Source: Thermoanaerobaculia bacterium (lineage in GTDB: Bacteria > Acidobacteriota > Thermoanaerobaculia > Multivoradales > J023). Taken from it: a stretch of DNA of 64,000 bases. Below, in pieces: positions 1 to 64,000 of the stretch. Both the position numbers and the translations under genes were made by a program. The stretch covers positions 248,001 to 312,000 of the forward strand of contig JAUIJL010000004.1 in assembly GCA_030431255.1 (NCBI GenBank), given 5' to 3'. The notes under the pieces were generated by a model. It did no database searches. It was given only the letters and a program-made list of their open reading frames with translations, and was not told where the DNA came from. How positions within the stretch are numbered: the first letter of the stretch is position 1; each line of letters opens with the position of its first letter.

Positions 1-30
1 GCTACGCTTGTCTTTGTTGGTTTTTGCCAT
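1..30 (-). CDS. rpsK: 30S ribosomal protein S11, N-terminal fragment (cut by window edge)
   Basis: Only the first ten codons are inside the window, reading Met-Ala-Lys-Thr-Asn-Lys-Asp-Lys-Arg-Ser. The basic, Lys-rich start and the position 15 bases after rpsM fit S11, which normally follows S13 in the alpha operon. The identification rests mainly on gene order because too little protein is visible for family motifs. Confidence 0.7.
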   Translation of the reverse strand, partial: MAKTNKDKRS

Positions 31-45
31 TTTCCTACACTACCC

Positions 46-426
46 TTACTTGCGGACTTTTTTCTTACCGGTCACCTGCACACGCTTCGGTCCCTTGCGG
101 GTCCGGGCGTTGGTGTGGGTCCGCTGTCCCCGGGTCGGCAGGCCTCGGCGATGGCGTACGCCGCGGTAGCAACCGATTTCCATCAAACGACGGATGTTCT
201 GGTTGACTTCCTTGCGTAGGTCGCCTTCGACTCGATGGTTGTCCAAGATCTCCTGACGAATCTTACGGGCTTCATCTTCCGTCAGATCCTTCACCTTGGT
301 CGTGGGATCGACCTCGGTGGCTTCCAGGATCTTGTAGGAAACAGTCCGGCCAATGCCGTGAATGTAGGTGAGCCCGATCCAGACCTGTTTGTTCGGTGGC
401 AGGTCGACACCAGAAATACGTGCCAT
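46..426 (-). CDS. rpsM: 30S ribosomal protein S13
   Basis: S13 sits in the 30S head, contacts P-site tRNA and forms bridges to the 50S. The 126-residue product starts [10 protein letters not shown], has the YIHGIG helix-hairpin segment near residue 20, and ends in the conserved basic tail containing [16 protein letters not shown] and KGPK. An in-frame ATG at 465 was rejected because it would run into rpmJ and adds residues foreign to the family. The start lies 4 bases after the rpmJ stop, so its ribosome binding site overlaps the end of rpmJ. Confidence 0.97.
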
Positions 427-430
427 CTTC

Positions 431-544
431 TTAACCCTGACGCTGCTTATGCTTTGGGTTGTCACAAATTACCCGGACGACACCATGCCGCCGAATCACT
501 TTGCACTTCGAACACATCCGTTTGACCGATGCTCGGACTTTCAT
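431..544 (-). CDS. rpmJ: 50S ribosomal protein L36 (zinc-binding form)
   Basis: This 37-residue gene is easily missed. It begins [14 protein letters not shown] and ends KHKQRQG, matching L36 over its full length. Cys11, Cys14, Cys27 and His32 form the zinc ribbon of the C-plus type, so the protein should bind one zinc ion. L36 is the smallest 50S protein and binds 23S rRNA near the L16 site. It lies between infA and rpsM, the usual junction of the spc and alpha operons. Confidence 0.97.
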
Positions 545-590
545 GCTTCGGTTCCTCGCTACTAGTTCCGTTGAGGGTTCCCGTAAAGGA

Positions 591-812
591 TCAACCCTTC
601 AGCCGGTACGTGATCCTTCCGCGGCTCAAATCATAGGGCGACAATTCGACTCGCACCCGATCACCCGGCAGAATACGAATGAAATGCTTACGCATCTTTC
701 CGGAAATGTGAGCCAAAACCTGATGCCCGTTTTCCAATTCCACACGGAACATGGCGTTGGGCAAAGTCTCACTCACCACCGCTTCGACTTCGATCGCGTC
801 TTCCTTGGCCAA
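591..812 (-). CDS. infA: Translation initiation factor IF-1
   Basis: The 73-residue product starts [10 protein letters not shown] and is a single S1-like OB fold, with the typical FRVELENGH and [19 protein letters not shown] segments and a GRITYR end. IF-1 occupies the 30S A site during initiation and assists IF-2 and IF-3. The gene follows map by 21 bases and precedes rpmJ by 46 bases, the arrangement found in many bacteria outside the gamma-proteobacteria. Confidence 0.97.
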
Positions 813-833
813 AGTTAATCCTTTTGTCGGTTT

Positions 834-1652
834 CTAGGCCCTGGCGGCGACGACATTGTCGTCGGCGGCCTGGAAGGTGAGAATCCGGTTGTTTTCCGCC
901 TCATCGACGCCCAGAATCCTCGGTCCTCGCTCGGTGACAGCCACCGAGTACTCAAAATGCGCCGAAAGCGCCCCGTCTAAAGTACGGGACGTCCAACCAT
1001 CGGCGTCGGTCTTCACTTTGTGGCTGCCCGCATTGACCATCGGCTCGATGGCCAACACAAGCCCCGGGCGCAGGCGTTGGCCCTTGCCCGGTTTGCCGAA
1101 ATTTGGCACCTGAGGCTCTTCGTGTAGAGACATCCCCACCCCGTGTCCAACGAATTGCTGGACGATGGAAAAACCCCTGGCCTCAACGTGGGATTGAACA
1201 GCATGACCGATGTCCCCCAAGCGTCCGTTGGGACGAGCTTGTTGAACACCGAGCATCAGCGACTCACGGGTGACTTTCAACAGCAGAGCAGCCTCTTCGG
1301 AGATTTGCCCCACCGCATAGGTGCGAGCCGCGTCCCCGATGTACCCTTTGTATTGCACCCCGCAGTCGAATCCGATGATGTCGCCTTCCTGCAGGGGGCG
1401 GTCATCGGGAATGCCGTGAACGATCACGTCGTTCAGCGCGGTGCATAGTGTCGCAGGATAGCCCTTATAATTCAAGAACGCCGGCACACCCCCCGCTTCG
1501 CGAATGGTTTGCTCAGCCCAGCGATCCAGAGCTTTCGGCGTCACACCCGGCTCGATGCGATCCTCTAGACCCGCGAGGATCCTGTGCACAATGGCATTCG
1601 CCTCGTGCATCAGCTCGATTTCGCCCGGGGTTTTGAGGATCACTTTGCTCAC
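834..1652 (-). CDS. map: Methionine aminopeptidase, type I
   Basis: This enzyme removes the initiator methionine from new proteins in the cytosol. The 272-residue pita-bread fold shows all five metal ligands: Asp96, Asp107, His170, Glu203 and Glu234. The substrate-pocket His79 lies in VHGIP. There is no N-terminal SH3 or zinc-finger extension, which places it in the short type Ia class. Its ATG overlaps the adk stop by 4 bases (ATGA), implying translational coupling. A short extra tail after residue 250 is not conserved. Confidence 0.96.
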   Translation of the reverse strand: MSKVILKTPGEIELMHEANAIVHRILAGLEDRIEPGVTPKALDRWAEQTIREAGGVPAFLNYKGYPATLCTALNDVIVHGIPDDRPLQEGDIIGFDCGVQYKGYIGDAARTYAVGQISEEAALLLKVTRESLMLGVQQARPNGRLGDIGHAVQSHVEARGFSIVQQFVGHGVGMSLHEEPQVPNFGKPGKGQRLRPGLVLAIEPMVNAGSHKVKTDADGWTSRTLDGALSAHFEYSVAVTERGPRILGVDEAENNRILTFQAADDNVVAARA

Positions 1653-2215
1653 TGGTCTTTCACCGCATCAAGAATAGCTTGCTGCACGGCGTCCATGCTT
1701 TGGTGCCCGTCGATCTCGCGCAACAGCCCGAGCCCACGGTAGTGGCCGACCAAGGGCTCGGTCTTCGAGCGATACTCTTCGAGCCGGATCTTGACCACGT
1801 CCTCCGTATCGTCTTTGCGCCCACGGCCGAGGGCTCGCTCTACGAGAACGGGCTCGGGAGCGTCGATCATGACCACGTGGTCGATCGATGCGCCGATGCT
1901 TTCGAGGATCGAATCCAAGGTCTCGACTTGCGGCAGAGTGCGGGGATAGCCGTCCAGCAGGAAACCGACTTTAGCGTCGTCTTCCGCCAGGCGAGCTTTC
2001 ACCACTTCCGCCATCAGATCGTCGGAAACCAGCTCCCCACGATCCATGACATCGGAAACCCGGTGACCGAGGGGCGTTCCGGCGGCAACCGCCGACCGCA
2101 ACATTTCCCCGGTCGAAATAGCCGGAATACCCAGCGCAGCAGCCAGGCGAACGGCTTGAGTTCCTTTGCCCGAATTCGGCGGACCCAGGAAAACGATCCT
2201 CTTAGCGTCGGCCAC
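1649..2215 (-). CDS. adk: Adenylate kinase (short-LID form)
   Basis: Adenylate kinase interconverts ATP plus AMP and two ADP. The P-loop GPPNSGKGT is at residues 11-19, followed by the AMP-binding TGEMLR and the DGYPRTLPQ segment. At 188 residues it is shorter than the roughly 214-residue E. coli type. The LID is reduced to a short RGRKDDTED stretch without zinc cysteines. The start overlaps the end of secY by 14 bases and the stop overlaps map, giving a coupled secY-adk-map trio. Confidence 0.96.
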   Translation of the reverse strand: MADAKRIVFLGPPNSGKGTQAVRLAAALGIPAISTGEMLRSAVAAGTPLGHRVSDVMDRGELVSDDLMAEVVKARLAEDDAKVGFLLDGYPRTLPQVETLDSILESIGASIDHVVMIDAPEPVLVERALGRGRKDDTEDVVKIRLEEYRSKTEPLVGHYRGLGLLREIDGHQSMDAVQQAILDAVKDQ

Positions 2216-3581
2216 GGACTCGTCCCTTCTTCAGGAAGCCGTCGTAGTTACGCATCACCAACTGGCTTTCCACCTGCTGGACAAAGTCCATGGCCACACC
2301 GACGATAATCAGCAGCGACGTGCCGCCGAAGTAGAAGTCGATGCCCATGCCTTGGGAGATCCAATCCGGAGCCACTCGATCGAGGGTATCGCCGATGAAC
2401 GGCAGCCCGCTGACTTTGAAACCGAAGAGCATCAGCTCCGGCAGCACGGATACCGCCGCCAGGTAGAGTGAACCGATCAGGGTCAAGCGGGTCAAAATCT
2501 TATCGATGTACTCGGCCGTCCGACGCCCTGAGCGAATACCCGGAATGAAACCACCATATTTCCGCATGTTCTCGGCCGTATCTTGCGGATTGAAGATGAT
2601 CGACACGTAGAAGTAACAGAAGAAGATGATGGTGGTGATGTAGATCAAGTAGTAGAGCGGCTGGCCCCAGCTGATGATCTCAGCCGTCCGTTGCAGCGGC
2701 TCCCAATCCACCAAACCCGCGAGGGTCGGAAACACCATCACCACGGAGCTGGCGAAAATCACCGGGATCACACCACCGGTGTTGACCCGCAGGGGCAAGT
2801 AGGTGTTTTGACCACCGTAGACCTTACGACCCACGACCCGCTTGGCGTATTGCACCGGAATCCTACGTTGCGCTCGTTCCATGAAAACGATGAACGCGGT
2901 CACCAACGTCATGAACACGACCAACGGCGCGATCAGGATCGGTGACAGCTGGCCGGTCTGCATCTTGGTGAAGGTGCTGGCGATAGCGCTCGGAAGACCG
3001 ATCACGATACCGGCGAAAATGATCAAGGAGATACCGTTACCGATACCCCGCTCACTGATCTGCTCACCCAGCCACATGACGAACGCACATCCGGTGGTCA
3101 AGGTCAGGATCGTCATCAAACGGAATCCCCAACCGGGATTGTTGACCAACGACATGCCGCCGGGGGTGGTCACTCGCTCAATGGTGAACGAGATACCGGC
3201 AGATTGGATCAACGACACGACCAAGGTGCCGTAGCGGGTGTATTGGGTGATCTTGCGCCGACCGAGCTCCCCTTCCTTGGAGAGCTTCTCCAGGTAGGGA
3301 ACCACGACGGTCAGCAGCTGCAAAATAATCGAGGACGTAATGTAGGGCATGATGCCCAAAGCGAAGATCGCCGCGCGCTCGATGCTGCCACCGGTAAACG
3401 TGTTCAAGAAGCCGAGCATCGTCTGCCGCGCCGCGGCCATCACCTCGATCAGCGCGTCGGGGTTGACCCCTGGCACCGGCAAAACGCACCCCACACGGTA
3501 AACCGCGAGGAGCGCGAAGGTGAAGGCGATCCGCTTGCGAAGCTCGGGAATCGCGAAGATGTTGCGGAAACTGTCGATCAC
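2202..3581 (-). CDS. secY: Preprotein translocase subunit SecY
   Basis: SecY is the pore subunit of the SecYEG channel in the inner membrane. The 459-residue protein starts with a short amphipathic segment ([18 protein letters not shown]) and has about ten hydrophobic helices. Conserved features include the plug-region [16 protein letters not shown], the cytosolic loop around [12 protein letters not shown] and the C-terminal [13 protein letters not shown]. It lies between rplO (4-base overlap) and adk, its usual place in the spc operon. Confidence 0.97.
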
Positions 3582-4027
3582 GAGCCCAGCTCCTCACAGC
3601 TACCACCGGCCGCTTCGATTTTCTCGCGTGCGGATTTGCTGAATTTGTGGGCTTTCACTTTCAAGGCACCGGAGACCTCACCCTCACCTAAAATCTTAAC
3701 CAGCTTGCCACGTCGTACCAGACCGCTGGTTTGAAGATTCTCGGGGTTGATCTCATCACCTTCGACCCGGCCGAGATCCCGCAGGTTGACCACCGCGTAC
3801 TCGGTGCGGAAGAGGTTGGTGAAACCCCGTTTCGGCACCCGACGGACCAAGGGCATCTGACCGCCCTCAAATCCGAAGCGCTGGCTGAACCCCGCCCGTG
3901 AGCGTTGGCCGTTGTGACCCCGCCCGGCGGTTTTACCCAATCCGGAGCCAGGGCCGCGACCCACGCGTTTCTTGGCTTTGGTGCTTCCTTCTGCCGGAGA
4001 CAAATCGTGCAGCTTCATGACCTTCAA
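3578..4027 (-). CDS. rplO: 50S ribosomal protein L15
   Basis: L15 is a late-assembling 50S protein with a long extended N-terminus. The 149-residue product begins [14 protein letters not shown] and has the Gly/Arg-rich [20 protein letters not shown] segment at about residues 22-41, followed by a globular domain. The start overlaps the rpmD stop and the stop overlaps the secY start, each by an ATGA-type junction. Confidence 0.97.
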
Positions 4028-4215
4028 TCCTCGATGATACGCACCAGGTGCGGGATCTTGTTGACCATGCCGCGGTTTGCCGGAGTGTCCTCCCGCTCCA
4101 CGACGTGCCGAATTCGACGCAATCCGAGCCCGCGAAGCTGCTCCCGCTGCTTCTTTGGATATCCGATCGGGCTTGAGTGCTGCTCGATGCGAATGGTTTT
4201 CTTTTCGTTCGCCAT
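4024..4215 (-). CDS. rpmD: 50S ribosomal protein L30
   Basis: The 63-residue product has the L30 signature [18 protein letters not shown] followed by [16 protein letters not shown]. It lies between rpsE and rplO and ends in a 4-base overlap with rplO. L30 is absent from some bacterial lineages, so its presence here is mildly informative. Confidence 0.96.
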
Positions 4216-4253
4216 GGTTCTAAATCTCCGCGCGTGCTTCCGGTCACTCGCCC

Positions 4254-4772
4254 TCAGGCCGAGGCCGGGGCAGTCTCACTTTTTTCGATCGGGGGCAGGC
4301 CACGCTCGCGACGAACGGTATTCTCGTCTCGAAGCTCCAAGAGCGCCTGGAAGGTAGCCTTCACGACATTCTGTGGATTGGTGGAACCCAGCGACTTCGT
4401 CAGGATGTCCTGGATACCGGCCACCTCGATGACCGCGCGGACCGGGCCGCCGGCAATCACACCAGTACCGGGAGATGCCGGTTTCAGCAACACTCTGCCC
4501 GCGCTGAAAATTCCAAGGGTCTCATGGGGGATCGTGGATCCGTCCATGGGAACCTGGATCATGTTTTTCTTCGCCTCATCGATGCCCTTGCGAATGGCTA
4601 CGGGAACCTCTTTGGCTTTGCCGGTTCCATAACCCACCCGTCCAGCCTGGTCACCGATGACCACAAGGGCCGAGAAGGAGAAGTTCTTACCGCCCTTGAC
4701 CACTTTGGTCACGCGGTTGATGTGAACGACCTGCTCTACGAACTCAGGGTCGCGGTCGAAATCCCTAGCCAC
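4254..4772 (-). CDS. rpsE: 30S ribosomal protein S5
   Basis: S5 helps shape the mRNA entry channel and decoding fidelity. The 172-residue protein has the N-terminal double-stranded-RNA-binding-like domain with [18 protein letters not shown] at about residues 24-41, then the [19 protein letters not shown] segment of the C-terminal domain. The C-terminal tail is slightly extended and acidic. It precedes rpmD by 38 bases. Confidence 0.96.
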
Positions 4773-4837
4773 AACGCTTCTCCTTCGGGGCTACGCCTTG
4801 CCTTAATCGACGGATCATGCCCGTCCTCGCTTCATTC

Positions 4838-5224
4838 TTAGAACTTGAGTCCAGCTTCGCGGGCAGCTTCTGCCACCGCTTTCACTTTTCCGTGATAAAT
4901 GAACCCACCACGGTCGAACACCACTTGCTCGACCCCTTTATCTTTGGCTCTCTCTCCGACCAGCTTACCGACCGCGGCCGCAGCTTCGGTGCTTCCGGCC
5001 GAGGCCTCCAAGCCGCTGCGGATATCCGCTTCTTGGGAATTGGCCTGAGCCAAGGTGGTGCCGCTTTGGTCGTCGATGACCTGGGCGTACACATAACGTA
5101 GGCTCTTGTATACCGCCAATCTGGGACGTTCCGCCGTTCCCTGTACCCGATTGCGAACCCGCAAATGGGCACGTTGACGACGCATCCGCTTGGCCTTGAC
5201 CTTCTTCGAGTGCGAGTTGCTCAT
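4838..5224 (-). CDS. rplR: 50S ribosomal protein L18
   Basis: L18 binds 5S rRNA together with L5 and L25. The 128-residue product has a basic N-terminus ([20 protein letters not shown]), then [20 protein letters not shown] and the C-terminal [24 protein letters not shown] typical of L18. It lies between rplF and rpsE as expected. Confidence 0.96.
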
Positions 5225-5256
5225 CGCTTGCTCCGTGACTCTTAGGCTCGCTGAGA

Positions 5257-5799
5257 TCAGCGGGCGCCCGCTTTACCGACCTTACGACGGATTTGCTCGC
5301 CGCTGTAACGAATACCCTTCGCTTTGTAGGGATCCGGTGGCCGTAGGCTGCGGATCTCCGCCGCGACCTGACCGACCTGTTGGCGGTTCGCTCCGGAGAT
5401 TTTGATCTTATTGCTCTTATCGATCTCGATCTCAATTCCCTCGGGGATCGAGTAGATCACCGGATGGGAGAAACCGAGAGCGAAGTGACACTCTTTACCC
5501 TTGACCTCGCCTCGATAACCAACGCCGACGATTTCAAGATTCTTGCTGAATCCGTCCACCACTCCGGCGACCGCGTTGGCGAGCAGAGCACGGCTCAAGC
5601 CGTGCTTGGCCCGAGCCGAGCCGGAATCGCTGACCCGGGTGACCGTAATGACGTTGCCATCGATCTCTACGGGGCATTCGGCGGGAAAGATGCGCTGAGA
5701 CACCTTGCCCTTGGGACCTTCGGCAGTGAAGACATCGCCTTCGATCTTGACCTTGGCCGCTGCCGGCACATCGATAGGGGCTTTTCCGATACGTGACAT
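5257..5799 (-). CDS. rplF: 50S ribosomal protein L6
   Basis: L6 lies near the factor-binding site of the 50S. The 180-residue product begins [12 protein letters not shown], contains two repeated L6 folds, and ends with [11 protein letters not shown] before a basic tail. An upstream in-frame ATG at 5844 was rejected: the chosen start has a GGAGG-type ribosome binding site (GAGGGACTAACGATG), and the extra residues would overlap rpsH without family support. Confidence 0.97.
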
Positions 5800-5812
5800 C
5801 GTTAGTCCCTCC

Positions 5813-6211
5813 TCACCACAGCTCGCAAAGGATCTCGCCGCCAACCCGCATCTCGCGAGCCTGCCTGTCGGTCAAGAGCCCTTTGGAGGTGGAAACGATC
5901 GCGGTGCCCAGGCCGTTGAGAACCGGCTTGATGTCGTCCGCCCCTCGGTAAACCCGGCGACCGGGCTTGGAAACCCTGGACACCCGGCGCATGGCTGGAA
6001 CTCCCTGCTGACTGTAGCGCAGGAAGACACGTAGCGTGTCTTGCGGCTTATTCTCGATGATCTCGAAGTCCTCGATGTAACCCTCGGCTTTCAGGAGGGC
6101 TACAATGTTCCGCTTCAATTTGGAGGCCGGCACGTCCAGACGGTCGTGTTTGGCCAACAAAGCGTTGCGGATGCGAGTGAGGAGATCCGCGACTGGATCG
6201 GTCATGCTCAT
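5813..6211 (-). CDS. rpsH: 30S ribosomal protein S8
   Basis: S8 nucleates the central domain of 16S rRNA and in E. coli represses the spc operon. The 132-residue product starts MSMTDPVADLLTRIRNA and has the C-terminal signature VSTSKGLLTDRQAREMRVGGEI. The start chosen at 6211 has GGGAGAAACGAG just upstream; a longer open frame to 6490 is a shadow of rplE. The gene directly follows rplE with no S14 gene in between. Confidence 0.96.
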   Translation of the reverse strand: MSMTDPVADLLTRIRNALLAKHDRLDVPASKLKRNIVALLKAEGYIEDFEIIENKPQDTLRVFLRYSQQGVPAMRRVSRVSKPGRRVYRGADDIKPVLNGLGTAIVSTSKGLLTDRQAREMRVGGEILCELW

Positions 6212-6272
6212 CTCGTTTCTCCCGTGCGCCCGTTCGGATCGTCGATCCGCAGCGACACACTCCTCTGCGCGG

Positions 6273-6836
6273 TCAGTTGTTCTTAGCGAAGGGCATTCCG
6301 AGCTCGCGCAACATGAATCGTGCTTGCTCGTCGTTTTCAGCGGTGGTGCCGATCGTGATGTTGAGACCTTTGATGTGATCCACCTTGGTGGCATCCACCT
6401 CGGGGAAAATCGTGTGCTCGCGAATTCCGAGGGTGTAATTTCCTCGGCCGTCGAAGCTCTTGGTCGGGACGCCGCGGAAGTCACGCACACGCGGTAGCGC
6501 GGTCGCGATCAACCGGTCGAGGAATTCCCACATGTGGGGTCCTCTCAGGGTGACGCGAGTGCCGATCGGCATTCCCTCACGGAGCTTAAAAGCTGCGATA
6601 GATTTCTTCGCTTTCGTGATGGTCGCGTGTTGACCGGCAATCGCGGTCAGCTCTTGTTGCGCCACCTCGAGCAGCTTGTAGTTACGGCTCGCTTCACCCA
6701 GACCGATGTTGATGCTGATTTTGTCCAGCTTCGGTACGGCCATGATGTTGTCGATGCCGAATTCCGCTTTGATCTTGGGCACAACCTCGTCTTGGTACTG
6801 AGCCTTCAATCGCGGTACGTATTGATTAGTCGCCAT
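6273..6836 (-). CDS. rplE: 50S ribosomal protein L5
   Basis: L5 binds 5S rRNA and contacts the P-site tRNA. The 187-residue product shows the conserved [36 protein letters not shown] and the [19 protein letters not shown] region, ending near GMPFAKNN. It follows rplX. The 61 bases between its stop and the rpsH start are too short for rpsN, which usually sits there. Confidence 0.97.
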
Positions 6837-6858
6837 GTCGAAACTCTCCAGTCCGCGC

Positions 6859-7194
6859 TCAGTCCAGGGTCGCCCCGGAAGTCTTGGCGACCCGAACGAT
6901 CTTCTTCTTGCCGCCTTCCAACTCGCGGACCTTTCGACCGACGCGAGTCGGTTTGTTGGTCTCAGGGCAGATAAGCATCAAATTGGACAGCTCGATCGGA
7001 GCCTCGCGTTCCAAGATTCCGCCTTGAATCTGACGTTGTGGATTCGGGCGCGTGTGCTTCTTGACCATGTTGACCTGCTCGACGATCGCTTTTCCGGCTT
7101 TTTGATCGACCCGCAGCACTTTCGCTTCGGTTCCGCGATCTTTACCGGCGATCACCTTGACCGTGTCACCTTTTTTGATCTTCAGCTTGGCCAT
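6859..7194 (-). CDS. rplX: 50S ribosomal protein L24
   Basis: L24 is an assembly-initiating 50S protein that later lies near the exit tunnel. The 111-residue product starts [10 protein letters not shown] and has the KOW motif [18 protein letters not shown] near residues 10-27. A longer in-frame start at 7233 would overlap rplN by a few bases and adds non-conserved residues, so the MAKLK start is preferred; AGGAGG lies close upstream (GAGGAGGAATACACGATG). Confidence 0.96.
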
Positions 7195-7229
7195 CGTGTA
7201 TTCCTCCTCGGCTCCAGACGAGCAGAGGC

Positions 7230-7598
7230 TCAAAGAACCTCGGGCGCCAGAGACACGATCTTCATGAACCGACGCTCGCGAAGCTCGCGGGCGATCGGAC
7301 CGAAGACACGGGTGCCGATGGGCTCGTTGTTTGCATCGATCAACACCGCAGAATTCGTGTCGAAGCGGATGTAGCTACCGTCCTTACGACGGGTGGCGTT
7401 ACGGGTCCGGACGATCACCGCCCGCACCACTTGGCCTTTCTTGGCCGTGCCGTCCGGCAGGGCTTCCTTGACCGAAGCGGTGATGACGTCACCAACACCG
7501 GCAGTTTTGCCTGTGGATCCGCCCAAAACCGTAATACAACCGATTCTCTTGGCGCCGGAATTGTCGGCCACTTCGAGGACGCTTCCCATTTGAATCAT
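7230..7598 (-). CDS. rplN: 50S ribosomal protein L14
   Basis: L14 forms an intersubunit bridge and binds the silencing factor RsfS in other bacteria. The 122-residue product starts [19 protein letters not shown] and includes the conserved [24 protein letters not shown] end. Length and sequence match the family. It lies between rpsQ and rplX. Confidence 0.97.
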
Positions 7599-7612
7599 GG
7601 CTCACTCCCTCC

Positions 7613-7885
7613 TTATTTGGCACGTTCGACAATTTCGGTCACCCGCCAGCGCTTGCGCTTAGACAGTGGCCGGCAGGCGGTGATCACCACGCGATCCCCA
7701 ATGTTGCAGTCATTGGTCTCATCGTGGGCCACGTACTTCTGCGACTTCTTCATGAACCGCTTATACAGCGGGTGCATAACCGTCCGCTCCACCTTGATGG
7801 TGACGGTCTTGTCCATCTTGTCGCTGACCACGGTTCCAGCAAGAACCTGCCGACGACCTCTTTCCGTCTCAATATTGTCCGTCAT
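7613..7885 (-). CDS. rpsQ: 30S ribosomal protein S17
   Basis: S17 is a primary 16S-binding OB-fold protein. The 90-residue product contains GTVVSDKMDKTVTIKVER, the HPLYKRFMKKSQKYVAHDE segment, and GDRVVITACRPLSKRKRWRV. It lies between rpmC and rplN in the standard order. Confidence 0.96.
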   Translation of the reverse strand: MTDNIETERGRRQVLAGTVVSDKMDKTVTIKVERTVMHPLYKRFMKKSQKYVAHDETNDCNIGDRVVITACRPLSKRKRWRVTEIVERAK

Positions 7886-7916
7886 CTCGACTTACTCCCG
7901 TGTGAGCCGTCAGGCT

Positions 7917-8108
7917 TCAATCCTGCTTCTCACGCAGTACGGTCAGAACGCGAGCCCGATCTCGCCGGGCCTCTCGCATCTTGGCCGGGTTGTCGAGCTG
8001 ACCCTGCGTCACCTGCTGTAGTCGCAGGTTGAACAGCTGCTGGGACAACTCGGCTTCCCGAGCTCCCAGCTCTTCAACTGTGAGCTCTCTCAACTCGGAC
8101 GCCTTCAT
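7917..8108 (-). CDS. rpmC: 50S ribosomal protein L29
   Basis: L29 is a two-helix protein at the nascent-chain exit that forms part of the docking site for trigger factor and SRP. The 63-residue product begins MKASELRELTVEEL and has the QLFNLRLQ and DRARVLTVLREKQ segments. It starts 11 bases after rplP. Confidence 0.95.
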   Translation of the reverse strand: MKASELRELTVEELGAREAELSQQLFNLRLQQVTQGQLDNPAKMREARRDRARVLTVLREKQD

Positions 8109-8119
8109 GATCCGTGCTC

Positions 8120-8539
8120 CTAATCCTGCGGCTCGTGCCGAGCAATGAATTTCACTTTGATCGGCAGCTTGTGAGACGCCAACCGCATCGCTTCTTTACC
8201 GAGCTCGTGCCCGACACCCTCAAGCTCGTAGAGGATGCGTCCCGGCTTGACCACCGCGACCCAACCTTCCGGGCTACCTTTACCCTTACCCATACGGGTT
8301 TCGAGCGGTTTCTTGGTGATCGGCTTGTCCGGGAAGATGCGAATCCACACCTTACCTTGACGTTTGATGTGGCGGGTGATCGCGATACGCGCAGATTCGA
8401 TCTGACGCGAGGTGATCCAGCCCGGCTCGAGAGCCTGGAGGGCGAAATCACCGTAGGTAATCCGGTCACCACCCTTGGCTCGACCCCGCATGCGCCCACG
8501 ATGGCGTTTGCGATACTTGACCTTTTTCGGCATCAACAT
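8120..8539 (-). CDS. rplP: 50S ribosomal protein L16
   Basis: L16 lies near the A-site tRNA and the peptidyl-transferase region. The 139-residue product starts [19 protein letters not shown] and contains [20 protein letters not shown] and the [20 protein letters not shown] motif. The conserved arginine next to the glycine-rich turn is present. It follows rpsC by 15 bases. Confidence 0.97.
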
Positions 8540-8554
8540 GGTGTTTGCCCTCTA

Positions 8555-9202
8555 TCAGCCCGCTCGGCGAGCTTTTTCCTTCAGCAGATCACCTTTATAG
8601 ACCCAGACCTTGACGCCGATGACGCCATAGGTGGTGCCGGCCTCTGCAAATCCGTAATCGATGTCGGCTTTCAGCGTGTGCAACGGCAGGCGGCCTTCTT
8701 GATACCACTCCGTCCGCGCGATCTCAGCTCCGCCGAGACGGCCGGAAACCATGATCTTGATGCCTTTGGCTCCGAAGCGGAAGGCGGATTCCATCGCCTT
8801 CTTCATTGCGCGACGGAACGAGACCCTGCGCACCAGCTGGCCGGCGATGTTGGCCGCCACGAGCTGAGCATCGAGCTCAGGACGCTGGATCTCTTGGATA
8901 TTGATGTGGACCTCGCGGCCGGTCATCTTGCGGAGATCGTCGCGAAGCTTGTCGACCTCGGCGCCCTTCCTGCCGATGATGATGCCGGGCCGAGAAGTGT
9001 AGATCGTCACCCGCAGACGATCCGCCGCCCGCTCGATGTCGATCTCGCTCACACCGGCGTGGGACAGACGCTTCTTCAAGTTGTCCCGCAGCTTCAGGTC
9101 TTGGTGCAAAGTCTTTGCGTAGTCCTGGTCTGCATACCAGCGAGAGTGCCAGGTCTTGTTGTAGGCCAACCTGAAGCCATAGGGATGAGTCTTCTGTCCC
9201 AC
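8555..9202 (-). CDS. rpsC: 30S ribosomal protein S3
   Basis: S3 lines the mRNA entry tunnel. The 215-residue product starts [18 protein letters not shown], has a KH domain with the GxxG loop in [12 protein letters not shown] at about residues 73-84, and a C-terminal domain containing [20 protein letters not shown]. It follows rplV by 2 bases. Confidence 0.97.
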
Positions 9203-9204
9203 GA

Positions 9205-9570
9205 TCAGTTCCTCCTGCCGCGATCATCACCCTCGGGCCGGGTGTCCAATTTGATCGTCACATGGCTTTGGCGTTTGAGCTTGCGGTAGGCACGCCCCAT
9301 CGTGGTGAACCAAATGCGCTTCATCGCAGGGCCCCCATCGACGAAAACTTCTTTCACGTAGAGATCGTCCACGTCGACGTTTTCGTCACGATTCTCAGCG
9401 TTGGCCACAGCGGACTTCAAAAGCTTCTCAAGCGGGCCTGCAGCACGTTTCTTGGTGTGTTTCAGGATGATCGCCGCCTCTTCGACGTCCTTACCGCGGA
9501 TCATGTCGGCGACTAGCCGAACTTTCTGCGGTGACGCCTGAAGGTGGCGGAGCTTGGCCATATATTCCAT
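9205..9570 (-). CDS. rplV: 50S ribosomal protein L22
   Basis: L22 lines the exit tunnel with a long beta-hairpin. The 121-residue product contains [19 protein letters not shown] and the hairpin [24 protein letters not shown]. Either the first ATG or the one three codons later could start translation; the first is used here. It overlaps nothing and lies 3 bases after rpsS. Confidence 0.95.
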
Positions 9571-9573
9571 GAC

Positions 9574-9858
9574 TTATCTCCTCCCCGCCATCTTCTCTTT
9601 TTTGCCGGCGTGACCCCGGAAGGTGCGGGTCATCGCAAACTCACCGAGCTTGTGCCCGACCATGTTCTCGCTGACGAAAACCGGAATGAATTTGATTCCG
9701 TTGTGAACCGCGAGGGTATGACCCACCATGTCGGGGGTGATCGTGGACCGACGCGACCAAGTCTTGATCACGCGCTTCTGGCCCGACTCGTTCATCGCGT
9801 CGATTTTCTTCACTAGGGAAGGATCGACGAAGAACCCTTTTTTGAGCGACCTTGCCAT
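9574..9858 (-). CDS. rpsS: 30S ribosomal protein S19
   Basis: S19 is a 30S head protein that pairs with S13. The 94-residue product starts [15 protein letters not shown] and has [22 protein letters not shown] and the [18 protein letters not shown] end. It lies between rplB and rplV. Confidence 0.97.
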
Positions 9859-9872
9859 GACAGATCCGCCCC

Positions 9873-10706
9873 TTATTTCCGGTTACGACGCCGAACGATC
9901 ATGCCGTCCGTACGTTTGTTGTTGCGAGTTTTGTAGCCCTTCGTCGGAACACCCCAAGGAGTACAGGGGTGACGACCACCGGAAGACCGGCCTTCACCAC
10001 CGCCCATCGGATGGTCCACCGGGTTCATCGTCACGCCACGGTTGTGGGGACGACGGCCCTTCCAGCGACTTCGGCCGGCTTTACCACCGGACACACCGCC
10101 GTGCTCGGAGTTACCCAGCTCACCGACGGTGGCGTAGCAGCTCAGGTGCACCTTGCGGACCTCACCGGAAGGCAGCTTGACCTGGGCATAGTCGCCGTCT
10201 TTCGCCATCAGCTGAGCCGACGTGCCGCCGCTGCGGACCATCTGGCCGCCTTTGCCGATTTTGAGCTCGATGTTGTGGATCAGGGTACCCAGGGGGATGT
10301 TGCGCAGGGGCAGAGCATTTCCTGGATTGATCTCTGATTCAGGACCGGAGACGATCGTGTTACCGACCTGGACCTTCGCAGGCCACAGGATGTAACGCTT
10401 CTCGCCGTCGGCGTAGTGCAGAAGGGCGAGCCGGGCCGAACGATTCGGATCGTATTCGACCGCCGCCACTTTGGCCGGCACGCCGACCTTGTCGTGACGT
10501 TTGAAGTCGACGATCCGGTACCGCCGCTTGTGCCCGCCGCCTCGGAACCAGATGGTGGTCCGGCCGGTGTTGTTTCGACCGCCGATCCGCTTCTTGCCCT
10601 TGGTGAGCTTACGCTCGGGCTTCTTTCCCGGAGTGAGCTCGTCGAAGGTCGATCCCGTCCGAAAACGGGTGCCCGGGCTAGTCGGACGATATTTTTTGAT
10701 TCCCAT
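9873..10706 (-). CDS. rplB: 50S ribosomal protein L2
   Basis: L2 supports subunit association and the peptidyl-transferase centre. The 277-residue product starts [15 protein letters not shown], has the OB-like and SH3-like domains, and carries the functional loop [20 protein letters not shown] at about residues 227-246, including the conserved histidine. It follows rplW by 36 bases. Confidence 0.97.
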
Positions 10707-10742
10707 GTCGCTCTTTCCTAGATATCCGGCTCAGCCTGGGGC

Positions 10743-11033
10743 TCAGACGCCCTCAAAGAACTCGATCGGTTTCTCGCCGTCCTTCAGCCGCACGTAGGCC
10801 TTTTTCCAATCCGGTCGGCGACCGAAGAAACGACCTTGGCGACGCTCTTTTCCGTGCATGACAGCAACCCTTACCTCGGCTACCTTGACACCGAATTGAG
10901 CTTCGACAGCTTTCTTGACCTGAATTTTGTTGGCGTCCCGGGCCACCTCGAAGGCGTAGGTTTCCGCCAGCTCACGCTGGATGGTCGCCTTCTCAGTGAT
11001 CAACGGTCGCCGAATCACGTCTTGGATTCTCAT
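10743..11033 (-). CDS. rplW: 50S ribosomal protein L23
   Basis: L23 sits at the tunnel exit and binds trigger factor and SRP in other bacteria. The 96-residue product starts MRIQDVIRRPLITEKAT, with the NKIQVKKAVEAQFGVKVAEVRV core and RRQGRFFGRRPDWKKAYVRL loop. Its ATG overlaps the rplD stop by 4 bases. Confidence 0.96.
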   Translation of the reverse strand: MRIQDVIRRPLITEKATIQRELAETYAFEVARDANKIQVKKAVEAQFGVKVAEVRVAVMHGKERRQGRFFGRRPDWKKAYVRLKDGEKPIEFFEGV

Positions 11034-11653
11034 GACGCCAGGACCTCCAGAATCCGGTTCAACGCCGCTTCAGAGACGATCACTCGGTCGCGATCGACCA
11101 CGTCATAAACGTTGAGCGCCAAAGCGTCGATGGCCTTGAGCTTCGGATGGTTGCGTGAGGCCAGCTGCAGATTCTCGTTGTCGCGAGAGTCGACCAGAAG
11201 CGTTTTGCGCTCCACACCCAAGCCGTTCAGCGCTCCGGCCAAGGCCTTCGTCTTCGGGCTTTCCAGGTCGAGATTCTCGACGACGGTGATCTGCTCGTCA
11301 GCCAGCTTTCGAGACAGAGCCGACTTCAGCGCGTTCTTCTTTTCACGCACCGAAAGCTTGTCTTGATAGGAGCGAGGCTGCGGGCCGTGAACGATGCCAC
11401 CCTTGCGCCAGATCGGGCTCCGCACGCTACCCATACGGGCACGGCCGGTGCCTTTTTGCCGCCAGAGCTTCTTACCGGAGCCCCGAACCTCCGCCCGGGT
11501 CTTGGTCTTATGGGTGCCCGCCCGTTTAGCTGCAAGGTAGGACTTGACCGCAAGGTGGATCAAATGCTCCTTGTACGGGTAGGCGAAGACATCGTCGGCC
11601 ACCTCGATTTCGCGCACATCAGCGCCGGAGAGGTTTTTAACTTGGATCTTCAT
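11030..11653 (-). CDS. rplD: 50S ribosomal protein L4
   Basis: L4 lines the exit tunnel and in E. coli represses the S10 operon. The 207-residue product has the tunnel loop containing TRAEVRGSGKKLWRQKGTGRARMGSVRSP at about residues 52-80 and a Rossmann-like core. I see no obvious S10-leader-type structure upstream, so autoregulation through L4 is not supported by this sequence. Confidence 0.96.
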   Translation of the reverse strand: MKIQVKNLSGADVREIEVADDVFAYPYKEHLIHLAVKSYLAAKRAGTHKTKTRAEVRGSGKKLWRQKGTGRARMGSVRSPIWRKGGIVHGPQPRSYQDKLSVREKKNALKSALSRKLADEQITVVENLDLESPKTKALAGALNGLGVERKTLLVDSRDNENLQLASRNHPKLKAIDALALNVYDVVDRDRVIVSEAALNRILEVLAS

Positions 11654-11668
11654 GTCTTATGAACCCCT

Positions 11669-12298
11669 TCAGCCCCGCTTCGCCGGTTTGAGGGTGACGT
11701 AGCTGTTCCGAGCACCGGGAACGGCGCCGCGCAGGTAGATGAGGTTCTCCTCGTCGTCAACCTTAACGATCTGGAGGTTCTTGACCGTGATCCGCTTGCC
11801 GCCCATGCGGCCCGGCAAACGAACACCGGGGAATACGCGGGAGGGGTAGGCGGATTGTCCGATCGAGCCAGGAGCTCTTTTGAACATCGAACCGTGTGTC
11901 GCGCGTCCACCACCGAAGCCGTGGCGCTTGATCACACCCTGGAAACCTTTACCTTTCGAGGTTCCGACCACATCGACGTAGTCGTTCTCTTCGAAGATCG
12001 AGGCCTTCACCTGGTCTCCAGGCTGCGCGGGATCGTCACCCTCGACCTGGAACTCGACGAGCTCTCGCATCGGAGAGACCGCCGCCTTGTCGAAGTGACC
12101 GCGCATGGCTTTGGTCACCTTCTTGGGCCCGGCTTCTTCGACCAACCCCAGCTGCACCGCGTCGTAGCCGTCGGTGTCGCTGGTTTTGCGTTGAACCACC
12201 AAGCAGGGGCCTGCTTTGACCACTGTCACGGGGACGACTTGGCCGTCTTCCGCGAAGATCTGGGTCATTCCAACTTTCTTTCCGAGGATGCCTTTCAT
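11669..12298 (-). CDS. rplC: 50S ribosomal protein L3
   Basis: L3 helps form the peptidyl-transferase centre and initiates 50S assembly. The 209-residue product starts [15 protein letters not shown] and contains the conserved loop [23 protein letters not shown] and the [15 protein letters not shown] region. The gene follows rpsJ by 20 bases. Confidence 0.97.
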
Positions 12299-12318
12299 CG
12301 GCTCATTCCCCCTGGGCT

Positions 12319-12627
12319 TCAGAGCTTGATCTCCACGTCCACTCCCGCCGGCAGCTCAAGCTTCATAAGCGCATCAACCGTGTGGCTGGTGGACTCGTAG
12401 ATGTCGAGCAGGCGTTTGTGGGTGCGGATCTCGAATTGCTCTCGCGACTTCTTGTCTACATGCGGCGAGCGATTCACGGTGTAGCGAGAGATGTGCGTCG
12501 GCAGTGGAATCGGACCCACCACCTTGGCACCGGTGCGTCGAGCTGTGTCGACAATCTCATTCGCCGAAGTATCCAAGATTCGATAATCGAAGGCTTTGAG
12601 CCGGATACGGATCTTCTCGTTGACCAT
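12319..12627 (-). CDS. rpsJ: 30S ribosomal protein S10
   Basis: S10 is a 30S head protein that also binds NusB/NusG in antitermination. The 102-residue product contains [34 protein letters not shown] and [13 protein letters not shown]. It directly follows tuf, so the S10 cluster continues the str cluster without a visible terminator. Confidence 0.97.
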
Positions 12628-12668
12628 CGTGCTTCCTTCTTGCCCTCGGGCCTACGCCTTTCGGCGGA

Positions 12669-13853
<1,185 letters not shown>

Positions 13854-13901
13854 CTCTTCCTCCGAGGAATCGTTGAAAATCCTAGGAAATTGTTAACTCC
13901 G

Positions 13902-15977
13902 TCAACCGGCGACTTTGGCGACGATTTCGTCGCTGACGTTCCGGGGAGCTTGCTCGTAGTTGTCAAATTGCATTGAGTAGTTCGCACGACCCTGGGTCAG
14001 GGAGCGAACATCTGTGGCGTATCCGAACATTTCGGACAACGGCACCTTGGCGTTGATCACCTGGGCGCCGGCGCGGGCTTCCATCGATTGGACACGGCCG
14101 CGACGGGAGTTGAGGTCGCCCATCACGTCACCCATGTACTCTTCAGGAGTCACGACCTCGACCGCCATGATCGGCTCCAACAGAGCCGGTTTGGCCTTCT
14201 TCCAGGCGTCTTGCAAAGCCATCGATCCGGCGATCTTGAACGCCACCTCGCTCGAGTCCACCTCATGGTAGCTACCGTCGTAGAGGTCGACCTCGATACC
14301 GGAGACCGGGTAACCCGCCAAAGGGCCGGTTTCCATGCGCTCTTCGATGCCTTGCTCGACAGGCTTGATGAATTCGCGAGGAATCACGCCGCCTTTGATG
14401 TTGTCGTTGAACTTGAGGTGACCGCCGTCCCAGGGCCGGATGCGGATTTTGCAGTGGGCGAACTGGCCCTTACCACCGGTCTGTTTGGAGAATTTGCAGG
14501 CGCCTTCGGCTTCGATGGTGATGGATTCTTTGTAGGCCACCTGGGGACGACCGATATTCGCTGCGACGTTGAACTCACGGATCAAGCGATCACAAATGAT
14601 CTCTAGGTGAAGCTCACCCATGCCTGAAATCAGAGTCTGTCCGGTGTCTTCATCGGTGTGGACGCGGAAAGTGGGGTCCTCTTGCATGAGCTTGCCGAGG
14701 GCCTGCCCAAGCTTCTCTTGATCCGACTTGGTCTTGGGCTCGATGGAGACGGCGATCACCGGCTCGGGGAAGGTCATGGACTCGAGCACCACCGGATGGG
14801 CCGGGTCGCAAATCGTGTCGCCGGTCGTGACGTCTTTCAAGCCGACCGCGGCGGCGATATCACCGGCGCGCACGACTTTGATCTCGTCACGCTTGTTGGC
14901 ATGCATTTGCAGCAGGCGGCCGACACGATTCTTACGCCGTTTGGTGGCGTTGTAGACACCGGAGCCGGCGTCGAGCGTTCCGGAATAGACCCGGAAGAAC
15001 GCCAACTGACCGACGAAGGGGTCGGTCATGATCTTGAAGACCAAACCGGAGAACGGAGCGTCGTCAGCGGGCTCACGGCTCATCTCGCCTTCACCGTGCT
15101 CGTCGGTACCTTTGACTGCGCCGATGTCTAGGGGCGAAGGTAGGTAGTCGACGACCGCGTCGAGCAAGGGCTGCACGCCTTTGTTTTTGAACGCGGAGCC
15201 GCAGAGAACAGGGTGGATCTCGTCGGCCAGAGTCGCCTTGCGGATGGCGGCTTTGATTTGCGCCTCGGTCAAGGGCTCGCCACCGAGGTATTGCTCCAGG
15301 AGCTCTTCGTCGGTTTCGGCGATCGCTTCCACCAGCTGCTCGCGAGCGGCCTCGGCTTCGGCTTTAAGGTCGTCCGGAATATCGACGATCTCGAAAGCTG
15401 AGCCCAAAGCATCATTGGCGTAGGAGATACCCTTCATCTGAACCAGATCGATCACGCCTTGAAGATCGGATTCAGCACCCCAAGGGAGCTGAATGGCGAT
15501 CGGATTCGCACCGAGTCGCGACTTCATCATGCTGATGCAGCGAGCGTAATCGGCGCCGACGCGATCCATTTTGTTGACGAAGGCGATTCGCGGCACATGG
15601 TATTTGTCCGCTTGGCGCCAGACGGTTTCAGATTGAGGCTCCACACCACCGACGGCGTCGAATACCGCAACCGCCCCGTCGAGAACACGCAAGGAACGCT
15701 CCACCTCAGCGGTGAAGTCCACGTGACCCGGGGTGTCGATGATGTTGATGCGGTGTTCTTTCCAGGAGCAAGTGGTCGCAGCGGAGGTAATCGTAATTCC
15801 ACGCTCCTGCTCTTGCTCCATCCAGTCCATGGTGGCGGCGCCGTCATGGACCTCACCGATCTTGTAGCTGATTCCGGTATAGAACAGCACCCGCTCGGTA
15901 GTCGTCGTCTTACCGGCATCAATGTGGGCCATGATGCCGATATTTCGAGTTTTTTCCAACGAGACTTTGCGTGACAT
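13902..15977 (-). CDS. fusA: Elongation factor G
   Basis: EF-G drives translocation and ribosome recycling. The 691-residue product has the P-loop AHIDAGKTT at about residues 17-25, the DTPGHVDF G3 motif and NKMD G4 motif, then domains II to V. Length is typical for canonical EF-G1. It lies between rpsG (130 bases upstream) and tuf in the str operon. Confidence 0.98.
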
Positions 15978-16107
15978 GACTCGTTCTCCGTGCGGAGGCC
16001 ACCCTAGAGAGGAAGAGGGAATCCGCTGACGACTGAATACCGCAGGGCGGCCGCCGTCTATTTTGAAACGCTGAGTTGAGAGCGTCGCTAGAGCTTAGAA
16101 ACCGGGC

Positions 16108-16578
16108 TCACCAACGGTAGTGAGAGAAGGCCTTATTCGCTTCGGCCATCCGGTGGGTATCATCTTTCTTCTTCATCGCGTTTCCGCGATTCTGAGCGGC
16201 GTCCATAAATTCGTTGGCCAACCGCACATCCATGGTCTTCTCACCGCGAGCCTTGGCGGCGGCAATCAACCAACGCATGGACAATGCCAAACGCCGGGAG
16301 GGGCGAACCTCGATCGGCACCTGGTAGGTCGAGCCACCGACGCGGCGAGATTTCACCTCGACTTGCGGCTTGACGTTGTCCACTGCTTTCTTGAAAACCT
16401 TCATCGGATCTTCTTGAGTGCGCTCTTCGATCAATCTCAGCGCTCGATACAAGAGCTGCTCGGCCACGGATTTCTTGCCGTCGTGCATGACGACATTCAC
16501 GAATTTGGTGACCAACTGAGAGTTGTAGAGCGGATCGGGAAGAATCTCCCGCTTCGGAACTTCACGGCGCCTTGGCAT
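16108..16578 (-). CDS. rpsG: 30S ribosomal protein S7
   Basis: S7 nucleates the 30S head and contacts E-site tRNA. The 156-residue product starts [16 protein letters not shown] and contains [19 protein letters not shown], the beta-hairpin [21 protein letters not shown] and the C-terminal [12 protein letters not shown]. It follows rpsL by 40 bases. Confidence 0.97.
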
Positions 16579-16618
16579 CTGTCATTCGCCTTTCGAGCTC
16601 GTTATCAATCTTGGGCGA

Positions 16619-16993
16619 TCAGCCCTTGGGCCGCTTCGCCCCGTACTTGGAGCGCCCTTGACGGCGACCGTCAACACCAACTGCGTCGAGGGTGCCACGA
16701 ACCACGTGGTAGCGAACACCCGGAAGATCCTTCACACGACCACCCCGCACCAAAACAATGGAGTGCTCTTGAAGGTTGTGGCCGACACCGGGAATGTAGG
16801 TGGTTACCTCAATTCCGTTGGTCAGACGAACACGGGCAACTTTACGCAGAGCCGAATTCGGCTTCTTGGGCGTTTGCGTGTAAACACGGACGCAGACGCC
16901 GCGTCGTTGCGGACAGGACTGGAGGGCTGGACTCTTGGTCTTCGCCTTTTGGCGGACGCGCCCTTTGCGCACCAGCTGATGAATCGTCGGCAT
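16619..16993 (-). CDS. rpsL: 30S ribosomal protein S12
   Basis: S12 is part of the decoding centre. The 124-residue product has the [11 protein letters not shown] loop at residues 41-51 and GGRVKDLPG at 84-92. Both lysines whose mutation gives streptomycin resistance in other bacteria are present, as is the conserved aspartate next to the second one (Asp89). It is the first gene of the str cluster and has a near-consensus promoter about 200 bases upstream. Confidence 0.97.
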
Positions 16994-17402
16994 TCCACCA
17001 CTCTCCTAGTAGCTCGCGCATCGATGCCGAGCGTCAGAGTCTGGGACCAGTCCGTTTGCCACGGGCATTACCCAACAGGGATGCACCATGCAGACTGGAA
17101 TTCTGTGTCAGGGCTGAACTGGGGATCAGTCTTGGCCATCATCGAGAGGACTTCTCTCGACTGAACCTACCGGTCTCGCCGCGGAAGCGGGATATTAGCA
17201 ACGCGCAAAAATCGCGTCAAGCCTTTTTCTCAATATCGACTTTGCATCGATTCGAGTCACTAGCCCGCTTTTTCGAACAGCGCAGAACGCGCCGTAGTGA
17301 GAAGCGTATGGTACCCGAAGCAATTTGATCTGCCAAGGCCTTCGGCTTGGTTTTCTGAAATTTAATGCGATGAGCGCAGGCTGTGGGAACAAATCCGACG
17401 AG
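16994..17402. other. Gene-free region upstream of rpsL
   Basis: These 409 bases separate rpsL from the unrecognised gene at 17403-17762. They hold the rpsL promoter at 17192-17220 and a leader of roughly 190 bases on the minus strand. I see no family-specific riboswitch or ribosomal-protein binding site in the leader by eye. No coding frame here has a family match or good start context. Confidence 0.6.
17192..17220 (-). promoter_or_regulatory. Sigma-70-type promoter of the rpsL-rpsG-fusA-tuf operon
   Basis: On the minus strand the -35 box is TTGACG (17215-17220) and the -10 box TAATAT (17192-17197), separated by exactly 17 bases. Both are close to consensus. The predicted start lies near 17185, leaving a long 5' leader before rpsL. 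This fits a strong growth-related promoter for the str-S10-spc run. Confidence 0.7.
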
Positions 17403-17762
17403 TCAGTGAACGGTGCCAGGGGTGTGCTCGGCCGGATCTTCATCAAAGCCATGGGTCATGACGAAGGCATAGGCAGCAAAACGTTCGGTTGGGCCCTCGG
17501 CGATGGCCTCGAACACATGCTCTCCCTCCCGCTCTTCCCCTAGATCCTGCACATAGGAAATATGCTCTGGTGAGATCAAGAGCTCTGCCACCATCCTCTT
17601 ACCTTTGAGCATCTGCGCCACCAGGTCCTCTTGAACAGGACCGATGTACCAATGGCAGTCGTCATCGTCGTAGACCGCAGCGTCGGGAGTCGACATCCGG
17701 ACGATGCAATTCGGATGTTGCTGGAGCCAGGCCCAGAACTGGTCAAAAGGGATCGTCGTCAT
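17403..17762 (-). CDS. Unrecognised 119-residue protein between rpoC and rpsL
   Basis: I do not recognise this protein. It is soluble, acidic and has no signal peptide or membrane segment. Visible features are an aromatic N-terminus (FDQFWAWLQQHPNCIVRM), an acidic patch DDDDCHWYIGP near residues 32-42, and VAELLISPEHISYVQDL in the middle. It has a clean start, sits between the rpoC terminator and the rpsL promoter on the same strand, and no longer frame competes. The amino-acid make-up looks like a real protein rather than a shadow frame. Function is not inferred. Confidence 0.7.
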   Translation of the reverse strand: MTTIPFDQFWAWLQQHPNCIVRMSTPDAAVYDDDDCHWYIGPVQEDLVAQMLKGKRMVAELLISPEHISYVQDLGEEREGEHVFEAIAEGPTERFAAYAFVMTHGFDEDPAEHTPGTVH

Positions 17763-17896
17763 ACATCGAACCTACCAAGGTCAAGGCCATTGTAAAACCC
17801 CCTGTTAGGAAACCTATCACCACGAAAACTCTCGGCGTTTGAAGCACCGAGCAGGGATGTGGTGTTCGGATAGAAAGACCTAGATTGAAGGCGGAA

Positions 17897-17930
17897 GAAA
17901 AAACCCGCCACCTCTCGGCAGCGGGTTTTC
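17897..17930 (-). terminator. Rho-independent terminator after rpoC
   Basis: On the minus strand AAAACCCGC pairs with GCGGGTTTT (arms 17921-17929 and 17900-17908) and the second arm is followed by further Ts. It lies about 55 bases after the rpoC stop and would end the long tRNA-tuf-secE-nusG-rplKAJL-rpoBC transcript. Confidence 0.85.
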
Positions 17931-17982
17931 TAAGTTCGAGCCGCGGTGCACCCGACTAAGGTGCACCTCACCTCGGGCGAGC

Positions 17983-22167
<4,185 letters not shown>

Positions 22168-22199
22168 AGGTGCCTCCTTCGATCTTTCGAATATCCGGA

Positions 22200-25100
22200 T
22201 CAGGCCTGCAGGAGCTCGACGTCAAGGCACAAGCTCTGAAGCTCACGTACCAACACGTTGAACGATTCGGGGAGACCCGGATCATCCGGAACCGCCCCCT
22301 TCACGATGGACTCATAGACCTTGGAACGGCCTTCGACATCATCCGACTTCACGGTGAGCAATTCTTGAAGCGTGTAGGCCGCGCCGTAGGCTTCCAGGGC
22401 CCAGACTTCCATCTCGCCGAAACGCTGGCCACCGAATTGGGCCTTACCACCCAAGGGCTGCTGCGTGATCAGCGAGTACGGACCGATGGAACGGGCGTGG
22501 ATCTTGTCGTCGACCAAGTGCGACAGCTTCAACATGTAGATGTATCCGACGGTGACTTGATTCTCCAGCTGCTCGCCGGTCATGCCGTCGTAGAGCAAGG
22601 TCTTACCGGATGTCGGCAAGCCGGCCTGGGTCAGGAAGCCTTTCAGCGACTCCTCACTGGCGCCGTCGAAAACCGGCGTGGCGAACTTCACTCCGAGGGC
22701 CATGCCGGCCCAACCGAGGTGGGTCTCCAAGATCTGCCCGACGTTCATACGACTGGGCACACCCAGGGGATTGAGCACGATCTCCACCGGCGTGCCGTCG
22801 GGCAAGTAGGGCATGTCTTCCTCGGGAAGAATCCGCGAGATCACACCCTTATTACCGTGGCGACCGGCCATTTTGTCACCCACCTGGAGCTTGCGCTTCA
22901 TAGCGACGAAGACCTTGACCAGCTTAATCACACCAGGGGGAAGCTCGTCGCCCTTTTGCAGCAACGCCACCCGCTCTTCGTTGACCTTATGCAAGACGTC
23001 GATGTGAGAATCGGTTTTGCGGTAGACCTTCTCCACTTGCTCGTGGACCGAGTTACCTTTGAGCGGCAGACGAAGAATCTCTTGGCGGTTGAGCTTCACC
23101 AGAGCTTCATGGGTGATTCGATCACCTTTTTGAAGCACGGTCTCACCGTCCCGGTTGACCACATCCGCCATGGCTTCGTGACCATCGAGCAAGTCGCGAA
23201 TTTTCTTATTCCGCTCCTCGGTGAGAATTCGAATCTCATCCTTGATGTTCTTCTTCATCCGCGCGATCTCGGCATCCTCGATCTCGAGGGCACGCTGATC
23301 CTTTTCAACACCCTTGCGCGAGAAGATCTTGACATCCACCACCGTGCCGTCGATGCCCGGCGGAACCTTGAGGGAAGCGTCGCGAACGTCGCCGGCTTTC
23401 TCGCCGAAGATGGCTCGCAGCAGCTTCTCCTCAGGGGTCAGCTGGGTCTCGCCCTTCGGCGTGACTTTACCGACTAGGATGTCGCCGGCTTTGACGTTGG
23501 CGCCGATGCGAACGATTCCCGACTCGTCGAGGTCCTTAAGGGCAGCCTCGGAGACGTTGGGGATGTCGCGGGTCACTTCCTCGGGGCCGAGCTTGGTATC
23601 CCGGGCCTCGATCTCGAATTCCTCGATATGGATAGAGGTGTAGTAATCCTCCTTGACCATCTTCTCGGAGATCAGAATCGCGTCCTCGAAGTTGTAACCG
23701 CGCCACGGCATGAACGCCACCAGAACATTTCGTCCCAGGGCCAGCTCGCCGAGCTCGGTGCACGGACCGTCCGCCAGGACATCCCCTTTGCTCACACGCT
23801 GCCCTTCTTTGACGATGGGCTTCTGGTTGATGCAGGTATTCTGGTTGGAGCGGCGGAATTTCGTCAGCTGATAGATATCCGCGCCGAAATCCTTGGCCTC
23901 TCCGGTTTGGTCGTCCTCGGCCTCCACACGCACGATGATGCGCTCCGCGTCGACCAAGTCGACCACGCCGGCCCGTCGAACGCTGACCACGGCGCCGGAA
24001 TCCCGGGCCACGGTGCCTTCGAGGCCGGTACCCACCACCGGTGAGTCACTGCGCAGCAACGGCACGGCTTGGCGTTGCATATTCGATCCCATGAGCGCGC
24101 GGTTGGCATCGTCGTGCTCAAGGAACGGAATCAGCGCCGCAGCCACCGACACCAACTGTTTGGGGCTGATGTCCATGTACTCCACGCGCTCGCGCTCGAC
24201 GGTGATGAAGTCACCTCCGGCGCGTGCGATCACCCGCTCGTCATCGAACCAACCGTCGTCGTCGACGGTGGCGTTCGCCTGGGCAATAACGTACTTTTCT
24301 TCTTCCCAAGCGGTCAGGTAGAAGGCGTGAGGCTCAACCTCGATCTGCCGTTTCCCGTCCTTCTTGAGCTGAGCGTTGACTTCTTTCAGCTCGTCGCCCG
24401 TCAGGACTTGACCCAGCTTCTTATTTGAGCCGCCGGTGCGGACCACCCGGTAGTGATCGAGAACCCGGCCACCTTCTACCAATTTATACGGGCTCTCGAT
24501 GAAGCCGTAATCATTGATGCGAGCGAAGGTCGCCAGCGAGGAGATCAGTCCGATATTCGGCCCTTCAGGGGTTTCAATCGGGCAGATCCGGCCGTAGTGA
24601 GACGCGTGCACGTCACGCACCTCGAAACCCGCGCGCTCGCGGGAAAGGCCACCCGGGCCCAAGGCGGAGAGACGACGCTTATGGGTCACCTCCGACAGCG
24701 GGTTGGTTTGATCCATGAACTGCGACAGCTGAGACGAGCCGAAGAACTCCTTAATCGCGGCGATCACCGGCTTGGAGTTGATCAGATCGTGGGGCATGGC
24801 GGAATCGATGTCTTGATGGACCGACATCTTTTCCTTGATCGCCCGCTCCATGCGAACCAAACCGATGCGGAATTGGTTCTCCAGCAGCTCACCGACCGCG
24901 CGCACACGACGATTGCCGAGGTTGTCGATATCGTCGACCCGGCCGATGTCTTTGTGCAAGCGGAGCAAATACTCGATGACGCGATAGAAGTCGTCCGCGG
25001 ACAACGTCTTCTGCTCCACCGGTACCTCGGTGTCGAGCTTAATGTTGAACTTGAACCGCCCAACCCGGGAGAAGTCGTACCGCTTGGCATCGAAGAACAT

Positions 25101-26453
25101 GCCGTAGAAGAGCGACCGGGCGCTCTCCAAAGTCGGAGGGTCCCCGGGACGCATCCGACGGTAGATCTCCATCAGCGCTTCTTTGGAGTTGCGCGTTTGA
25201 TCCTTGGTCAGGGTGTTGGTCAAGAGATTGCCGGTCAGCTCCCAATCCGGGAAGAAGACCTCGAGGTCCGTGGTATCCCTGCCATCCAGGCGAGTCTCCA
25301 AATCCTCCGGTACCAAGTCGTTGGCTTCGAAGAGGATCTCACCCGTCTCAATGTCCACCACATCGGCAATGAAATAGGCCCGTTCGAGCTCCGCCATGGA
25401 GACGTCCTGCTCGATGTTGTCGTCCGGCCCCATCTCATCCGCCTTCCCCTTGGGAATGGAGATACCGGCAAACAATTGGTAGTGACGACGGACACCGCGG
25501 CTGGAGCGATCCCGCAAGCGCTCTTGCTCGATGACTTTGAACGGCGCGTTGAGCTTGTAGCGACCTTCGCCGAGGATCGACAATCCGACCGGCACGTAGA
25601 ACTGTCGCAGGATCGCCTCATTGGACTCGAGGCCCAATGCGCGGAGGAAAACCGTGCCGTGGAATTTGCGCTTGCGGTCAATGCGGACCGAAAGCACTTC
25701 TTTTTGGTCGTATTCGAATTCCACCCAGGAGCCGCGGTACGGAATGATCTTCGATAAGAAGGTCCGTTTGCCGTCCTTGGTAAAGAAGACGCCCGGGCTG
25801 CGGTGCAGCTGGCTGACGATGACCCGCTCGGTACCGTTGATGACGAAAGTACCGTATTCGGTCATCAACGGAATCTCGCCGAAGTAGACCTCTTCCTCTT
25901 TCGCATCGCGCATCATGCGCGTGCCGGTTTCCGGGTCCTTGTCGTAAACAAAGAGCCGGAAGGTCACCTTGAGCGGGACCGCAAAAGTCATTCCGCGCTC
26001 TTGGCACTCAGAAATCGAGTACTTCAGCTGGAGCTCGACGGGGCCACCGCAAATGTCGCAGCGCACCACACGGTTCTTGTTGTCGGCACCGCATTCCGGG
26101 CAGGACACGATCTCTTCCAGAGGATGATCGGTCATGATTTTGGCACCACAGTTGGAACAATCCATGCGCAGGTATTCGAGACCTTGCAAGGTTCCACATT
26201 TGCACTGCCAATCACCGATGGTGTATTTCACGAAGTCCAGGGAACAAGTTTCCCGGAAATCGGAGAACGGAAAGATGCTGGTGAAGACCGCTTGCAAACC
26301 GTGATTGCCCCGTTCTTCTGGCAACAGGTTCATCTGCAGAAAACGCTCATAAGACCGCCGCTGCACATCGATCAAATTCGGGATCGGCAGGGTGGTCTCA
26401 ATCTGCGAGAAGTCTTCGCGTGGCGCGATTGGCGTTTGGATCCCTTCGCTCAT
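22200..26453 (-). CDS. rpoB: DNA-directed RNA polymerase subunit beta, with an N-terminal cysteine-pair insertion
   Basis: The beta subunit forms half of the catalytic cleft. The 1,417-residue product shows the rifampicin region [20 protein letters not shown] with the Asp, His and following Ser residues of sensitive enzymes, and the C-terminal switch and clamp motifs. It has an unusual segment at residues 84-135 with Cys84, Cys86, Cys99, Cys102, Cys118, Cys121, Cys132 and Cys135, enough for two zinc ribbons; E. coli RpoB lacks it. The segment sits before the [15 protein letters not shown] strand of the beta1 lobe. The ATG overlaps a small open frame upstream by 4 bases. Confidence 0.98.
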
Positions 26454-26644
26454 AGAATCTCTACGCTCCTTTCGGCAAGAGCTTGGCGCCGCTTGGACGG
26501 GTAGGAATAAACCTGGAACGACTCGGTGAGTCGTTCGTCACCGGACTCGGGCGGAATGCTGTCGTCAATAGCTCGTAGGGCGGACCGGGCGAATACCCGC
26601 TCCTCACCCACCAGGTCAGGCAGTCGAGGCTGCGATCCATTCAA
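26450..26644 (-). CDS. Possible small protein translationally coupled to rpoB (64 codons, TTG start)
   Basis: This open frame begins with TTG at 26644, has AAGGTGAG a few bases upstream, and its TGA overlaps the rpoB ATG as ATGA. The predicted product is hydrophilic, with [18 protein letters not shown] and [17 protein letters not shown] segments, and has no recognised domain. The overlap and ribosome-binding site are typical of a real coupled gene. Against it are the rare start codon, short length and lack of a known protein at this site. It could be a leader frame that controls rpoB translation, or chance. Confidence 0.3.
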
Positions 26645-26708
26645 GAGCTCACCTTCTTCGGGGGCGACTTTGCATGGAGCTGGCTATCGGCTTTCCAGAA
26701 TAGAAGAC

Positions 26709-26753
26709 ACCATGTCCCTCCCGCGGAATTTCCGCGGTTTTGAGGGACATGGT
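26709..26753 (-). promoter_or_regulatory. Large hairpin between rplL and rpoB, candidate attenuator or RNase III site
   Basis: A perfect 12-base inverted repeat (26709-26720 with 26742-26753, ACCATGTCCCTC) encloses a second perfect 8-base inverted repeat (26721-26728 with 26730-26737, CCGCGGAA). No U-run follows, so it is more likely an RNA-processing or stability element than a full terminator. Position after rplL and before rpoB matches the known control point of this operon in E. coli. Confidence 0.6.
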
Positions 26754-26780
26754 CGTTTCGGTGTCTCGCAATGCTCGAAA

Positions 26781-26807
26781 GAGACCGTCCCAGTGGAGGA
26801 CGGCCTC
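26781..26807 (-). promoter_or_regulatory. Second hairpin in the rplL-rpoB interval
   Basis: CCGTCC (26785-26790) pairs with GGACGG (26798-26803), extended by GAG and CTC after one mismatch. It lies between the larger bifurcated hairpin and the 9-base hairpin at 26820-26840. Confidence 0.4.
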
Positions 26808-26819
26808 ACAATACAGCTT

Positions 26820-26840
26820 ACCACCCTTGTCAAGGGTGGT
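26820..26840 (-). promoter_or_regulatory. Third hairpin directly after rplL
   Basis: ACCACCCTT (26820-26828) pairs perfectly with AAGGGTGGT (26832-26840) around a three-base loop. It lies about 40 bases after the rplL stop. No T-run follows on the minus strand, so I class it as a processing or attenuation element, not a terminator. Confidence 0.5.
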
Positions 26841-26880
26841 CGAGCCTGTATGAACAACCGAACGTTGAAGCAACGTCGAG

Positions 26881-27258
26881 TTACTTGAGCTCGACTTGAG
26901 CGCCAGCTTCTTCAAGCTGCTTCTTGATGTCTTCGGCCTCTTCTTTGGAGGCACCTTCTTTGATAGGGGACGGAACACCCTCGACCAGCTCTTTGGCCTC
27001 TTTGAGACCCAAGCTGGTGATCGCGCGGACCACTTTGATGACGTTGATTTTCTTGTCGCCGAACGAGGTCATCACTACGTCGAACTCGGTCTTCTCCTCA
27101 GCAGCAGCGTCGCCACCGCCACCGGCCGGGCCGGCAGCAACAGCAACCGCAGCGGCGGAAACGCCGTAGTGGTCTTCGAGGGCCTTGACGAGATTGTTCA
27201 GCTCGAGAACGGTCATCTCGTCGATTTGCTTGATGAAGTCTTCGGTCACGATGGCCAT
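26881..27258 (-). CDS. rplL: 50S ribosomal protein L7/L12
   Basis: L7/L12 dimers form the stalk that recruits translation GTPases. The 125-residue product begins [20 protein letters not shown] (dimerisation domain), has the Ala/Gly hinge near residues 34-53 and the C-terminal domain with [13 protein letters not shown] and [26 protein letters not shown] lies 9 bases before this ATG, so the upstream in-frame ATG at 27309 was rejected. Confidence 0.97.
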
Positions 27259-27375
27259 GTCTTCTACTCCTTGAAAGGCGGTCTTCGGAATCTTCTTGTC
27301 TCGTATCAATCTTGAAATCGGCGCAGGCCGACATTGCAGACGGTGTCAGGGTGCTTCGTGGGCCCGAGCTGCGGC

Positions 27376-27897
27376 TCAGCCGTCCTTCTGTTGCGCGATC
27401 TGGTCGAGCACTACCACGAATCCCTTCGGAATCGCGGCCAGAGTGCGGACCATGTTGGTGATCGGCGATTGGAGGAGGAACACCAGCTTGGCGATGAGCT
27501 CTTCACGGCTCGGCAGGTTGGCGATATCTTCGAGATCGTCGGGGCTGACGGGCTTGCCGTCGACCAAACCGCCTTTGAACTCGATGACCGGAGCTTCCTT
27601 GCGGAAGGTGGTCAACGCCTTGGCCAGGGCCACCGGATCGTCTCCGATGTAGGCCACTGCCGTGGGGCCTTTGAACTCGTCCTTGAAGTGCTCGAGGCCT
27701 TTGCCCTCGACCGCGCGCAGAGCCAAGGTGTTCTTCACCACCTCGTACTTGCCGCCACTTTCGCGGATTTTGTCCCGAAGCTCCGTCACCTGAGGCACCG
27801 TGATGCCCTTGAAGCTGACCAAGAAGGCGTGAGGCGCTGAGGCCATACCATCCTGATAGCTCTCGATGGTCGCTTGCTTTTCGCTTCTAGTTGCCAT
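27376..27897 (-). CDS. rplJ: 50S ribosomal protein L10
   Basis: L10 anchors L7/L12 to 23S rRNA. The 173-residue product has the N-terminal RNA-binding domain with [23 protein letters not shown] and [15 protein letters not shown] variants and a C-terminal helix for L12 dimers. Its ATG is only 4 bases from the rplA stop, with the GGAGG site inside rplA, so there is no space for the leader to which L10-L12 binds in E. coli. Confidence 0.96.
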
Positions 27898-27901
27898 GGT
27901 G

Positions 27902-28603
27902 CTATGCCTCCAGGCTCTGTAGGACAGTCTCGTCCAACTTGAGACCCGGCCCCATCGTCGAGGATAGGCTCATGCCCTGGACATATTTGCCTTTGGCCGC
28001 AGCGGGCTTCGCACGGATAACCGCTTGCATCAAGCTCACGGTGTTGGCTTGGAGCTTGTCCGTATCGAAGGAAAGCTTGCCCAAAGGCGCGTGGAGGATA
28101 CCGGCCTTGTCGACCCGGAATTCCACCTTACCGGCCTTGATGTCGTTGATCGCCTTGGTGACGTCCATGGTCACGGTGCCCGATTTCGGATTGGGCATCA
28201 AACCACGGGGACCAAGCACTCGACCTAGTCGACCGACCACCCGCATCATGTCGGGGGTCGCGATAACCGCATCAAAGTCGACCCAGCCACCTTGGATCTT
28301 TTGCGCCAGCTCGTCTCCGCCCACATGATCCGCGCCCGCGTCTTCCGCTTCTTTGATCTTCTCGCCACTGGCGAAAACCAAGATGCGAACCGTGCGGCCC
28401 GTGCCATGGGGAAGAACGACCGTCCCGCGAACCATCTGGTCGGCGTGCTTGGGATCGACACCCAAGCTGAGCGCGATCTCCAAGGTCTGGTCGAATTTGG
28501 TGAAGCTGACGTCCTTCAGCAGCTCGATCGCTTCCGTGAGCTCGTAGGGACGGGCTTCGACCTTTTCGGCTATCTTGCGATGATTTTTTGTTTTCCTAGC
28601 CAT
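27902..28603 (-). CDS. rplA: 50S ribosomal protein L1
   Basis: L1 forms the mobile stalk near the E site and can repress its own mRNA. The 233-residue product has the two-domain L1 fold, with [24 protein letters not shown] at about residues 45-68 and [21 protein letters not shown] in the middle. Length is typical. It lies 15 bases after rplK and 4 bases before rplJ. Confidence 0.97.
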
Positions 28604-28618
28604 ACCAAACCTCCCCGA

Positions 28619-29044
28619 TCAGCCCTCGACCTCTAGACCCATGGAACGAGCCGTTCCAGCGATGGTCCGCATCGCGGCTTCGACAGAAGCAGCGTTGAGA
28701 TCGGGCATTTTGGTCTTGGCGATCTCTTCGACTTGCGCGGACGTCACCTTTCCCACCTTGTCTCGGTTGGGAACTCCGGATCCTTTTTGGAGCCCGGCTG
28801 CTTTCAACAACAAAACGGCCGCAGGCGGCGTCTTGGTGATGAAAGAGTAGGTGCGATCTGCGTAGACGGTGATGACCACCGGGATGATCGTGCCCATATG
28901 CTCCTGGGTACGAGCGTTGAAGGCCTTGCAGAAGTCCATAATGTTGACTCCTGCTTGACCCAATGCCGGACCCACGGGCGGGGCAGGGGTTGCTTGGCCG
29001 CCGGGAATCTGCAACTTGATTTGTCCGACGACTTTCTTTGCCAT
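28619..29044 (-). CDS. rplK: 50S ribosomal protein L11
   Basis: L11 lies in the GTPase-associated centre and is needed for RelA activation in other bacteria. The 141-residue product has the Pro-rich N-terminus [27 protein letters not shown] and the RNA-binding C-terminal domain ending [15 protein letters not shown]. It lies 66 bases after nusG. Confidence 0.97.
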
Positions 29045-29110
29045 GTATTGCCTCTCTCGGTACAGACGGAGAACTCGGATAGACCGGATCTCCTCCCGTT
29101 AGAGCTCTGG

Positions 29111-29644
29111 TCAGAGCTTCTCGACTTGAAGGAAGTTCAGCTCGACCGGCGTCTGGCGTCCGAAGATCGTGACCATCACTTTCAGCGTATCGCGGTCGAG
29201 ATTGACCTCTTCCACGACACCGGTAAAGTTGCTGAAAGGACCGTCGATGATCTTGACCGGCTCACCTTTCTCAAACACGTACTTGGGTTTAGGCTTCTCC
29301 TTGGTCGAGGTCACCTGATCGAGGATTCGATCCACGTCCTCTTGGGTCAAAGGAGTCGGCTTCTTCCCTGTTCCTACGAAACCCGTGACCTTGGGTGTGT
29401 TCTTCACCACGTGCCAGGCCGGGTCGGACATTTCCATTTCGACGAGGATGTAACCGGGAAAGAATTTGCGCTGGGTTTCACGCTTCTTCCCGCCCTTCAG
29501 CTCGACGATGGTCTCGGTCGGAATCCGCACCTCGCCAAAGGCATCAGCCATGTCCAACGCTTCAGCTCTTTGCTTGAGCGTCTCACCTACCCGCTCCTCG
29601 AAGCCGGAATAGGTGTGGACGATGTACCATTGCTTGGCGGACAT
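29111..29644 (-). CDS. nusG: Transcription termination/antitermination factor NusG
   Basis: NusG bridges RNA polymerase with Rho or the ribosome. The 177-residue product starts MSAKQWYIVHTYSGFEERV, has the NGN domain with KFFPGYILVEMEM and a C-terminal KOW domain with GEPVKIIDGPFSNFTGVVEEV. An upstream in-frame ATG at 29797 would overlap secE fully and was rejected. The ATG shares one base with the secE TAA stop. Confidence 0.96.
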   Translation of the reverse strand: MSAKQWYIVHTYSGFEERVGETLKQRAEALDMADAFGEVRIPTETIVELKGGKKRETQRKFFPGYILVEMEMSDPAWHVVKNTPKVTGFVGTGKKPTPLTQEDVDRILDQVTSTKEKPKPKYVFEKGEPVKIIDGPFSNFTGVVEEVNLDRDTLKVMVTIFGRQTPVELNFLQVEKL

Positions 29645-29850
29645 TACAGACCCAAAACCTGGAACAGCTTCTCGTAGGTCCACTGGATGACTGCATCCGC
29701 CAACCAGAGGTAGATCGCGAAAATGAAGCTGGTCACCACCACTACGATCGTGGTCTGAGTGACCTCTTGTGCATTCGGAGTGGTGACTTTCTTCCACTCG
29801 GCTTTCACCTCGGGAAGAAACTCGTTGAAGAAGTACTTGATCTTTTCCAT
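29644..29850 (-). CDS. secE: Preprotein translocase subunit SecE
   Basis: SecE clamps SecY in the translocon. The 68-residue product starts MEKIKYFFNEFLPEVKAEWKKVT, has the conserved amphipathic helix followed by one membrane segment TTIVVVVTSFIFAIYLWLAD. An upstream ATG at 29904 would run into tRNA-Trp and was rejected. Short one-membrane SecE is usual outside enterobacteria. Confidence 0.93.
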   Translation of the reverse strand: MEKIKYFFNEFLPEVKAEWKKVTTPNAQEVTQTTIVVVVTSFIFAIYLWLADAVIQWTYEKLFQVLGL

Positions 29851-29874
29851 CGGACCTACTTCATAAGTCGAAAT

Positions 29875-29950
29875 TGGCACGGCAGGAGGGACTTGAACCC
29901 CCAACCGCCGGTTTTGGAGACCGGTGCTCTACCAATTGAGCTACTGCCGT
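29875..29950 (-). tRNA. tRNA-Trp (anticodon CCA)
   Basis: A 7-base acceptor stem (ACGGCAG with CTGCCGT), D arm GCTC/GAGC, anticodon stem CCGGT/ACCGG with loop CTCCAAA and a T arm with TTCAAGT are all present. The anticodon is CCA. Discriminator G and an encoded CCA tail follow. It lies between tuf and secE, as in many other bacteria. Confidence 0.97.
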
Positions 29951-30056
29951 GCATAAACTCGGGATGCCCGAAGGTCCTTTGGGGGCCCTCGGGCACCGCG
30001 CCGACCGCGTCCAAATCGCGGCGGCTAACGGATGATCGTTTGACGAGGCTTACGCC

Positions 30057-31241
<1,185 letters not shown>

Positions 31242-31341
31242 GACCTTCAGACGCCTCCTCGAGAGCGGCACCACATGTGACAGGTTTCGCTCGGGATGGT
31301 GTTCTAAACACGGTTCCTAGGTAGATCGACCTAGAGTTTCA

Positions 31342-31416
<75 letters not shown>

Positions 31417-31643
31417 TTGAAACTTGACACCTCTTCGGCGAGCGGCGAATCGCCGGCGCCGAAAAATTCTTTCATGATCGCGAGCTTTGCGAGGTGTCGG
31501 GCTGGGCCGGCACCTGGGCAATCACAAACCCAGTGGGCTCACAAAGTCGCAGCTATGCAGAGGGCGGCGACCCTAACAGAGAGCGCCACACATGTCTACG
31601 GTGAGCCGGCGACCTTGAACGGCTCGCTTTGTACTCACAAAGA

Positions 31644-31718
31644 TGGAGCGGGAGACGGGATTCGAACCCGCGACCAACAGCTTGGAAGGCTGTGACTCTA
31701 CCCCTGAGTTACTCCCGC
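31644..31718 (-). tRNA. tRNA-Gly (anticodon TCC)
   Basis: Acceptor GCGGGAG pairs with CTCCCGC. Anticodon stem ACAGC/GCTGT surrounds loop CTTCCAA, so the anticodon is TCC. The T arm has TTCGAAT and the CCA tail is encoded. Confidence 0.97.
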
Positions 31719-31770
31719 ATTTCGGCTGAGCGACTCAACCGCTTACGGCCTTCGGCCGCTCGAATATTGA

Positions 31771-31856
31771 TGGTGGAGGCGGGTGGATTCGAACCACCGT
31801 ACGCATTCGCGGGCAGATTTACAGTCTGCTGCCTTTGTCCACTCGGCCACACCTCC
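31771..31856 (-). tRNA. tRNA-Tyr (anticodon GTA)
   Basis: This is an 86-base class II tRNA with a long variable arm. Acceptor GGAGGTG pairs with CGCCTCC (one G-U). Anticodon stem GCAGA/TCTGC surrounds loop CTGTAAA, so the anticodon is GTA. The CCA tail is encoded. Confidence 0.97.
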
Positions 31857-31894
31857 ACGAAATCTTCCCTTGGGGCCGGAACCTCATCTGCTGA

Positions 31895-31970
<76 letters not shown>

Positions 31971-32052
31971 GAGTCCGTCGATAAGGCGTTGCCACCTGGA
32001 TTTTTCGCGGTCGCACCTGTCACGCTGCCATGCAGCGTCCGGCGGAGGACGG

Positions 32053-32081
32053 ATTGTAACCAGCTTGCCTTGGGGACGCAA
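32053..32081 (-). promoter_or_regulatory. Promoter of the tRNA-tuf-secE-nusG-rpl-rpoBC operon
   Basis: On the minus strand the -35 box TTGCGT (32076-32081) and -10 box TACAAT (32053-32058) are 17 bases apart. The bases after the -10 are GC-rich, as seen at stringently controlled stable-RNA promoters. It lies about 80 bases before tRNA-Thr(TGT) and after the end of rlmB. Confidence 0.6.
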
Positions 32082-32130
32082 GGCGTTTTTCGATCTTTTT
32101 TTGCCGGTCGATTCTTTGAAGGCGAGTCCG

Positions 32131-32862
32131 CTATTCAGACTCCGTATAACGCTGACGTACCGCTTCGTAGAGCAAGGCAGCGGCAGCGGTGGCTAGGTTC
32201 AAAGAGCCGACTCGACCGCGCATCGGCAAGCCTATGAGCTCGTCACAGCTCTTGCGGGTTCGAGCGCGCAGGCCGCTGGATTCCCCGCCCACACAAAGCA
32301 AAACCTTGCCCGTGAGATCGATCTCCCACGGAGGCTTACCTTCCGCGTCAGCCCCATAAACCCAATAGCCGTCCGCTTTCAGGCGCTCAATCTCAAGAGC
32401 CGAGTTGGTGATTCGCTCAAAGGGCTGCCATTCCGCGGCCCCGGCGGACGTTTTGATCGCGCCGGCGGTCAGCGGCGCGGAGCCGCGATCTCTAATCATC
32501 ACATTGCCCACGCCTGCGCCTTCGCAAACCCTTAGCAGGGCTCCCAGATTTCGGGCGTCCTGAATGTCCTCGACCAGGACTACCAGCTCAGGGTCCGGTC
32601 CGCCTGAAATCGCCGACGCCGCTCCCTCCGCCGTAGCGACAAAACCGTTGTGGGCCTGGCCATTCGCCAGCTGGTCCAATTGGGCGCCGGTCGTTGCGCG
32701 AAATGAGACGCGGTTTCGTCCGCACAGGCCTTCGATTTCGGAACGACGCTTGCCGGGTTTGGCGCTGCAGGCGACCTCCAGCACTTCCTTCGGACGATGC
32801 CGCAACAGCTCCCGTACCGGGTGGAACCCGAAGATCTTTCGACGATTCACGAAATCCGACAT
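32131..32862 (-). CDS. rlmB: TrmH-family RNA 2'-O-methyltransferase, likely RlmB
   Basis: This is a SPOUT-fold methyltransferase, likely modifying a 23S rRNA guanosine ribose, though a tRNA target cannot be excluded. The 243-residue product has an N-terminal substrate-binding domain starting GFHPVRELLR. The three SPOUT motifs are DARNLGALLRVCEGAGV, GGESSGLR and GSLNLATAAAALLYE. Length and the N-terminal domain favour RlmB over TrmH. It lies 20 bases after frr. Confidence 0.85.
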   Translation of the reverse strand: MSDFVNRRKIFGFHPVRELLRHRPKEVLEVACSAKPGKRRSEIEGLCGRNRVSFRATTGAQLDQLANGQAHNGFVATAEGAASAISGGPDPELVVLVEDIQDARNLGALLRVCEGAGVGNVMIRDRGSAPLTAGAIKTSAGAAEWQPFERITNSALEIERLKADGYWVYGADAEGKPPWEIDLTGKVLLCVGGESSGLRARTRKSCDELIGLPMRGRVGSLNLATAAAALLYEAVRQRYTESE

Positions 32863-32882
32863 AGGAAGAGTATCTAAGGTCG

Positions 32883-33437
32883 TCAGACCTCCATGATGTC
32901 CTTTTCTTTGGTTTCCAGAACGCTGTTGATCTCCCCGATGTATTGATCGTGCAGCTTCTGAATCTCATCGAATCCGCGATGCTCGTCGTCCTGGCTGATT
33001 TCCTTCTCTTTTTCCATCTTCTTTAGCTGGTCGTTGCCGTCGCGACGGGCTTGACGAACTCCATTGCGGCTGCTCTCCGCGATGTCGTGGGCCTTGCGGG
33101 CCATCTCCTTGCGCCGATCTTCGGTCAACATCGGTATCGGAATGCGCACCAGCTTGCCGTCGTTGGATGGATTAAGACCCAATCCCGAGGTCTGGATAGC
33201 TTTCTCGATCGGGCCGATCATGCTCGCTTCCCAAGGTTGGGCAGTGATCATATGGGCGTCTGCGACCGAGAGATTCGCAACCTGATTGAGTGGGGTCGGC
33301 GTGCCGTAATACTCGACTTGAACACCGTCGAGGATGGCGATCGAGGCCCGCCCCGTGCGCAAGGTCTTGAGCTCGTGGTGGAGATGCTCAACAGCCTTCT
33401 TCATATGATCCTCAACGTCGCGAAAGACCTCTTTCAT
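32883..33437 (-). CDS. frr: Ribosome recycling factor
   Basis: RRF splits post-termination ribosomes with EF-G. The 184-residue product begins MKEVFRDVEDHMKKAVEHL and has the characteristic LRTGRASIAILDGVQVEYYG hinge region and RVPIPMLTEDRRKEM-like segment (here VRIPIPMLTEDRRKEM). An ATG at 33455 was rejected because AAGGAG lies 8 bases before the chosen start. The long three-helix domain is mostly charged. Confidence 0.96.
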   Translation of the reverse strand: MKEVFRDVEDHMKKAVEHLHHELKTLRTGRASIAILDGVQVEYYGTPTPLNQVANLSVADAHMITAQPWEASMIGPIEKAIQTSGLGLNPSNDGKLVRIPIPMLTEDRRKEMARKAHDIAESSRNGVRQARRDGNDQLKKMEKEKEISQDDEHRGFDEIQKLHDQYIGEINSVLETKEKDIMEV

Positions 33438-33516
33438 AACAACTCCTTGAAGCAAATCGTTCGACTGGAAAAGCTGTCGAGACTCTATTTTCGGGAAAGG
33501 TGTCGCCGATCTGCGA

Positions 33517-33546
33517 ATCCTCTCCCGCTTGAGCCCCGACTGTCAA
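33517..33546 (-). promoter_or_regulatory. Possible extra promoter before frr
   Basis: A perfect -35 box TTGACA (33541-33546) lies on the minus strand just after the pyrH terminator. The best -10 match at 18 bases is GAGGAT, which is weak. The placement could supply frr and rlmB independently of the terminator. Confidence 0.35.
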
Positions 33547-33563
33547 CGGAGCCGAATCCCGGC

Positions 33564-33599
33564 AAAAACCCGAAAGGCGACGGGCCCATGCCCGTCGCC
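33564..33599 (-). terminator. Terminator or attenuator after pyrH
   Basis: A perfect 10-base stem (33576-33585 with 33590-33599, GGCGACGGGC) with a four-base loop is followed on the minus strand by TTTCGGGTTTTT. The U-run is interrupted, so readthrough into frr is likely. Confidence 0.7.
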
Positions 33600-33629
33600 C
33601 AATCGGTCAGCTTGCCACAGGTCCCGGGA

Positions 33630-34361
33630 TCAATCGCGAACGCAGGAACCGACCTTTTCTCCGTGTAGCACCCGCAGAATGTTGCCTTTGATCGCCAGGT
33701 CGAAGAGTTGGATCGGAATCTTGTTCTCTCGACAAAGGCTGATGGCAGCGGCATCCATGAACTGGAGGTTCTGCTCCAGCACCTGCTGATAAGTCACTTC
33801 CGGCAGAAGCTTCGCGTCGGGTTCCTTCATCGGATCCGCGCTGTAGATTCCCGTGACCTTCGTGGCTTTGAGCAGCACCTCCGCCTTCACCTCACTGGCC
33901 CGAAGAGCGGCGGCGCTATCCGTGGTGAAAAACGGATTTCCCGTTCCCGCACCAAAAATCACCACCCGTCCTCGTTCTAGATGCCGGATGGCGCGACGGC
34001 GGATATAGGACTCTGCCACCTCTTTGATCTCGATCGCGGTCTGCACCCGCGTCACCACCTTGCGACGCTCTAATGCATCTTGAAGCGCCAAGGCATTGAT
34101 CACCGTCGCCAACATACCCATGTGGTCGCCGGTGACACGATCCATGCCTTGCTTCGCCACCGCCAAGCCTCTGACGATGTTGCCGCCGCCGATCACCACC
34201 GACAGCTGCACGCCGAGCCTATAGACCTCTTGCAGCTCGTCGGCAATTTGATCGACCACGGACTCGTCGAGACCGAAGCCTTTGTCGCCCATCAGGGCTT
34301 CACCGGAGAGCTTCAGCAGAACCCGGCGGTAGGCGAGATCACCGCTCATGGGCCGGCTCAC
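33630..34361 (-). CDS. pyrH: UMP kinase
   Basis: UMP kinase makes UDP in pyrimidine synthesis and in bacteria is a hexamer of the amino-acid-kinase fold. The 243-residue product has [12 protein letters not shown] near residue 15, the [11 protein letters not shown] loop, and the C-terminal [14 protein letters not shown]. An internal ATG at codon 5 is possible. The start overlaps the tsf stop by 4 bases. Confidence 0.95.
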
Positions 34362-35011
34362 TTACCGCTGACCGCTTGCGCCACCTCAGCGGCAAAGTCT
34401 TCCTGCTTCTTCTCGATACCTTCGCCGAGCTTGAAGCGAGCGAATCGCCGCACTTGAATGTTCTCGCCGATTTTCGCCACCTTCTCGGTGATCATCTGCT
34501 GAACGGTCTTATCGGTCTCTTTGATGAACGGCTGCTCCAACAAGCAGTGCTCAGAGTAGTACTTCTCAATTTTGCCCTTGACGATGTTGGGAATGATCTT
34601 CTCGGGCTTGCCCTCTTGACGCATCTGCTCGGCATAGATCTCCGCCTCTTTGTCGAGCACGCCTTGGGTGACTTCCTCACGGCGCACGAAGCGCGGGTCG
34701 GCGGCCGCCACATGCATAGCGATGTCCTTCACCAGGCTCTGGAAATCCTCGGTCCGAGCAACGAAATCGGTCTCGCAGTTCACCTCCACCAAAACACCGA
34801 TCGAGCCGTTGCCGTGAATGTAGGAACCCACGGTACCTTCGGCCGCCACACGACCGGCCTTCTTCTCAGCCGCGGCAAGACCTTTCTTGCGCAAGAGCTC
34901 GACCGCCTTGTTCATGTCGCCTTCGGCTTCCTGCAACATTTTCTTGCAGTCCATCATTCCGGCGCTGGTGCGCTCCCGAAGCTCCTTCACCATTTGAGCG
35001 GTGATTTGCAT
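34358..35011 (-). CDS. tsf: Elongation factor Ts
   Basis: EF-Ts recharges EF-Tu with GTP. The 217-residue product starts [26 protein letters not shown] and has a UBA-like N-terminal domain and the core CETDFVART. It is of the short type, with a single dimerisation region. AAGGAG lies 8 bases before this ATG, and upstream in-frame ATGs up to 35278 were rejected. Confidence 0.95.
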
Positions 35012-35321
35012 ATCTATCTCCTTATCGGACTGTGTTCTTTTCAGACTGTGTTTTTTATCGAGCTGCGCTCGTTGGATTCGAACCACCAATTCTTGTTGCA
35101 TCGGCTTGGGCTCGATGCGTAGCCCCTCAACGCACTGCGAGTAGTGGGTGAGCAGTGGCGGGCCGACACAGCCGCGCATCGGTCGCCCTGCGGGTACCCG
35201 CAATAATTCGCCGGGTTTGATCTGCCTAATATGCAAAGAGGCCAGACCGAGTTTCCAGCCGGTCTGACCTCTTCCCAAACGGCCTTGTGGCCGATCGATT
35301 CGAAAGCTGCTCCTGGGCCGC
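35012..35321. other. Gene-free rpsB-tsf interval
   Basis: These 310 bases hold a long hairpin at 35236-35273 and a short direct repeat of AACACAGTC about 20 to 45 bases before tsf. An isolated sequence resembling a tRNA T arm lies near 35080 but no tRNA can be folded around it. I see no gene here. An rpsB-tsf attenuator is known in E. coli, so the hairpin may act the same way. Confidence 0.5.
35236..35273 (-). terminator. Hairpin attenuator between rpsB and tsf
   Basis: AAGAGGTCAGACCG pairs with CGGTCTGGCCTCTT on the minus strand over 14 bases with one G-U pair. It is followed by TTTGCATATT, a weak U-run. It lies about 50 bases after the rpsB stop. Partial termination would lower tsf relative to rpsB. 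Confidence 0.6.
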
Positions 35322-36161
35322 TTATTCCGATGCTTCAGCGGTCTCTTCAGCCGCTGCCGCGGGGGCTTCTTCGGCTTTTGGAGCCGCCTCGGGCTCAGCG
35401 GTCTCGGCTTCGGCCGCTGGAGCTGCCTCCGCCTTCGCGGCGGGAGCGGCGTCCTTTGCGGCGATCATCTGATCTTCCTGCAGCTTGCCGGCACCGGCAA
35501 GGTAGGCATCAGCGATCTTGCGGGAGAACAAGCGAATGGTGCGAATCGCGTCATCATTGCCCGGAATCACGTAGTCCACGAGCTCCGGATCGCAGTTCGT
35601 ATCCACGATGGCGATGACCGGAATACCGAGCTTGTTGGCCTCGGCGACCGCGATCGATTCCCGCTTCGGATCGACGATGAAGATCGCATCCGGCAAGCCG
35701 CCCATATCCCGGATACCCGAGAGGTTGCGGTCCAGCTTGATGCGCTCGCGATCCAGGCGCAACCGCTCTTTCTTGATCAAGGGCGTGGACTCGTCGTCCA
35801 GCTTCCCTTCGATCTCTTTCAAGCGGTCGACCGAGTTGCGGATCGTCACGTAGTTGGTCAGCGTGCCTCCCAACCAACGATGCGTCACGTAGTACTGGCC
35901 GCACCGACGAGCTTCTTGGGCAATGGCCTCTTGGGCTTGGCGCTTGGTGCCCACGAAGAGCAAACGACGGCCGTCACGCCCGAGGCGGAACACGAAATCT
36001 GCAGCTTCATGGAAGCGACGCAAGGTCTTCTGCAGGTCGATGATGTAAATCCCGTTGCGTTTTCCGAAGATGTATCGACGCATCTTCGGGTTCCAACGAC
36101 GGGTCTGATGTCCGAAGTGAACACCTGCTTCGAGCAGGTCGCGCATCCTGAGCTCAACCAC
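35322..36161 (-). CDS. rpsB: 30S ribosomal protein S2
   Basis: S2 binds between the 30S head and body and is needed for S1 binding. The 279-residue product is best started at GTG 36161, which has AAGGGAG 8 bases upstream and gives the family start (M)[18 protein letters not shown]. Ordinary S2 core follows, with [13 protein letters not shown]. The last 45 residues are an Ala/Glu/Pro low-complexity tail. A longer in-frame ATG at 36209 would overlap rpsI and was rejected. Confidence 0.93.
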
Positions 36162-36174
36162 GGTTCTATCTCCC

Positions 36175-36567
36175 TTACCGTTTGCTGAACTGGTAACGGG
36201 CACGCGCACCCTTCATGCCATATTTCTTGCGTTCCTTCTTACGAGGATCGCGAGTGACGAGACCGGCTGCCTTGAGCTTGGGGCGAAGCTCACTGTTGTA
36301 TTCCATCAGCGCGCGGGTAATACCGTGACGGATGGCACCGGCTTGACCAGAGTTGCCGCCGCCCGTGACCGTCACCGTGATGTTGAATCGCTCGGTGGTT
36401 TCGGTCAGGGCCAGGGGCTGCTTGACAATCATTTTCAGAACTTCGTTGGCGAAGAAGTCGTCCAAAGACCGTTTGTTGACGGTGACCTCTCCTGACCCAG
36501 GCCGCAAGTAGACCCGCGCGGTGGCGGTCTTGCGGCGGCCTGTGCCGTAATACTGAACTTCGCTCAA
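36175..36567 (-). CDS. rpsI: 30S ribosomal protein S9
   Basis: S9 is a 30S head protein whose C-terminal tail reaches the P-site tRNA. The 130-residue product has [25 protein letters not shown] and the basic end [16 protein letters not shown], closing in the universal KR. It lies 53 bases after rplM. Confidence 0.97.
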
Positions 36568-36620
36568 AACATTCTCCTCGCTGGGCTGAATCTCGCCGGC
36601 TCACGCCGTGGTCAATCGGC

Positions 36621-37067
36621 TCAAAGCTGGGCCGGGGACATATCCAACGATTGGGGTTGCTGCGAATGGTGCGGGTGATCTGGGCCGGCGTACACTTTCA
36701 GCTTGCGATGGAGGGCGCGGCCGAGGCGGTTCTTGGGCAACATACCCCGGACCGCCAGCTCAACCAAGCGCTCCGGATGCTTTTCACGAACCTCGCGGGC
36801 CGTCAGCTCTTTCATGCTGCCAGGACGTCCGGAGTGGCGTCGGTAGATCTTCTGATCTTCCTTATTACCGGAAAGCAGCACTTTCTCCGCGTTGACCACC
36901 ACGACGAAATCGCCGGTGTCCGCGTGCGGGGTGTACATCGTCTTGTGCTTGCCGCGCAGGGTACTAGCGACCACCGAGGCAAGTCGGCCCAGACGCAATC
37001 CAGTGGCGTCAACCACATACCATTGCCGATCAATATCGGCGCTCTTCGGGCTATAAGTCTTGTTCAT
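36621..37067 (-). CDS. rplM: 50S ribosomal protein L13
   Basis: L13 is an early-assembly 50S protein. The 148-residue product starts [23 protein letters not shown] and has the conserved [28 protein letters not shown] and [10 protein letters not shown] segments. The upstream in-frame ATG at 37196 lies beyond the likely transcription start and was rejected. A slightly extended C-terminal tail follows. Confidence 0.96.
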
Positions 37068-37157
37068 CGTCCGAGTTTCCGTCTGGGATCTTGAGGCGCG
37101 GTCGGCTTGGATGGCCGAACACAGAAGCACGAATCTTCGCGCTGCGAAGGGCGGCCG

Positions 37158-37186
37158 ATAATACGAACCGTCACTGGCGATGTCAA
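37158..37186 (-). promoter_or_regulatory. Near-consensus sigma-70 promoter of rplM
   Basis: On the minus strand TTGACA (37181-37186) and TATTAT (37158-37163) are 17 bases apart, with perfect -35 and five-of-six -10 agreement. The start would fall about 80 bases before the rplM ATG. Confidence 0.8.
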
Positions 37187-37320
37187 GGGCTCGCACTAAG
37201 ATCGTGAAGTTTCTCTGCCGGGTGCCGGGGGAATCTCCCGTCGAACGGCGAAGCGTTCACGGGATATGCTCGGGGCCGGCAGAGCATACACTAGGAGCGT
37301 CACTCGGAGGATTTTTTTTC

Positions 37321-38292
37321 GTGACCGCAGAGAACCCCGCACAAAACGCAGAGACCACCATGATCCTCGACGGCAAGGCCGTCGCCTCTCAAATCCATAG
37401 CGACCTCGCACGAGGCGTTCAGCAGTTGATCGCGGAAGGCGGCCGACAACCCAAGCTGGTAGCCGTTTTAGTGGGCGACAATCCGGCCTCCGCCGCCTAC
37501 GTAGGCAGCAAAGCGCGCACTTGCGCCAAGGTCGGCATGGCCGGAGAGACCCTGCGCCTGAGCTCCGACCTGACCCAGGAGTCCCTAGAATCCGAGATCC
37601 GTCGTTTGAACGGCGACCCCGAGGTGGACGGAATTTTGGTCCAGCTGCCGTTGCCGAAACACATCGACGAGCGCCGAATCCTCGAGCTGGTAGCTCCGGA
37701 AAAGGACGTCGATGGATTTCATCCGGTCAATGTCGGCAGGCTCTGGACCGGAGAAGATTGCCTGGCCCCGGCAACCCCCTCAGGCATTGTGGAAATGCTA
37801 CGCCGATGCGACATCCCCATGGCGGGGCGTCACGCGGTGATCGTCGGCCGTTCAAATATCGTCGGCAAGCCCATGGCGGGCCTGCTCTTGCGCGAGAGCT
37901 GCACGGTGACGATTTGTCATTCCCGCACTCGCGACTTGCCGGCCGTCTGCCGAAACGCCGACATCTTGGTGGCGGCCGTGGGCCGTACCGCCATGGTCGA
38001 TGCGAGCTACGTCGCCGAAGGGGCCGTGGTGATCGACGTCGGCATGAATCGGGTCGACGATCAAGACACGGTCCAACGCCTCTATCCGGACCACGAAAAG
38101 AGAGCGGCCCTTTTCGCTAAGAAGGGTTACATCCTGACCGGTGACGTGGACTACCACCGGGTTTTCGACCGAGCATCGGCGATCACGCCGGTCCCCGGCG
38201 GTGTCGGCCCGTTGACCGTCGCCATGGTGGTGGCCAACACCTTGCGCGCCTCCCTGCGAAATCAGAGCCGAGACATCGAGATCGACCTATGA
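37321..38292 (+). CDS. folD: Methylenetetrahydrofolate dehydrogenase / cyclohydrolase
   Basis: FolD interconverts methylene-, methenyl- and formyl-tetrahydrofolate using NADP. I favour the GTG at 37321, which has CGGAGG 10 bases upstream; ATG 37360 also fits the family and would give MILDGKAVASQI. The core has VGDNPASAAYV with the catalytic lysine nearby in YVGSKARTC, DGILVQLPLP, VVGRSNIVGKP and TPVPGGVGPLTVAMV. The stop overlaps the coaE ATG. Confidence 0.93.
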   Translation: MTAENPAQNAETTMILDGKAVASQIHSDLARGVQQLIAEGGRQPKLVAVLVGDNPASAAYVGSKARTCAKVGMAGETLRLSSDLTQESLESEIRRLNGDPEVDGILVQLPLPKHIDERRILELVAPEKDVDGFHPVNVGRLWTGEDCLAPATPSGIVEMLRRCDIPMAGRHAVIVGRSNIVGKPMAGLLLRESCTVTICHSRTRDLPAVCRNADILVAAVGRTAMVDASYVAEGAVVIDVGMNRVDDQDTVQRLYPDHEKRAALFAKKGYILTGDVDYHRVFDRASAITPVPGGVGPLTVAMVVANTLRASLRNQSRDIEIDL

Positions 38293-38879
38293 GCCGATTT
38301 CTGGTCGGCATTACCGGCGGCATGGCCGGGGGCAAGTCGACGGTCGTCCGCATGCTCGCCGAGGCCGGCTTCCATGTGATCGACGCCGATCGCGTGGTCG
38401 CCGACCTCTATGCCCCGGGTGGAGCAGGGGCCCAAGCGCTGAAATCGCTCTTAGGCCCGGACGTTCTCGATTCAACCGGCGCCGTGGACAAGCCCAAAGT
38501 CGCGGCCGCGATCTTTCCCGACCCGGACAAACGCCGCGCGGTCGAGGCCGCGATACACCCGCTCGTGCATCAACGTTTTCGAGAGATCGCCGAATCCCTC
38601 GAGGACGTGATCGTCTATGAAGCGACGCTCTTAGTGGAGTCGGGCCACGCACAGGGCTTCGACCTGACACTTTCGGTGGAAGCCGACGAGGCGTCTCGTC
38701 TGAAGCGGGCAATTGCTCGGGGGATGTCCGAATCCGACGCTCGATCGAGATTGGCAGCACAAGGTGACGGAGAGGCGCGCCGGCAGGGTGTGGACCGAAT
38801 TCTGAGGAATGACGGTACGCTAGAAGAGCTTCGGGCCGAGGTCGATCATCTGATCTTGGAGCTCAAATCGAAGGCCTGA
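38289..38879 (+). CDS. coaE: Dephospho-CoA kinase
   Basis: CoaE phosphorylates dephospho-CoA in the last step of CoA synthesis. The 196-residue product has the P-loop GITGGMAGGKST near residues 8-19, the VIDADRVVADLY substrate segment, and the HPLVHQRF region. The ATGA overlap with folD implies co-translation. No terminator is visible after the stop. Confidence 0.93.
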   Translation: MSRFLVGITGGMAGGKSTVVRMLAEAGFHVIDADRVVADLYAPGGAGAQALKSLLGPDVLDSTGAVDKPKVAAAIFPDPDKRRAVEAAIHPLVHQRFREIAESLEDVIVYEATLLVESGHAQGFDLTLSVEADEASRLKRAIARGMSESDARSRLAAQGDGEARRQGVDRILRNDGTLEELRAEVDHLILELKSKA

Positions 38880-38916
38880 TCCGAGCGGAGATCGCGTCGC
38901 GGAGACTTCACGTCGC

Positions 38917-38955
38917 AGAGATCACACGTGTAGAGATCACACGTGTAGAGATCAC
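38917..38955. repeat. Short tandem repeat downstream of coaE
   Basis: Two exact copies of a 15-base unit AGAGATCACACGTGT (38917-38931, 38932-38946) are followed by a partial third copy AGAGATCAC. Each unit has the palindrome ACACGTGT. The array fills the gap between the converging coaE and SurA-N-like genes and runs into the end of the latter. Confidence 0.8.
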
Positions 38956-39530
38956 TCTGTGACGCCGGCAGCGCTTTCACCGGGTTTCAGCTCGGGCAAG
39001 GGCGGCTCGGAAGAACGTTCCACGTCGGGACGACTCTCCAGCTCTTGGATGAAACTCTGCATGCGAAGCCGACGGCGCACTTCTATTGGATCCACAGCCT
39101 GACCATCGACCAACCCGGCCTCGGCGATGAAGGAGTCGACCTCCGCTTGGGCTACTTGATCCAGCTTTTGCTCCACCTCGAGGACCACGAGCTCCGTCGG
39201 AGTCACGCCACGTTCGGCGGCGGCCACCTCCACCATCAGCTCGCGGACCCTAACCTCGAGGGCGGCTTCCATCAATTGACGTCGCTGAGCTTCCAAGGCC
39301 TGGAGCTCGTCCGCAACGAGGCTGCGTACCTCGTCCTCGGTCACTGGAATGCCTCCCACTTCCGCGAGCACGCTTTCGGAACGTGGGGGTTTGGGGGGAG
39401 TCTCTTCCGCTACCAAGCTATCGGAGTCGCCCAGCAGAAACCAAATCACGGTTCCAATCGTTAGGCTGGCGACCAGCATGAAGGCTCGACGAATATTTTC
39501 CGTATGAGGGGGGACCGACCGATCGTGCAT
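38952..39530 (-). CDS. Membrane-anchored SurA-N-like protein without a PPIase domain
   Basis: The protein resembles the N-terminal chaperone part of SurA-type peptidyl-prolyl isomerases and of DsbA fusions, with VGGIPVTEDEVRSL near residue 58. It has one N-terminal membrane segment (AFMLVASLTIGTVIWFLLG) and a C-terminal helix LRMQSFIQELESRP. No parvulin domain follows. The ATG at 39530 is preferred because GGAGAGG is just upstream; 39542 is possible. A periplasmic chaperone or assembly role is inference. Confidence 0.7.
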   Translation of the reverse strand: MHDRSVPPHTENIRRAFMLVASLTIGTVIWFLLGDSDSLVAEETPPKPPRSESVLAEVGGIPVTEDEVRSLVADELQALEAQRRQLMEAALEVRVRELMVEVAAAERGVTPTELVVLEVEQKLDQVAQAEVDSFIAEAGLVDGQAVDPIEVRRRLRMQSFIQELESRPDVERSSEPPLPELKPGESAAGVTE

Positions 39531-39926
39531 GGACCTCTCCATTGTCAGTGATCGCAGCTCCTGGGCAGCTCCCCGACAGGAAGACGACGTGCCCTGCACG
39601 TGACTGCGAAGAAACCGGCAACTGACAACACGGGCTAAACAGAAAAAACACGGGCACGCTAAAGGTGACCGCACAGCGCTTTCATCTCGTTCTCGACCAG
39701 AGGCTTCTCAACCAAAGCTTTTGAGCCTGAGCTGAGATCTGGCGTCCGTGCCTGATTTCTATCGAATTCTCAGGAATCAGGCACGTCTTCGGCGACAGCG
39801 ATCCTTGGTGGAAGCTTCATGAGGTATGCAACATGTCGCGGAAGCCTCTGAGATTCTGCCCTAGATCGTGAGATTTCTCAAGTAGGAGCATGCTCAGAGA
39901 CCCTCCTCATCGTAATCACCACAAAC
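39531..39926. other. Gene-free interval between the SurA-N-like gene and holB
   Basis: This stretch of about 396 bases contains the inverted repeat at 39747-39785 and nothing coding that I can support. Longer open frames here are shadows. Confidence 0.5.
39747..39785. repeat. Inverted repeat with a GTGCCTGATT arm, REP-like
   Basis: CGTGCCTGATT (39747-39757) pairs perfectly with AATCAGGCACG (39775-39785) around 17 bases. The GTGCCTGA core is reminiscent of dispersed REP-like elements tied to REP-associated transposases, but only one copy is seen here, so that link is inference. It could also serve as a bidirectional RNA hairpin. Confidence 0.5.
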
Positions 39927-40790
39927 TCAAGACTGCGGCAGAGCCCCCAGACGCCGGCACACCAGACCTTCCAAGATTCGTGTGTGAGCAATACCCCGGC
40001 GTCGCATCGACGGAGCCTCCATGAGCTCTTCGGCCAACCTCAAAACCGCAGCCCGTTTCGCCGAATCCAAGGGTTTGTCGCGGGCATAGGCCACCAGAGC
40101 GGACGCTCCCGTCGCCCAAGGACGCCTGGCCCGAGGATCCTCCCAGCCTTTCGCCTGAGCCAACGCTTCGGCAGTGGTCAGCAAGTACAAGGCGGACCGG
40201 CTGGAGAAGAAGGCGTCCAATGATCCCGCCACAGCGGCCGTCACGGACTCCAGCTCCTTTCCCTCCAGCCGGCTGTGCCCACCCAGGAATACCGACAGGC
40301 TCCTGCTTCGGAGTGTGGTCAACAGGCTCAGCCTGGAGGCGGTCAGCAGGAGGAAGTGGCGAGGGGTGCGAGCGGGTGGCTCTTCCAGCAGCTTGAGCAA
40401 AGCGTCCGCGGCACCCCCACCCAAGGTATCCGCTTCCGCGACCACAAAGACTTGCCCCTTCGCCTCGAAGGGTGAAGACATCGCCGAACGGGCAAAGGCT
40501 TTGGTGGCGTCGACGGAGGTGGACGTCCGTAGATCCCGTTCCAGGACGTGAAGGTCCGGATGGAACCTTTCAGCACCCTTCTCCGGCCATAGGATTCGCC
40601 GACAATGGCGGCAAGCCGATGCGCTCTCGGGATCGCAGCCCTTCGGCTCCGATTCGTTCTCGCACAATAGGATCCGCGCCACCTCCAGCGCCGCCTCGCG
40701 ACGATCGGGCTCCCCACCGCCGTAGAGGATCGTCGACGGGTAGAGCCGACCCCGTCGGGCGATGTCCATGAGCTCCGAGATCCCTGTCAT
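39927..40790 (-). CDS. holB: DNA polymerase III delta' subunit-like protein
   Basis: This is a AAA-type clamp-loader subunit. The 287-residue product starts MTGISELMDIARRG at 40790, overlapping the tmk stop. It has a zinc module with four cysteines in LLCENESEPKGCDPESASACRHC, but the P-loop region reads LYGGGEPDRREAA and lacks the usual GKT, as in non-hydrolysing delta'. LLKLLEEPPART matches the SRC-region context of clamp loaders. A longer ATG at 40862 was rejected. Confidence 0.85.
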   Translation of the reverse strand: MTGISELMDIARRGRLYPSTILYGGGEPDRREAALEVARILLCENESEPKGCDPESASACRHCRRILWPEKGAERFHPDLHVLERDLRTSTSVDATKAFARSAMSSPFEAKGQVFVVAEADTLGGGAADALLKLLEEPPARTPRHFLLLTASRLSLLTTLRSRSLSVFLGGHSRLEGKELESVTAAVAGSLDAFFSSRSALYLLTTAEALAQAKGWEDPRARRPWATGASALVAYARDKPLDSAKRAAVLRLAEELMEAPSMRRRGIAHTRILEGLVCRRLGALPQS

Positions 40791-41449
40791 GGTCCCACGC
40801 TCCTGCCGCCGGATTCCGGGGTTGGAAAAAGCTCCCGCAAAATCCCCTCGACCTGAGCCCAAGTAGCGGTCGCCTCTCCGCTGGAATCGACCACCACAAA
40901 TCGTTCCGAGTCCTGCTCGGCGAGATGCAGAAACGCCCCCCGGACCCGGGTATAAAAGGCCAAACCTTCTACGTCCAAACGATCCGGTGGTCCTTTGCTT
41001 CGATCCTTCTTCTGCCCTCGTCCCTGGGCAATGTCCGGCGGTAGATCGAAAAGCAGGGTCTTGTCCGGCCGCCGGCCGCCGGTGGCCAACTGATCCAGCT
41101 TCAGGATCCAGTCCGCTCCCAAGGATCGACCGTGCCCTTGATAGGCCAAGGAAGAGTCCGTAAAACGGTCGCAGAAGACGTGGGATCCGGCGGCGAGGGC
41201 CGGCTCGATGCGCTCCAGCAAATGTTGACGACGGCTTGCGAACACCATCAACGCCTCTACCCGGCCGTCGATCTCACCCCATTTGGGGTCGAGAAAGACC
41301 TGCCGAATGGAATCGCCCAATGGGGTTCCACCGGGCTCTCTGGTGGTTTCGACCCTCTCACCCTGGGCCCGTAACCACTCGGCCGCACGTCGGAGGTGAG
41401 TGGATTTACCGCTGCCGTCGAGCCCCTCGAAGGTCAGAAATAACGCCAT
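40787..41449 (-). CDS. tmk: Thymidylate kinase
   Basis: Tmk makes dTDP from dTMP. The 220-residue product has P-loop EGLDGSGKST near residues 8-17, the TREPGGTPLG motif with the DR(Y/F) residue in VFCDRFTDSSLAYQG, and a LID region RGQKKDRSKGPPDR. The order tmk-holB is common. It lies 9 bases after the ATP-grasp gene. Confidence 0.95.
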   Translation of the reverse strand: MALFLTFEGLDGSGKSTHLRRAAEWLRAQGERVETTREPGGTPLGDSIRQVFLDPKWGEIDGRVEALMVFASRRQHLLERIEPALAAGSHVFCDRFTDSSLAYQGHGRSLGADWILKLDQLATGGRRPDKTLLFDLPPDIAQGRGQKKDRSKGPPDRLDVEGLAFYTRVRGAFLHLAEQDSERFVVVDSSGEATATWAQVEGILRELFPTPESGGRSVGP

Positions 41450-41458
41450 GGCTTCCGC

Positions 41459-42676
41459 TCAGCGAGCCCGTACCTGAACCTTCTCGCCGATGGTATTCAG
41501 GATGTGCCGCAGGCCGTCGTAGTCGGGGTGACGAACTCGGATCCAGGCGTTGGCCATATAACCGGCTTCCACAGGCTGGGTCGGCGCACCGACCGGCGGC
41601 AGATGGTGATCGATGATGTGGTCCGAGATCTGATCGAGCAGCTCGATCCCTTCGTAGGCGGCGATCCGACCATCGCGATCGGGCCGGAGGTTGATCAAGC
41701 CGGCGGAGTAGCGTCGGCTGGGCTGCTGGGACGGGCGCCCGTGCACGATCGCCATCGCCCACTCTTTATAAACGTCCATCTCGTTGCCCGCGCAATAGAG
41801 ATCCCAGGCGCCGACCCCTGGGGGACGGCAACCGATCTCGGAAAATTTGAGGCCCTTGGGACCGTAGAACCACTCCATGTGGGTTGCAGAAGTGCCGATG
41901 CCGAGAGCATCGATCACCTTCTTGCCCATTTCGCGAACCTCGTCGTACCCTTCCGCGGCCACTCGATTGGTGGCGATGAATTGGGGGGAGATCCAACGGG
42001 TCCGCATGGCTTCCAACACCCCGGGATAGTAGTGAGTGATGAAGTGGTGCATGATCTCACCGCCCACGCAAATGGTGTCGAAAAAGCCTTCGTGCCCCTC
42101 GATGAACTCTTCGACCGCCACGTTCGCACCGTCGGCCAATCGGCTTTCGACGATCGCATTTTCCAGCTCTTCGTCATTGCCGCACTTATAAGTTCCGGCG
42201 GCGCCTGCTCCGTCCCGGGGTTTGATGATCACCGGATAGCCCACGGACGCCACGAACTCGCGACAATCGTCGGCGGAATCCGTGCCAAGGGATTGAGCGC
42301 ACGGGATTCCGGCTTCCCGCAAGGCTTCTTTCATCGCCGGTTTGTCGCGGCAGAGATGAGAGGTACGGACGCTGGTGCCCGGAATGCCCCTCGCCTCACG
42401 AACTTCCGCCGCGGCCATGATGTGGGCTTCCACGGTGGCTTCCAATCGGTCGACCCAACCCAAAGATTGGACCTTCTTGACCGCTTCCATCATCGAAGGT
42501 TTGTGGACCACACTCGGCACTTGCTCATAGTGGGTCAGCCAGCCCTTGATCTCATCCGGTAGCGATTCCTTGGGGATCTCGCCGATACCGGTGACCGTCG
42601 CACCGGCGGCTTTCAATGCCCGTACGAATTGGCGCTGGTTGTATGGGAAACAGGGTTCCACGAAAATGACATGCAT
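41459..42676 (-). CDS. ATP-grasp enzyme of unknown substrate
   Basis: The 405-residue protein has a PreATP-grasp-like N-terminus (MHVIFVEPCFPYNQRQF), then the ATP-binding GYPVIIKPRDGAGAAGT at about residues 147-163, the VEEFIEGHEGF segment, and the acidic Mg-binding FSEIGCRPPG near residue 288. ATP-grasp enzymes join an acid and an amine or thiol using ATP. It is in line with tmk and holB but no metabolic partner is adjacent, so the substrate is not assigned. A hairpin with a T-run lies about 100 bases upstream. Confidence 0.85.
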   Translation of the reverse strand: MHVIFVEPCFPYNQRQFVRALKAAGATVTGIGEIPKESLPDEIKGWLTHYEQVPSVVHKPSMMEAVKKVQSLGWVDRLEATVEAHIMAAAEVREARGIPGTSVRTSHLCRDKPAMKEALREAGIPCAQSLGTDSADDCREFVASVGYPVIIKPRDGAGAAGTYKCGNDEELENAIVESRLADGANVAVEEFIEGHEGFFDTICVGGEIMHHFITHYYPGVLEAMRTRWISPQFIATNRVAAEGYDEVREMGKKVIDALGIGTSATHMEWFYGPKGLKFSEIGCRPPGVGAWDLYCAGNEMDVYKEWAMAIVHGRPSQQPSRRYSAGLINLRPDRDGRIAAYEGIELLDQISDHIIDHHLPPVGAPTQPVEAGYMANAWIRVRHPDYDGLRHILNTIGEKVQVRAR

Positions 42677-42776
42677 GGATTGGGTACCTCGGCAATGCAG
42701 GGTTGGCGGCTCGAACCAGGGGGTGTCATGGTTGCCGTACCCACAAATCTTAGCACCGTGAACAAGTGCCTAGAGG

Positions 42777-42815
42777 CAAGAAAAGGGACCAACATCTCCC
42801 TGCCCGGTGGTCCCT
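42777..42815 (-). promoter_or_regulatory. Terminator-like hairpin in the leader of the ATP-grasp gene
   Basis: On the minus strand AGGGACCA pairs with TGGTCCCT (perfect 8 bases, 16-base loop) and is followed by TTTTCTTG. It lies roughly 100 bases before the 42676 start. A short open frame MSSAGTTGQGDVGPFSCL spans it, preceded by GGAG three bases upstream. This looks like a transcription attenuator, which is inference. No T-box or riboswitch core was identified. Confidence 0.45.
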
Positions 42816-42961
42816 GCGCTCGACATCTACTCCGTCGACGCGAAACCCGGGACCTGCCCCGTTCGTATGAGGCCTGGGTGGCCACTCCTTCTCGCCCCAG
42901 CTTTGGGCCTCGCCGCCCCTCCATTTCAGGCCTCACAGCCTTTTCATTTCAGGAGAATTAG

Positions 42962-44953
42962 ATGCGTCCCAGATCCCTTATCCACTCGAACCTCGCCCCG
43001 ACCACGAGATGGCTCACGATTCTGCTCTTTGTATTGCTCGGACTCGGTTGTCAATCGGCCCCCGAGCAACCCCCGACCCCCGAGGCCGACGCGGTCGAGC
43101 GCCCGACCCGCCAATACGAAATCGGCGAGCTGCTCGACACCGTTTCTTACGGCGGCAGCTCTTTCTCACCGGACATGAGCAAGATTCTCGTGTCCAGCGA
43201 CCAATCGGGAATTTTCAACCTCTACTCGATTCCCATTGAAGGTGGAGAGCCGCAGGCCTTGACCACATCGACGGAGGAGTCCTTCTATTCTCGGGGTTAT
43301 TTCCCGAATGACGAACGGGTTCTCTTCTCCGCGGACTCCGGCGGCAACGAGCTCCACCACCTCTTTGTTCGCGAGATCGACGGCAGCACCAAGGACCTGA
43401 CCCCCGGCGAGGGTTTGCGGGCAAGCTTCTTCGGCTGGCATTTCGACGAGCAGACCTTCTTGGTCGGCACTAACGAGCGGGATCAACGTTTCATCGACGT
43501 CTACGAATACCAAACGGACACCTACGAGCGAGAGATGGTGTTCGAGAACGAAGGCGGCTATTTCTTCGCCGATCTTTCTCCGGATCGCCGATACGTTCTG
43601 CTTTCCAAAACCGTCACCAACGCCGATACGGACCTCTACCTACACGACCGTGAAAGCGGCGAAACCAAGCTCTTGACCGAGCAAGAAGGCGACGTCAGCT
43701 TCTCGGCCATGGGCTTCGATCCAGCCGGGGACTCCTTTTACTTCACCACGGATCTCGACAGCGAGTTTCGCTACCTGGTCAAACAAGATTTGCAGAGCGG
43801 CGAGTGGCAGACCCTGGTCAAAACCGATTGGGATGTGCTCTACGGCGGACCGTCGCGCAGCGGCAACTACTTGACCGCGGCGATCAACAACGACGCCCGC
43901 ACCGAGCTACGGCTCTATCGAACCGACGGTATGAAACCCCTGGACCTGCCCGAGCTGCCGAACGCCGAGATCAGCGGCCTCAGGTTGTCGAAAGACGAAA
44001 CCATGATGGCTTTCTATGCGTCTTCGAGCAAATCGCCTTCGGATCTCTACGTCCACCAAATCGCCGGTGACGGAGCGCCGCGCCGGCTGACCCGTTCGCT
44101 GGCCTCGTCCATCGACGAAAGCGACCTGGTCGAAGCCGAGGTAGTGCGATTCGAGTCCTTCGACGGCCTGGAAATCCCCGGCGTGCTCTACACTCCTCAT
44201 CAGGCCAAAAAAGAAGGTGCCAAGCTACCGGCATTGGTTTGGGTGCACGGTGGTCCCGGCGGTCAAAGCCGAGTCGGCTTCAGCGCGCTGATCCAATACC
44301 TGGCCAATCACGGCTATGTGGTCTACGCGATCAACAACCGCGGCAGCAGCGGTTACGGCAAGACCTTCTTCCATCTCGACGATCGAGACCACGGCAAAGG
44401 CGATCTACAAGACTGTATTTCCAGCAAGCAGATGCTGATCGATACGGGTTATGTCGATCCGGAACGCATCGGCATCATCGGCGGCAGCTACGGGGGTTTC
44501 ATGGTCCTCGCCGCTTTGACCTTCGCTCCCGAGGAATTCGACATCGGCATCAACATCTTCGGCGTCTCCAATTGGCTGCGCACCACGCAAAACATTCCGC
44601 CCTGGTGGGAAGCCCAGCGCAAGGCCTTGGAGAAAGAGCTCGGCCCCTTCGATGACGAGGACTACCTGAGGTCGATCTCTCCCCTCTTCCACGCCAAAAA
44701 CATCGTTCGACCGTTGATGGTGCTCCAAGGAGCCAACGATCCGCGGGTGCTGAAGGCCGAGTCCGACGACATCGTCGCCGCGGCCGAGGCGAACGGAGTG
44801 CCGGTGGAATATCTAGTATTCGAAGACGAAGGCCACGGCTTCGCCAAGAAGAAGAACCGCGAGAAAGGTTATGCCGCCATCCTAAGCTTCGCCGACCAAT
44901 ATCTCGCCGGCGACGGCGGAGCAGAGACCGCCGCCCCCGCGGCCGCGCAGTAA
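42962..44953 (+). CDS. Lipoprotein S9 family peptidase (prolyl-oligopeptidase/DPP type)
   Basis: This is an envelope serine peptidase. The 663-residue product starts at ATG 42962 with AGGAG 8 bases upstream. It has a signal sequence with lipobox LGLGC, giving a lipid-modified Cys30, a beta-propeller (about residues 50-390) and an alpha/beta-hydrolase domain with Ser509 in GGSYGG, Asp593 in GANDPR and His625 in DEGHGF. Dipeptide release from proline-containing peptides is the family activity. A terminator follows. Confidence 0.93.
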   Translation: MRPRSLIHSNLAPTTRWLTILLFVLLGLGCQSAPEQPPTPEADAVERPTRQYEIGELLDTVSYGGSSFSPDMSKILVSSDQSGIFNLYSIPIEGGEPQALTTSTEESFYSRGYFPNDERVLFSADSGGNELHHLFVREIDGSTKDLTPGEGLRASFFGWHFDEQTFLVGTNERDQRFIDVYEYQTDTYEREMVFENEGGYFFADLSPDRRYVLLSKTVTNADTDLYLHDRESGETKLLTEQEGDVSFSAMGFDPAGDSFYFTTDLDSEFRYLVKQDLQSGEWQTLVKTDWDVLYGGPSRSGNYLTAAINNDARTELRLYRTDGMKPLDLPELPNAEISGLRLSKDETMMAFYASSSKSPSDLYVHQIAGDGAPRRLTRSLASSIDESDLVEAEVVRFESFDGLEIPGVLYTPHQAKKEGAKLPALVWVHGGPGGQSRVGFSALIQYLANHGYVVYAINNRGSSGYGKTFFHLDDRDHGKGDLQDCISSKQMLIDTGYVDPERIGIIGGSYGGFMVLAALTFAPEEFDIGINIFGVSNWLRTTQNIPPWWEAQRKALEKELGPFDDEDYLRSISPLFHAKNIVRPLMVLQGANDPRVLKAESDDIVAAAEANGVPVEYLVFEDEGHGFAKKKNREKGYAAILSFADQYLAGDGGAETAAPAAAQ

Positions 44954-44957
44954 AGAG

Positions 44958-44984
44958 CGGCGCTCCGGCCACAACGGAGCGCCG
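44958..44984 (+). terminator. First hairpin after the S9 peptidase gene
   Basis: CGGCGCTCCG (44958-44967) pairs perfectly with CGGAGCGCCG (44975-44984) around a 7-base loop immediately after the stop. It lacks a T-run, and may protect the mRNA 3' end ahead of the true terminator. Confidence 0.5.
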
Positions 44985-45008
44985 AAGAGGGATCTTCGGA
45001 TCCAGCCG

Positions 45009-45036
45009 GCCCCCGCCCAGCGGGGGCGTTTCTTTT
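45009..45036 (+). terminator. Rho-independent terminator of the S9 peptidase gene
   Basis: GCCCCCG (45009-45015) pairs with CGGGGGC (45021-45027), followed by GTTTCTTTT. It should end transcription about 60 bases after the stop codon. Confidence 0.85.
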
Positions 45037-45242
45037 CGTAGCGGCGCGAGTCCCCTCAGCTGTCGGACAAATCAGCGCCCAGACACAAGCTCCCTCACAC
45101 AGGCCCCCTGACATACGTGGCAAACCGAGCCACCCCAGACAAATCCGCTCACTTGGTTTGGTAAGCTTCTGAGTCCGCAGACCACCTATAGAGATAGACA
45201 CTCCGTCGATCTCGGACGAGGTCGGAGAAGGATCGCCGCCGG

Positions 45243-47063
45243 ATGACCTGGGAAATCGCGTTCGTCTTTGCCGTCTTGGGCTTCGCCATCATCAGCTTCG
45301 TCCTGGAACGGCAGCCCCCGGATCAGGTGGCCATCACCGTGCTCGCCCTGGTGATCGCCGGTGGAGCCTTGCCCTGGGCCGCCCACCTGCCGACGGTCAA
45401 AGAGCTGTTCGTGGTGTTCTCCTCACCGGCGCCGGTGACCATCGCCGCGATGTTCGTGCTCTCCGCGGCGCTGGAAAAATGCGGGGTGATCGAATGGATC
45501 GCATCGGCCCTGGGCAAGCTGGCGGGTTTGGGGTACCGCAGATTTCTGCTGATCCTGATGGTCGCGGTGGCTTTGATCTCCGCGTTCATCAACAACACGC
45601 CGGTGGTCATGGTCTTCCTGCCGGCGGTTCTGTCCCTCTCACGAACCCTAGGGGTGCCCGCCTCGAAGATGCTCATTCCCCTTTCTTACGCCTCGATCTT
45701 CGGTGGCACCTGCACGCTGGTGGGCACCAGCACCAACATCCTGGCGTCGAGCATCCTCGCCGACGCCGGCCAGCCTCCGATCGGCATGTTCGAGATTGCC
45801 TGGGTCGGCATCCCGTTGCTCATCATGGGATGCATTTACCTGATCACCATCGGTCATCGCTTGTTGCCGGAGCGTGAGACTTTGACCTCCTTGCTCACCG
45901 AGGAAGAGCGCAAAGAATTTCTCACCGAGGCTTATGTTTCGGTCGGCTCGCCTCTGGTGGGCAAGTCCATCAGCCAAAGCGGCTTGCTCAAGGGCAAAAG
46001 CGTTCGGATTCTGGAACTGGTGCGCGAGAATGTGGCTCTACCGGTCGACCCACGGGAAACGACGATGCTCGCCGGCGACCGCTTGGTGCTCGGATGCCGG
46101 CCATCGGGATTCGCCCACGCCCGCAGCATCGAAGGCCTGGATCTCTCATCCACCCTCGGCCTCGGGCTGGAGGCCATCAGCGCCCACGAAGGCTCGATCG
46201 TCGAGGGCGTGATCGGTCCACGCTCGACTCTCGTCGGCCAAACCGTAAGAGATATCGCTTTTCGCCAGCGATTCCGGGTGATCCTAATGGCGATTCACCG
46301 CCGCGGCATCAACCTGCGCAAGAAAATGGACAACCTCAAGGTGGAGTCGGGCGATTTGCTGCTCATGATGGGCACCGACCAAGCGATCGAAGCCCTGAGG
46401 CGCAGCGACGATATCTTGTTGCTGGATCACCCTCCGACCCCTTCGCGCAGCAGCCGAAAGAAAACACCCATCGTGCTCGCCACTGTCGCGCTGGTGATCA
46501 TCTTGGCGTCGCTGAACCTCATGCCCATCGCCGGAACCGCTTTGGTGGGAGTGGCGGTCATCTTGGCCACCGGCTGCCTGACCCCCAAAGAAGGTTACGC
46601 CTCCATCGAATGGAGCATTTTGCTGCTGATTTTCGGCATGCTCGGCCTCGGTCTGGCCATGAGCTCCACGGGCGCGGCCGACCTGCTCGCCCAGATCCTG
46701 ACCAAAGTCGCCGGATTCTCCTTCATCCCGGATGACATCAAACCCCTTGTGGTCCTCGGGGTGTTGTACTTGCTCACCATGGTGATGACCGAGACATTGT
46801 CCAATAATGCGACCGTGGTGCTGATGACACCGATCGCCCTCAGCCTCGGCCCGAGCCTGGGGGTGGATCCTCGCCCATTCGTGATCACCGCTTGTCTGGC
46901 CGCTTCAGCAAGTTTCTCGACACCGATCGGTTACCAAACGAATACCTACGTTTATGGCGTGGCCGGATACAAATTCACGGATTTCACCCGGGTCGGTTTA
47001 CCTCTCAATCTGCTGTGCTTCCTTTTGAGTATTTTCATCATCCCGCGCATTTGGAGCTTCTAG
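45243..47063 (+). CDS. SLC13/DASS-type anion transporter with RCK_C domains
   Basis: This is an inner-membrane transporter, likely for sulfate, phosphate or dicarboxylates with sodium. The 606-residue product has an N-terminal set of helices with SAFINNTPVVMVFLPAV and the GTSTNILA signature near residue 164. Two TrkA-C-type regulatory domains lie at about residues 225-390. A second set of helices has NNATVVLMTPIALSLG and SFSTPIGYQTN. The ORF starts 206 bases after the terminator of the peptidase gene. Substrate is not assigned. Confidence 0.85.
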   Translation: MTWEIAFVFAVLGFAIISFVLERQPPDQVAITVLALVIAGGALPWAAHLPTVKELFVVFSSPAPVTIAAMFVLSAALEKCGVIEWIASALGKLAGLGYRRFLLILMVAVALISAFINNTPVVMVFLPAVLSLSRTLGVPASKMLIPLSYASIFGGTCTLVGTSTNILASSILADAGQPPIGMFEIAWVGIPLLIMGCIYLITIGHRLLPERETLTSLLTEEERKEFLTEAYVSVGSPLVGKSISQSGLLKGKSVRILELVRENVALPVDPRETTMLAGDRLVLGCRPSGFAHARSIEGLDLSSTLGLGLEAISAHEGSIVEGVIGPRSTLVGQTVRDIAFRQRFRVILMAIHRRGINLRKKMDNLKVESGDLLLMMGTDQAIEALRRSDDILLLDHPPTPSRSSRKKTPIVLATVALVIILASLNLMPIAGTALVGVAVILATGCLTPKEGYASIEWSILLLIFGMLGLGLAMSSTGAADLLAQILTKVAGFSFIPDDIKPLVVLGVLYLLTMVMTETLSNNATVVLMTPIALSLGPSLGVDPRPFVITACLAASASFSTPIGYQTNTYVYGVAGYKFTDFTRVGLPLNLLCFLLSIFIIPRIWSF

Positions 47064-47067
47064 CCCC

Positions 47068-49269
47068 ATGAGCTTCTGGTTATTCCTATGTCTGTTGACC
47101 GTGGTCAACTCCGCGATTTGGGTCTTTTTCGACGCGTCCAGACTGAGGGACTCACGCCATATCGGAATCGGCCCCCAAGGCACACCGCCGCAAACTTGGG
47201 CCGCCATGACCTTTCTCGCCTGGCCCGTTGCGTTTCCTTACTATTTGTCGAAACGCCCCCTGAGCCTGGACCTCGAGGAGCGTTCCGGACCGCCACCTCG
47301 ATTCGTCACCGAAGGTTTGACTCCCTTCGCCATGCTGGTGGGCTTGTTGGGCTTCGCCATTTTCGGCGGTTTGCTCGCCATCGGAGAGCTACAGCAGTCG
47401 ATTATCGGGCTGGTGGTCGCCGCGGCGGGTATTTTTGGCGGCCGTAAGACCCACATGACCCAAGAGCAGGAGAGAGTCGAGCTCGGATCCCTTGCCATTG
47501 AGCAGATCGGCTTCTCCGCCCCGTCATCCGAAGAAGTCAGCGGCGACGAAGGGGAAGCTCCCGCCAACATAGATCAATATTTTGCCTCCATGGGCCGAGG
47601 CGGCTCACCCGGCCCGATGACGCCACCCGCCGGTCCCAGTCATTCACCGCAACCACAAACACCCAGGTTGCCGGATATGCCGCCGCCCGGGGTTCCATAC
47701 TCGCCGAGCACCGGCGTCGCACCTCGGCAGGCCGCACCTCAGCCGGGGGCGCCTCAGCCGGCCGCGCCTCAGCCGGGGGCGCCTCAGCCGGCCGCGCCTC
47801 AGCCGGCCGCGCCTCAGCCGGCCGCGCCTCAGCCGGCCGCGCCTCAGCCCCAATTGCCTCCGGGCGTGCCGTACGAGCCGCCTCCGCCCGGCCACCCGTA
47901 TCAACCACCACCGGTACCTGCTCCGCCGACGGCGCAAGGTCCTGCGGCACCCCCTCCCGCGGCTCCGAGCCCATCCGCCCAAGCGCCACCGGTTGGACCC
48001 GGACAACAACCTCCAGGTGACCCCAAAGCGACGGTCGCCCTTTCCCCTGCGGCCTTACAGCATCACTTGGCCGGCTCCGACCGGAGCTCAAAACCTCTGG
48101 GGCAACAGGTCCCGCAGGTCCCCGGCCAGCAGGTCCCCGGCCAGCAGGTCCCTGGGCAGCAGGTCCCCGGGCAACACATGACTGAGCCCAGGATTGTGGA
48201 GCCCCCGCCCCCGGTGTCCCCAGGGGTCTTCGTGCCCCCGGACCCTGCCAAAAGCGCTCCTCGAGAGGCCCCCAGCCCCCTAGCTCCCGCCCAGCGGGAG
48301 CTACCGCGACCGCCGGCTCCGACTCGAGCATCGACTCCGAGCAGCGCCAACACCGTGGGCTCCTACGCGTTTGCCGCTAAGGAAAGCCCAATTTCTCGCG
48401 TGCTGAAGATTGCAGCGGGGATTTTGGCGGCGGTGGGCGTCGCGGCTTTGGCTTGGATGGGTTGGAGCTCTTGGATGCCCAGCTCGGACGGGGCAGCGGC
48501 AATCTCGGAAGTCGAGGAGCTGACCCCCGACGATGAGGTCGACCAGACCGAGCGTCAACCTCCTCCGCCCCCCAAGCTGAAAAACCGACGGGAAGGAGGA
48601 ACCCTGCCTCCGGCCCCACCCGAAACCACGACCGCCACCCCAGGAGCAGAGTCCACGGAAGTCACCGCAGAGGTCATCCAGCCCTGGACCGAGGAATATC
48701 TGCAATGGATGTCTCCGCTGGCCCTCGCCCTGGACGAAATCGACTTCGAAGGCATCGCGCAAGCTCGGTGCCGTGATCTGCAGAAGAACCTGAGGGCGGT
48801 CGAGTCCAACGTTTCGACATGTCCCGATTCCGAGGTGGAAAACCTGCTTAAGCTGGCTCTGCCGATTCTTCATTCGAGTGCAGACGCCTGCCGCGGCGAG
48901 AGCGAGGACCGCTGGGCCTCCAGCCTCCTAGAAGCCAAGAAATTGATTCACGAAGCCCAAGTTCTTCTCGACGAAAAGTACCGATTCGCCGGTATTTCGG
49001 AGCTTGAGCTGGAGAGCGCGATCGGAGTTCAGCGCTCGCCCTCCTCCATTTCGGGGCGTTGGCTGATCGAAAAGGGAGACAGCCTCGACAACGATGGGTT
49101 CGCCGATGACGACCTGGAGACGCTCTTAGATCAAGACGGCTTCGAAGACGACGAATTCGAGGACGATTTTTCAGACGATTCGGACGGCTTTGACGATGCA
49201 CCCACCGATGACGAGCCGCTGGACGACGAGCCCTTAGATGGGGAAGGTGACGGCTTCGGCAGGCCTTGA
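47068..49269 (+). CDS. Proline-rich membrane protein with an acidic tail, unknown function
   Basis: I do not recognise this 733-residue protein. It has about four membrane segments at the N-terminus (residues 1-22, 48-66, 88-110, 112-130), a long Pro/Gln/Ala-rich linker (about 180-440) with APQPA and PGQQV tandem repeats, another membrane segment VLKIAAGILAAVGVAALAW near residue 445, a small helical domain with three cysteines, and a very acidic C-terminus rich in Asp and Glu. The linker could span the periplasm. It starts 4 bases after the transporter stop, so the two are probably co-transcribed. Confidence 0.8.
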   Translation: MSFWLFLCLLTVVNSAIWVFFDASRLRDSRHIGIGPQGTPPQTWAAMTFLAWPVAFPYYLSKRPLSLDLEERSGPPPRFVTEGLTPFAMLVGLLGFAIFGGLLAIGELQQSIIGLVVAAAGIFGGRKTHMTQEQERVELGSLAIEQIGFSAPSSEEVSGDEGEAPANIDQYFASMGRGGSPGPMTPPAGPSHSPQPQTPRLPDMPPPGVPYSPSTGVAPRQAAPQPGAPQPAAPQPGAPQPAAPQPAAPQPAAPQPAAPQPQLPPGVPYEPPPPGHPYQPPPVPAPPTAQGPAAPPPAAPSPSAQAPPVGPGQQPPGDPKATVALSPAALQHHLAGSDRSSKPLGQQVPQVPGQQVPGQQVPGQQVPGQHMTEPRIVEPPPPVSPGVFVPPDPAKSAPREAPSPLAPAQRELPRPPAPTRASTPSSANTVGSYAFAAKESPISRVLKIAAGILAAVGVAALAWMGWSSWMPSSDGAAAISEVEELTPDDEVDQTERQPPPPPKLKNRREGGTLPPAPPETTTATPGAESTEVTAEVIQPWTEEYLQWMSPLALALDEIDFEGIAQARCRDLQKNLRAVESNVSTCPDSEVENLLKLALPILHSSADACRGESEDRWASSLLEAKKLIHEAQVLLDEKYRFAGISELELESAIGVQRSPSSISGRWLIEKGDSLDNDGFADDDLETLLDQDGFEDDEFEDDFSDDSDGFDDAPTDDEPLDDEPLDGEGDGFGRP
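47734..47853. repeat. Fifteen-base tandem repeat coding [10 protein letters not shown]
   Basis: About eight copies of a 15-base unit coding Ala-Pro-Gln-Pro-Ala or -Gly run head to tail inside the proline-rich gene. Exact repeats such as GCGCCTCAGCCGGCC suggest recent slippage expansion, so length may vary between strains. Confidence 0.85.
48104..48176. repeat. Tandem repeat coding PGQQV
   Basis: Four or five near-identical 15-base units coding Pro-Gly-Gln-Gln-Val lie in the same gene, about 250 bases after the APQPA repeats. It is a second independent expansion in the same linker. Confidence 0.8.
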
Positions 49270-49279
49270 GGTCGGCTAG

Positions 49280-50053
49280 CTAGCGAACCAGCTCGAGCAC
49301 CTCTTCGTGCAAGCGGCCGTTGGTGCCGATGCCGCTTCCTGCGTCGAATCGACGCTCGCCTTCGAAGCTCGTGAACCGACCGCCCGCTTCCTCGAGAATC
49401 GGCTGGATCGCGGCCACGTCCCACGGGGCGACTTCCGGATCCACCATCACCTCGGCCCGCCCCGTGGCTACCATGGCATAACCGTAGGCATCCCCCCAGG
49501 TCCGCCGCAAACGTGCGCGATCGTAAAGCCGTTGGGGCGTTCGCCTTTGCTCTTGTCCAGGGAAATCACTGCACAAAACCAAGGCTTGTTCCACTCGATC
49601 GACCTTCGACACCCTGGCCCGTCGACCGTTCCACCAGCAGCCACCACCTTCGAAGGCATGGACCGTTTCCCCCAAGCCGGGGAGATGGATGACTCCGATC
49701 TTCGAGCGATCGTCTTCGACCATGGCGACTAGCACCGAATAGAGAGGTACCCCGTGCACGAAACCCTTGGTGCCGTCGATGGGATCGAATATCCAAGTGC
49801 GGCGCCCCGGCCGGATTTCATCGTCGTACTCTTCTCCCACGAGAGAGTCGTCTGGGAATCGGCCGCGGACACCCTCTCGCAAAACCTTTTCCGCCTCGCG
49901 ATCCGCCAAGGTCACGGGCGTGCCGTCCGATTTCTGCTCCGCGGTGATGCCGGTCTGGAAATGGGCCAGGGTCTTTCGACCGGCTTTCCAGGCCAAATCG
50001 ACTGCGAATTCGGCCAGCTCGGCCAAGGTGGGTTCCACGGCTCCGGCCATCAA
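49280..50053 (-). CDS. Inositol-monophosphatase family protein, histidinol-phosphatase-like
   Basis: This is a magnesium-dependent sugar-phosphate or histidinol-phosphate phosphatase. The 257-residue product has Glu73-Glu74 in VGEEY, the signature FDPIDGTKGF with Asp90 and Asp93, and the second motif APWDVAA near residue 214. HisN-type enzymes are the closest fit, but inositol or PAP phosphatase activity cannot be excluded. It is the last gene in the prmC-led minus-strand group. Confidence 0.85.
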   Translation of the reverse strand: MMAGAVEPTLAELAEFAVDLAWKAGRKTLAHFQTGITAEQKSDGTPVTLADREAEKVLREGVRGRFPDDSLVGEEYDDEIRPGRRTWIFDPIDGTKGFVHGVPLYSVLVAMVEDDRSKIGVIHLPGLGETVHAFEGGGCWWNGRRARVSKVDRVEQALVLCSDFPGQEQRRTPQRLYDRARLRRTWGDAYGYAMVATGRAEVMVDPEVAPWDVAAIQPILEEAGGRFTSFEGERRFDAGSGIGTNGRLHEEVLELVR

Positions 50054-50075
50054 CAGCCTCCAGCTCCGGCGGGTC

Positions 50076-50336
50076 TCAGCTGATCTTGCCTTTGGCGATC
50101 GCCGCTTCGACGGTCAACATCGTTTTTTCCATTTTGGCGCGTAATGCCTGCTCGAATTCGAGCTTGGGAAGCTCCTGGGCAATGATCTCCTCGTAGGAGA
50201 CACGCTTCTGCCAGAGCACGGTCCCTCGGTCATAGACCCGCATTTCGAATACTTTGGCCGCTGCGCCGAGATCTTCCGCTTGAAGATGAAACTCTCGGCC
50301 TTCGTGGACGAAGATCTTATTGCTTCCTGTGATCAT
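50076..50336 (-). CDS. Unrecognised 86-residue protein
   Basis: The small protein starts MITGSNKIFVHEGREFHLQ and ends in a helical, charged region (ALRAKMEKTMLTVEAAIAKGK). It has no signal, membrane segment or cysteines. Same-strand neighbours and tight spacing (12 bases from the metallohydrolase, 22 from the phosphatase) suggest it is a real operon member. Function is not inferred. Confidence 0.65.
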   Translation of the reverse strand: MITGSNKIFVHEGREFHLQAEDLGAAAKVFEMRVYDRGTVLWQKRVSYEEIIAQELPKLEFEQALRAKMEKTMLTVEAAIAKGKIS

Positions 50337-50348
50337 GACTTCCAGAGC

Positions 50349-51167
50349 TTACCCCAGCCCGGCCCCTGACTCCAATGAGCCGGCGGCAACCGACACGGGC
50401 TCGCTCTCGAGGCTCCAGGGTCGAAGCGAGAACGCTTCTAAATCCCGCCCTATGGACAATCGTCCGGTGTATCCGCCGGCTTCCGCTCGCGCTTGCAGGA
50501 GCTCCAAGTCGAGTGGACGATAGACATGGGAGCAGACGAGCCGACGAGCACCAGAGGCCATGGCCAGCTCGATGATTTGCTCGTCGCTCAGATGGCCGGA
50601 ATCAAAAATCGCCAGCTCAACTCCTTCGAGAAACGCTACTTCTTGGGAGTGGAAATTCGAATCGCCGGTTAGAGCCACGCGCCGTCCATCGACTTCAAAA
50701 CGGAGACCGCGATTTCCCGCCGGGGGAAGCTCCATGAAGTCGAAGGTCCGACCTTCGATTTCCAAATACTCTTGGTCGATCTCTCGCACGTGCAATTGCC
50801 ACGACTCGCCCACTAAGGCGTGCCCACCGAAAAGCTCGAGCACTCCCTCCACTTGGCGCTCCAACCCCGGCGGGCCGTAGAGATGCAAGTCCTCGGTGCG
50901 TGGATCGATTTGCGACCAAGCGGCCGCGTGGAGATAGGGCACCAGATCGGAAATATGGTCAGGATGGTAATGGGAGAAGACGATGTGGCGGACGTCGTCC
51001 TGACGCAGGTCCAGGGCCGCAAGTCGGTCGGCAATCCCCCGTCCGAGATCGTAGACCAAACGCAAATCACCCAATTCGAGCAACGCCGAGGAAGCCCGGC
51101 GCCCCTCCACCAGCTGACACGTGCCCGTGCCGAGCAGCACCAAGCGGCTCGCCGCGGATCGGCTCAC
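50349..51167 (-). CDS. Metallo-beta-lactamase-fold hydrolase, RNase Z-like
   Basis: The 272-residue product has the zinc motif HYHPDH (His66, His68, Asp70, His71), ALTGDSN supplying a later aspartate ligand, and VCSHVYRP near the end. The LGTGT opening is shared with RNase Z and related hydrolases, but this protein is shorter and lacks the clear flexible arm. It overlaps the acyltransferase stop by 4 bases. Substrate is unknown. Confidence 0.8.
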   Translation of the reverse strand: MSRSAASRLVLLGTGTCQLVEGRRASSALLELGDLRLVYDLGRGIADRLAALDLRQDDVRHIVFSHYHPDHISDLVPYLHAAAWSQIDPRTEDLHLYGPPGLERQVEGVLELFGGHALVGESWQLHVREIDQEYLEIEGRTFDFMELPPAGNRGLRFEVDGRRVALTGDSNFHSQEVAFLEGVELAIFDSGHLSDEQIIELAMASGARRLVCSHVYRPLDLELLQARAEAGGYTGRLSIGRDLEAFSLRPWSLESEPVSVAAGSLESGAGLG

Positions 51168-52123
51168 GCCCCCTCCTCTTGCGAGCTCGATGCATGCTCG
51201 GGGCCGGCTCGCCGGCTGGTCAGGGCTTCTTGATCGAGATCATCTCGATCGAAGACATTGCCCCAGAAAATCGATTTCCGCCGATTCTTGATCTCCAACA
51301 TCGCCGTCAGCAGCACCTCTTGAACTTGCTCGCTCAATCGACGCACGAGCTTTCGGTCTCCGGCTGCTTCCGGTGGATACTGCCGCTCGAAATGCATCGG
51401 TTCCATGAATACCGTATGCCACTTCGACGGCAGCGGCACCGGGGGCAGGAAAGGAAACGTGGGCGTAATGGGTAGGCCCGGCCAGCCGGAGAATTGCTGC
51501 CACCACTTCCAAGGCAAGAGCTTCCAAACCGGATAGGTCTCCGCGCTGCCCACGGTCACGAAAGGCAAGATCGGAGCGCGATGCCTCAAGGCGAGCGCGA
51601 TGTAATCGTGGCGACCGAAGCTGTGCAGCTGGTAGGTCTGCCGGTACGGGACGAACGCGCCCCGTGCCCCCTCCGGGAACATACCGAGGATCTTGTCCTG
51701 CTCCAAAACCCAAGACGCGTTTTCTCGGCACGCCACGACGCCGCCCAGTTTGGTGATGACACTGCCGATCGAGCCGACCTTGAGCAAAGCGGGGTGGATG
51801 AGAAAGCGGGGCACTCGGCCCGATGCGCCGGCCACCTCATGCAACACCATCATGGCATCGAAGGGCACAATATTGCGGTGAAGCCCGGTCAGCATCACCG
51901 GTCCTTGACGCGGAATGTGCTCGAGACCGCGAACCTCCACCCGCCAATAGAAGTCGTGCAAAAAGCGGAACACCGTTTTGCCCGCTTTGGCGATGAATGG
52001 CCGATCCAGACCGTCGCCCCCGTCCTTGACGGCGGGGTTGATGGGCGGCCCTCCGGACGTCGCCTCGCTGGGCTTGTCGACCGCCGGAGGTGTCTCACCT
52101 TCGCTCATGTGGACCTCGCTCAT
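51164..52123 (-). CDS. PlsC-type lysophospholipid acyltransferase
   Basis: This membrane-associated acyltransferase is 319 residues long. The catalytic pair lies in GLHRNIVPFD (His82 and Asp89, spaced HX6D as in one COG0204 subgroup) with the second motif MFPEGARG. The region before residue 45 is low-complexity. It starts at 52123, overlapping the prmC stop by 4 bases; longer in-frame starts would lie inside prmC. It probably acylates a lysophospholipid or a related lipid. Confidence 0.85.
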   Translation of the reverse strand: MSEVHMSEGETPPAVDKPSEATSGGPPINPAVKDGGDGLDRPFIAKAGKTVFRFLHDFYWRVEVRGLEHIPRQGPVMLTGLHRNIVPFDAMMVLHEVAGASGRVPRFLIHPALLKVGSIGSVITKLGGVVACRENASWVLEQDKILGMFPEGARGAFVPYRQTYQLHSFGRHDYIALALRHRAPILPFVTVGSAETYPVWKLLPWKWWQQFSGWPGLPITPTFPFLPPVPLPSKWHTVFMEPMHFERQYPPEAAGDRKLVRRLSEQVQEVLLTAMLEIKNRRKSIFWGNVFDRDDLDQEALTSRRAGPEHASSSQEEGA

Positions 52124-53076
52124 GCCGACCTCCGGAAGGCCGCCACCCGCGGATGACCCGCGAGGTCGCGGATCAGCCGGAATCTCTCCAGGTACGGACG
52201 ACCGCCGATCGCCGTCTCGATCCACTCACCTTGGTCGTATCCGATCTCGATCAACACCAGAGCCCCCGGGCGCAAGCGAGCCGACTCGTCGAGCAACGTC
52301 TCGATCACCGCACGTCCTCGATCACCGGCGAAGAGGGCTCCGTGGGGCTCGAAATCCACCACCCCTGGCAACATCTCCTTGGCGGCTTCCGGGGCCACGT
52401 AGGGCGGATTGCTGACCACCAGATCAAAGCTTTCGAGCCGGATACCGGACACCAAATCCGCGGCCACAAAGTCGATTCGTTCGTGTACCCGTTGCGATCT
52501 GCTGTTGCCCGACGCAACCCCCAACGCCGGCAAAGAGATATCCGTCGCCACCACGGTCGCGTCCGACCGTTCGCAGGCGAGGGTGACCGCAATGCATCCC
52601 GAGCCCGTGCCCACATCCAGCATCCGCGGATTCTGCGACCCCACTCGGCGCAGATCCGCCAACGCCTCATCGATCAGGTGCTCCGTTTCCGGTCTCGGGA
52701 TGAGCACATTCGAATCGACTCGAAAATCTCGACCGTAAAATTCCCGTCGCCCCAAAATGTAGGCCATGGGCTCGCCCGCACAGCGGCGCCTCACGAGAGC
52801 CATGAAGCGGCGGCCGTCCTCTTCATTCAATCGGCGCTCGTCACGGGCCCGGATTTGCGCCTCGCTCCAGCCCAACACCTCCCCGAGCAAGAGAAAGGCC
52901 TCCCGGGGCTCGATGTCTGCGGCTTGGGTAGAGGCCCGGGCCGCATCCACCAATCGGCGACGCCCTTCGGCCATCCAATCGGCCACGGTTGGGGCGGATG
53001 GATCGACGCTGGAATCCACGGCAGGATCGACGGTCACCTCGACGGCGGAATCAACGACAGGATCGGCGGTGCTCAT
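52120..53076 (-). CDS. prmC: Release-factor glutamine N5-methyltransferase PrmC
   Basis: PrmC methylates the GGQ glutamine of release factors. The 318-residue product has the SAM-binding motif DVGTGSGC at 154-161 and catalytic NPPY at 223-226, followed by the usual helical substrate-recognition region. Residues 5-30 are an atypical low-complexity stretch, from repeats such as VDPAVDSSVDP. It opens the minus-strand group and is coupled to the acyltransferase. Confidence 0.9.
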   Translation of the reverse strand: MSTADPVVDSAVEVTVDPAVDSSVDPSAPTVADWMAEGRRRLVDAARASTQAADIEPREAFLLLGEVLGWSEAQIRARDERRLNEEDGRRFMALVRRRCAGEPMAYILGRREFYGRDFRVDSNVLIPRPETEHLIDEALADLRRVGSQNPRMLDVGTGSGCIAVTLACERSDATVVATDISLPALGVASGNSRSQRVHERIDFVAADLVSGIRLESFDLVVSNPPYVAPEAAKEMLPGVVDFEPHGALFAGDRGRAVIETLLDESARLRPGALVLIEIGYDQGEWIETAIGGRPYLERFRLIRDLAGHPRVAAFRRSA

Positions 53077-53303
53077 GAACCCATTCTAGCCCGCACTCTT
53101 CGCTACCCACTCGAGAAACCCGGTACGACGGCAGACGGAGACGGACTAGAGGCGGTTAGGGGTACTGACAGCTCGATCAAATTGGATCCATCGATCTGTA
53201 TCTATTCATTCAATTGAAGAATCGGCCCCTGGAATCGTTCTCCGATTCGACGAAAAGCCCCGGATTTACAACACTTTCGGTCCGATCCATTTTTCTGACT
53301 AGG

Positions 53304-53319
53304 TGGCACGGAATCTGCT
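53304..53319 (+). promoter_or_regulatory. Sigma-54 (-24/-12) promoter before the histidine kinase
   Basis: TGGCACGGAATCTGCT matches the sigma-54 consensus, with GG at -24 and GC at -12 separated by the required 10 bases; only one of the TTGC bases differs. The gene pair downstream encodes a histidine kinase and an enhancer-binding regulator of the sigma-54 class, so autoregulation is a reasonable inference. Upstream enhancer sites were not identified. Confidence 0.7.
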
Positions 53320-53342
53320 ATTCCCTTAGAGACGACGCACCT

Positions 53343-53402
53343 ATGACACAACAAGCCCAACAAGAGATGCACAGACCCAAGATGCTGCTCCAGCCCCACT
53401 GA
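53343..53402 (+). CDS. Possible 19-codon leader peptide after the sigma-54 promoter
   Basis: ATG at 53343 opens a frame coding MTQQAQQEMHRPKMLLQPH, ending 23 bases before the histidine-kinase start. It begins within the first 20 bases of the predicted transcript. The ribosome binding site is weak, so it may not be translated. Confidence 0.2.
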   Translation: MTQQAQQEMHRPKMLLQPH

Positions 53403-53425
53403 AGCTCTGTCGAAGACCGAAACGA

Positions 53426-56347
53426 ATGCCCAGGCACCGCCCCCTCTTCCTCATCCCCTGTCTCCTGCTGGCGATTTTGGTCGCCGGCCTCGGCGGAAGC
53501 GCGTTTCAGCGGAAGCTTCAAAGCTTCCAGCCGGTGGGCGTGAGCTTTGTGGAATCTGGCGGCGCGTTTCTGGTCACCGAGATCAGCGATCCGGAAACCG
53601 CCTTGGAGATCGGTGACGTCGTCCTTCTGGTGCGCCAAGAAACCCCCGCCAGTCTCCAAAAGCTCTACGACGAGCTGTTGGCGTCGGAAGAGAGCGCCCT
53701 GCTGGTGCAACGGGGCGAAGGCCTCGAGACCCTGGTCTATCAGCGTCCTGGTCTGGACATCGATTGGATCTACCTCATTCTGGCCGGCATCGGGGTTCTC
53801 TACCTGCTGATCGGTCTTTACACCAGCCTCAACGATCGCCGAACGTCGACCCGGCTTTTCGTTCTTTGGTGCATCACGTCCTCGGCACTCTTCCTGCTGA
53901 GTGTTCGGCAGGTTCCTCTGGACCTGACCGACCGGCTGATCTTCTTGGTCGATCAGACCGCCCGGACCCTGCTGCCCGCCCTCACCTTGCACCTCTTTCT
54001 GGTCTTCCCCGGTCGGCTTTCCGATCGGCTTTGGATGCGTAGAGCCGTTGCCTGCCTCTACTTGCCGGCTCTTCTTTCGGTGGGATTCTACGTCGACCAA
54101 AGCCTGCTCAAGGGACGATATACCGGCCTTGTCGACGACGCGTTCATCACCCTATTGGACCGCCTCGAGCTGGTCTTCTGGGTCGCGGCCTTCTTTTGCG
54201 CCGCCCTGGTCCTGGCCATTCGCTTCCACCGTCGACCGGAGTGGGAGCACCGGCGCCAGCTTCAATGGATCGTGGTCGGTTTGATCGCCGGCCATGTGCC
54301 TTTCTTGGTCGCCTACGTGCTTCCTTGGGTGCTCAATCTACCGACCCCCACCTGGTCCACCGTGTTCGCGGTCGCGCCCATGGGGCTCGTGCCTCTTACC
54401 TTCGCCTACGCGATTTTCAAATATCGCCTGCTGGACATGGGCTCCGTGCTGCGGGACGCGGTGTCCTATTCCGCCGCGGGAATCGTGGCGATTTTCGGCT
54501 TCCAAGGAGCCCAGCTGGCGATCCAGCAGGGACTGGGGCCGGAGCTGGGCACCGCCCGAAATATGTTGACCTTCGCCGCCGGCTTGGTCATCGCCGGTGT
54601 GTTGGTCCCGACCCGCAACGTGGTCGCCGAAGGCCTGGAGCGTCTCCAACATCGGGGTTTGTGGGGACGCCGACGCCTGCTTCACGCCCTCGGCAGCAGC
54701 CTGCTGCACGAGCGGGATCTCAAAAAGCTCTGCACCACCCTGACCCTCGAGCTTTCCGACAGCTTGGCGGCGCAGGTCGAGCTTTACCTTCGCCAAGGCG
54801 AGGGCCGGTTGGTGCCCATGCATGAGCGACCCGAGATTCCCGACGTGTTGGGGCTGAGCTCTCTGGGCGACGAGCTGTGGAGCCGGGATGTGGAGTCTCT
54901 CAAAGCCATCCAGCTACCGGACGAGGTCACCAGCCCGGAGCAACATCTCTACGCCGCCGGTTATCGCTACGCCTTCCCCTTGCGGGTTCAGGGCCATCCC
55001 GTGGGCATGGTGCTGATGAGCTACAAATACGGCGAGGACCCGCTGGACGGAGAGGACCTCGAATTGGTGCAAGGTTTGCTGTCTCAAGCGGCGCTGGCGA
55101 TCGAAAACGCCGGTCTCTTAGACGAGCTGCACCACAAGCTCGAGCAGGTCAGCCATTTGCAGGCCGTCAACCAGGGCATCCTGGATTCGTCACCGGTGGG
55201 TATCGCCGTGCTCGACGGCGACGACCGAATCGTGTCGGCCAACCCGAGATTGGCCCAAATCTGCGCGATCGAGACCCACGACCTGGAGGGCAGCCCCTTA
55301 GCCCGGGTCCTACCGGTGAGCCCGCCTCCCTTGGACAGCGAGGGTCCCGTGGAAATCGGCTATTGCACCGCCGACGGCAAAGAGCGCTACCTCCAACTGC
55401 AATTGGCCGTCTATCGCTCGACGGCCGGCCGTCCCCACGAGCAGCAGGCCTCTGAGACGATCGTGTCCTCGGAAGGTCCAGGGATCTCCGCCGTGCCGGG
55501 GCCCACCGAGTGGTTCGAGCCCGCTGGAACGGCGGAGCTCACCGGTTTGTCCGAGCCCACGGAGCTCGCCACCTCACCGGGATCGCCACTCCGGGTCCTA
55601 ATCGTTCAGGATGTCACCGAAAAAACCGTCATGGAGATGGAGCTGCGGGAAAAAGAGCATATGGCCTCCCTCGGGGTTCTGGCTGCCGGGGTAGCCCACG
55701 AGGTCAATACTCCCCTGACCGGCATCTCCAGCTACGCTCAATTCCTGATCGCCGGCACTTCCGAAGACGACCCGCGCTTTGAGATGTTGCAGAAGGTGGA
55801 ACGTCAGACTTTTCGCGCGTCGCAAATCGTCAACAATCTGCTCGAGTTCTCCCGCAATCGCCGGGGCGAGATGGCACCGGTTGAGCTCGGCTCGGTGCTC
55901 CGCGAGACCCAGAGCTTGTTGGAGGTTCGGGCTGCCAAGGCCCACGCGGAGCTGATCTTGGAAGTCCCTTCCGAGCCCTGTATCGCCCTGGGTAACGAAG
56001 GCGAGCTGCACCAAGTCTTCACCAACCTGGTGGCCAACGCCCTCGACGCGTTGGTCGATCGGCCCTCGCCGCGCCGGGTCACTGTCACCCTCGAAAAACG
56101 CGACACCAAATTCGTCATTCGCGTGGTCGATACCGGGCCCGGAATTCCCATGGAACGCCTAAAGGCTGTGTTCAAGCCGTTCTTCTCCAGCAAATTGGGT
56201 CGGGGCGGCACCGGACTAGGCCTGGCGATCGCTTACAACATCCTCCGACGCCACGCGGGTCACATCCAGGCCGAGAACAATTCCGAGGAGCAAGGCGGCT
56301 GCACCTTCACCGTCGAGCTGCCTGCCTACCAAACCGTCACTCACTGA
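53426..56347 (+). CDS. Sensor histidine kinase with PDZ-like, GAF and PAS domains
   Basis: The 973-residue membrane kinase begins with one membrane helix, a PDZ-like segment at about residues 32-108 (SFVESGGAFLVTEI), then nine or so membrane helices to about residue 395. A GAF-like domain, a PAS-like domain (SSPVGIAVLDGDDRIVSAN), HisKA with phospho-acceptor His758 in GVAHEVNTPLTGI, and the ATPase domain with NALDAL, GPGIP and GRGGTGLGLAI follow. Signal is unknown. It pairs with the regulator 56 bases downstream. Confidence 0.9.
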   Translation: MPRHRPLFLIPCLLLAILVAGLGGSAFQRKLQSFQPVGVSFVESGGAFLVTEISDPETALEIGDVVLLVRQETPASLQKLYDELLASEESALLVQRGEGLETLVYQRPGLDIDWIYLILAGIGVLYLLIGLYTSLNDRRTSTRLFVLWCITSSALFLLSVRQVPLDLTDRLIFLVDQTARTLLPALTLHLFLVFPGRLSDRLWMRRAVACLYLPALLSVGFYVDQSLLKGRYTGLVDDAFITLLDRLELVFWVAAFFCAALVLAIRFHRRPEWEHRRQLQWIVVGLIAGHVPFLVAYVLPWVLNLPTPTWSTVFAVAPMGLVPLTFAYAIFKYRLLDMGSVLRDAVSYSAAGIVAIFGFQGAQLAIQQGLGPELGTARNMLTFAAGLVIAGVLVPTRNVVAEGLERLQHRGLWGRRRLLHALGSSLLHERDLKKLCTTLTLELSDSLAAQVELYLRQGEGRLVPMHERPEIPDVLGLSSLGDELWSRDVESLKAIQLPDEVTSPEQHLYAAGYRYAFPLRVQGHPVGMVLMSYKYGEDPLDGEDLELVQGLLSQAALAIENAGLLDELHHKLEQVSHLQAVNQGILDSSPVGIAVLDGDDRIVSANPRLAQICAIETHDLEGSPLARVLPVSPPPLDSEGPVEIGYCTADGKERYLQLQLAVYRSTAGRPHEQQASETIVSSEGPGISAVPGPTEWFEPAGTAELTGLSEPTELATSPGSPLRVLIVQDVTEKTVMEMELREKEHMASLGVLAAGVAHEVNTPLTGISSYAQFLIAGTSEDDPRFEMLQKVERQTFRASQIVNNLLEFSRNRRGEMAPVELGSVLRETQSLLEVRAAKAHAELILEVPSEPCIALGNEGELHQVFTNLVANALDALVDRPSPRRVTVTLEKRDTKFVIRVVDTGPGIPMERLKAVFKPFFSSKLGRGGTGLGLAIAYNILRRHAGHIQAENNSEEQGGCTFTVELPAYQTVTH

Positions 56348-56403
56348 GCTCCATTTGACCCCGGCTACTGCCTTGCAGCCGCGAACCCACTAAGATAAGC
56401 CCG

Positions 56404-57786
56404 ATGAACAACATCTTGATCATCGATGATGAAGAGGTCCTACAAGACGTTCTGACCTCGTTGGTTCGGGGAGAGGGATGGAATTCCCTCTCGGCCCAAA
56501 CCGGCGAGGAGGGGCTGCGCCTGCTGGAAAAGGAGAAAGTCGACCTGGTGCTTCTCGACCTCATGCTGCCGGGCATGTCTGGCATGGAAGTCCTGCAACA
56601 GATTCGACAGCACTATCCGGAGCAGGTAGTGGTGATCATCACCGCTTTTTCGTCCATCGAAGGCGCCATCGACGCCATGCGGCAAGGGGCCTTCCACTAC
56701 ATTCCCAAGCCGTTCAAGAACGATGAGGTGCTGCTGACCATCCACAAGGGTCTGGAGCAACGACGTCTTTCCGAAGAAAATCGTGCCCTCAAAGCTCAGC
56801 TGCGCCAGCGCTACGGATTCGACGACATCATCGGTAAATCCAAGCCGATGCAGAAAATCTTCGAGCTGATCCGCTTGGCGGCGCCGTCCAAGTCCAACAT
56901 CTTGGTGCTGGGTGAAAGCGGCACGGGCAAGGAGCTGGTGGCCAAGGCCATCCATCACCACTCGCGCCGATCCGACGGCCGATTCGTCACCGTCAACTCG
57001 GGCTCCATGCCCCACGATCTCCTGGAGAGCAACCTCTTCGGTCACGTCAAAGGGGCGTTCACCGGAGCGATCACCGCCAAGAAGGGGCTGTTCGAGGTCG
57101 CCAACGAGGGCACCATCTTCTTCGACGAGATCGGCAACATCCCACTGGAGACCCAAGCCAAGCTGTTGCGGGTGATCCAGGAAAAGGAATTCATGCGCCT
57201 GGGTGATGTCGACACCATCCGGGTGGATGTTCGCCTGGTGGCGGCCACCAATGCGGACATCGAAGAGCTGGTTCGGGACTCCGAGTTTCGTGAGGACCTC
57301 TACTATCGGCTCAACGTAATCACCATTGAGCTGCCTCCCCTGCGACGTCGCACCGAAGATATTCCTCTCTTGGCCCGCCATTTTCTCCAGCACTACGCGA
57401 CCGAGAACGAAAAACACATCCGTGAGATCACCTCGAGGGCCATGGCTCTTTTGCTGGACTACCCTTGGCCCGGCAATGTTAGGGAGCTGGAAAACGTCGT
57501 CGAGCGAGCGGTGGTGCTTTCGACCTCCGACGAAATCGACGTCGACTTGCTGCCCCCCAGTGTTCGGGAGCCCAAATCCTTGCCCGACCAAGCCGTGGCT
57601 TTACCGCTCAACGGATTGTCGTTCAAAGAAGCCGTGGCCTCTTACGAGCGCCAGCTGATCGTGCAAGCGTTGAAGTCGTCGAGCGGAGTGCAAAAACGCG
57701 CCGCCGAGGTGTTGAAGGTCAAACCCACGACCCTGCACGAAATGATGAAGCGGTTGAAGATCACGGCGGACAGCCTCGAAGCCTGA
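56404..57786 (+). CDS. NtrC-family sigma-54 response regulator
   Basis: The 460-residue regulator has a receiver domain with phospho-acceptor Asp52 (LLDLMLPG) and conserved lysine in IPKPF. The AAA+ domain has GESGTGKE near residues 169-176 and the sigma-54-contacting GAFTGA near 217. A Fis-type helix-turn-helix lies at the C-terminus (KRAAEVLKVKPTTLHEMMKR). It should activate sigma-54 promoters, possibly the one upstream of its partner kinase. Confidence 0.95.
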   Translation: MNNILIIDDEEVLQDVLTSLVRGEGWNSLSAQTGEEGLRLLEKEKVDLVLLDLMLPGMSGMEVLQQIRQHYPEQVVVIITAFSSIEGAIDAMRQGAFHYIPKPFKNDEVLLTIHKGLEQRRLSEENRALKAQLRQRYGFDDIIGKSKPMQKIFELIRLAAPSKSNILVLGESGTGKELVAKAIHHHSRRSDGRFVTVNSGSMPHDLLESNLFGHVKGAFTGAITAKKGLFEVANEGTIFFDEIGNIPLETQAKLLRVIQEKEFMRLGDVDTIRVDVRLVAATNADIEELVRDSEFREDLYYRLNVITIELPPLRRRTEDIPLLARHFLQHYATENEKHIREITSRAMALLLDYPWPGNVRELENVVERAVVLSTSDEIDVDLLPPSVREPKSLPDQAVALPLNGLSFKEAVASYERQLIVQALKSSSGVQKRAAEVLKVKPTTLHEMMKRLKITADSLEA

Positions 57787-57813
57787 GAACGTCCCGCTTG
57801 CCCGGGAGCACCG

Positions 57814-59250
57814 TTGGATTTCATCTTAGATCTTTGGCACTTGGTGCTGCTGGCGGTAAATGTCGTGGCTGTGGGCCTGGCCGGCGGCCACGTGGTCATG
57901 TACAAGCGGGACTCACGCGCTGCCATGGGCTGGTTGGCCCTGATTGTCTCCCTGCCGATCCTCGGAGCGCTGCTCTACCTGACCTTCGGTATCAATCGAA
58001 TTTTTCGCCGAGCGGAGGCCGCGTTCCAGGGACACGAGCCGTTTCCGGATCCGCCCGTACGCCAGCCCGCGGAAGACGAAGATATTCGAGCTCTCGGATT
58101 CCCACAGCTCGAAACCCTGGCCGCTTTCGGTGATCGGGTCACCCACACCCCCCTCTGCGGCGGCAACCGCATCGAACCCTTGACCTCCACCGATAAGGCC
58201 TTTGCGGCGATGCTCGAAGCCATCGATTCCGCCGAGCTGTCTCTCAGCCTGCAAACCTACATTTTCGACCATGACGAGGCCGGCCTGCAATTTCTCGAGG
58301 CCCTGGGCAAGGCCGTGCGGCGCGGGGTCGAGGTGCGAGTGCTCATCGATGCCGTCGGGGATCGCTATACCCGGCCACCCATGCACGGGGTGCTGGAGCA
58401 AGCGGGTGTGCAATGCGCGGTGTTCATGCCGACCCTGCTCCCCCGCCACATCGCCTACGCCAACCTCCGGAATCATCGCAAGCTGATGGTGGCGGACGGC
58501 CGAATCGCCTTTACCGGTGGCATGAACATTCGCCAGGGTCACGCGGACGACCGGGTCGAGCACCCGCTCCAGGACTTCCATTTCATGATCGACGGTCCGG
58601 TGGTCAGCGCCTTACAGCGGGTCTTTGCCGCGGATTGGTCCTTCACCACCGGTGAAATGCTGATCGGCCCCACCTGGTTCCCCGAGCCGGCTTCTGTCGG
58701 ACCGGTCATCGCCCGGGTGATCGACGACGGCCCCGCGGAGAACCTGGGACACTTGCGATGGACCCTCTTGGGAGCCCTGGCCTGTGCCCAACACAGAATT
58801 CGTATCGTCACTCCTTATTTTTTGCCCGACGAAGGATTGATCACCGCCATCAACATGGCGGTGCGCCGAGGAGTAGACGTCGAAATTCTCATTCCGGAGC
58901 ACAGCAACCTACTGGTGGTCCAATGGGCTTGTCGGGCGAATCTGTGGCAAGTCTTACAGAGCGGATGCCGGATCCTGCTAACCCCCCGCCCTTTCGACCA
59001 CAGCAAGCTCATGGTGATCGACGGAGCATGGTCCGTTTTCGGCTCCGCCAATTGGGACCCTCGCAGTCTTCGCCTCAACTTCGAGCTCAATCTCGAGGCT
59101 TTTTGCCCGAGCTTGGCGGCAGAGCTGGAAGCGGCGATCGCCGAAAAACGAGCCAACGCCAGACCGATCACCCTCGAAGAGGTCGACTCGCGGCCTATTC
59201 CGATCCGCTTTCGAGACGGATTGGCTCGCCTGCTCACACCGTATCTCTAA
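57814..59250 (+). CDS. cls: Cardiolipin synthase-like phospholipase D family protein
   Basis: The 478-residue product starts with TTG at 57814 and a GGGAG site 5 bases upstream. It has two N-terminal membrane segments and two HKD motifs, HRKLMVAD (His221, Lys223, Asp228) and HSKLMVID (His396, Lys398, Asp403), as in bacterial cardiolipin synthases that join two phosphatidylglycerols. An acidic Arg/Ile-rich stretch precedes the first motif. The neighbouring lipid kinase suggests a phospholipid cluster. Confidence 0.88.
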   Translation: MDFILDLWHLVLLAVNVVAVGLAGGHVVMYKRDSRAAMGWLALIVSLPILGALLYLTFGINRIFRRAEAAFQGHEPFPDPPVRQPAEDEDIRALGFPQLETLAAFGDRVTHTPLCGGNRIEPLTSTDKAFAAMLEAIDSAELSLSLQTYIFDHDEAGLQFLEALGKAVRRGVEVRVLIDAVGDRYTRPPMHGVLEQAGVQCAVFMPTLLPRHIAYANLRNHRKLMVADGRIAFTGGMNIRQGHADDRVEHPLQDFHFMIDGPVVSALQRVFAADWSFTTGEMLIGPTWFPEPASVGPVIARVIDDGPAENLGHLRWTLLGALACAQHRIRIVTPYFLPDEGLITAINMAVRRGVDVEILIPEHSNLLVVQWACRANLWQVLQSGCRILLTPRPFDHSKLMVIDGAWSVFGSANWDPRSLRLNFELNLEAFCPSLAAELEAAIAEKRANARPITLEEVDSRPIPIRFRDGLARLLTPYL

Positions 59251-59303
59251 TCTCTGAAGGGCATCACTAAAGGTTCGCCGAGCACCCTCCAAGCGGGTCG
59301 GCT

Positions 59304-60281
59304 ATGATCCCGCAGATGATCAAACCCTATTCTTCGGACCGTGGTCCCCGTCACATGGTTTGGGTGCTGGGCCCCAAAGCCGCCGGCGATCCGGATCTGC
59401 GCAAGGCCGCGGACCGGCTTCGACAGAGCGGCCACATCTTGGACGTCCGTCTGACCTGGGAGGACGGCGACGGCCGACGGTGGGCACAGGAAGCCGTGAG
59501 CAACGGCGCAGGTGCAGTGGTCGCAGCGGGTGGAGACGGCATGTTGAACGAAGTCGCCAACGGCGTCTTCGGTGCCGATATCGCGGTCGGTCTGCTGCCC
59601 TACGGCACTGCCAACGACTTTGCACAGAGCGCCCGAATTCTCACCGGAAATCCGGCCGCTGCTCTGGAGCACATCACCCAGAGCAAACCCCACGCCATCG
59701 ACGTGATCGGGGTGGAGGAGCTTCCGGAGCCGGGCCCCGAGCTCTTGGCCGTCAACATGATCACCGGCGGCTGGTGGACCCAAGTCACCGTCGAGGCCCC
59801 GACCCTTTCCAAGCAGCTGCTCGGCGGCAGCGCCTATCTATTTGAAGGCCTCAGCCGGTTGAACGAGCTCGAGTCGACCCAGATGATCGTCAAGGGTCCA
59901 GACTTCTCATGGGCGGGCAAGGCGCTCGCGTTCGCCGTCGGAAACGGTCGATTTGCCGGCGGCGGCATCCGTCTTTGCCCCAAAGCCGAGCTCAATGACG
60001 GCCGGCTCGATGTGATGATCATGCCCGCCCAAGATCCCCAAAGCTGGTTACCACTGCTCGGCGATGCCTTGGTCAGCGGCAATCTCAGCGAGCTCAGCCC
60101 GGTCGTATATCGCCGGCTACCGTGGCTCGAGGTTTCATGCCCGGGGGGAAGCACCCTCAACCTGAACTTGGACGGTCAGCCGGTGAGCGGTCGGCATTTT
60201 CGCTTCACCAATCGAACCCGCAGCCTGAAGTTTTTTCTCGGGGCCACAGACCTTCTGACCGACATCGGAGAGATCCCGTGA
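59304..60281 (+). CDS. Diacylglycerol kinase-like lipid kinase (YegS/DgkB family)
   Basis: The 325-residue protein has the ATP-binding GGDGMLNEVANG near residues 76-87 and GTANDFA further on, the hallmark of the DAGK catalytic domain, plus a C-terminal beta-sandwich. Phosphorylation of diacylglycerol or a related lipid is the family reaction. The start at 59304 or an ATG four codons later cannot be separated. The stop overlaps the following GTG start. Confidence 0.85.
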   Translation: MIPQMIKPYSSDRGPRHMVWVLGPKAAGDPDLRKAADRLRQSGHILDVRLTWEDGDGRRWAQEAVSNGAGAVVAAGGDGMLNEVANGVFGADIAVGLLPYGTANDFAQSARILTGNPAAALEHITQSKPHAIDVIGVEELPEPGPELLAVNMITGGWWTQVTVEAPTLSKQLLGGSAYLFEGLSRLNELESTQMIVKGPDFSWAGKALAFAVGNGRFAGGGIRLCPKAELNDGRLDVMIMPAQDPQSWLPLLGDALVSGNLSELSPVVYRRLPWLEVSCPGGSTLNLNLDGQPVSGRHFRFTNRTRSLKFFLGATDLLTDIGEIP

Positions 60282-61222
60282 CCACCGGGCCTCTTCCCGA
60301 GGGCATGTTGTTCATTGAGCGGGGTTGGCTGAACGCCAATCACCTGGTGATCGATGCCCCCGAGGGGCCGATCTTGATCGACACCGGCCATGTCCAAGAC
60401 CAGCAGTTTACGTTGAATCGACTCCGCGCCGCCGGGGTCGCTCCCGAGTCCCTGAGCCTGATCGTCAACACCCACATTCATCCCGATCATTGGGGCGGCA
60501 ATCGACGGTTGGTGGAGCTCTCGGGCGCCCCTATCGCCTGTGGCGTCCGCACCGCCGAGGCTTTCGCCCGCAACGACCTGCGCGCCATGTGGGCGGAGTA
60601 TTTCGGGCACGATCTCTACCATGATCGATCCCAGCCTCCCTTGACCGCAGATCGCATTTGGCAGATCGGTGAGGTGGTTCAGCTCGGCCGATACGCGTTC
60701 GAGATCCTGGCGGCCCCGGGCCATGCCCCCGACTCCATCGCCCTGTGGCACGAGGAGCATCGGATTCTGGTTTCCGCCGACGCCTTGCACGACGGCGATT
60801 GTGGCGTCTTACATGTGGCTATTCACGGGCGGGAGATCGTCTCTGAAGCCCTGGAAACCGCCCGACGCTTCCGATCCCTGAACGCCGCCGTCGCCGTACC
60901 CGGTCACGGCCCGCTGATTCTCGACGTCGCCGGCGCCATCGACCGCCTTGAGCAGCGTTTGTTGGAATTCCAACAAGATCCGAGCAAGCTCGCCCGTCAC
61001 CTCTGTGGACGGGTGCTCATGAGCTCCATTCTCGCCGCCCAACCCGTGAGCTTGGACGACCTCTGTCGGCTCGCTGCGGACGCCCGCTGGTTCGACGACT
61101 ACGGCCATTTGCTGGGCAGCCGGGACGGCGCTCAGCTGACCCGGCTGATGGTGAATGAATTCATGGAGCGGAATCTCGTTCGAGTCGACAACGGATCGCT
61201 CATCGCCAACATGTCCCGATAG
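60278..61222 (+). CDS. Metallo-beta-lactamase-fold hydrolase
   Basis: The 314-residue product starts with GTG at 60278, overlapping the kinase TGA, and has GGAG 7 bases upstream. It carries THIHPDHWGG with His66, His68, Asp70 and His71, and GHAPDS further on, then a C-terminal helical region after residue 220. It resembles glyoxalase-II or lactonase-like proteins more than RNase Z. Substrate is unknown. Confidence 0.82.
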   Translation: MTTGPLPEGMLFIERGWLNANHLVIDAPEGPILIDTGHVQDQQFTLNRLRAAGVAPESLSLIVNTHIHPDHWGGNRRLVELSGAPIACGVRTAEAFARNDLRAMWAEYFGHDLYHDRSQPPLTADRIWQIGEVVQLGRYAFEILAAPGHAPDSIALWHEEHRILVSADALHDGDCGVLHVAIHGREIVSEALETARRFRSLNAAVAVPGHGPLILDVAGAIDRLEQRLLEFQQDPSKLARHLCGRVLMSSILAAQPVSLDDLCRLAADARWFDDYGHLLGSRDGAQLTRLMVNEFMERNLVRVDNGSLIANMSR

Positions 61223-61295
61223 TCCCAACCCATAGATTGCAATCCGGATTTGCGGACCAAAACGCGAATCCGCGACGACAGGACCCGAGCATTTC

Positions 61296-61664
61296 ATGGC
61301 CACCTACACCCTACGCGTCAAAGATCGTTTCGAAGCTTCCCATTGGCTCCGGTCCTACCGAGGAAAACCGGAGCAGATCCACGGACACAGCTGGCAGGTG
61401 GAGGTAGTCCTCGAATCCGATGCTTTAGACGACGAGGGCATGGGCTTCGATTTCGTGGAGATCCGCCGGCAGCTTCGATCCCTGGCTTCCCGCTTTGACC
61501 ATAACGACATCAACAGCGTGCCTCCGTTCGACACCCTAAGCCCCACGACCGAGCATTTGGCACATTGGTTTTGCCATGAGCTGCGGGATCTCATGCCGGA
61601 CGCCGGAGTCGCCGAGGTGACGGTCTGGGAAGGGCCGGACTGCTCGGCTACCTACCGTCCCTGA
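61296..61664 (+). CDS. PTPS-III-like 6-pyruvoyl-tetrahydropterin synthase family enzyme
   Basis: The 122-residue product has the zinc ligands His16 (FEASHWL), His29 and His31 (HGH), plus DHNDIN, PTTEHLA and VWEGPD. The usual catalytic cysteine (C before HGH) is absent; instead PEQIHGH places Glu26 in the ExxHGH pattern of PTPS-III. From family knowledge PTPS-III makes 6-hydroxymethyl-dihydropterin in place of FolB in folate synthesis. QueD is the main alternative but needs the missing Cys. Confidence 0.8.
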   Translation: MATYTLRVKDRFEASHWLRSYRGKPEQIHGHSWQVEVVLESDALDDEGMGFDFVEIRRQLRSLASRFDHNDINSVPPFDTLSPTTEHLAHWFCHELRDLMPDAGVAEVTVWEGPDCSATYRP

Positions 61665-61753
61665 GCACCCTTCGGCGATCTCTCGGCCGGTCAAGGGCAA
61701 TCGATCCTCGCCGTAAGACCCTTGCCGAGCAAATTCCGCAACGCGGCACATAT

Positions 61754-61768
61754 TGACGCATTGCGTCA
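61754..61768. promoter_or_regulatory. Operator-like 15-base dyad ahead of the alpha/beta hydrolase
   Basis: TGACGCA and TGCGTCA flank a single T, a perfect dyad. A TG-extended -10 box (TATGC-TATACT, -10 at 61781-61786) lies just downstream, so a bound repressor would cover the -35 region. No good -35 at 17 bases was found. Confidence 0.5.
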
Positions 61769-61855
61769 TTTTCCTTATGCTATACTAGAAGATAAGGCTT
61801 TCGGCCTCTATCGATCCCGCAAAGCCGCACCCATCGATTTGGAGCAGTCCCCCAC

Positions 61856-62884
61856 ATGGAAAAACCCCCTGAAGCTTCAAGCTCCTACTCATCCCCCAAA
61901 ACGCTACCTACCGACTTGATCCCCGAAGATCTCGGACCGAGTGGTGATCTCGGACCGAGTGGTCCTAAGGCGCCCACAGCCGACGCCTGGCTCCGATACA
62001 CCCTTCCGTCCCTAGCGGTGGCCGGTGGGCTCGGCCTGTTGGAGCTCGCCCGCCAGCGTTTCCAACAAGGCCACATGTTCGCCCCGACCCGCTTTCCCGA
62101 GGGGATTTGGGACGCCGAGGTCCACGGGCTCAACACCGTTGACGTTCACTTTACGAGTGAAGACGGCACACCGCTTCACGGCTGGTGGATGCCCCACAAT
62201 GAAGCCAAGCTGACCGTGGTCTATTGTCACGGCAACTCCGGCAATATCGCCGAGCGAGTGGATGTCTTCCAACAACTGCTACGGCTGAAAGTGAATGTGT
62301 TCGCATTCGACTATCGGGGCTACGGACGCAGCGCCGGATCTCCGAGCGAAGCCGGCGTTTTCTCCGATGTGCGCGCAGCCCTGGACTATTCCGCGGAATT
62401 CCTCGCCCCGCGGCATCGAACGGTGCTCTTCGGCCATAGCTTGGGTGGGGCGATCGCCATCGACGGCGCGCTCCATCGACCGAATATCGCGGGCCTAGTG
62501 GTCCAATCGAGCCTCACTCAGGCTTCGGACATGGCTCGTCACTTCTATCCCGACCTACCCGTTCATTGGATCAGCAGGAATGCCTTCCGGTCGATCGAAA
62601 AGGTGCCCGAGCTAAAGATGCCCAAGCTCTTCATCCACGGTCGGGAGGACTTGACCGTCCCTTACCACCAAGGGGAGCGCCTCTTCAGCGCGGCAGCGGA
62701 GCCTAAATCGTTTCTACCCATCGCCCGAGCCGGTCACAACGATGTGCACCTTTGGGGCGGCCTGCGCTACTTCAGCCATTTGACCCGCTTCGGCCGGCAG
62801 GCGAGGAGGCACGGCGAAACCAGCATAGACGACGATGCTCATCGCCTGCGAACGGCCGGCTCAGCTGTCCAAGTCGAGCCGTAG
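61856..62884 (+). CDS. Alpha/beta-hydrolase
   Basis: The 342-residue protein has a low-complexity N-terminus, one membrane segment (YTLPSLAVAGGLGLLELA) and an alpha/beta-hydrolase domain. The nucleophile is in GHSLGGAI. The HGNSGNIAER oxyanion region and GRED...HNDVH residues fit an ABHD17/FrsA-like serine hydrolase. Substrate is unknown. Its end overlaps the convergent kinase gene by 24 bases. Confidence 0.82.
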   Translation: MEKPPEASSSYSSPKTLPTDLIPEDLGPSGDLGPSGPKAPTADAWLRYTLPSLAVAGGLGLLELARQRFQQGHMFAPTRFPEGIWDAEVHGLNTVDVHFTSEDGTPLHGWWMPHNEAKLTVVYCHGNSGNIAERVDVFQQLLRLKVNVFAFDYRGYGRSAGSPSEAGVFSDVRAALDYSAEFLAPRHRTVLFGHSLGGAIAIDGALHRPNIAGLVVQSSLTQASDMARHFYPDLPVHWISRNAFRSIEKVPELKMPKLFIHGREDLTVPYHQGERLFSAAAEPKSFLPIARAGHNDVHLWGGLRYFSHLTRFGRQARRHGETSIDDDAHRLRTAGSAVQVEP

Positions 62885-64000
62885 TTGCTCCAAACGCTCG
62901 ACCATCTCCCGGCCGGAGCGCGCCCGTTTCATCTTGTCGGGGTGTAGCTCTCTGGCGAAGAAGTCGACCAAGGGCTGCGGGCAGCCCTCCATGTAGTCCG
63001 TCAGCTTCTCCAATTTCACATCGCGGATCTTCTCCAACACGATCTGAAACGAACGTCCGGTGAAGAGATTCACCCCTGCCAACGACTCCCAAAGCACGAC
63101 GCTGAGGGCCCAAAGATCCACCGACGGCTCCGGGCGGTGCCCCATCACCGCTTCCGGTGACAAATAACCGACCGTGCCCACCAGCTGGCCGGTCGCCGTA
63201 CGGGCAATCACCCAGCTGGCCGTGTTCTGGATTCGAGATCGTCCGTCCAGCTCCTCTTCAACGCCACCGGCTTCGACATCTTGCCGCCAATCCTGGTGAA
63301 TTCGTGCCACCCCAAAGTCCAGAAGCTTGGCTTGGCCGTCTTGGGTGTAGCCGATATTCGAAGGTTTTAGATCTCGGTGCAGGATTCCCACGGAGTGAAT
63401 TTTTTGCAACGCCGAGGCCACGGTTTTTCCCACTTCGATCGCCGCAGCGGGCGTCAAGGGCCGTCCGGCCAGAAGCTGGTCGGAGAGGGTGCCGCCCTTC
63501 AAGAACTCCTGAATCAACAGGGGCATACCTTCCCAGGTTTCGATGCCGTAGATAGCGGCCAAGCCGGAGTCGGTGACCGTCGCCGCGGTACGCGCTTCCC
63601 GATGCAGTCGCATGGCCGCTTCGGGTGAAACTTGCGGCAGGGTTTTGATCGCCACCTCCCGCCCGAGCCGTAGATCCGTGGCCCGATACACCACCGCCAT
63701 ACCACCGGTTCCCAACCTCGATTCGAAGCGATACTGCCCCCGCAGCACGTAGGGAACGACCGTCGGCTCCAGCTCGATCACACATTTCGGACAGCGGTCT
63801 TCCGAAGGCGGATAGACCCTCGAGCAGGCTAAGCATTCCCGGGCGACCTGCTGGAGCTCCGCCGGCCTCTCCGAGATCTCTTGAGCGCTGGGCATCTCCG
63901 GGGTGAGGGACAGATTCGTGGCTGGAGCCTGCTCTTTGAGCTGCAGCAGCTCGATCACCAGACCCGTGGAGGAGCAAACTCCTTTCACCAGATCCCTATC
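62861..64000 (-). CDS. Serine/threonine protein kinase with zinc ribbon, 5' end beyond the window
   Basis: The open frame runs to the window edge, so the start is uncertain; GTG 63988 is possible. It has a CxxC..CxxC zinc ribbon (Cys52, Cys55, Cys66, Cys69 counted from GTG 63988), then a kinase domain with LGTGGMAVVY, VAIK, the catalytic HRDLKPSN, DFGVA and GTVGYLSPE. No membrane segment or sensor domain is visible inside the window. It is convergent with the alpha/beta hydrolase. Confidence 0.85.
   Translation of the reverse strand, partial: DRDLVKGVCSSTGLVIELLQLKEQAPATNLSLTPEMPSAQEISERPAELQQVARECLACSRVYPPSEDRCPKCVIELEPTVVPYVLRGQYRFESRLGTGGMAVVYRATDLRLGREVAIKTLPQVSPEAAMRLHREARTAATVTDSGLAAIYGIETWEGMPLLIQEFLKGGTLSDQLLAGRPLTPAAAIEVGKTVASALQKIHSVGILHRDLKPSNIGYTQDGQAKLLDFGVARIHQDWRQDVEAGGVEEELDGRSRIQNTASWVIARTATGQLVGTVGYLSPEAVMGHRPEPSVDLWALSVVLWESLAGVNLFTGRSFQIVLEKIRDVKLEKLTDYMEGCPQPLVDFFARELHPDKMKRARSGREMVERLEQLRLDLDS

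Follow-up and report, generated by a model that had tools for sequence, protein, structure and literature searches.

The stretch of DNA analysed here (the window, 64 kb in all) carries at 61296..61664 on the forward strand an open reading frame of 122 codons with an ATG start, whose product (excerpt: FEASHWLRSYRGKPEQIHGHSWQ) is of the PTPS-III type and is called type B below. The membership of this 122-aa protein in the PTPS family is certain, the Pfam PTPS model PF01242 having matched it with an E value of 5.2e-35 and 120.5 bits against a cut-off of 22.4. Its motif region reads PEQIHGHSW, in which EQIHGH at residues 26-31 corresponds to ExxHGH. A preliminary description of this DNA had recognised here a PTPS-family enzyme with the ExxHGH pattern of PTPS-III, and this was borne out by the PF01242 match, the PEQIHGH string and the invariance of Glu26 among related sequences. 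The neighbouring genes encode a DAG-kinase-like protein, a metallo-beta-lactamase-fold protein, an alpha/beta hydrolase and a protein kinase. The hydrolase gene lies downstream (61856-62884, +), and in 5 of 19 related loci a homologue of it is likewise found near type B. The folD gene that had been noted elsewhere in the window is also present, as the frame at 37180-38292 (+) matched the FolD models of NCBIfam over residues 60-366.

Motif and predicted active site of the window protein

Besides Glu26 (codon 61371..61373, +), the window protein has His16 (61341..61343, +) and His29-Gly30-His31 (61380..61388, +), the His residues of which are predicted zinc ligands, and Glu112 (61629..61631, +), the predicted pterin-anchoring residue; both roles are presumed from other members of the PTPS family. 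Asp68-His69 (61497..61502, +) is the equivalent of the catalytic Asp-His pair in an alignment of 17 sequences of the order (window included; each genome represented once per motif context). Glu26, His16, His29, His31, His69 and Glu112 were invariant in this alignment, residue 68 being His in 6 of the 17 sequences, and the identical six residues were invariant in an alignment of the window protein with 19 named-record loci, a set of 20 sequences that overlaps with the first. These results imply that genes of this type are not decaying and that the ExxHGH motif is not a matter of chance. The titles of 16 of the 19 loci name Acidobacteriota, Acidobacteria, Thermoanaerobaculia, Thermoanaerobaculum or Holophagales, and the other three comprise one uncultured bacterium, one Eisenbacteria and one Gemmatimonadetes. 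Two hits lacking HGH (L050 of G003 and the partial L094 of G028) were excluded from the motif classes. Genome G003 carries two copies of type B (L048 and L049, on C221 and C228, with 220 and 216 bits), the second of which stands outside the set of 17.

When the window protein is aligned to E. coli QueD (4ntk, mutant C27A), its Pro25 occupies the column of the QueD Cys, and Glu26 falls one column on. The earlier proposal that a Glu replaces the catalytic Cys therefore holds in that the motif has a Glu and no Cys, but Glu26 stands beside the Cys column and not in it. In the malaria PTPS, Glu38 was described as sitting spatially near the position of the Cys side chain (PMC2229834).

As given in PMC5041015, the subgroups of the family are marked by CxxxHGH (PTPS-I/QueD), CxxxxxHGH (PTPS-II), ExxHGH (PTPS-III) and CExxHGH (hybrids), and the signature of PTPS-IV is FGPAQ according to PMC5445326. 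The CxxxxxHGH of the biopterin-type PTPS-II was not found in the window protein, in which GKPEQIHGH has Gly at the place of the Cys, and FGPAQ was absent from its 122-aa sequence. Its Glu is in the same place as that of the PTPS-I/III hybrids, but the hybrids retain the Cys. The best PDB match by sequence was Pyrococcus PH0634 (2dj6/2dtt), which likewise has EDVHGH without Cys and a C-terminal WEG; this protein is archaeal, is a hypothetical protein according to its PDB entry and took no settled position in our trees. With the PTPS of Plasmodium (1y13, 2a0s) the window protein shares the Glu in ExxHGH and a host in which no FolB was found, although the Plasmodium proteins are longer, contain an insert and have their nearer relative in the window's genome in another gene (type C, see below). 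A paralogue with CxxxxxHGH was seen in 13 of 40 relatives (L063, L066, L069, L073, L077 and others), so that several genomes have three to five PTPS genes.

Folate and queuosine genes of the genome

The genome to which the window belongs (G000) is 10.2 Mb in size and 98.8% complete. Following the suggestion of the preliminary description, it was searched for folB, folK and queD. No match to FolB (PF02152) was obtained in three profile searches, in each of which 10 of 14 control genomes were positive, E. coli and B. subtilis included; this agrees with the expectation that the organism may lack FolB. The genes folK, folE and folP are present, and a second PF00809 match, inside a frame of 1309 aa, is probably MetH.

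Three PTPS genes were found, namely type A, type B (the window gene) and type C. Type A, on contig C53, is a separate QueD with CRNLHGHNY (CxxxHGH) and 103.1 bits against the NCBIfam QueD cut-off of 89.25, and the gene adjoining it had its best NCBIfam match in a QueE model (284.8 bits; cut-off 300). The window protein shares with PTPS-I/QueD (TIGR03367; 4ntk) the family and the framework of zinc-binding His, Asp-His and Glu, and TIGR03367 was also its best NCBIfam match. It might on these grounds be taken for a divergent QueD, or else for a degenerate PTPS without a role in folate synthesis. However, the match reached 82.7 bits and so stayed below the cut-off, the Cys of CxxxHGH is missing, and the genome has in type A, with its QueE-family neighbour, a QueD that does exceed the cut-off. 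Against degeneration stand the active-site residues, invariant in 17 of 17 sequences, and the exclusion of FolB by type B shown below. The window gene was accordingly rejected as QueD, and we regard either version of this explanation as highly improbable.

Distribution of type B and FolB

Type B was called at 195 bits or more with a type-B profile, the next-best match having 107 bits. Among 72 genomes of the order, type B was present in 19 and FolB over the cut-off in 47, while no genome had both and six had neither (Fisher p 1.5e-12, uncorrected for kinship). Sub-threshold FolB matches were scored as absent, i.e., 23.5 bits in G026, which carries type B, and 23.2 bits in G279, the cut-off being 31.8. 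The genomes with neither gene were G006, G032, G334 and G338, which are 82-86% complete, together with G007 (100% complete), which has only a CE hybrid, and G010 (94% complete), which carries type C. Type B occurred in families f1, f5, f6 and f9, and FolB in f2, f3, f4, f7 and f8 plus one genome of f1; the exclusion is thus clustered by family and points to few independent switches. One such switch seems to have taken place inside a single genus, where G004 has FolB without type B and G005, only 81% complete, has type B without FolB. The assembly of G004 consists of 500 contigs and gave no FolK match, so the folate pathway is incomplete in that assembly.

In a sample from the whole phylum, FolB exceeded the cut-off in 87 of 297 genomes. 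The motif was read in the best 29 B-like loci besides G000 (29 genomes, out of 282 with a match): Glu was present in all, 11 were without Cys and 18 were CE hybrids, and FolB was found in none of the 29 genomes. The CExxHGH hybrids (L162-L184) are common among these FolB-less Acidobacteriota, making up 18 of the best 29 loci. Among the 40 relatives, on the other hand, six of the seven hybrid-bearing genomes were also FolB-positive, and the hybrid motif is thus no predictor of FolB loss in that set.

Phylogenetic trees were built by a quick method without bootstrap from 128 and 123 columns, the second including 135 of 140 rows after four duplicates and one odd row had been dropped. With the motif columns excluded, the Glu-without-Cys state showed eight changes on the tree, and the starred branches force at least four, which suggests from the sequences that Cys may have been lost repeatedly among PTPS relatives. 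Many forks were unresolved, and the branches of P. vivax PTPS, PH0634 and L202 were long; therefore only the grouping of type C with Plasmodium was used from the trees.

Gene neighbourhood of type B

The genes for FolE, FolK and FolP were searched by tblastn (queries: FolE and FolP of G000, FolK of G010; the control loci were recovered) in 37 stretches that surround type B or one of its relatives and comprise the window, 19 named-record loci and 17 stretches from other genomes, with duplicates among them. No match was obtained in the 64-kb window or in 35 of the 36 other stretches. The sole match was a folE in L153, from an Eisenbacteria relative whose protein is 49% identical to that of the window; this folE (6885-7466, +; PF01227, E 5.4e-76) follows the type-B relative at a distance of 0.6 kb, with one frame between them. 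In L154, the other distant relative, the contig ends too early to show flanking folate genes. A scan for conserved neighbours in the largest clusters of the window's last 10 kb and the 19 loci recognised no folate gene, but it was noisy owing to overlapping GC-rich frames. The neighbourhood was accordingly set aside as evidence for type B except in L153, the context of which lends weak but direct support to a pterin role.

The second ExxHGH paralogue, type C

Type C of G000 (contig C37, 195611-196048; in locus L003, 1453-1956, +) is a protein of 167 aa with AELLHGHNY. It has ExxHGH like the window protein and lacks the catalytic Cys and His, and its gene adjoins one for a TrmA/RlmD-type methyltransferase. 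Its nearest solved relatives in a profile search by sequence are the PTPS of Plasmodium, with E values of 2.1e-28 for 2a0s (aligned through the insert) and 4e-27 for 1y13, and the tree groups it with P. vivax PTPS apart from type B (SH-aLRT 100, with a long branch for P. vivax). Among the loci of its 26 carriers in the 40 relatives, folE is found within 3 kb of type C in 18, and in 12 of these within 1 kb, compared with the one folate gene, that of L153, in the 37 type-B stretches.

These observations raise the possibility that the FolB step is supplied by type C instead, and that the pterin role of the window gene is a different one. In G004, FolB and one frame unnamed by Pfam lie between the TrmA/RlmD-type gene and folE, which is the slot of type C in the genus-mate G005. 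The FolB domain of G004 (L053:4562-5341, -) is part of a protein of 258 aa, the extra C-terminal part of which is unnamed by Pfam. Outside family f4, type C was present in 22 genomes and FolB in 23, with none having both and three having neither, so that type C excludes FolB there as well as type B does. It was also present in three FolB-less genomes without type B, i.e., G006 (86% complete), G032 (82%) and G010 (94%), and among seven carriers of more distant type-C proteins in the phylum, six of which keep the His and have CE, FolB was found in none.

Family f4 stands against this explanation, because all 24 of its genomes have type C together with FolB over the cut-off. In G009, the one f4 genome examined for this, FolB forms the C-terminal part of a FolP-FolB fusion (L118:3733-4965, +) with folK adjoining. 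Moreover, the type-C proteins of the order have no Cys of CxxxHGH, and the catalytic His of the Asp-His pair was missing from all 25 of them that were read, the position being LDT in type C of G000 versus LDHH in Plasmodium. The residues invariant in type C are common to the f4 and non-f4 copies, so that one function for all of them, other than that of FolB, is the simpler reading; combined with the presence of FolB in f4, it follows that type C is not a needed replacement of FolB in that family. In G000, too, folE does not share a contig with type C, and its product has only 38-39% identity to FolE from the loci of G003 and G005 in which folE adjoins type C. The coexistence with FolB in f4 thus weakens the case for type C as an ordinary PTPS-III. 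We kept type C as the main rival of the window gene, but we judge it unlikely that it alone provides the FolB step.

A third explanation is that folate synthesis draws on both ExxHGH paralogues, which might, for instance, take dihydroneopterin in different states of phosphorylation or be active in different circumstances. It would fit the finding that each of the order's 19 type-B genomes also has type C and that G004, a FolB-bearing member of the same family, has neither, and archaeal PTPS-III was mentioned in PMC5041015 as possibly using the monophosphate. However, the f4 genomes have type C although FolB makes a bypass unnecessary there, and no sign of a division of labour was seen, which makes a shared role quite improbable.

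Discussion

Previous studies described the replacement of FolB by PTPS-III, i.e., by Glu-bearing paralogues of PTPS (PMC5041015, PMC3223725), and the Glu-bearing PTPS of the malaria parasite was reported to yield 6-hydroxymethyldihydropterin (PMC2229834). The folB gene was listed, with reference to earlier work, as absent from Acidobacteria among others (PMC4674097). Both the absence of FolB in Acidobacteria and its replacement by PTPS-III are thus already published, and the window gene adds a case. A study by Pribat in 2009 reportedly mentioned Acidobacteria by name and found that E. coli folB could be complemented.

The window protein resembles bacterial PTPS-III (a subgroup of COG0720) in its family and its ExxHGH, and its genome does so in having folE, folK and folP but no FolB match and in belonging to a phylum with reported absence of folB. 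It differs from it in the EQIHGHSW with Pro in the Cys column, in the occurrence of a second ExxHGH paralogue in the genome and in that no FolE, FolK or FolP gene was found in the 64-kb window. The preliminary description had pointed to the folate bypass known for PTPS-III. The genome without FolB and the mutual exclusion of type B and FolB speak for such a role of the window gene; ExxHGH is by itself insufficient to choose between it and type C, which has this motif too, stands closer to the Plasmodium enzymes and is found near folE in many relatives.

On balance, the comparisons of sequences and genomes make it fairly probable that the window gene alone is the enzyme by which FolB is bypassed, in the manner of PTPS-III. 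It is the better candidate for this than type C, a preference also helped by the folE near the distant relative in L153. The course of the reaction can be proposed by analogy with the PTPS-III family, from which the zinc binding, the substrate, the product and the mechanism of the step are inferred. FolE would make 7,8-dihydroneopterin triphosphate as the substrate of the window enzyme, which would bind at a zinc ion presumably held by His16, His29 and His31. Glu26 may serve as the base instead of a cysteine, and cleavage of the side chain at the C1'-C2' bond would leave 6-hydroxymethyl-7,8-dihydropterin, to be converted to dihydropteroate by FolK and FolP. The window enzyme would in this way replace FolB, while the separate QueD on contig C53 would serve queuosine.

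The position of type C deserves further consideration. The literature searched, which covered few subscription journals, contained no description of this branch that we could find, and PTPS-V or PTPS-VI, which are named in PMC5041015, may include it. Type C could tentatively be seen as a new branch of malaria-type PTPS in bacteria, lacking both the catalytic Cys and the catalytic His but keeping the Glu, the Asp and the three zinc-binding His, tied to folE, present beside FolB in one family and perhaps carrying out a reaction of its own on dihydroneopterin triphosphate. Together with the window gene it would then form a two-enzyme pterin branch in G000, and not a one-for-one exchange for FolB. 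We consider this extended picture possible, albeit doubtful.

If the window gene acts as proposed, it would represent a case of PTPS-III with replacement of FolB from a little-studied group of acidobacteria. Of the two ExxHGH paralogues in its genome, only type B is never found together with FolB in any family of the order, and annotation by ExxHGH alone could consequently over-call folate enzymes. The distribution of type B, type C and FolB described here therefore provides both a warning and a test case for motif-based annotation.
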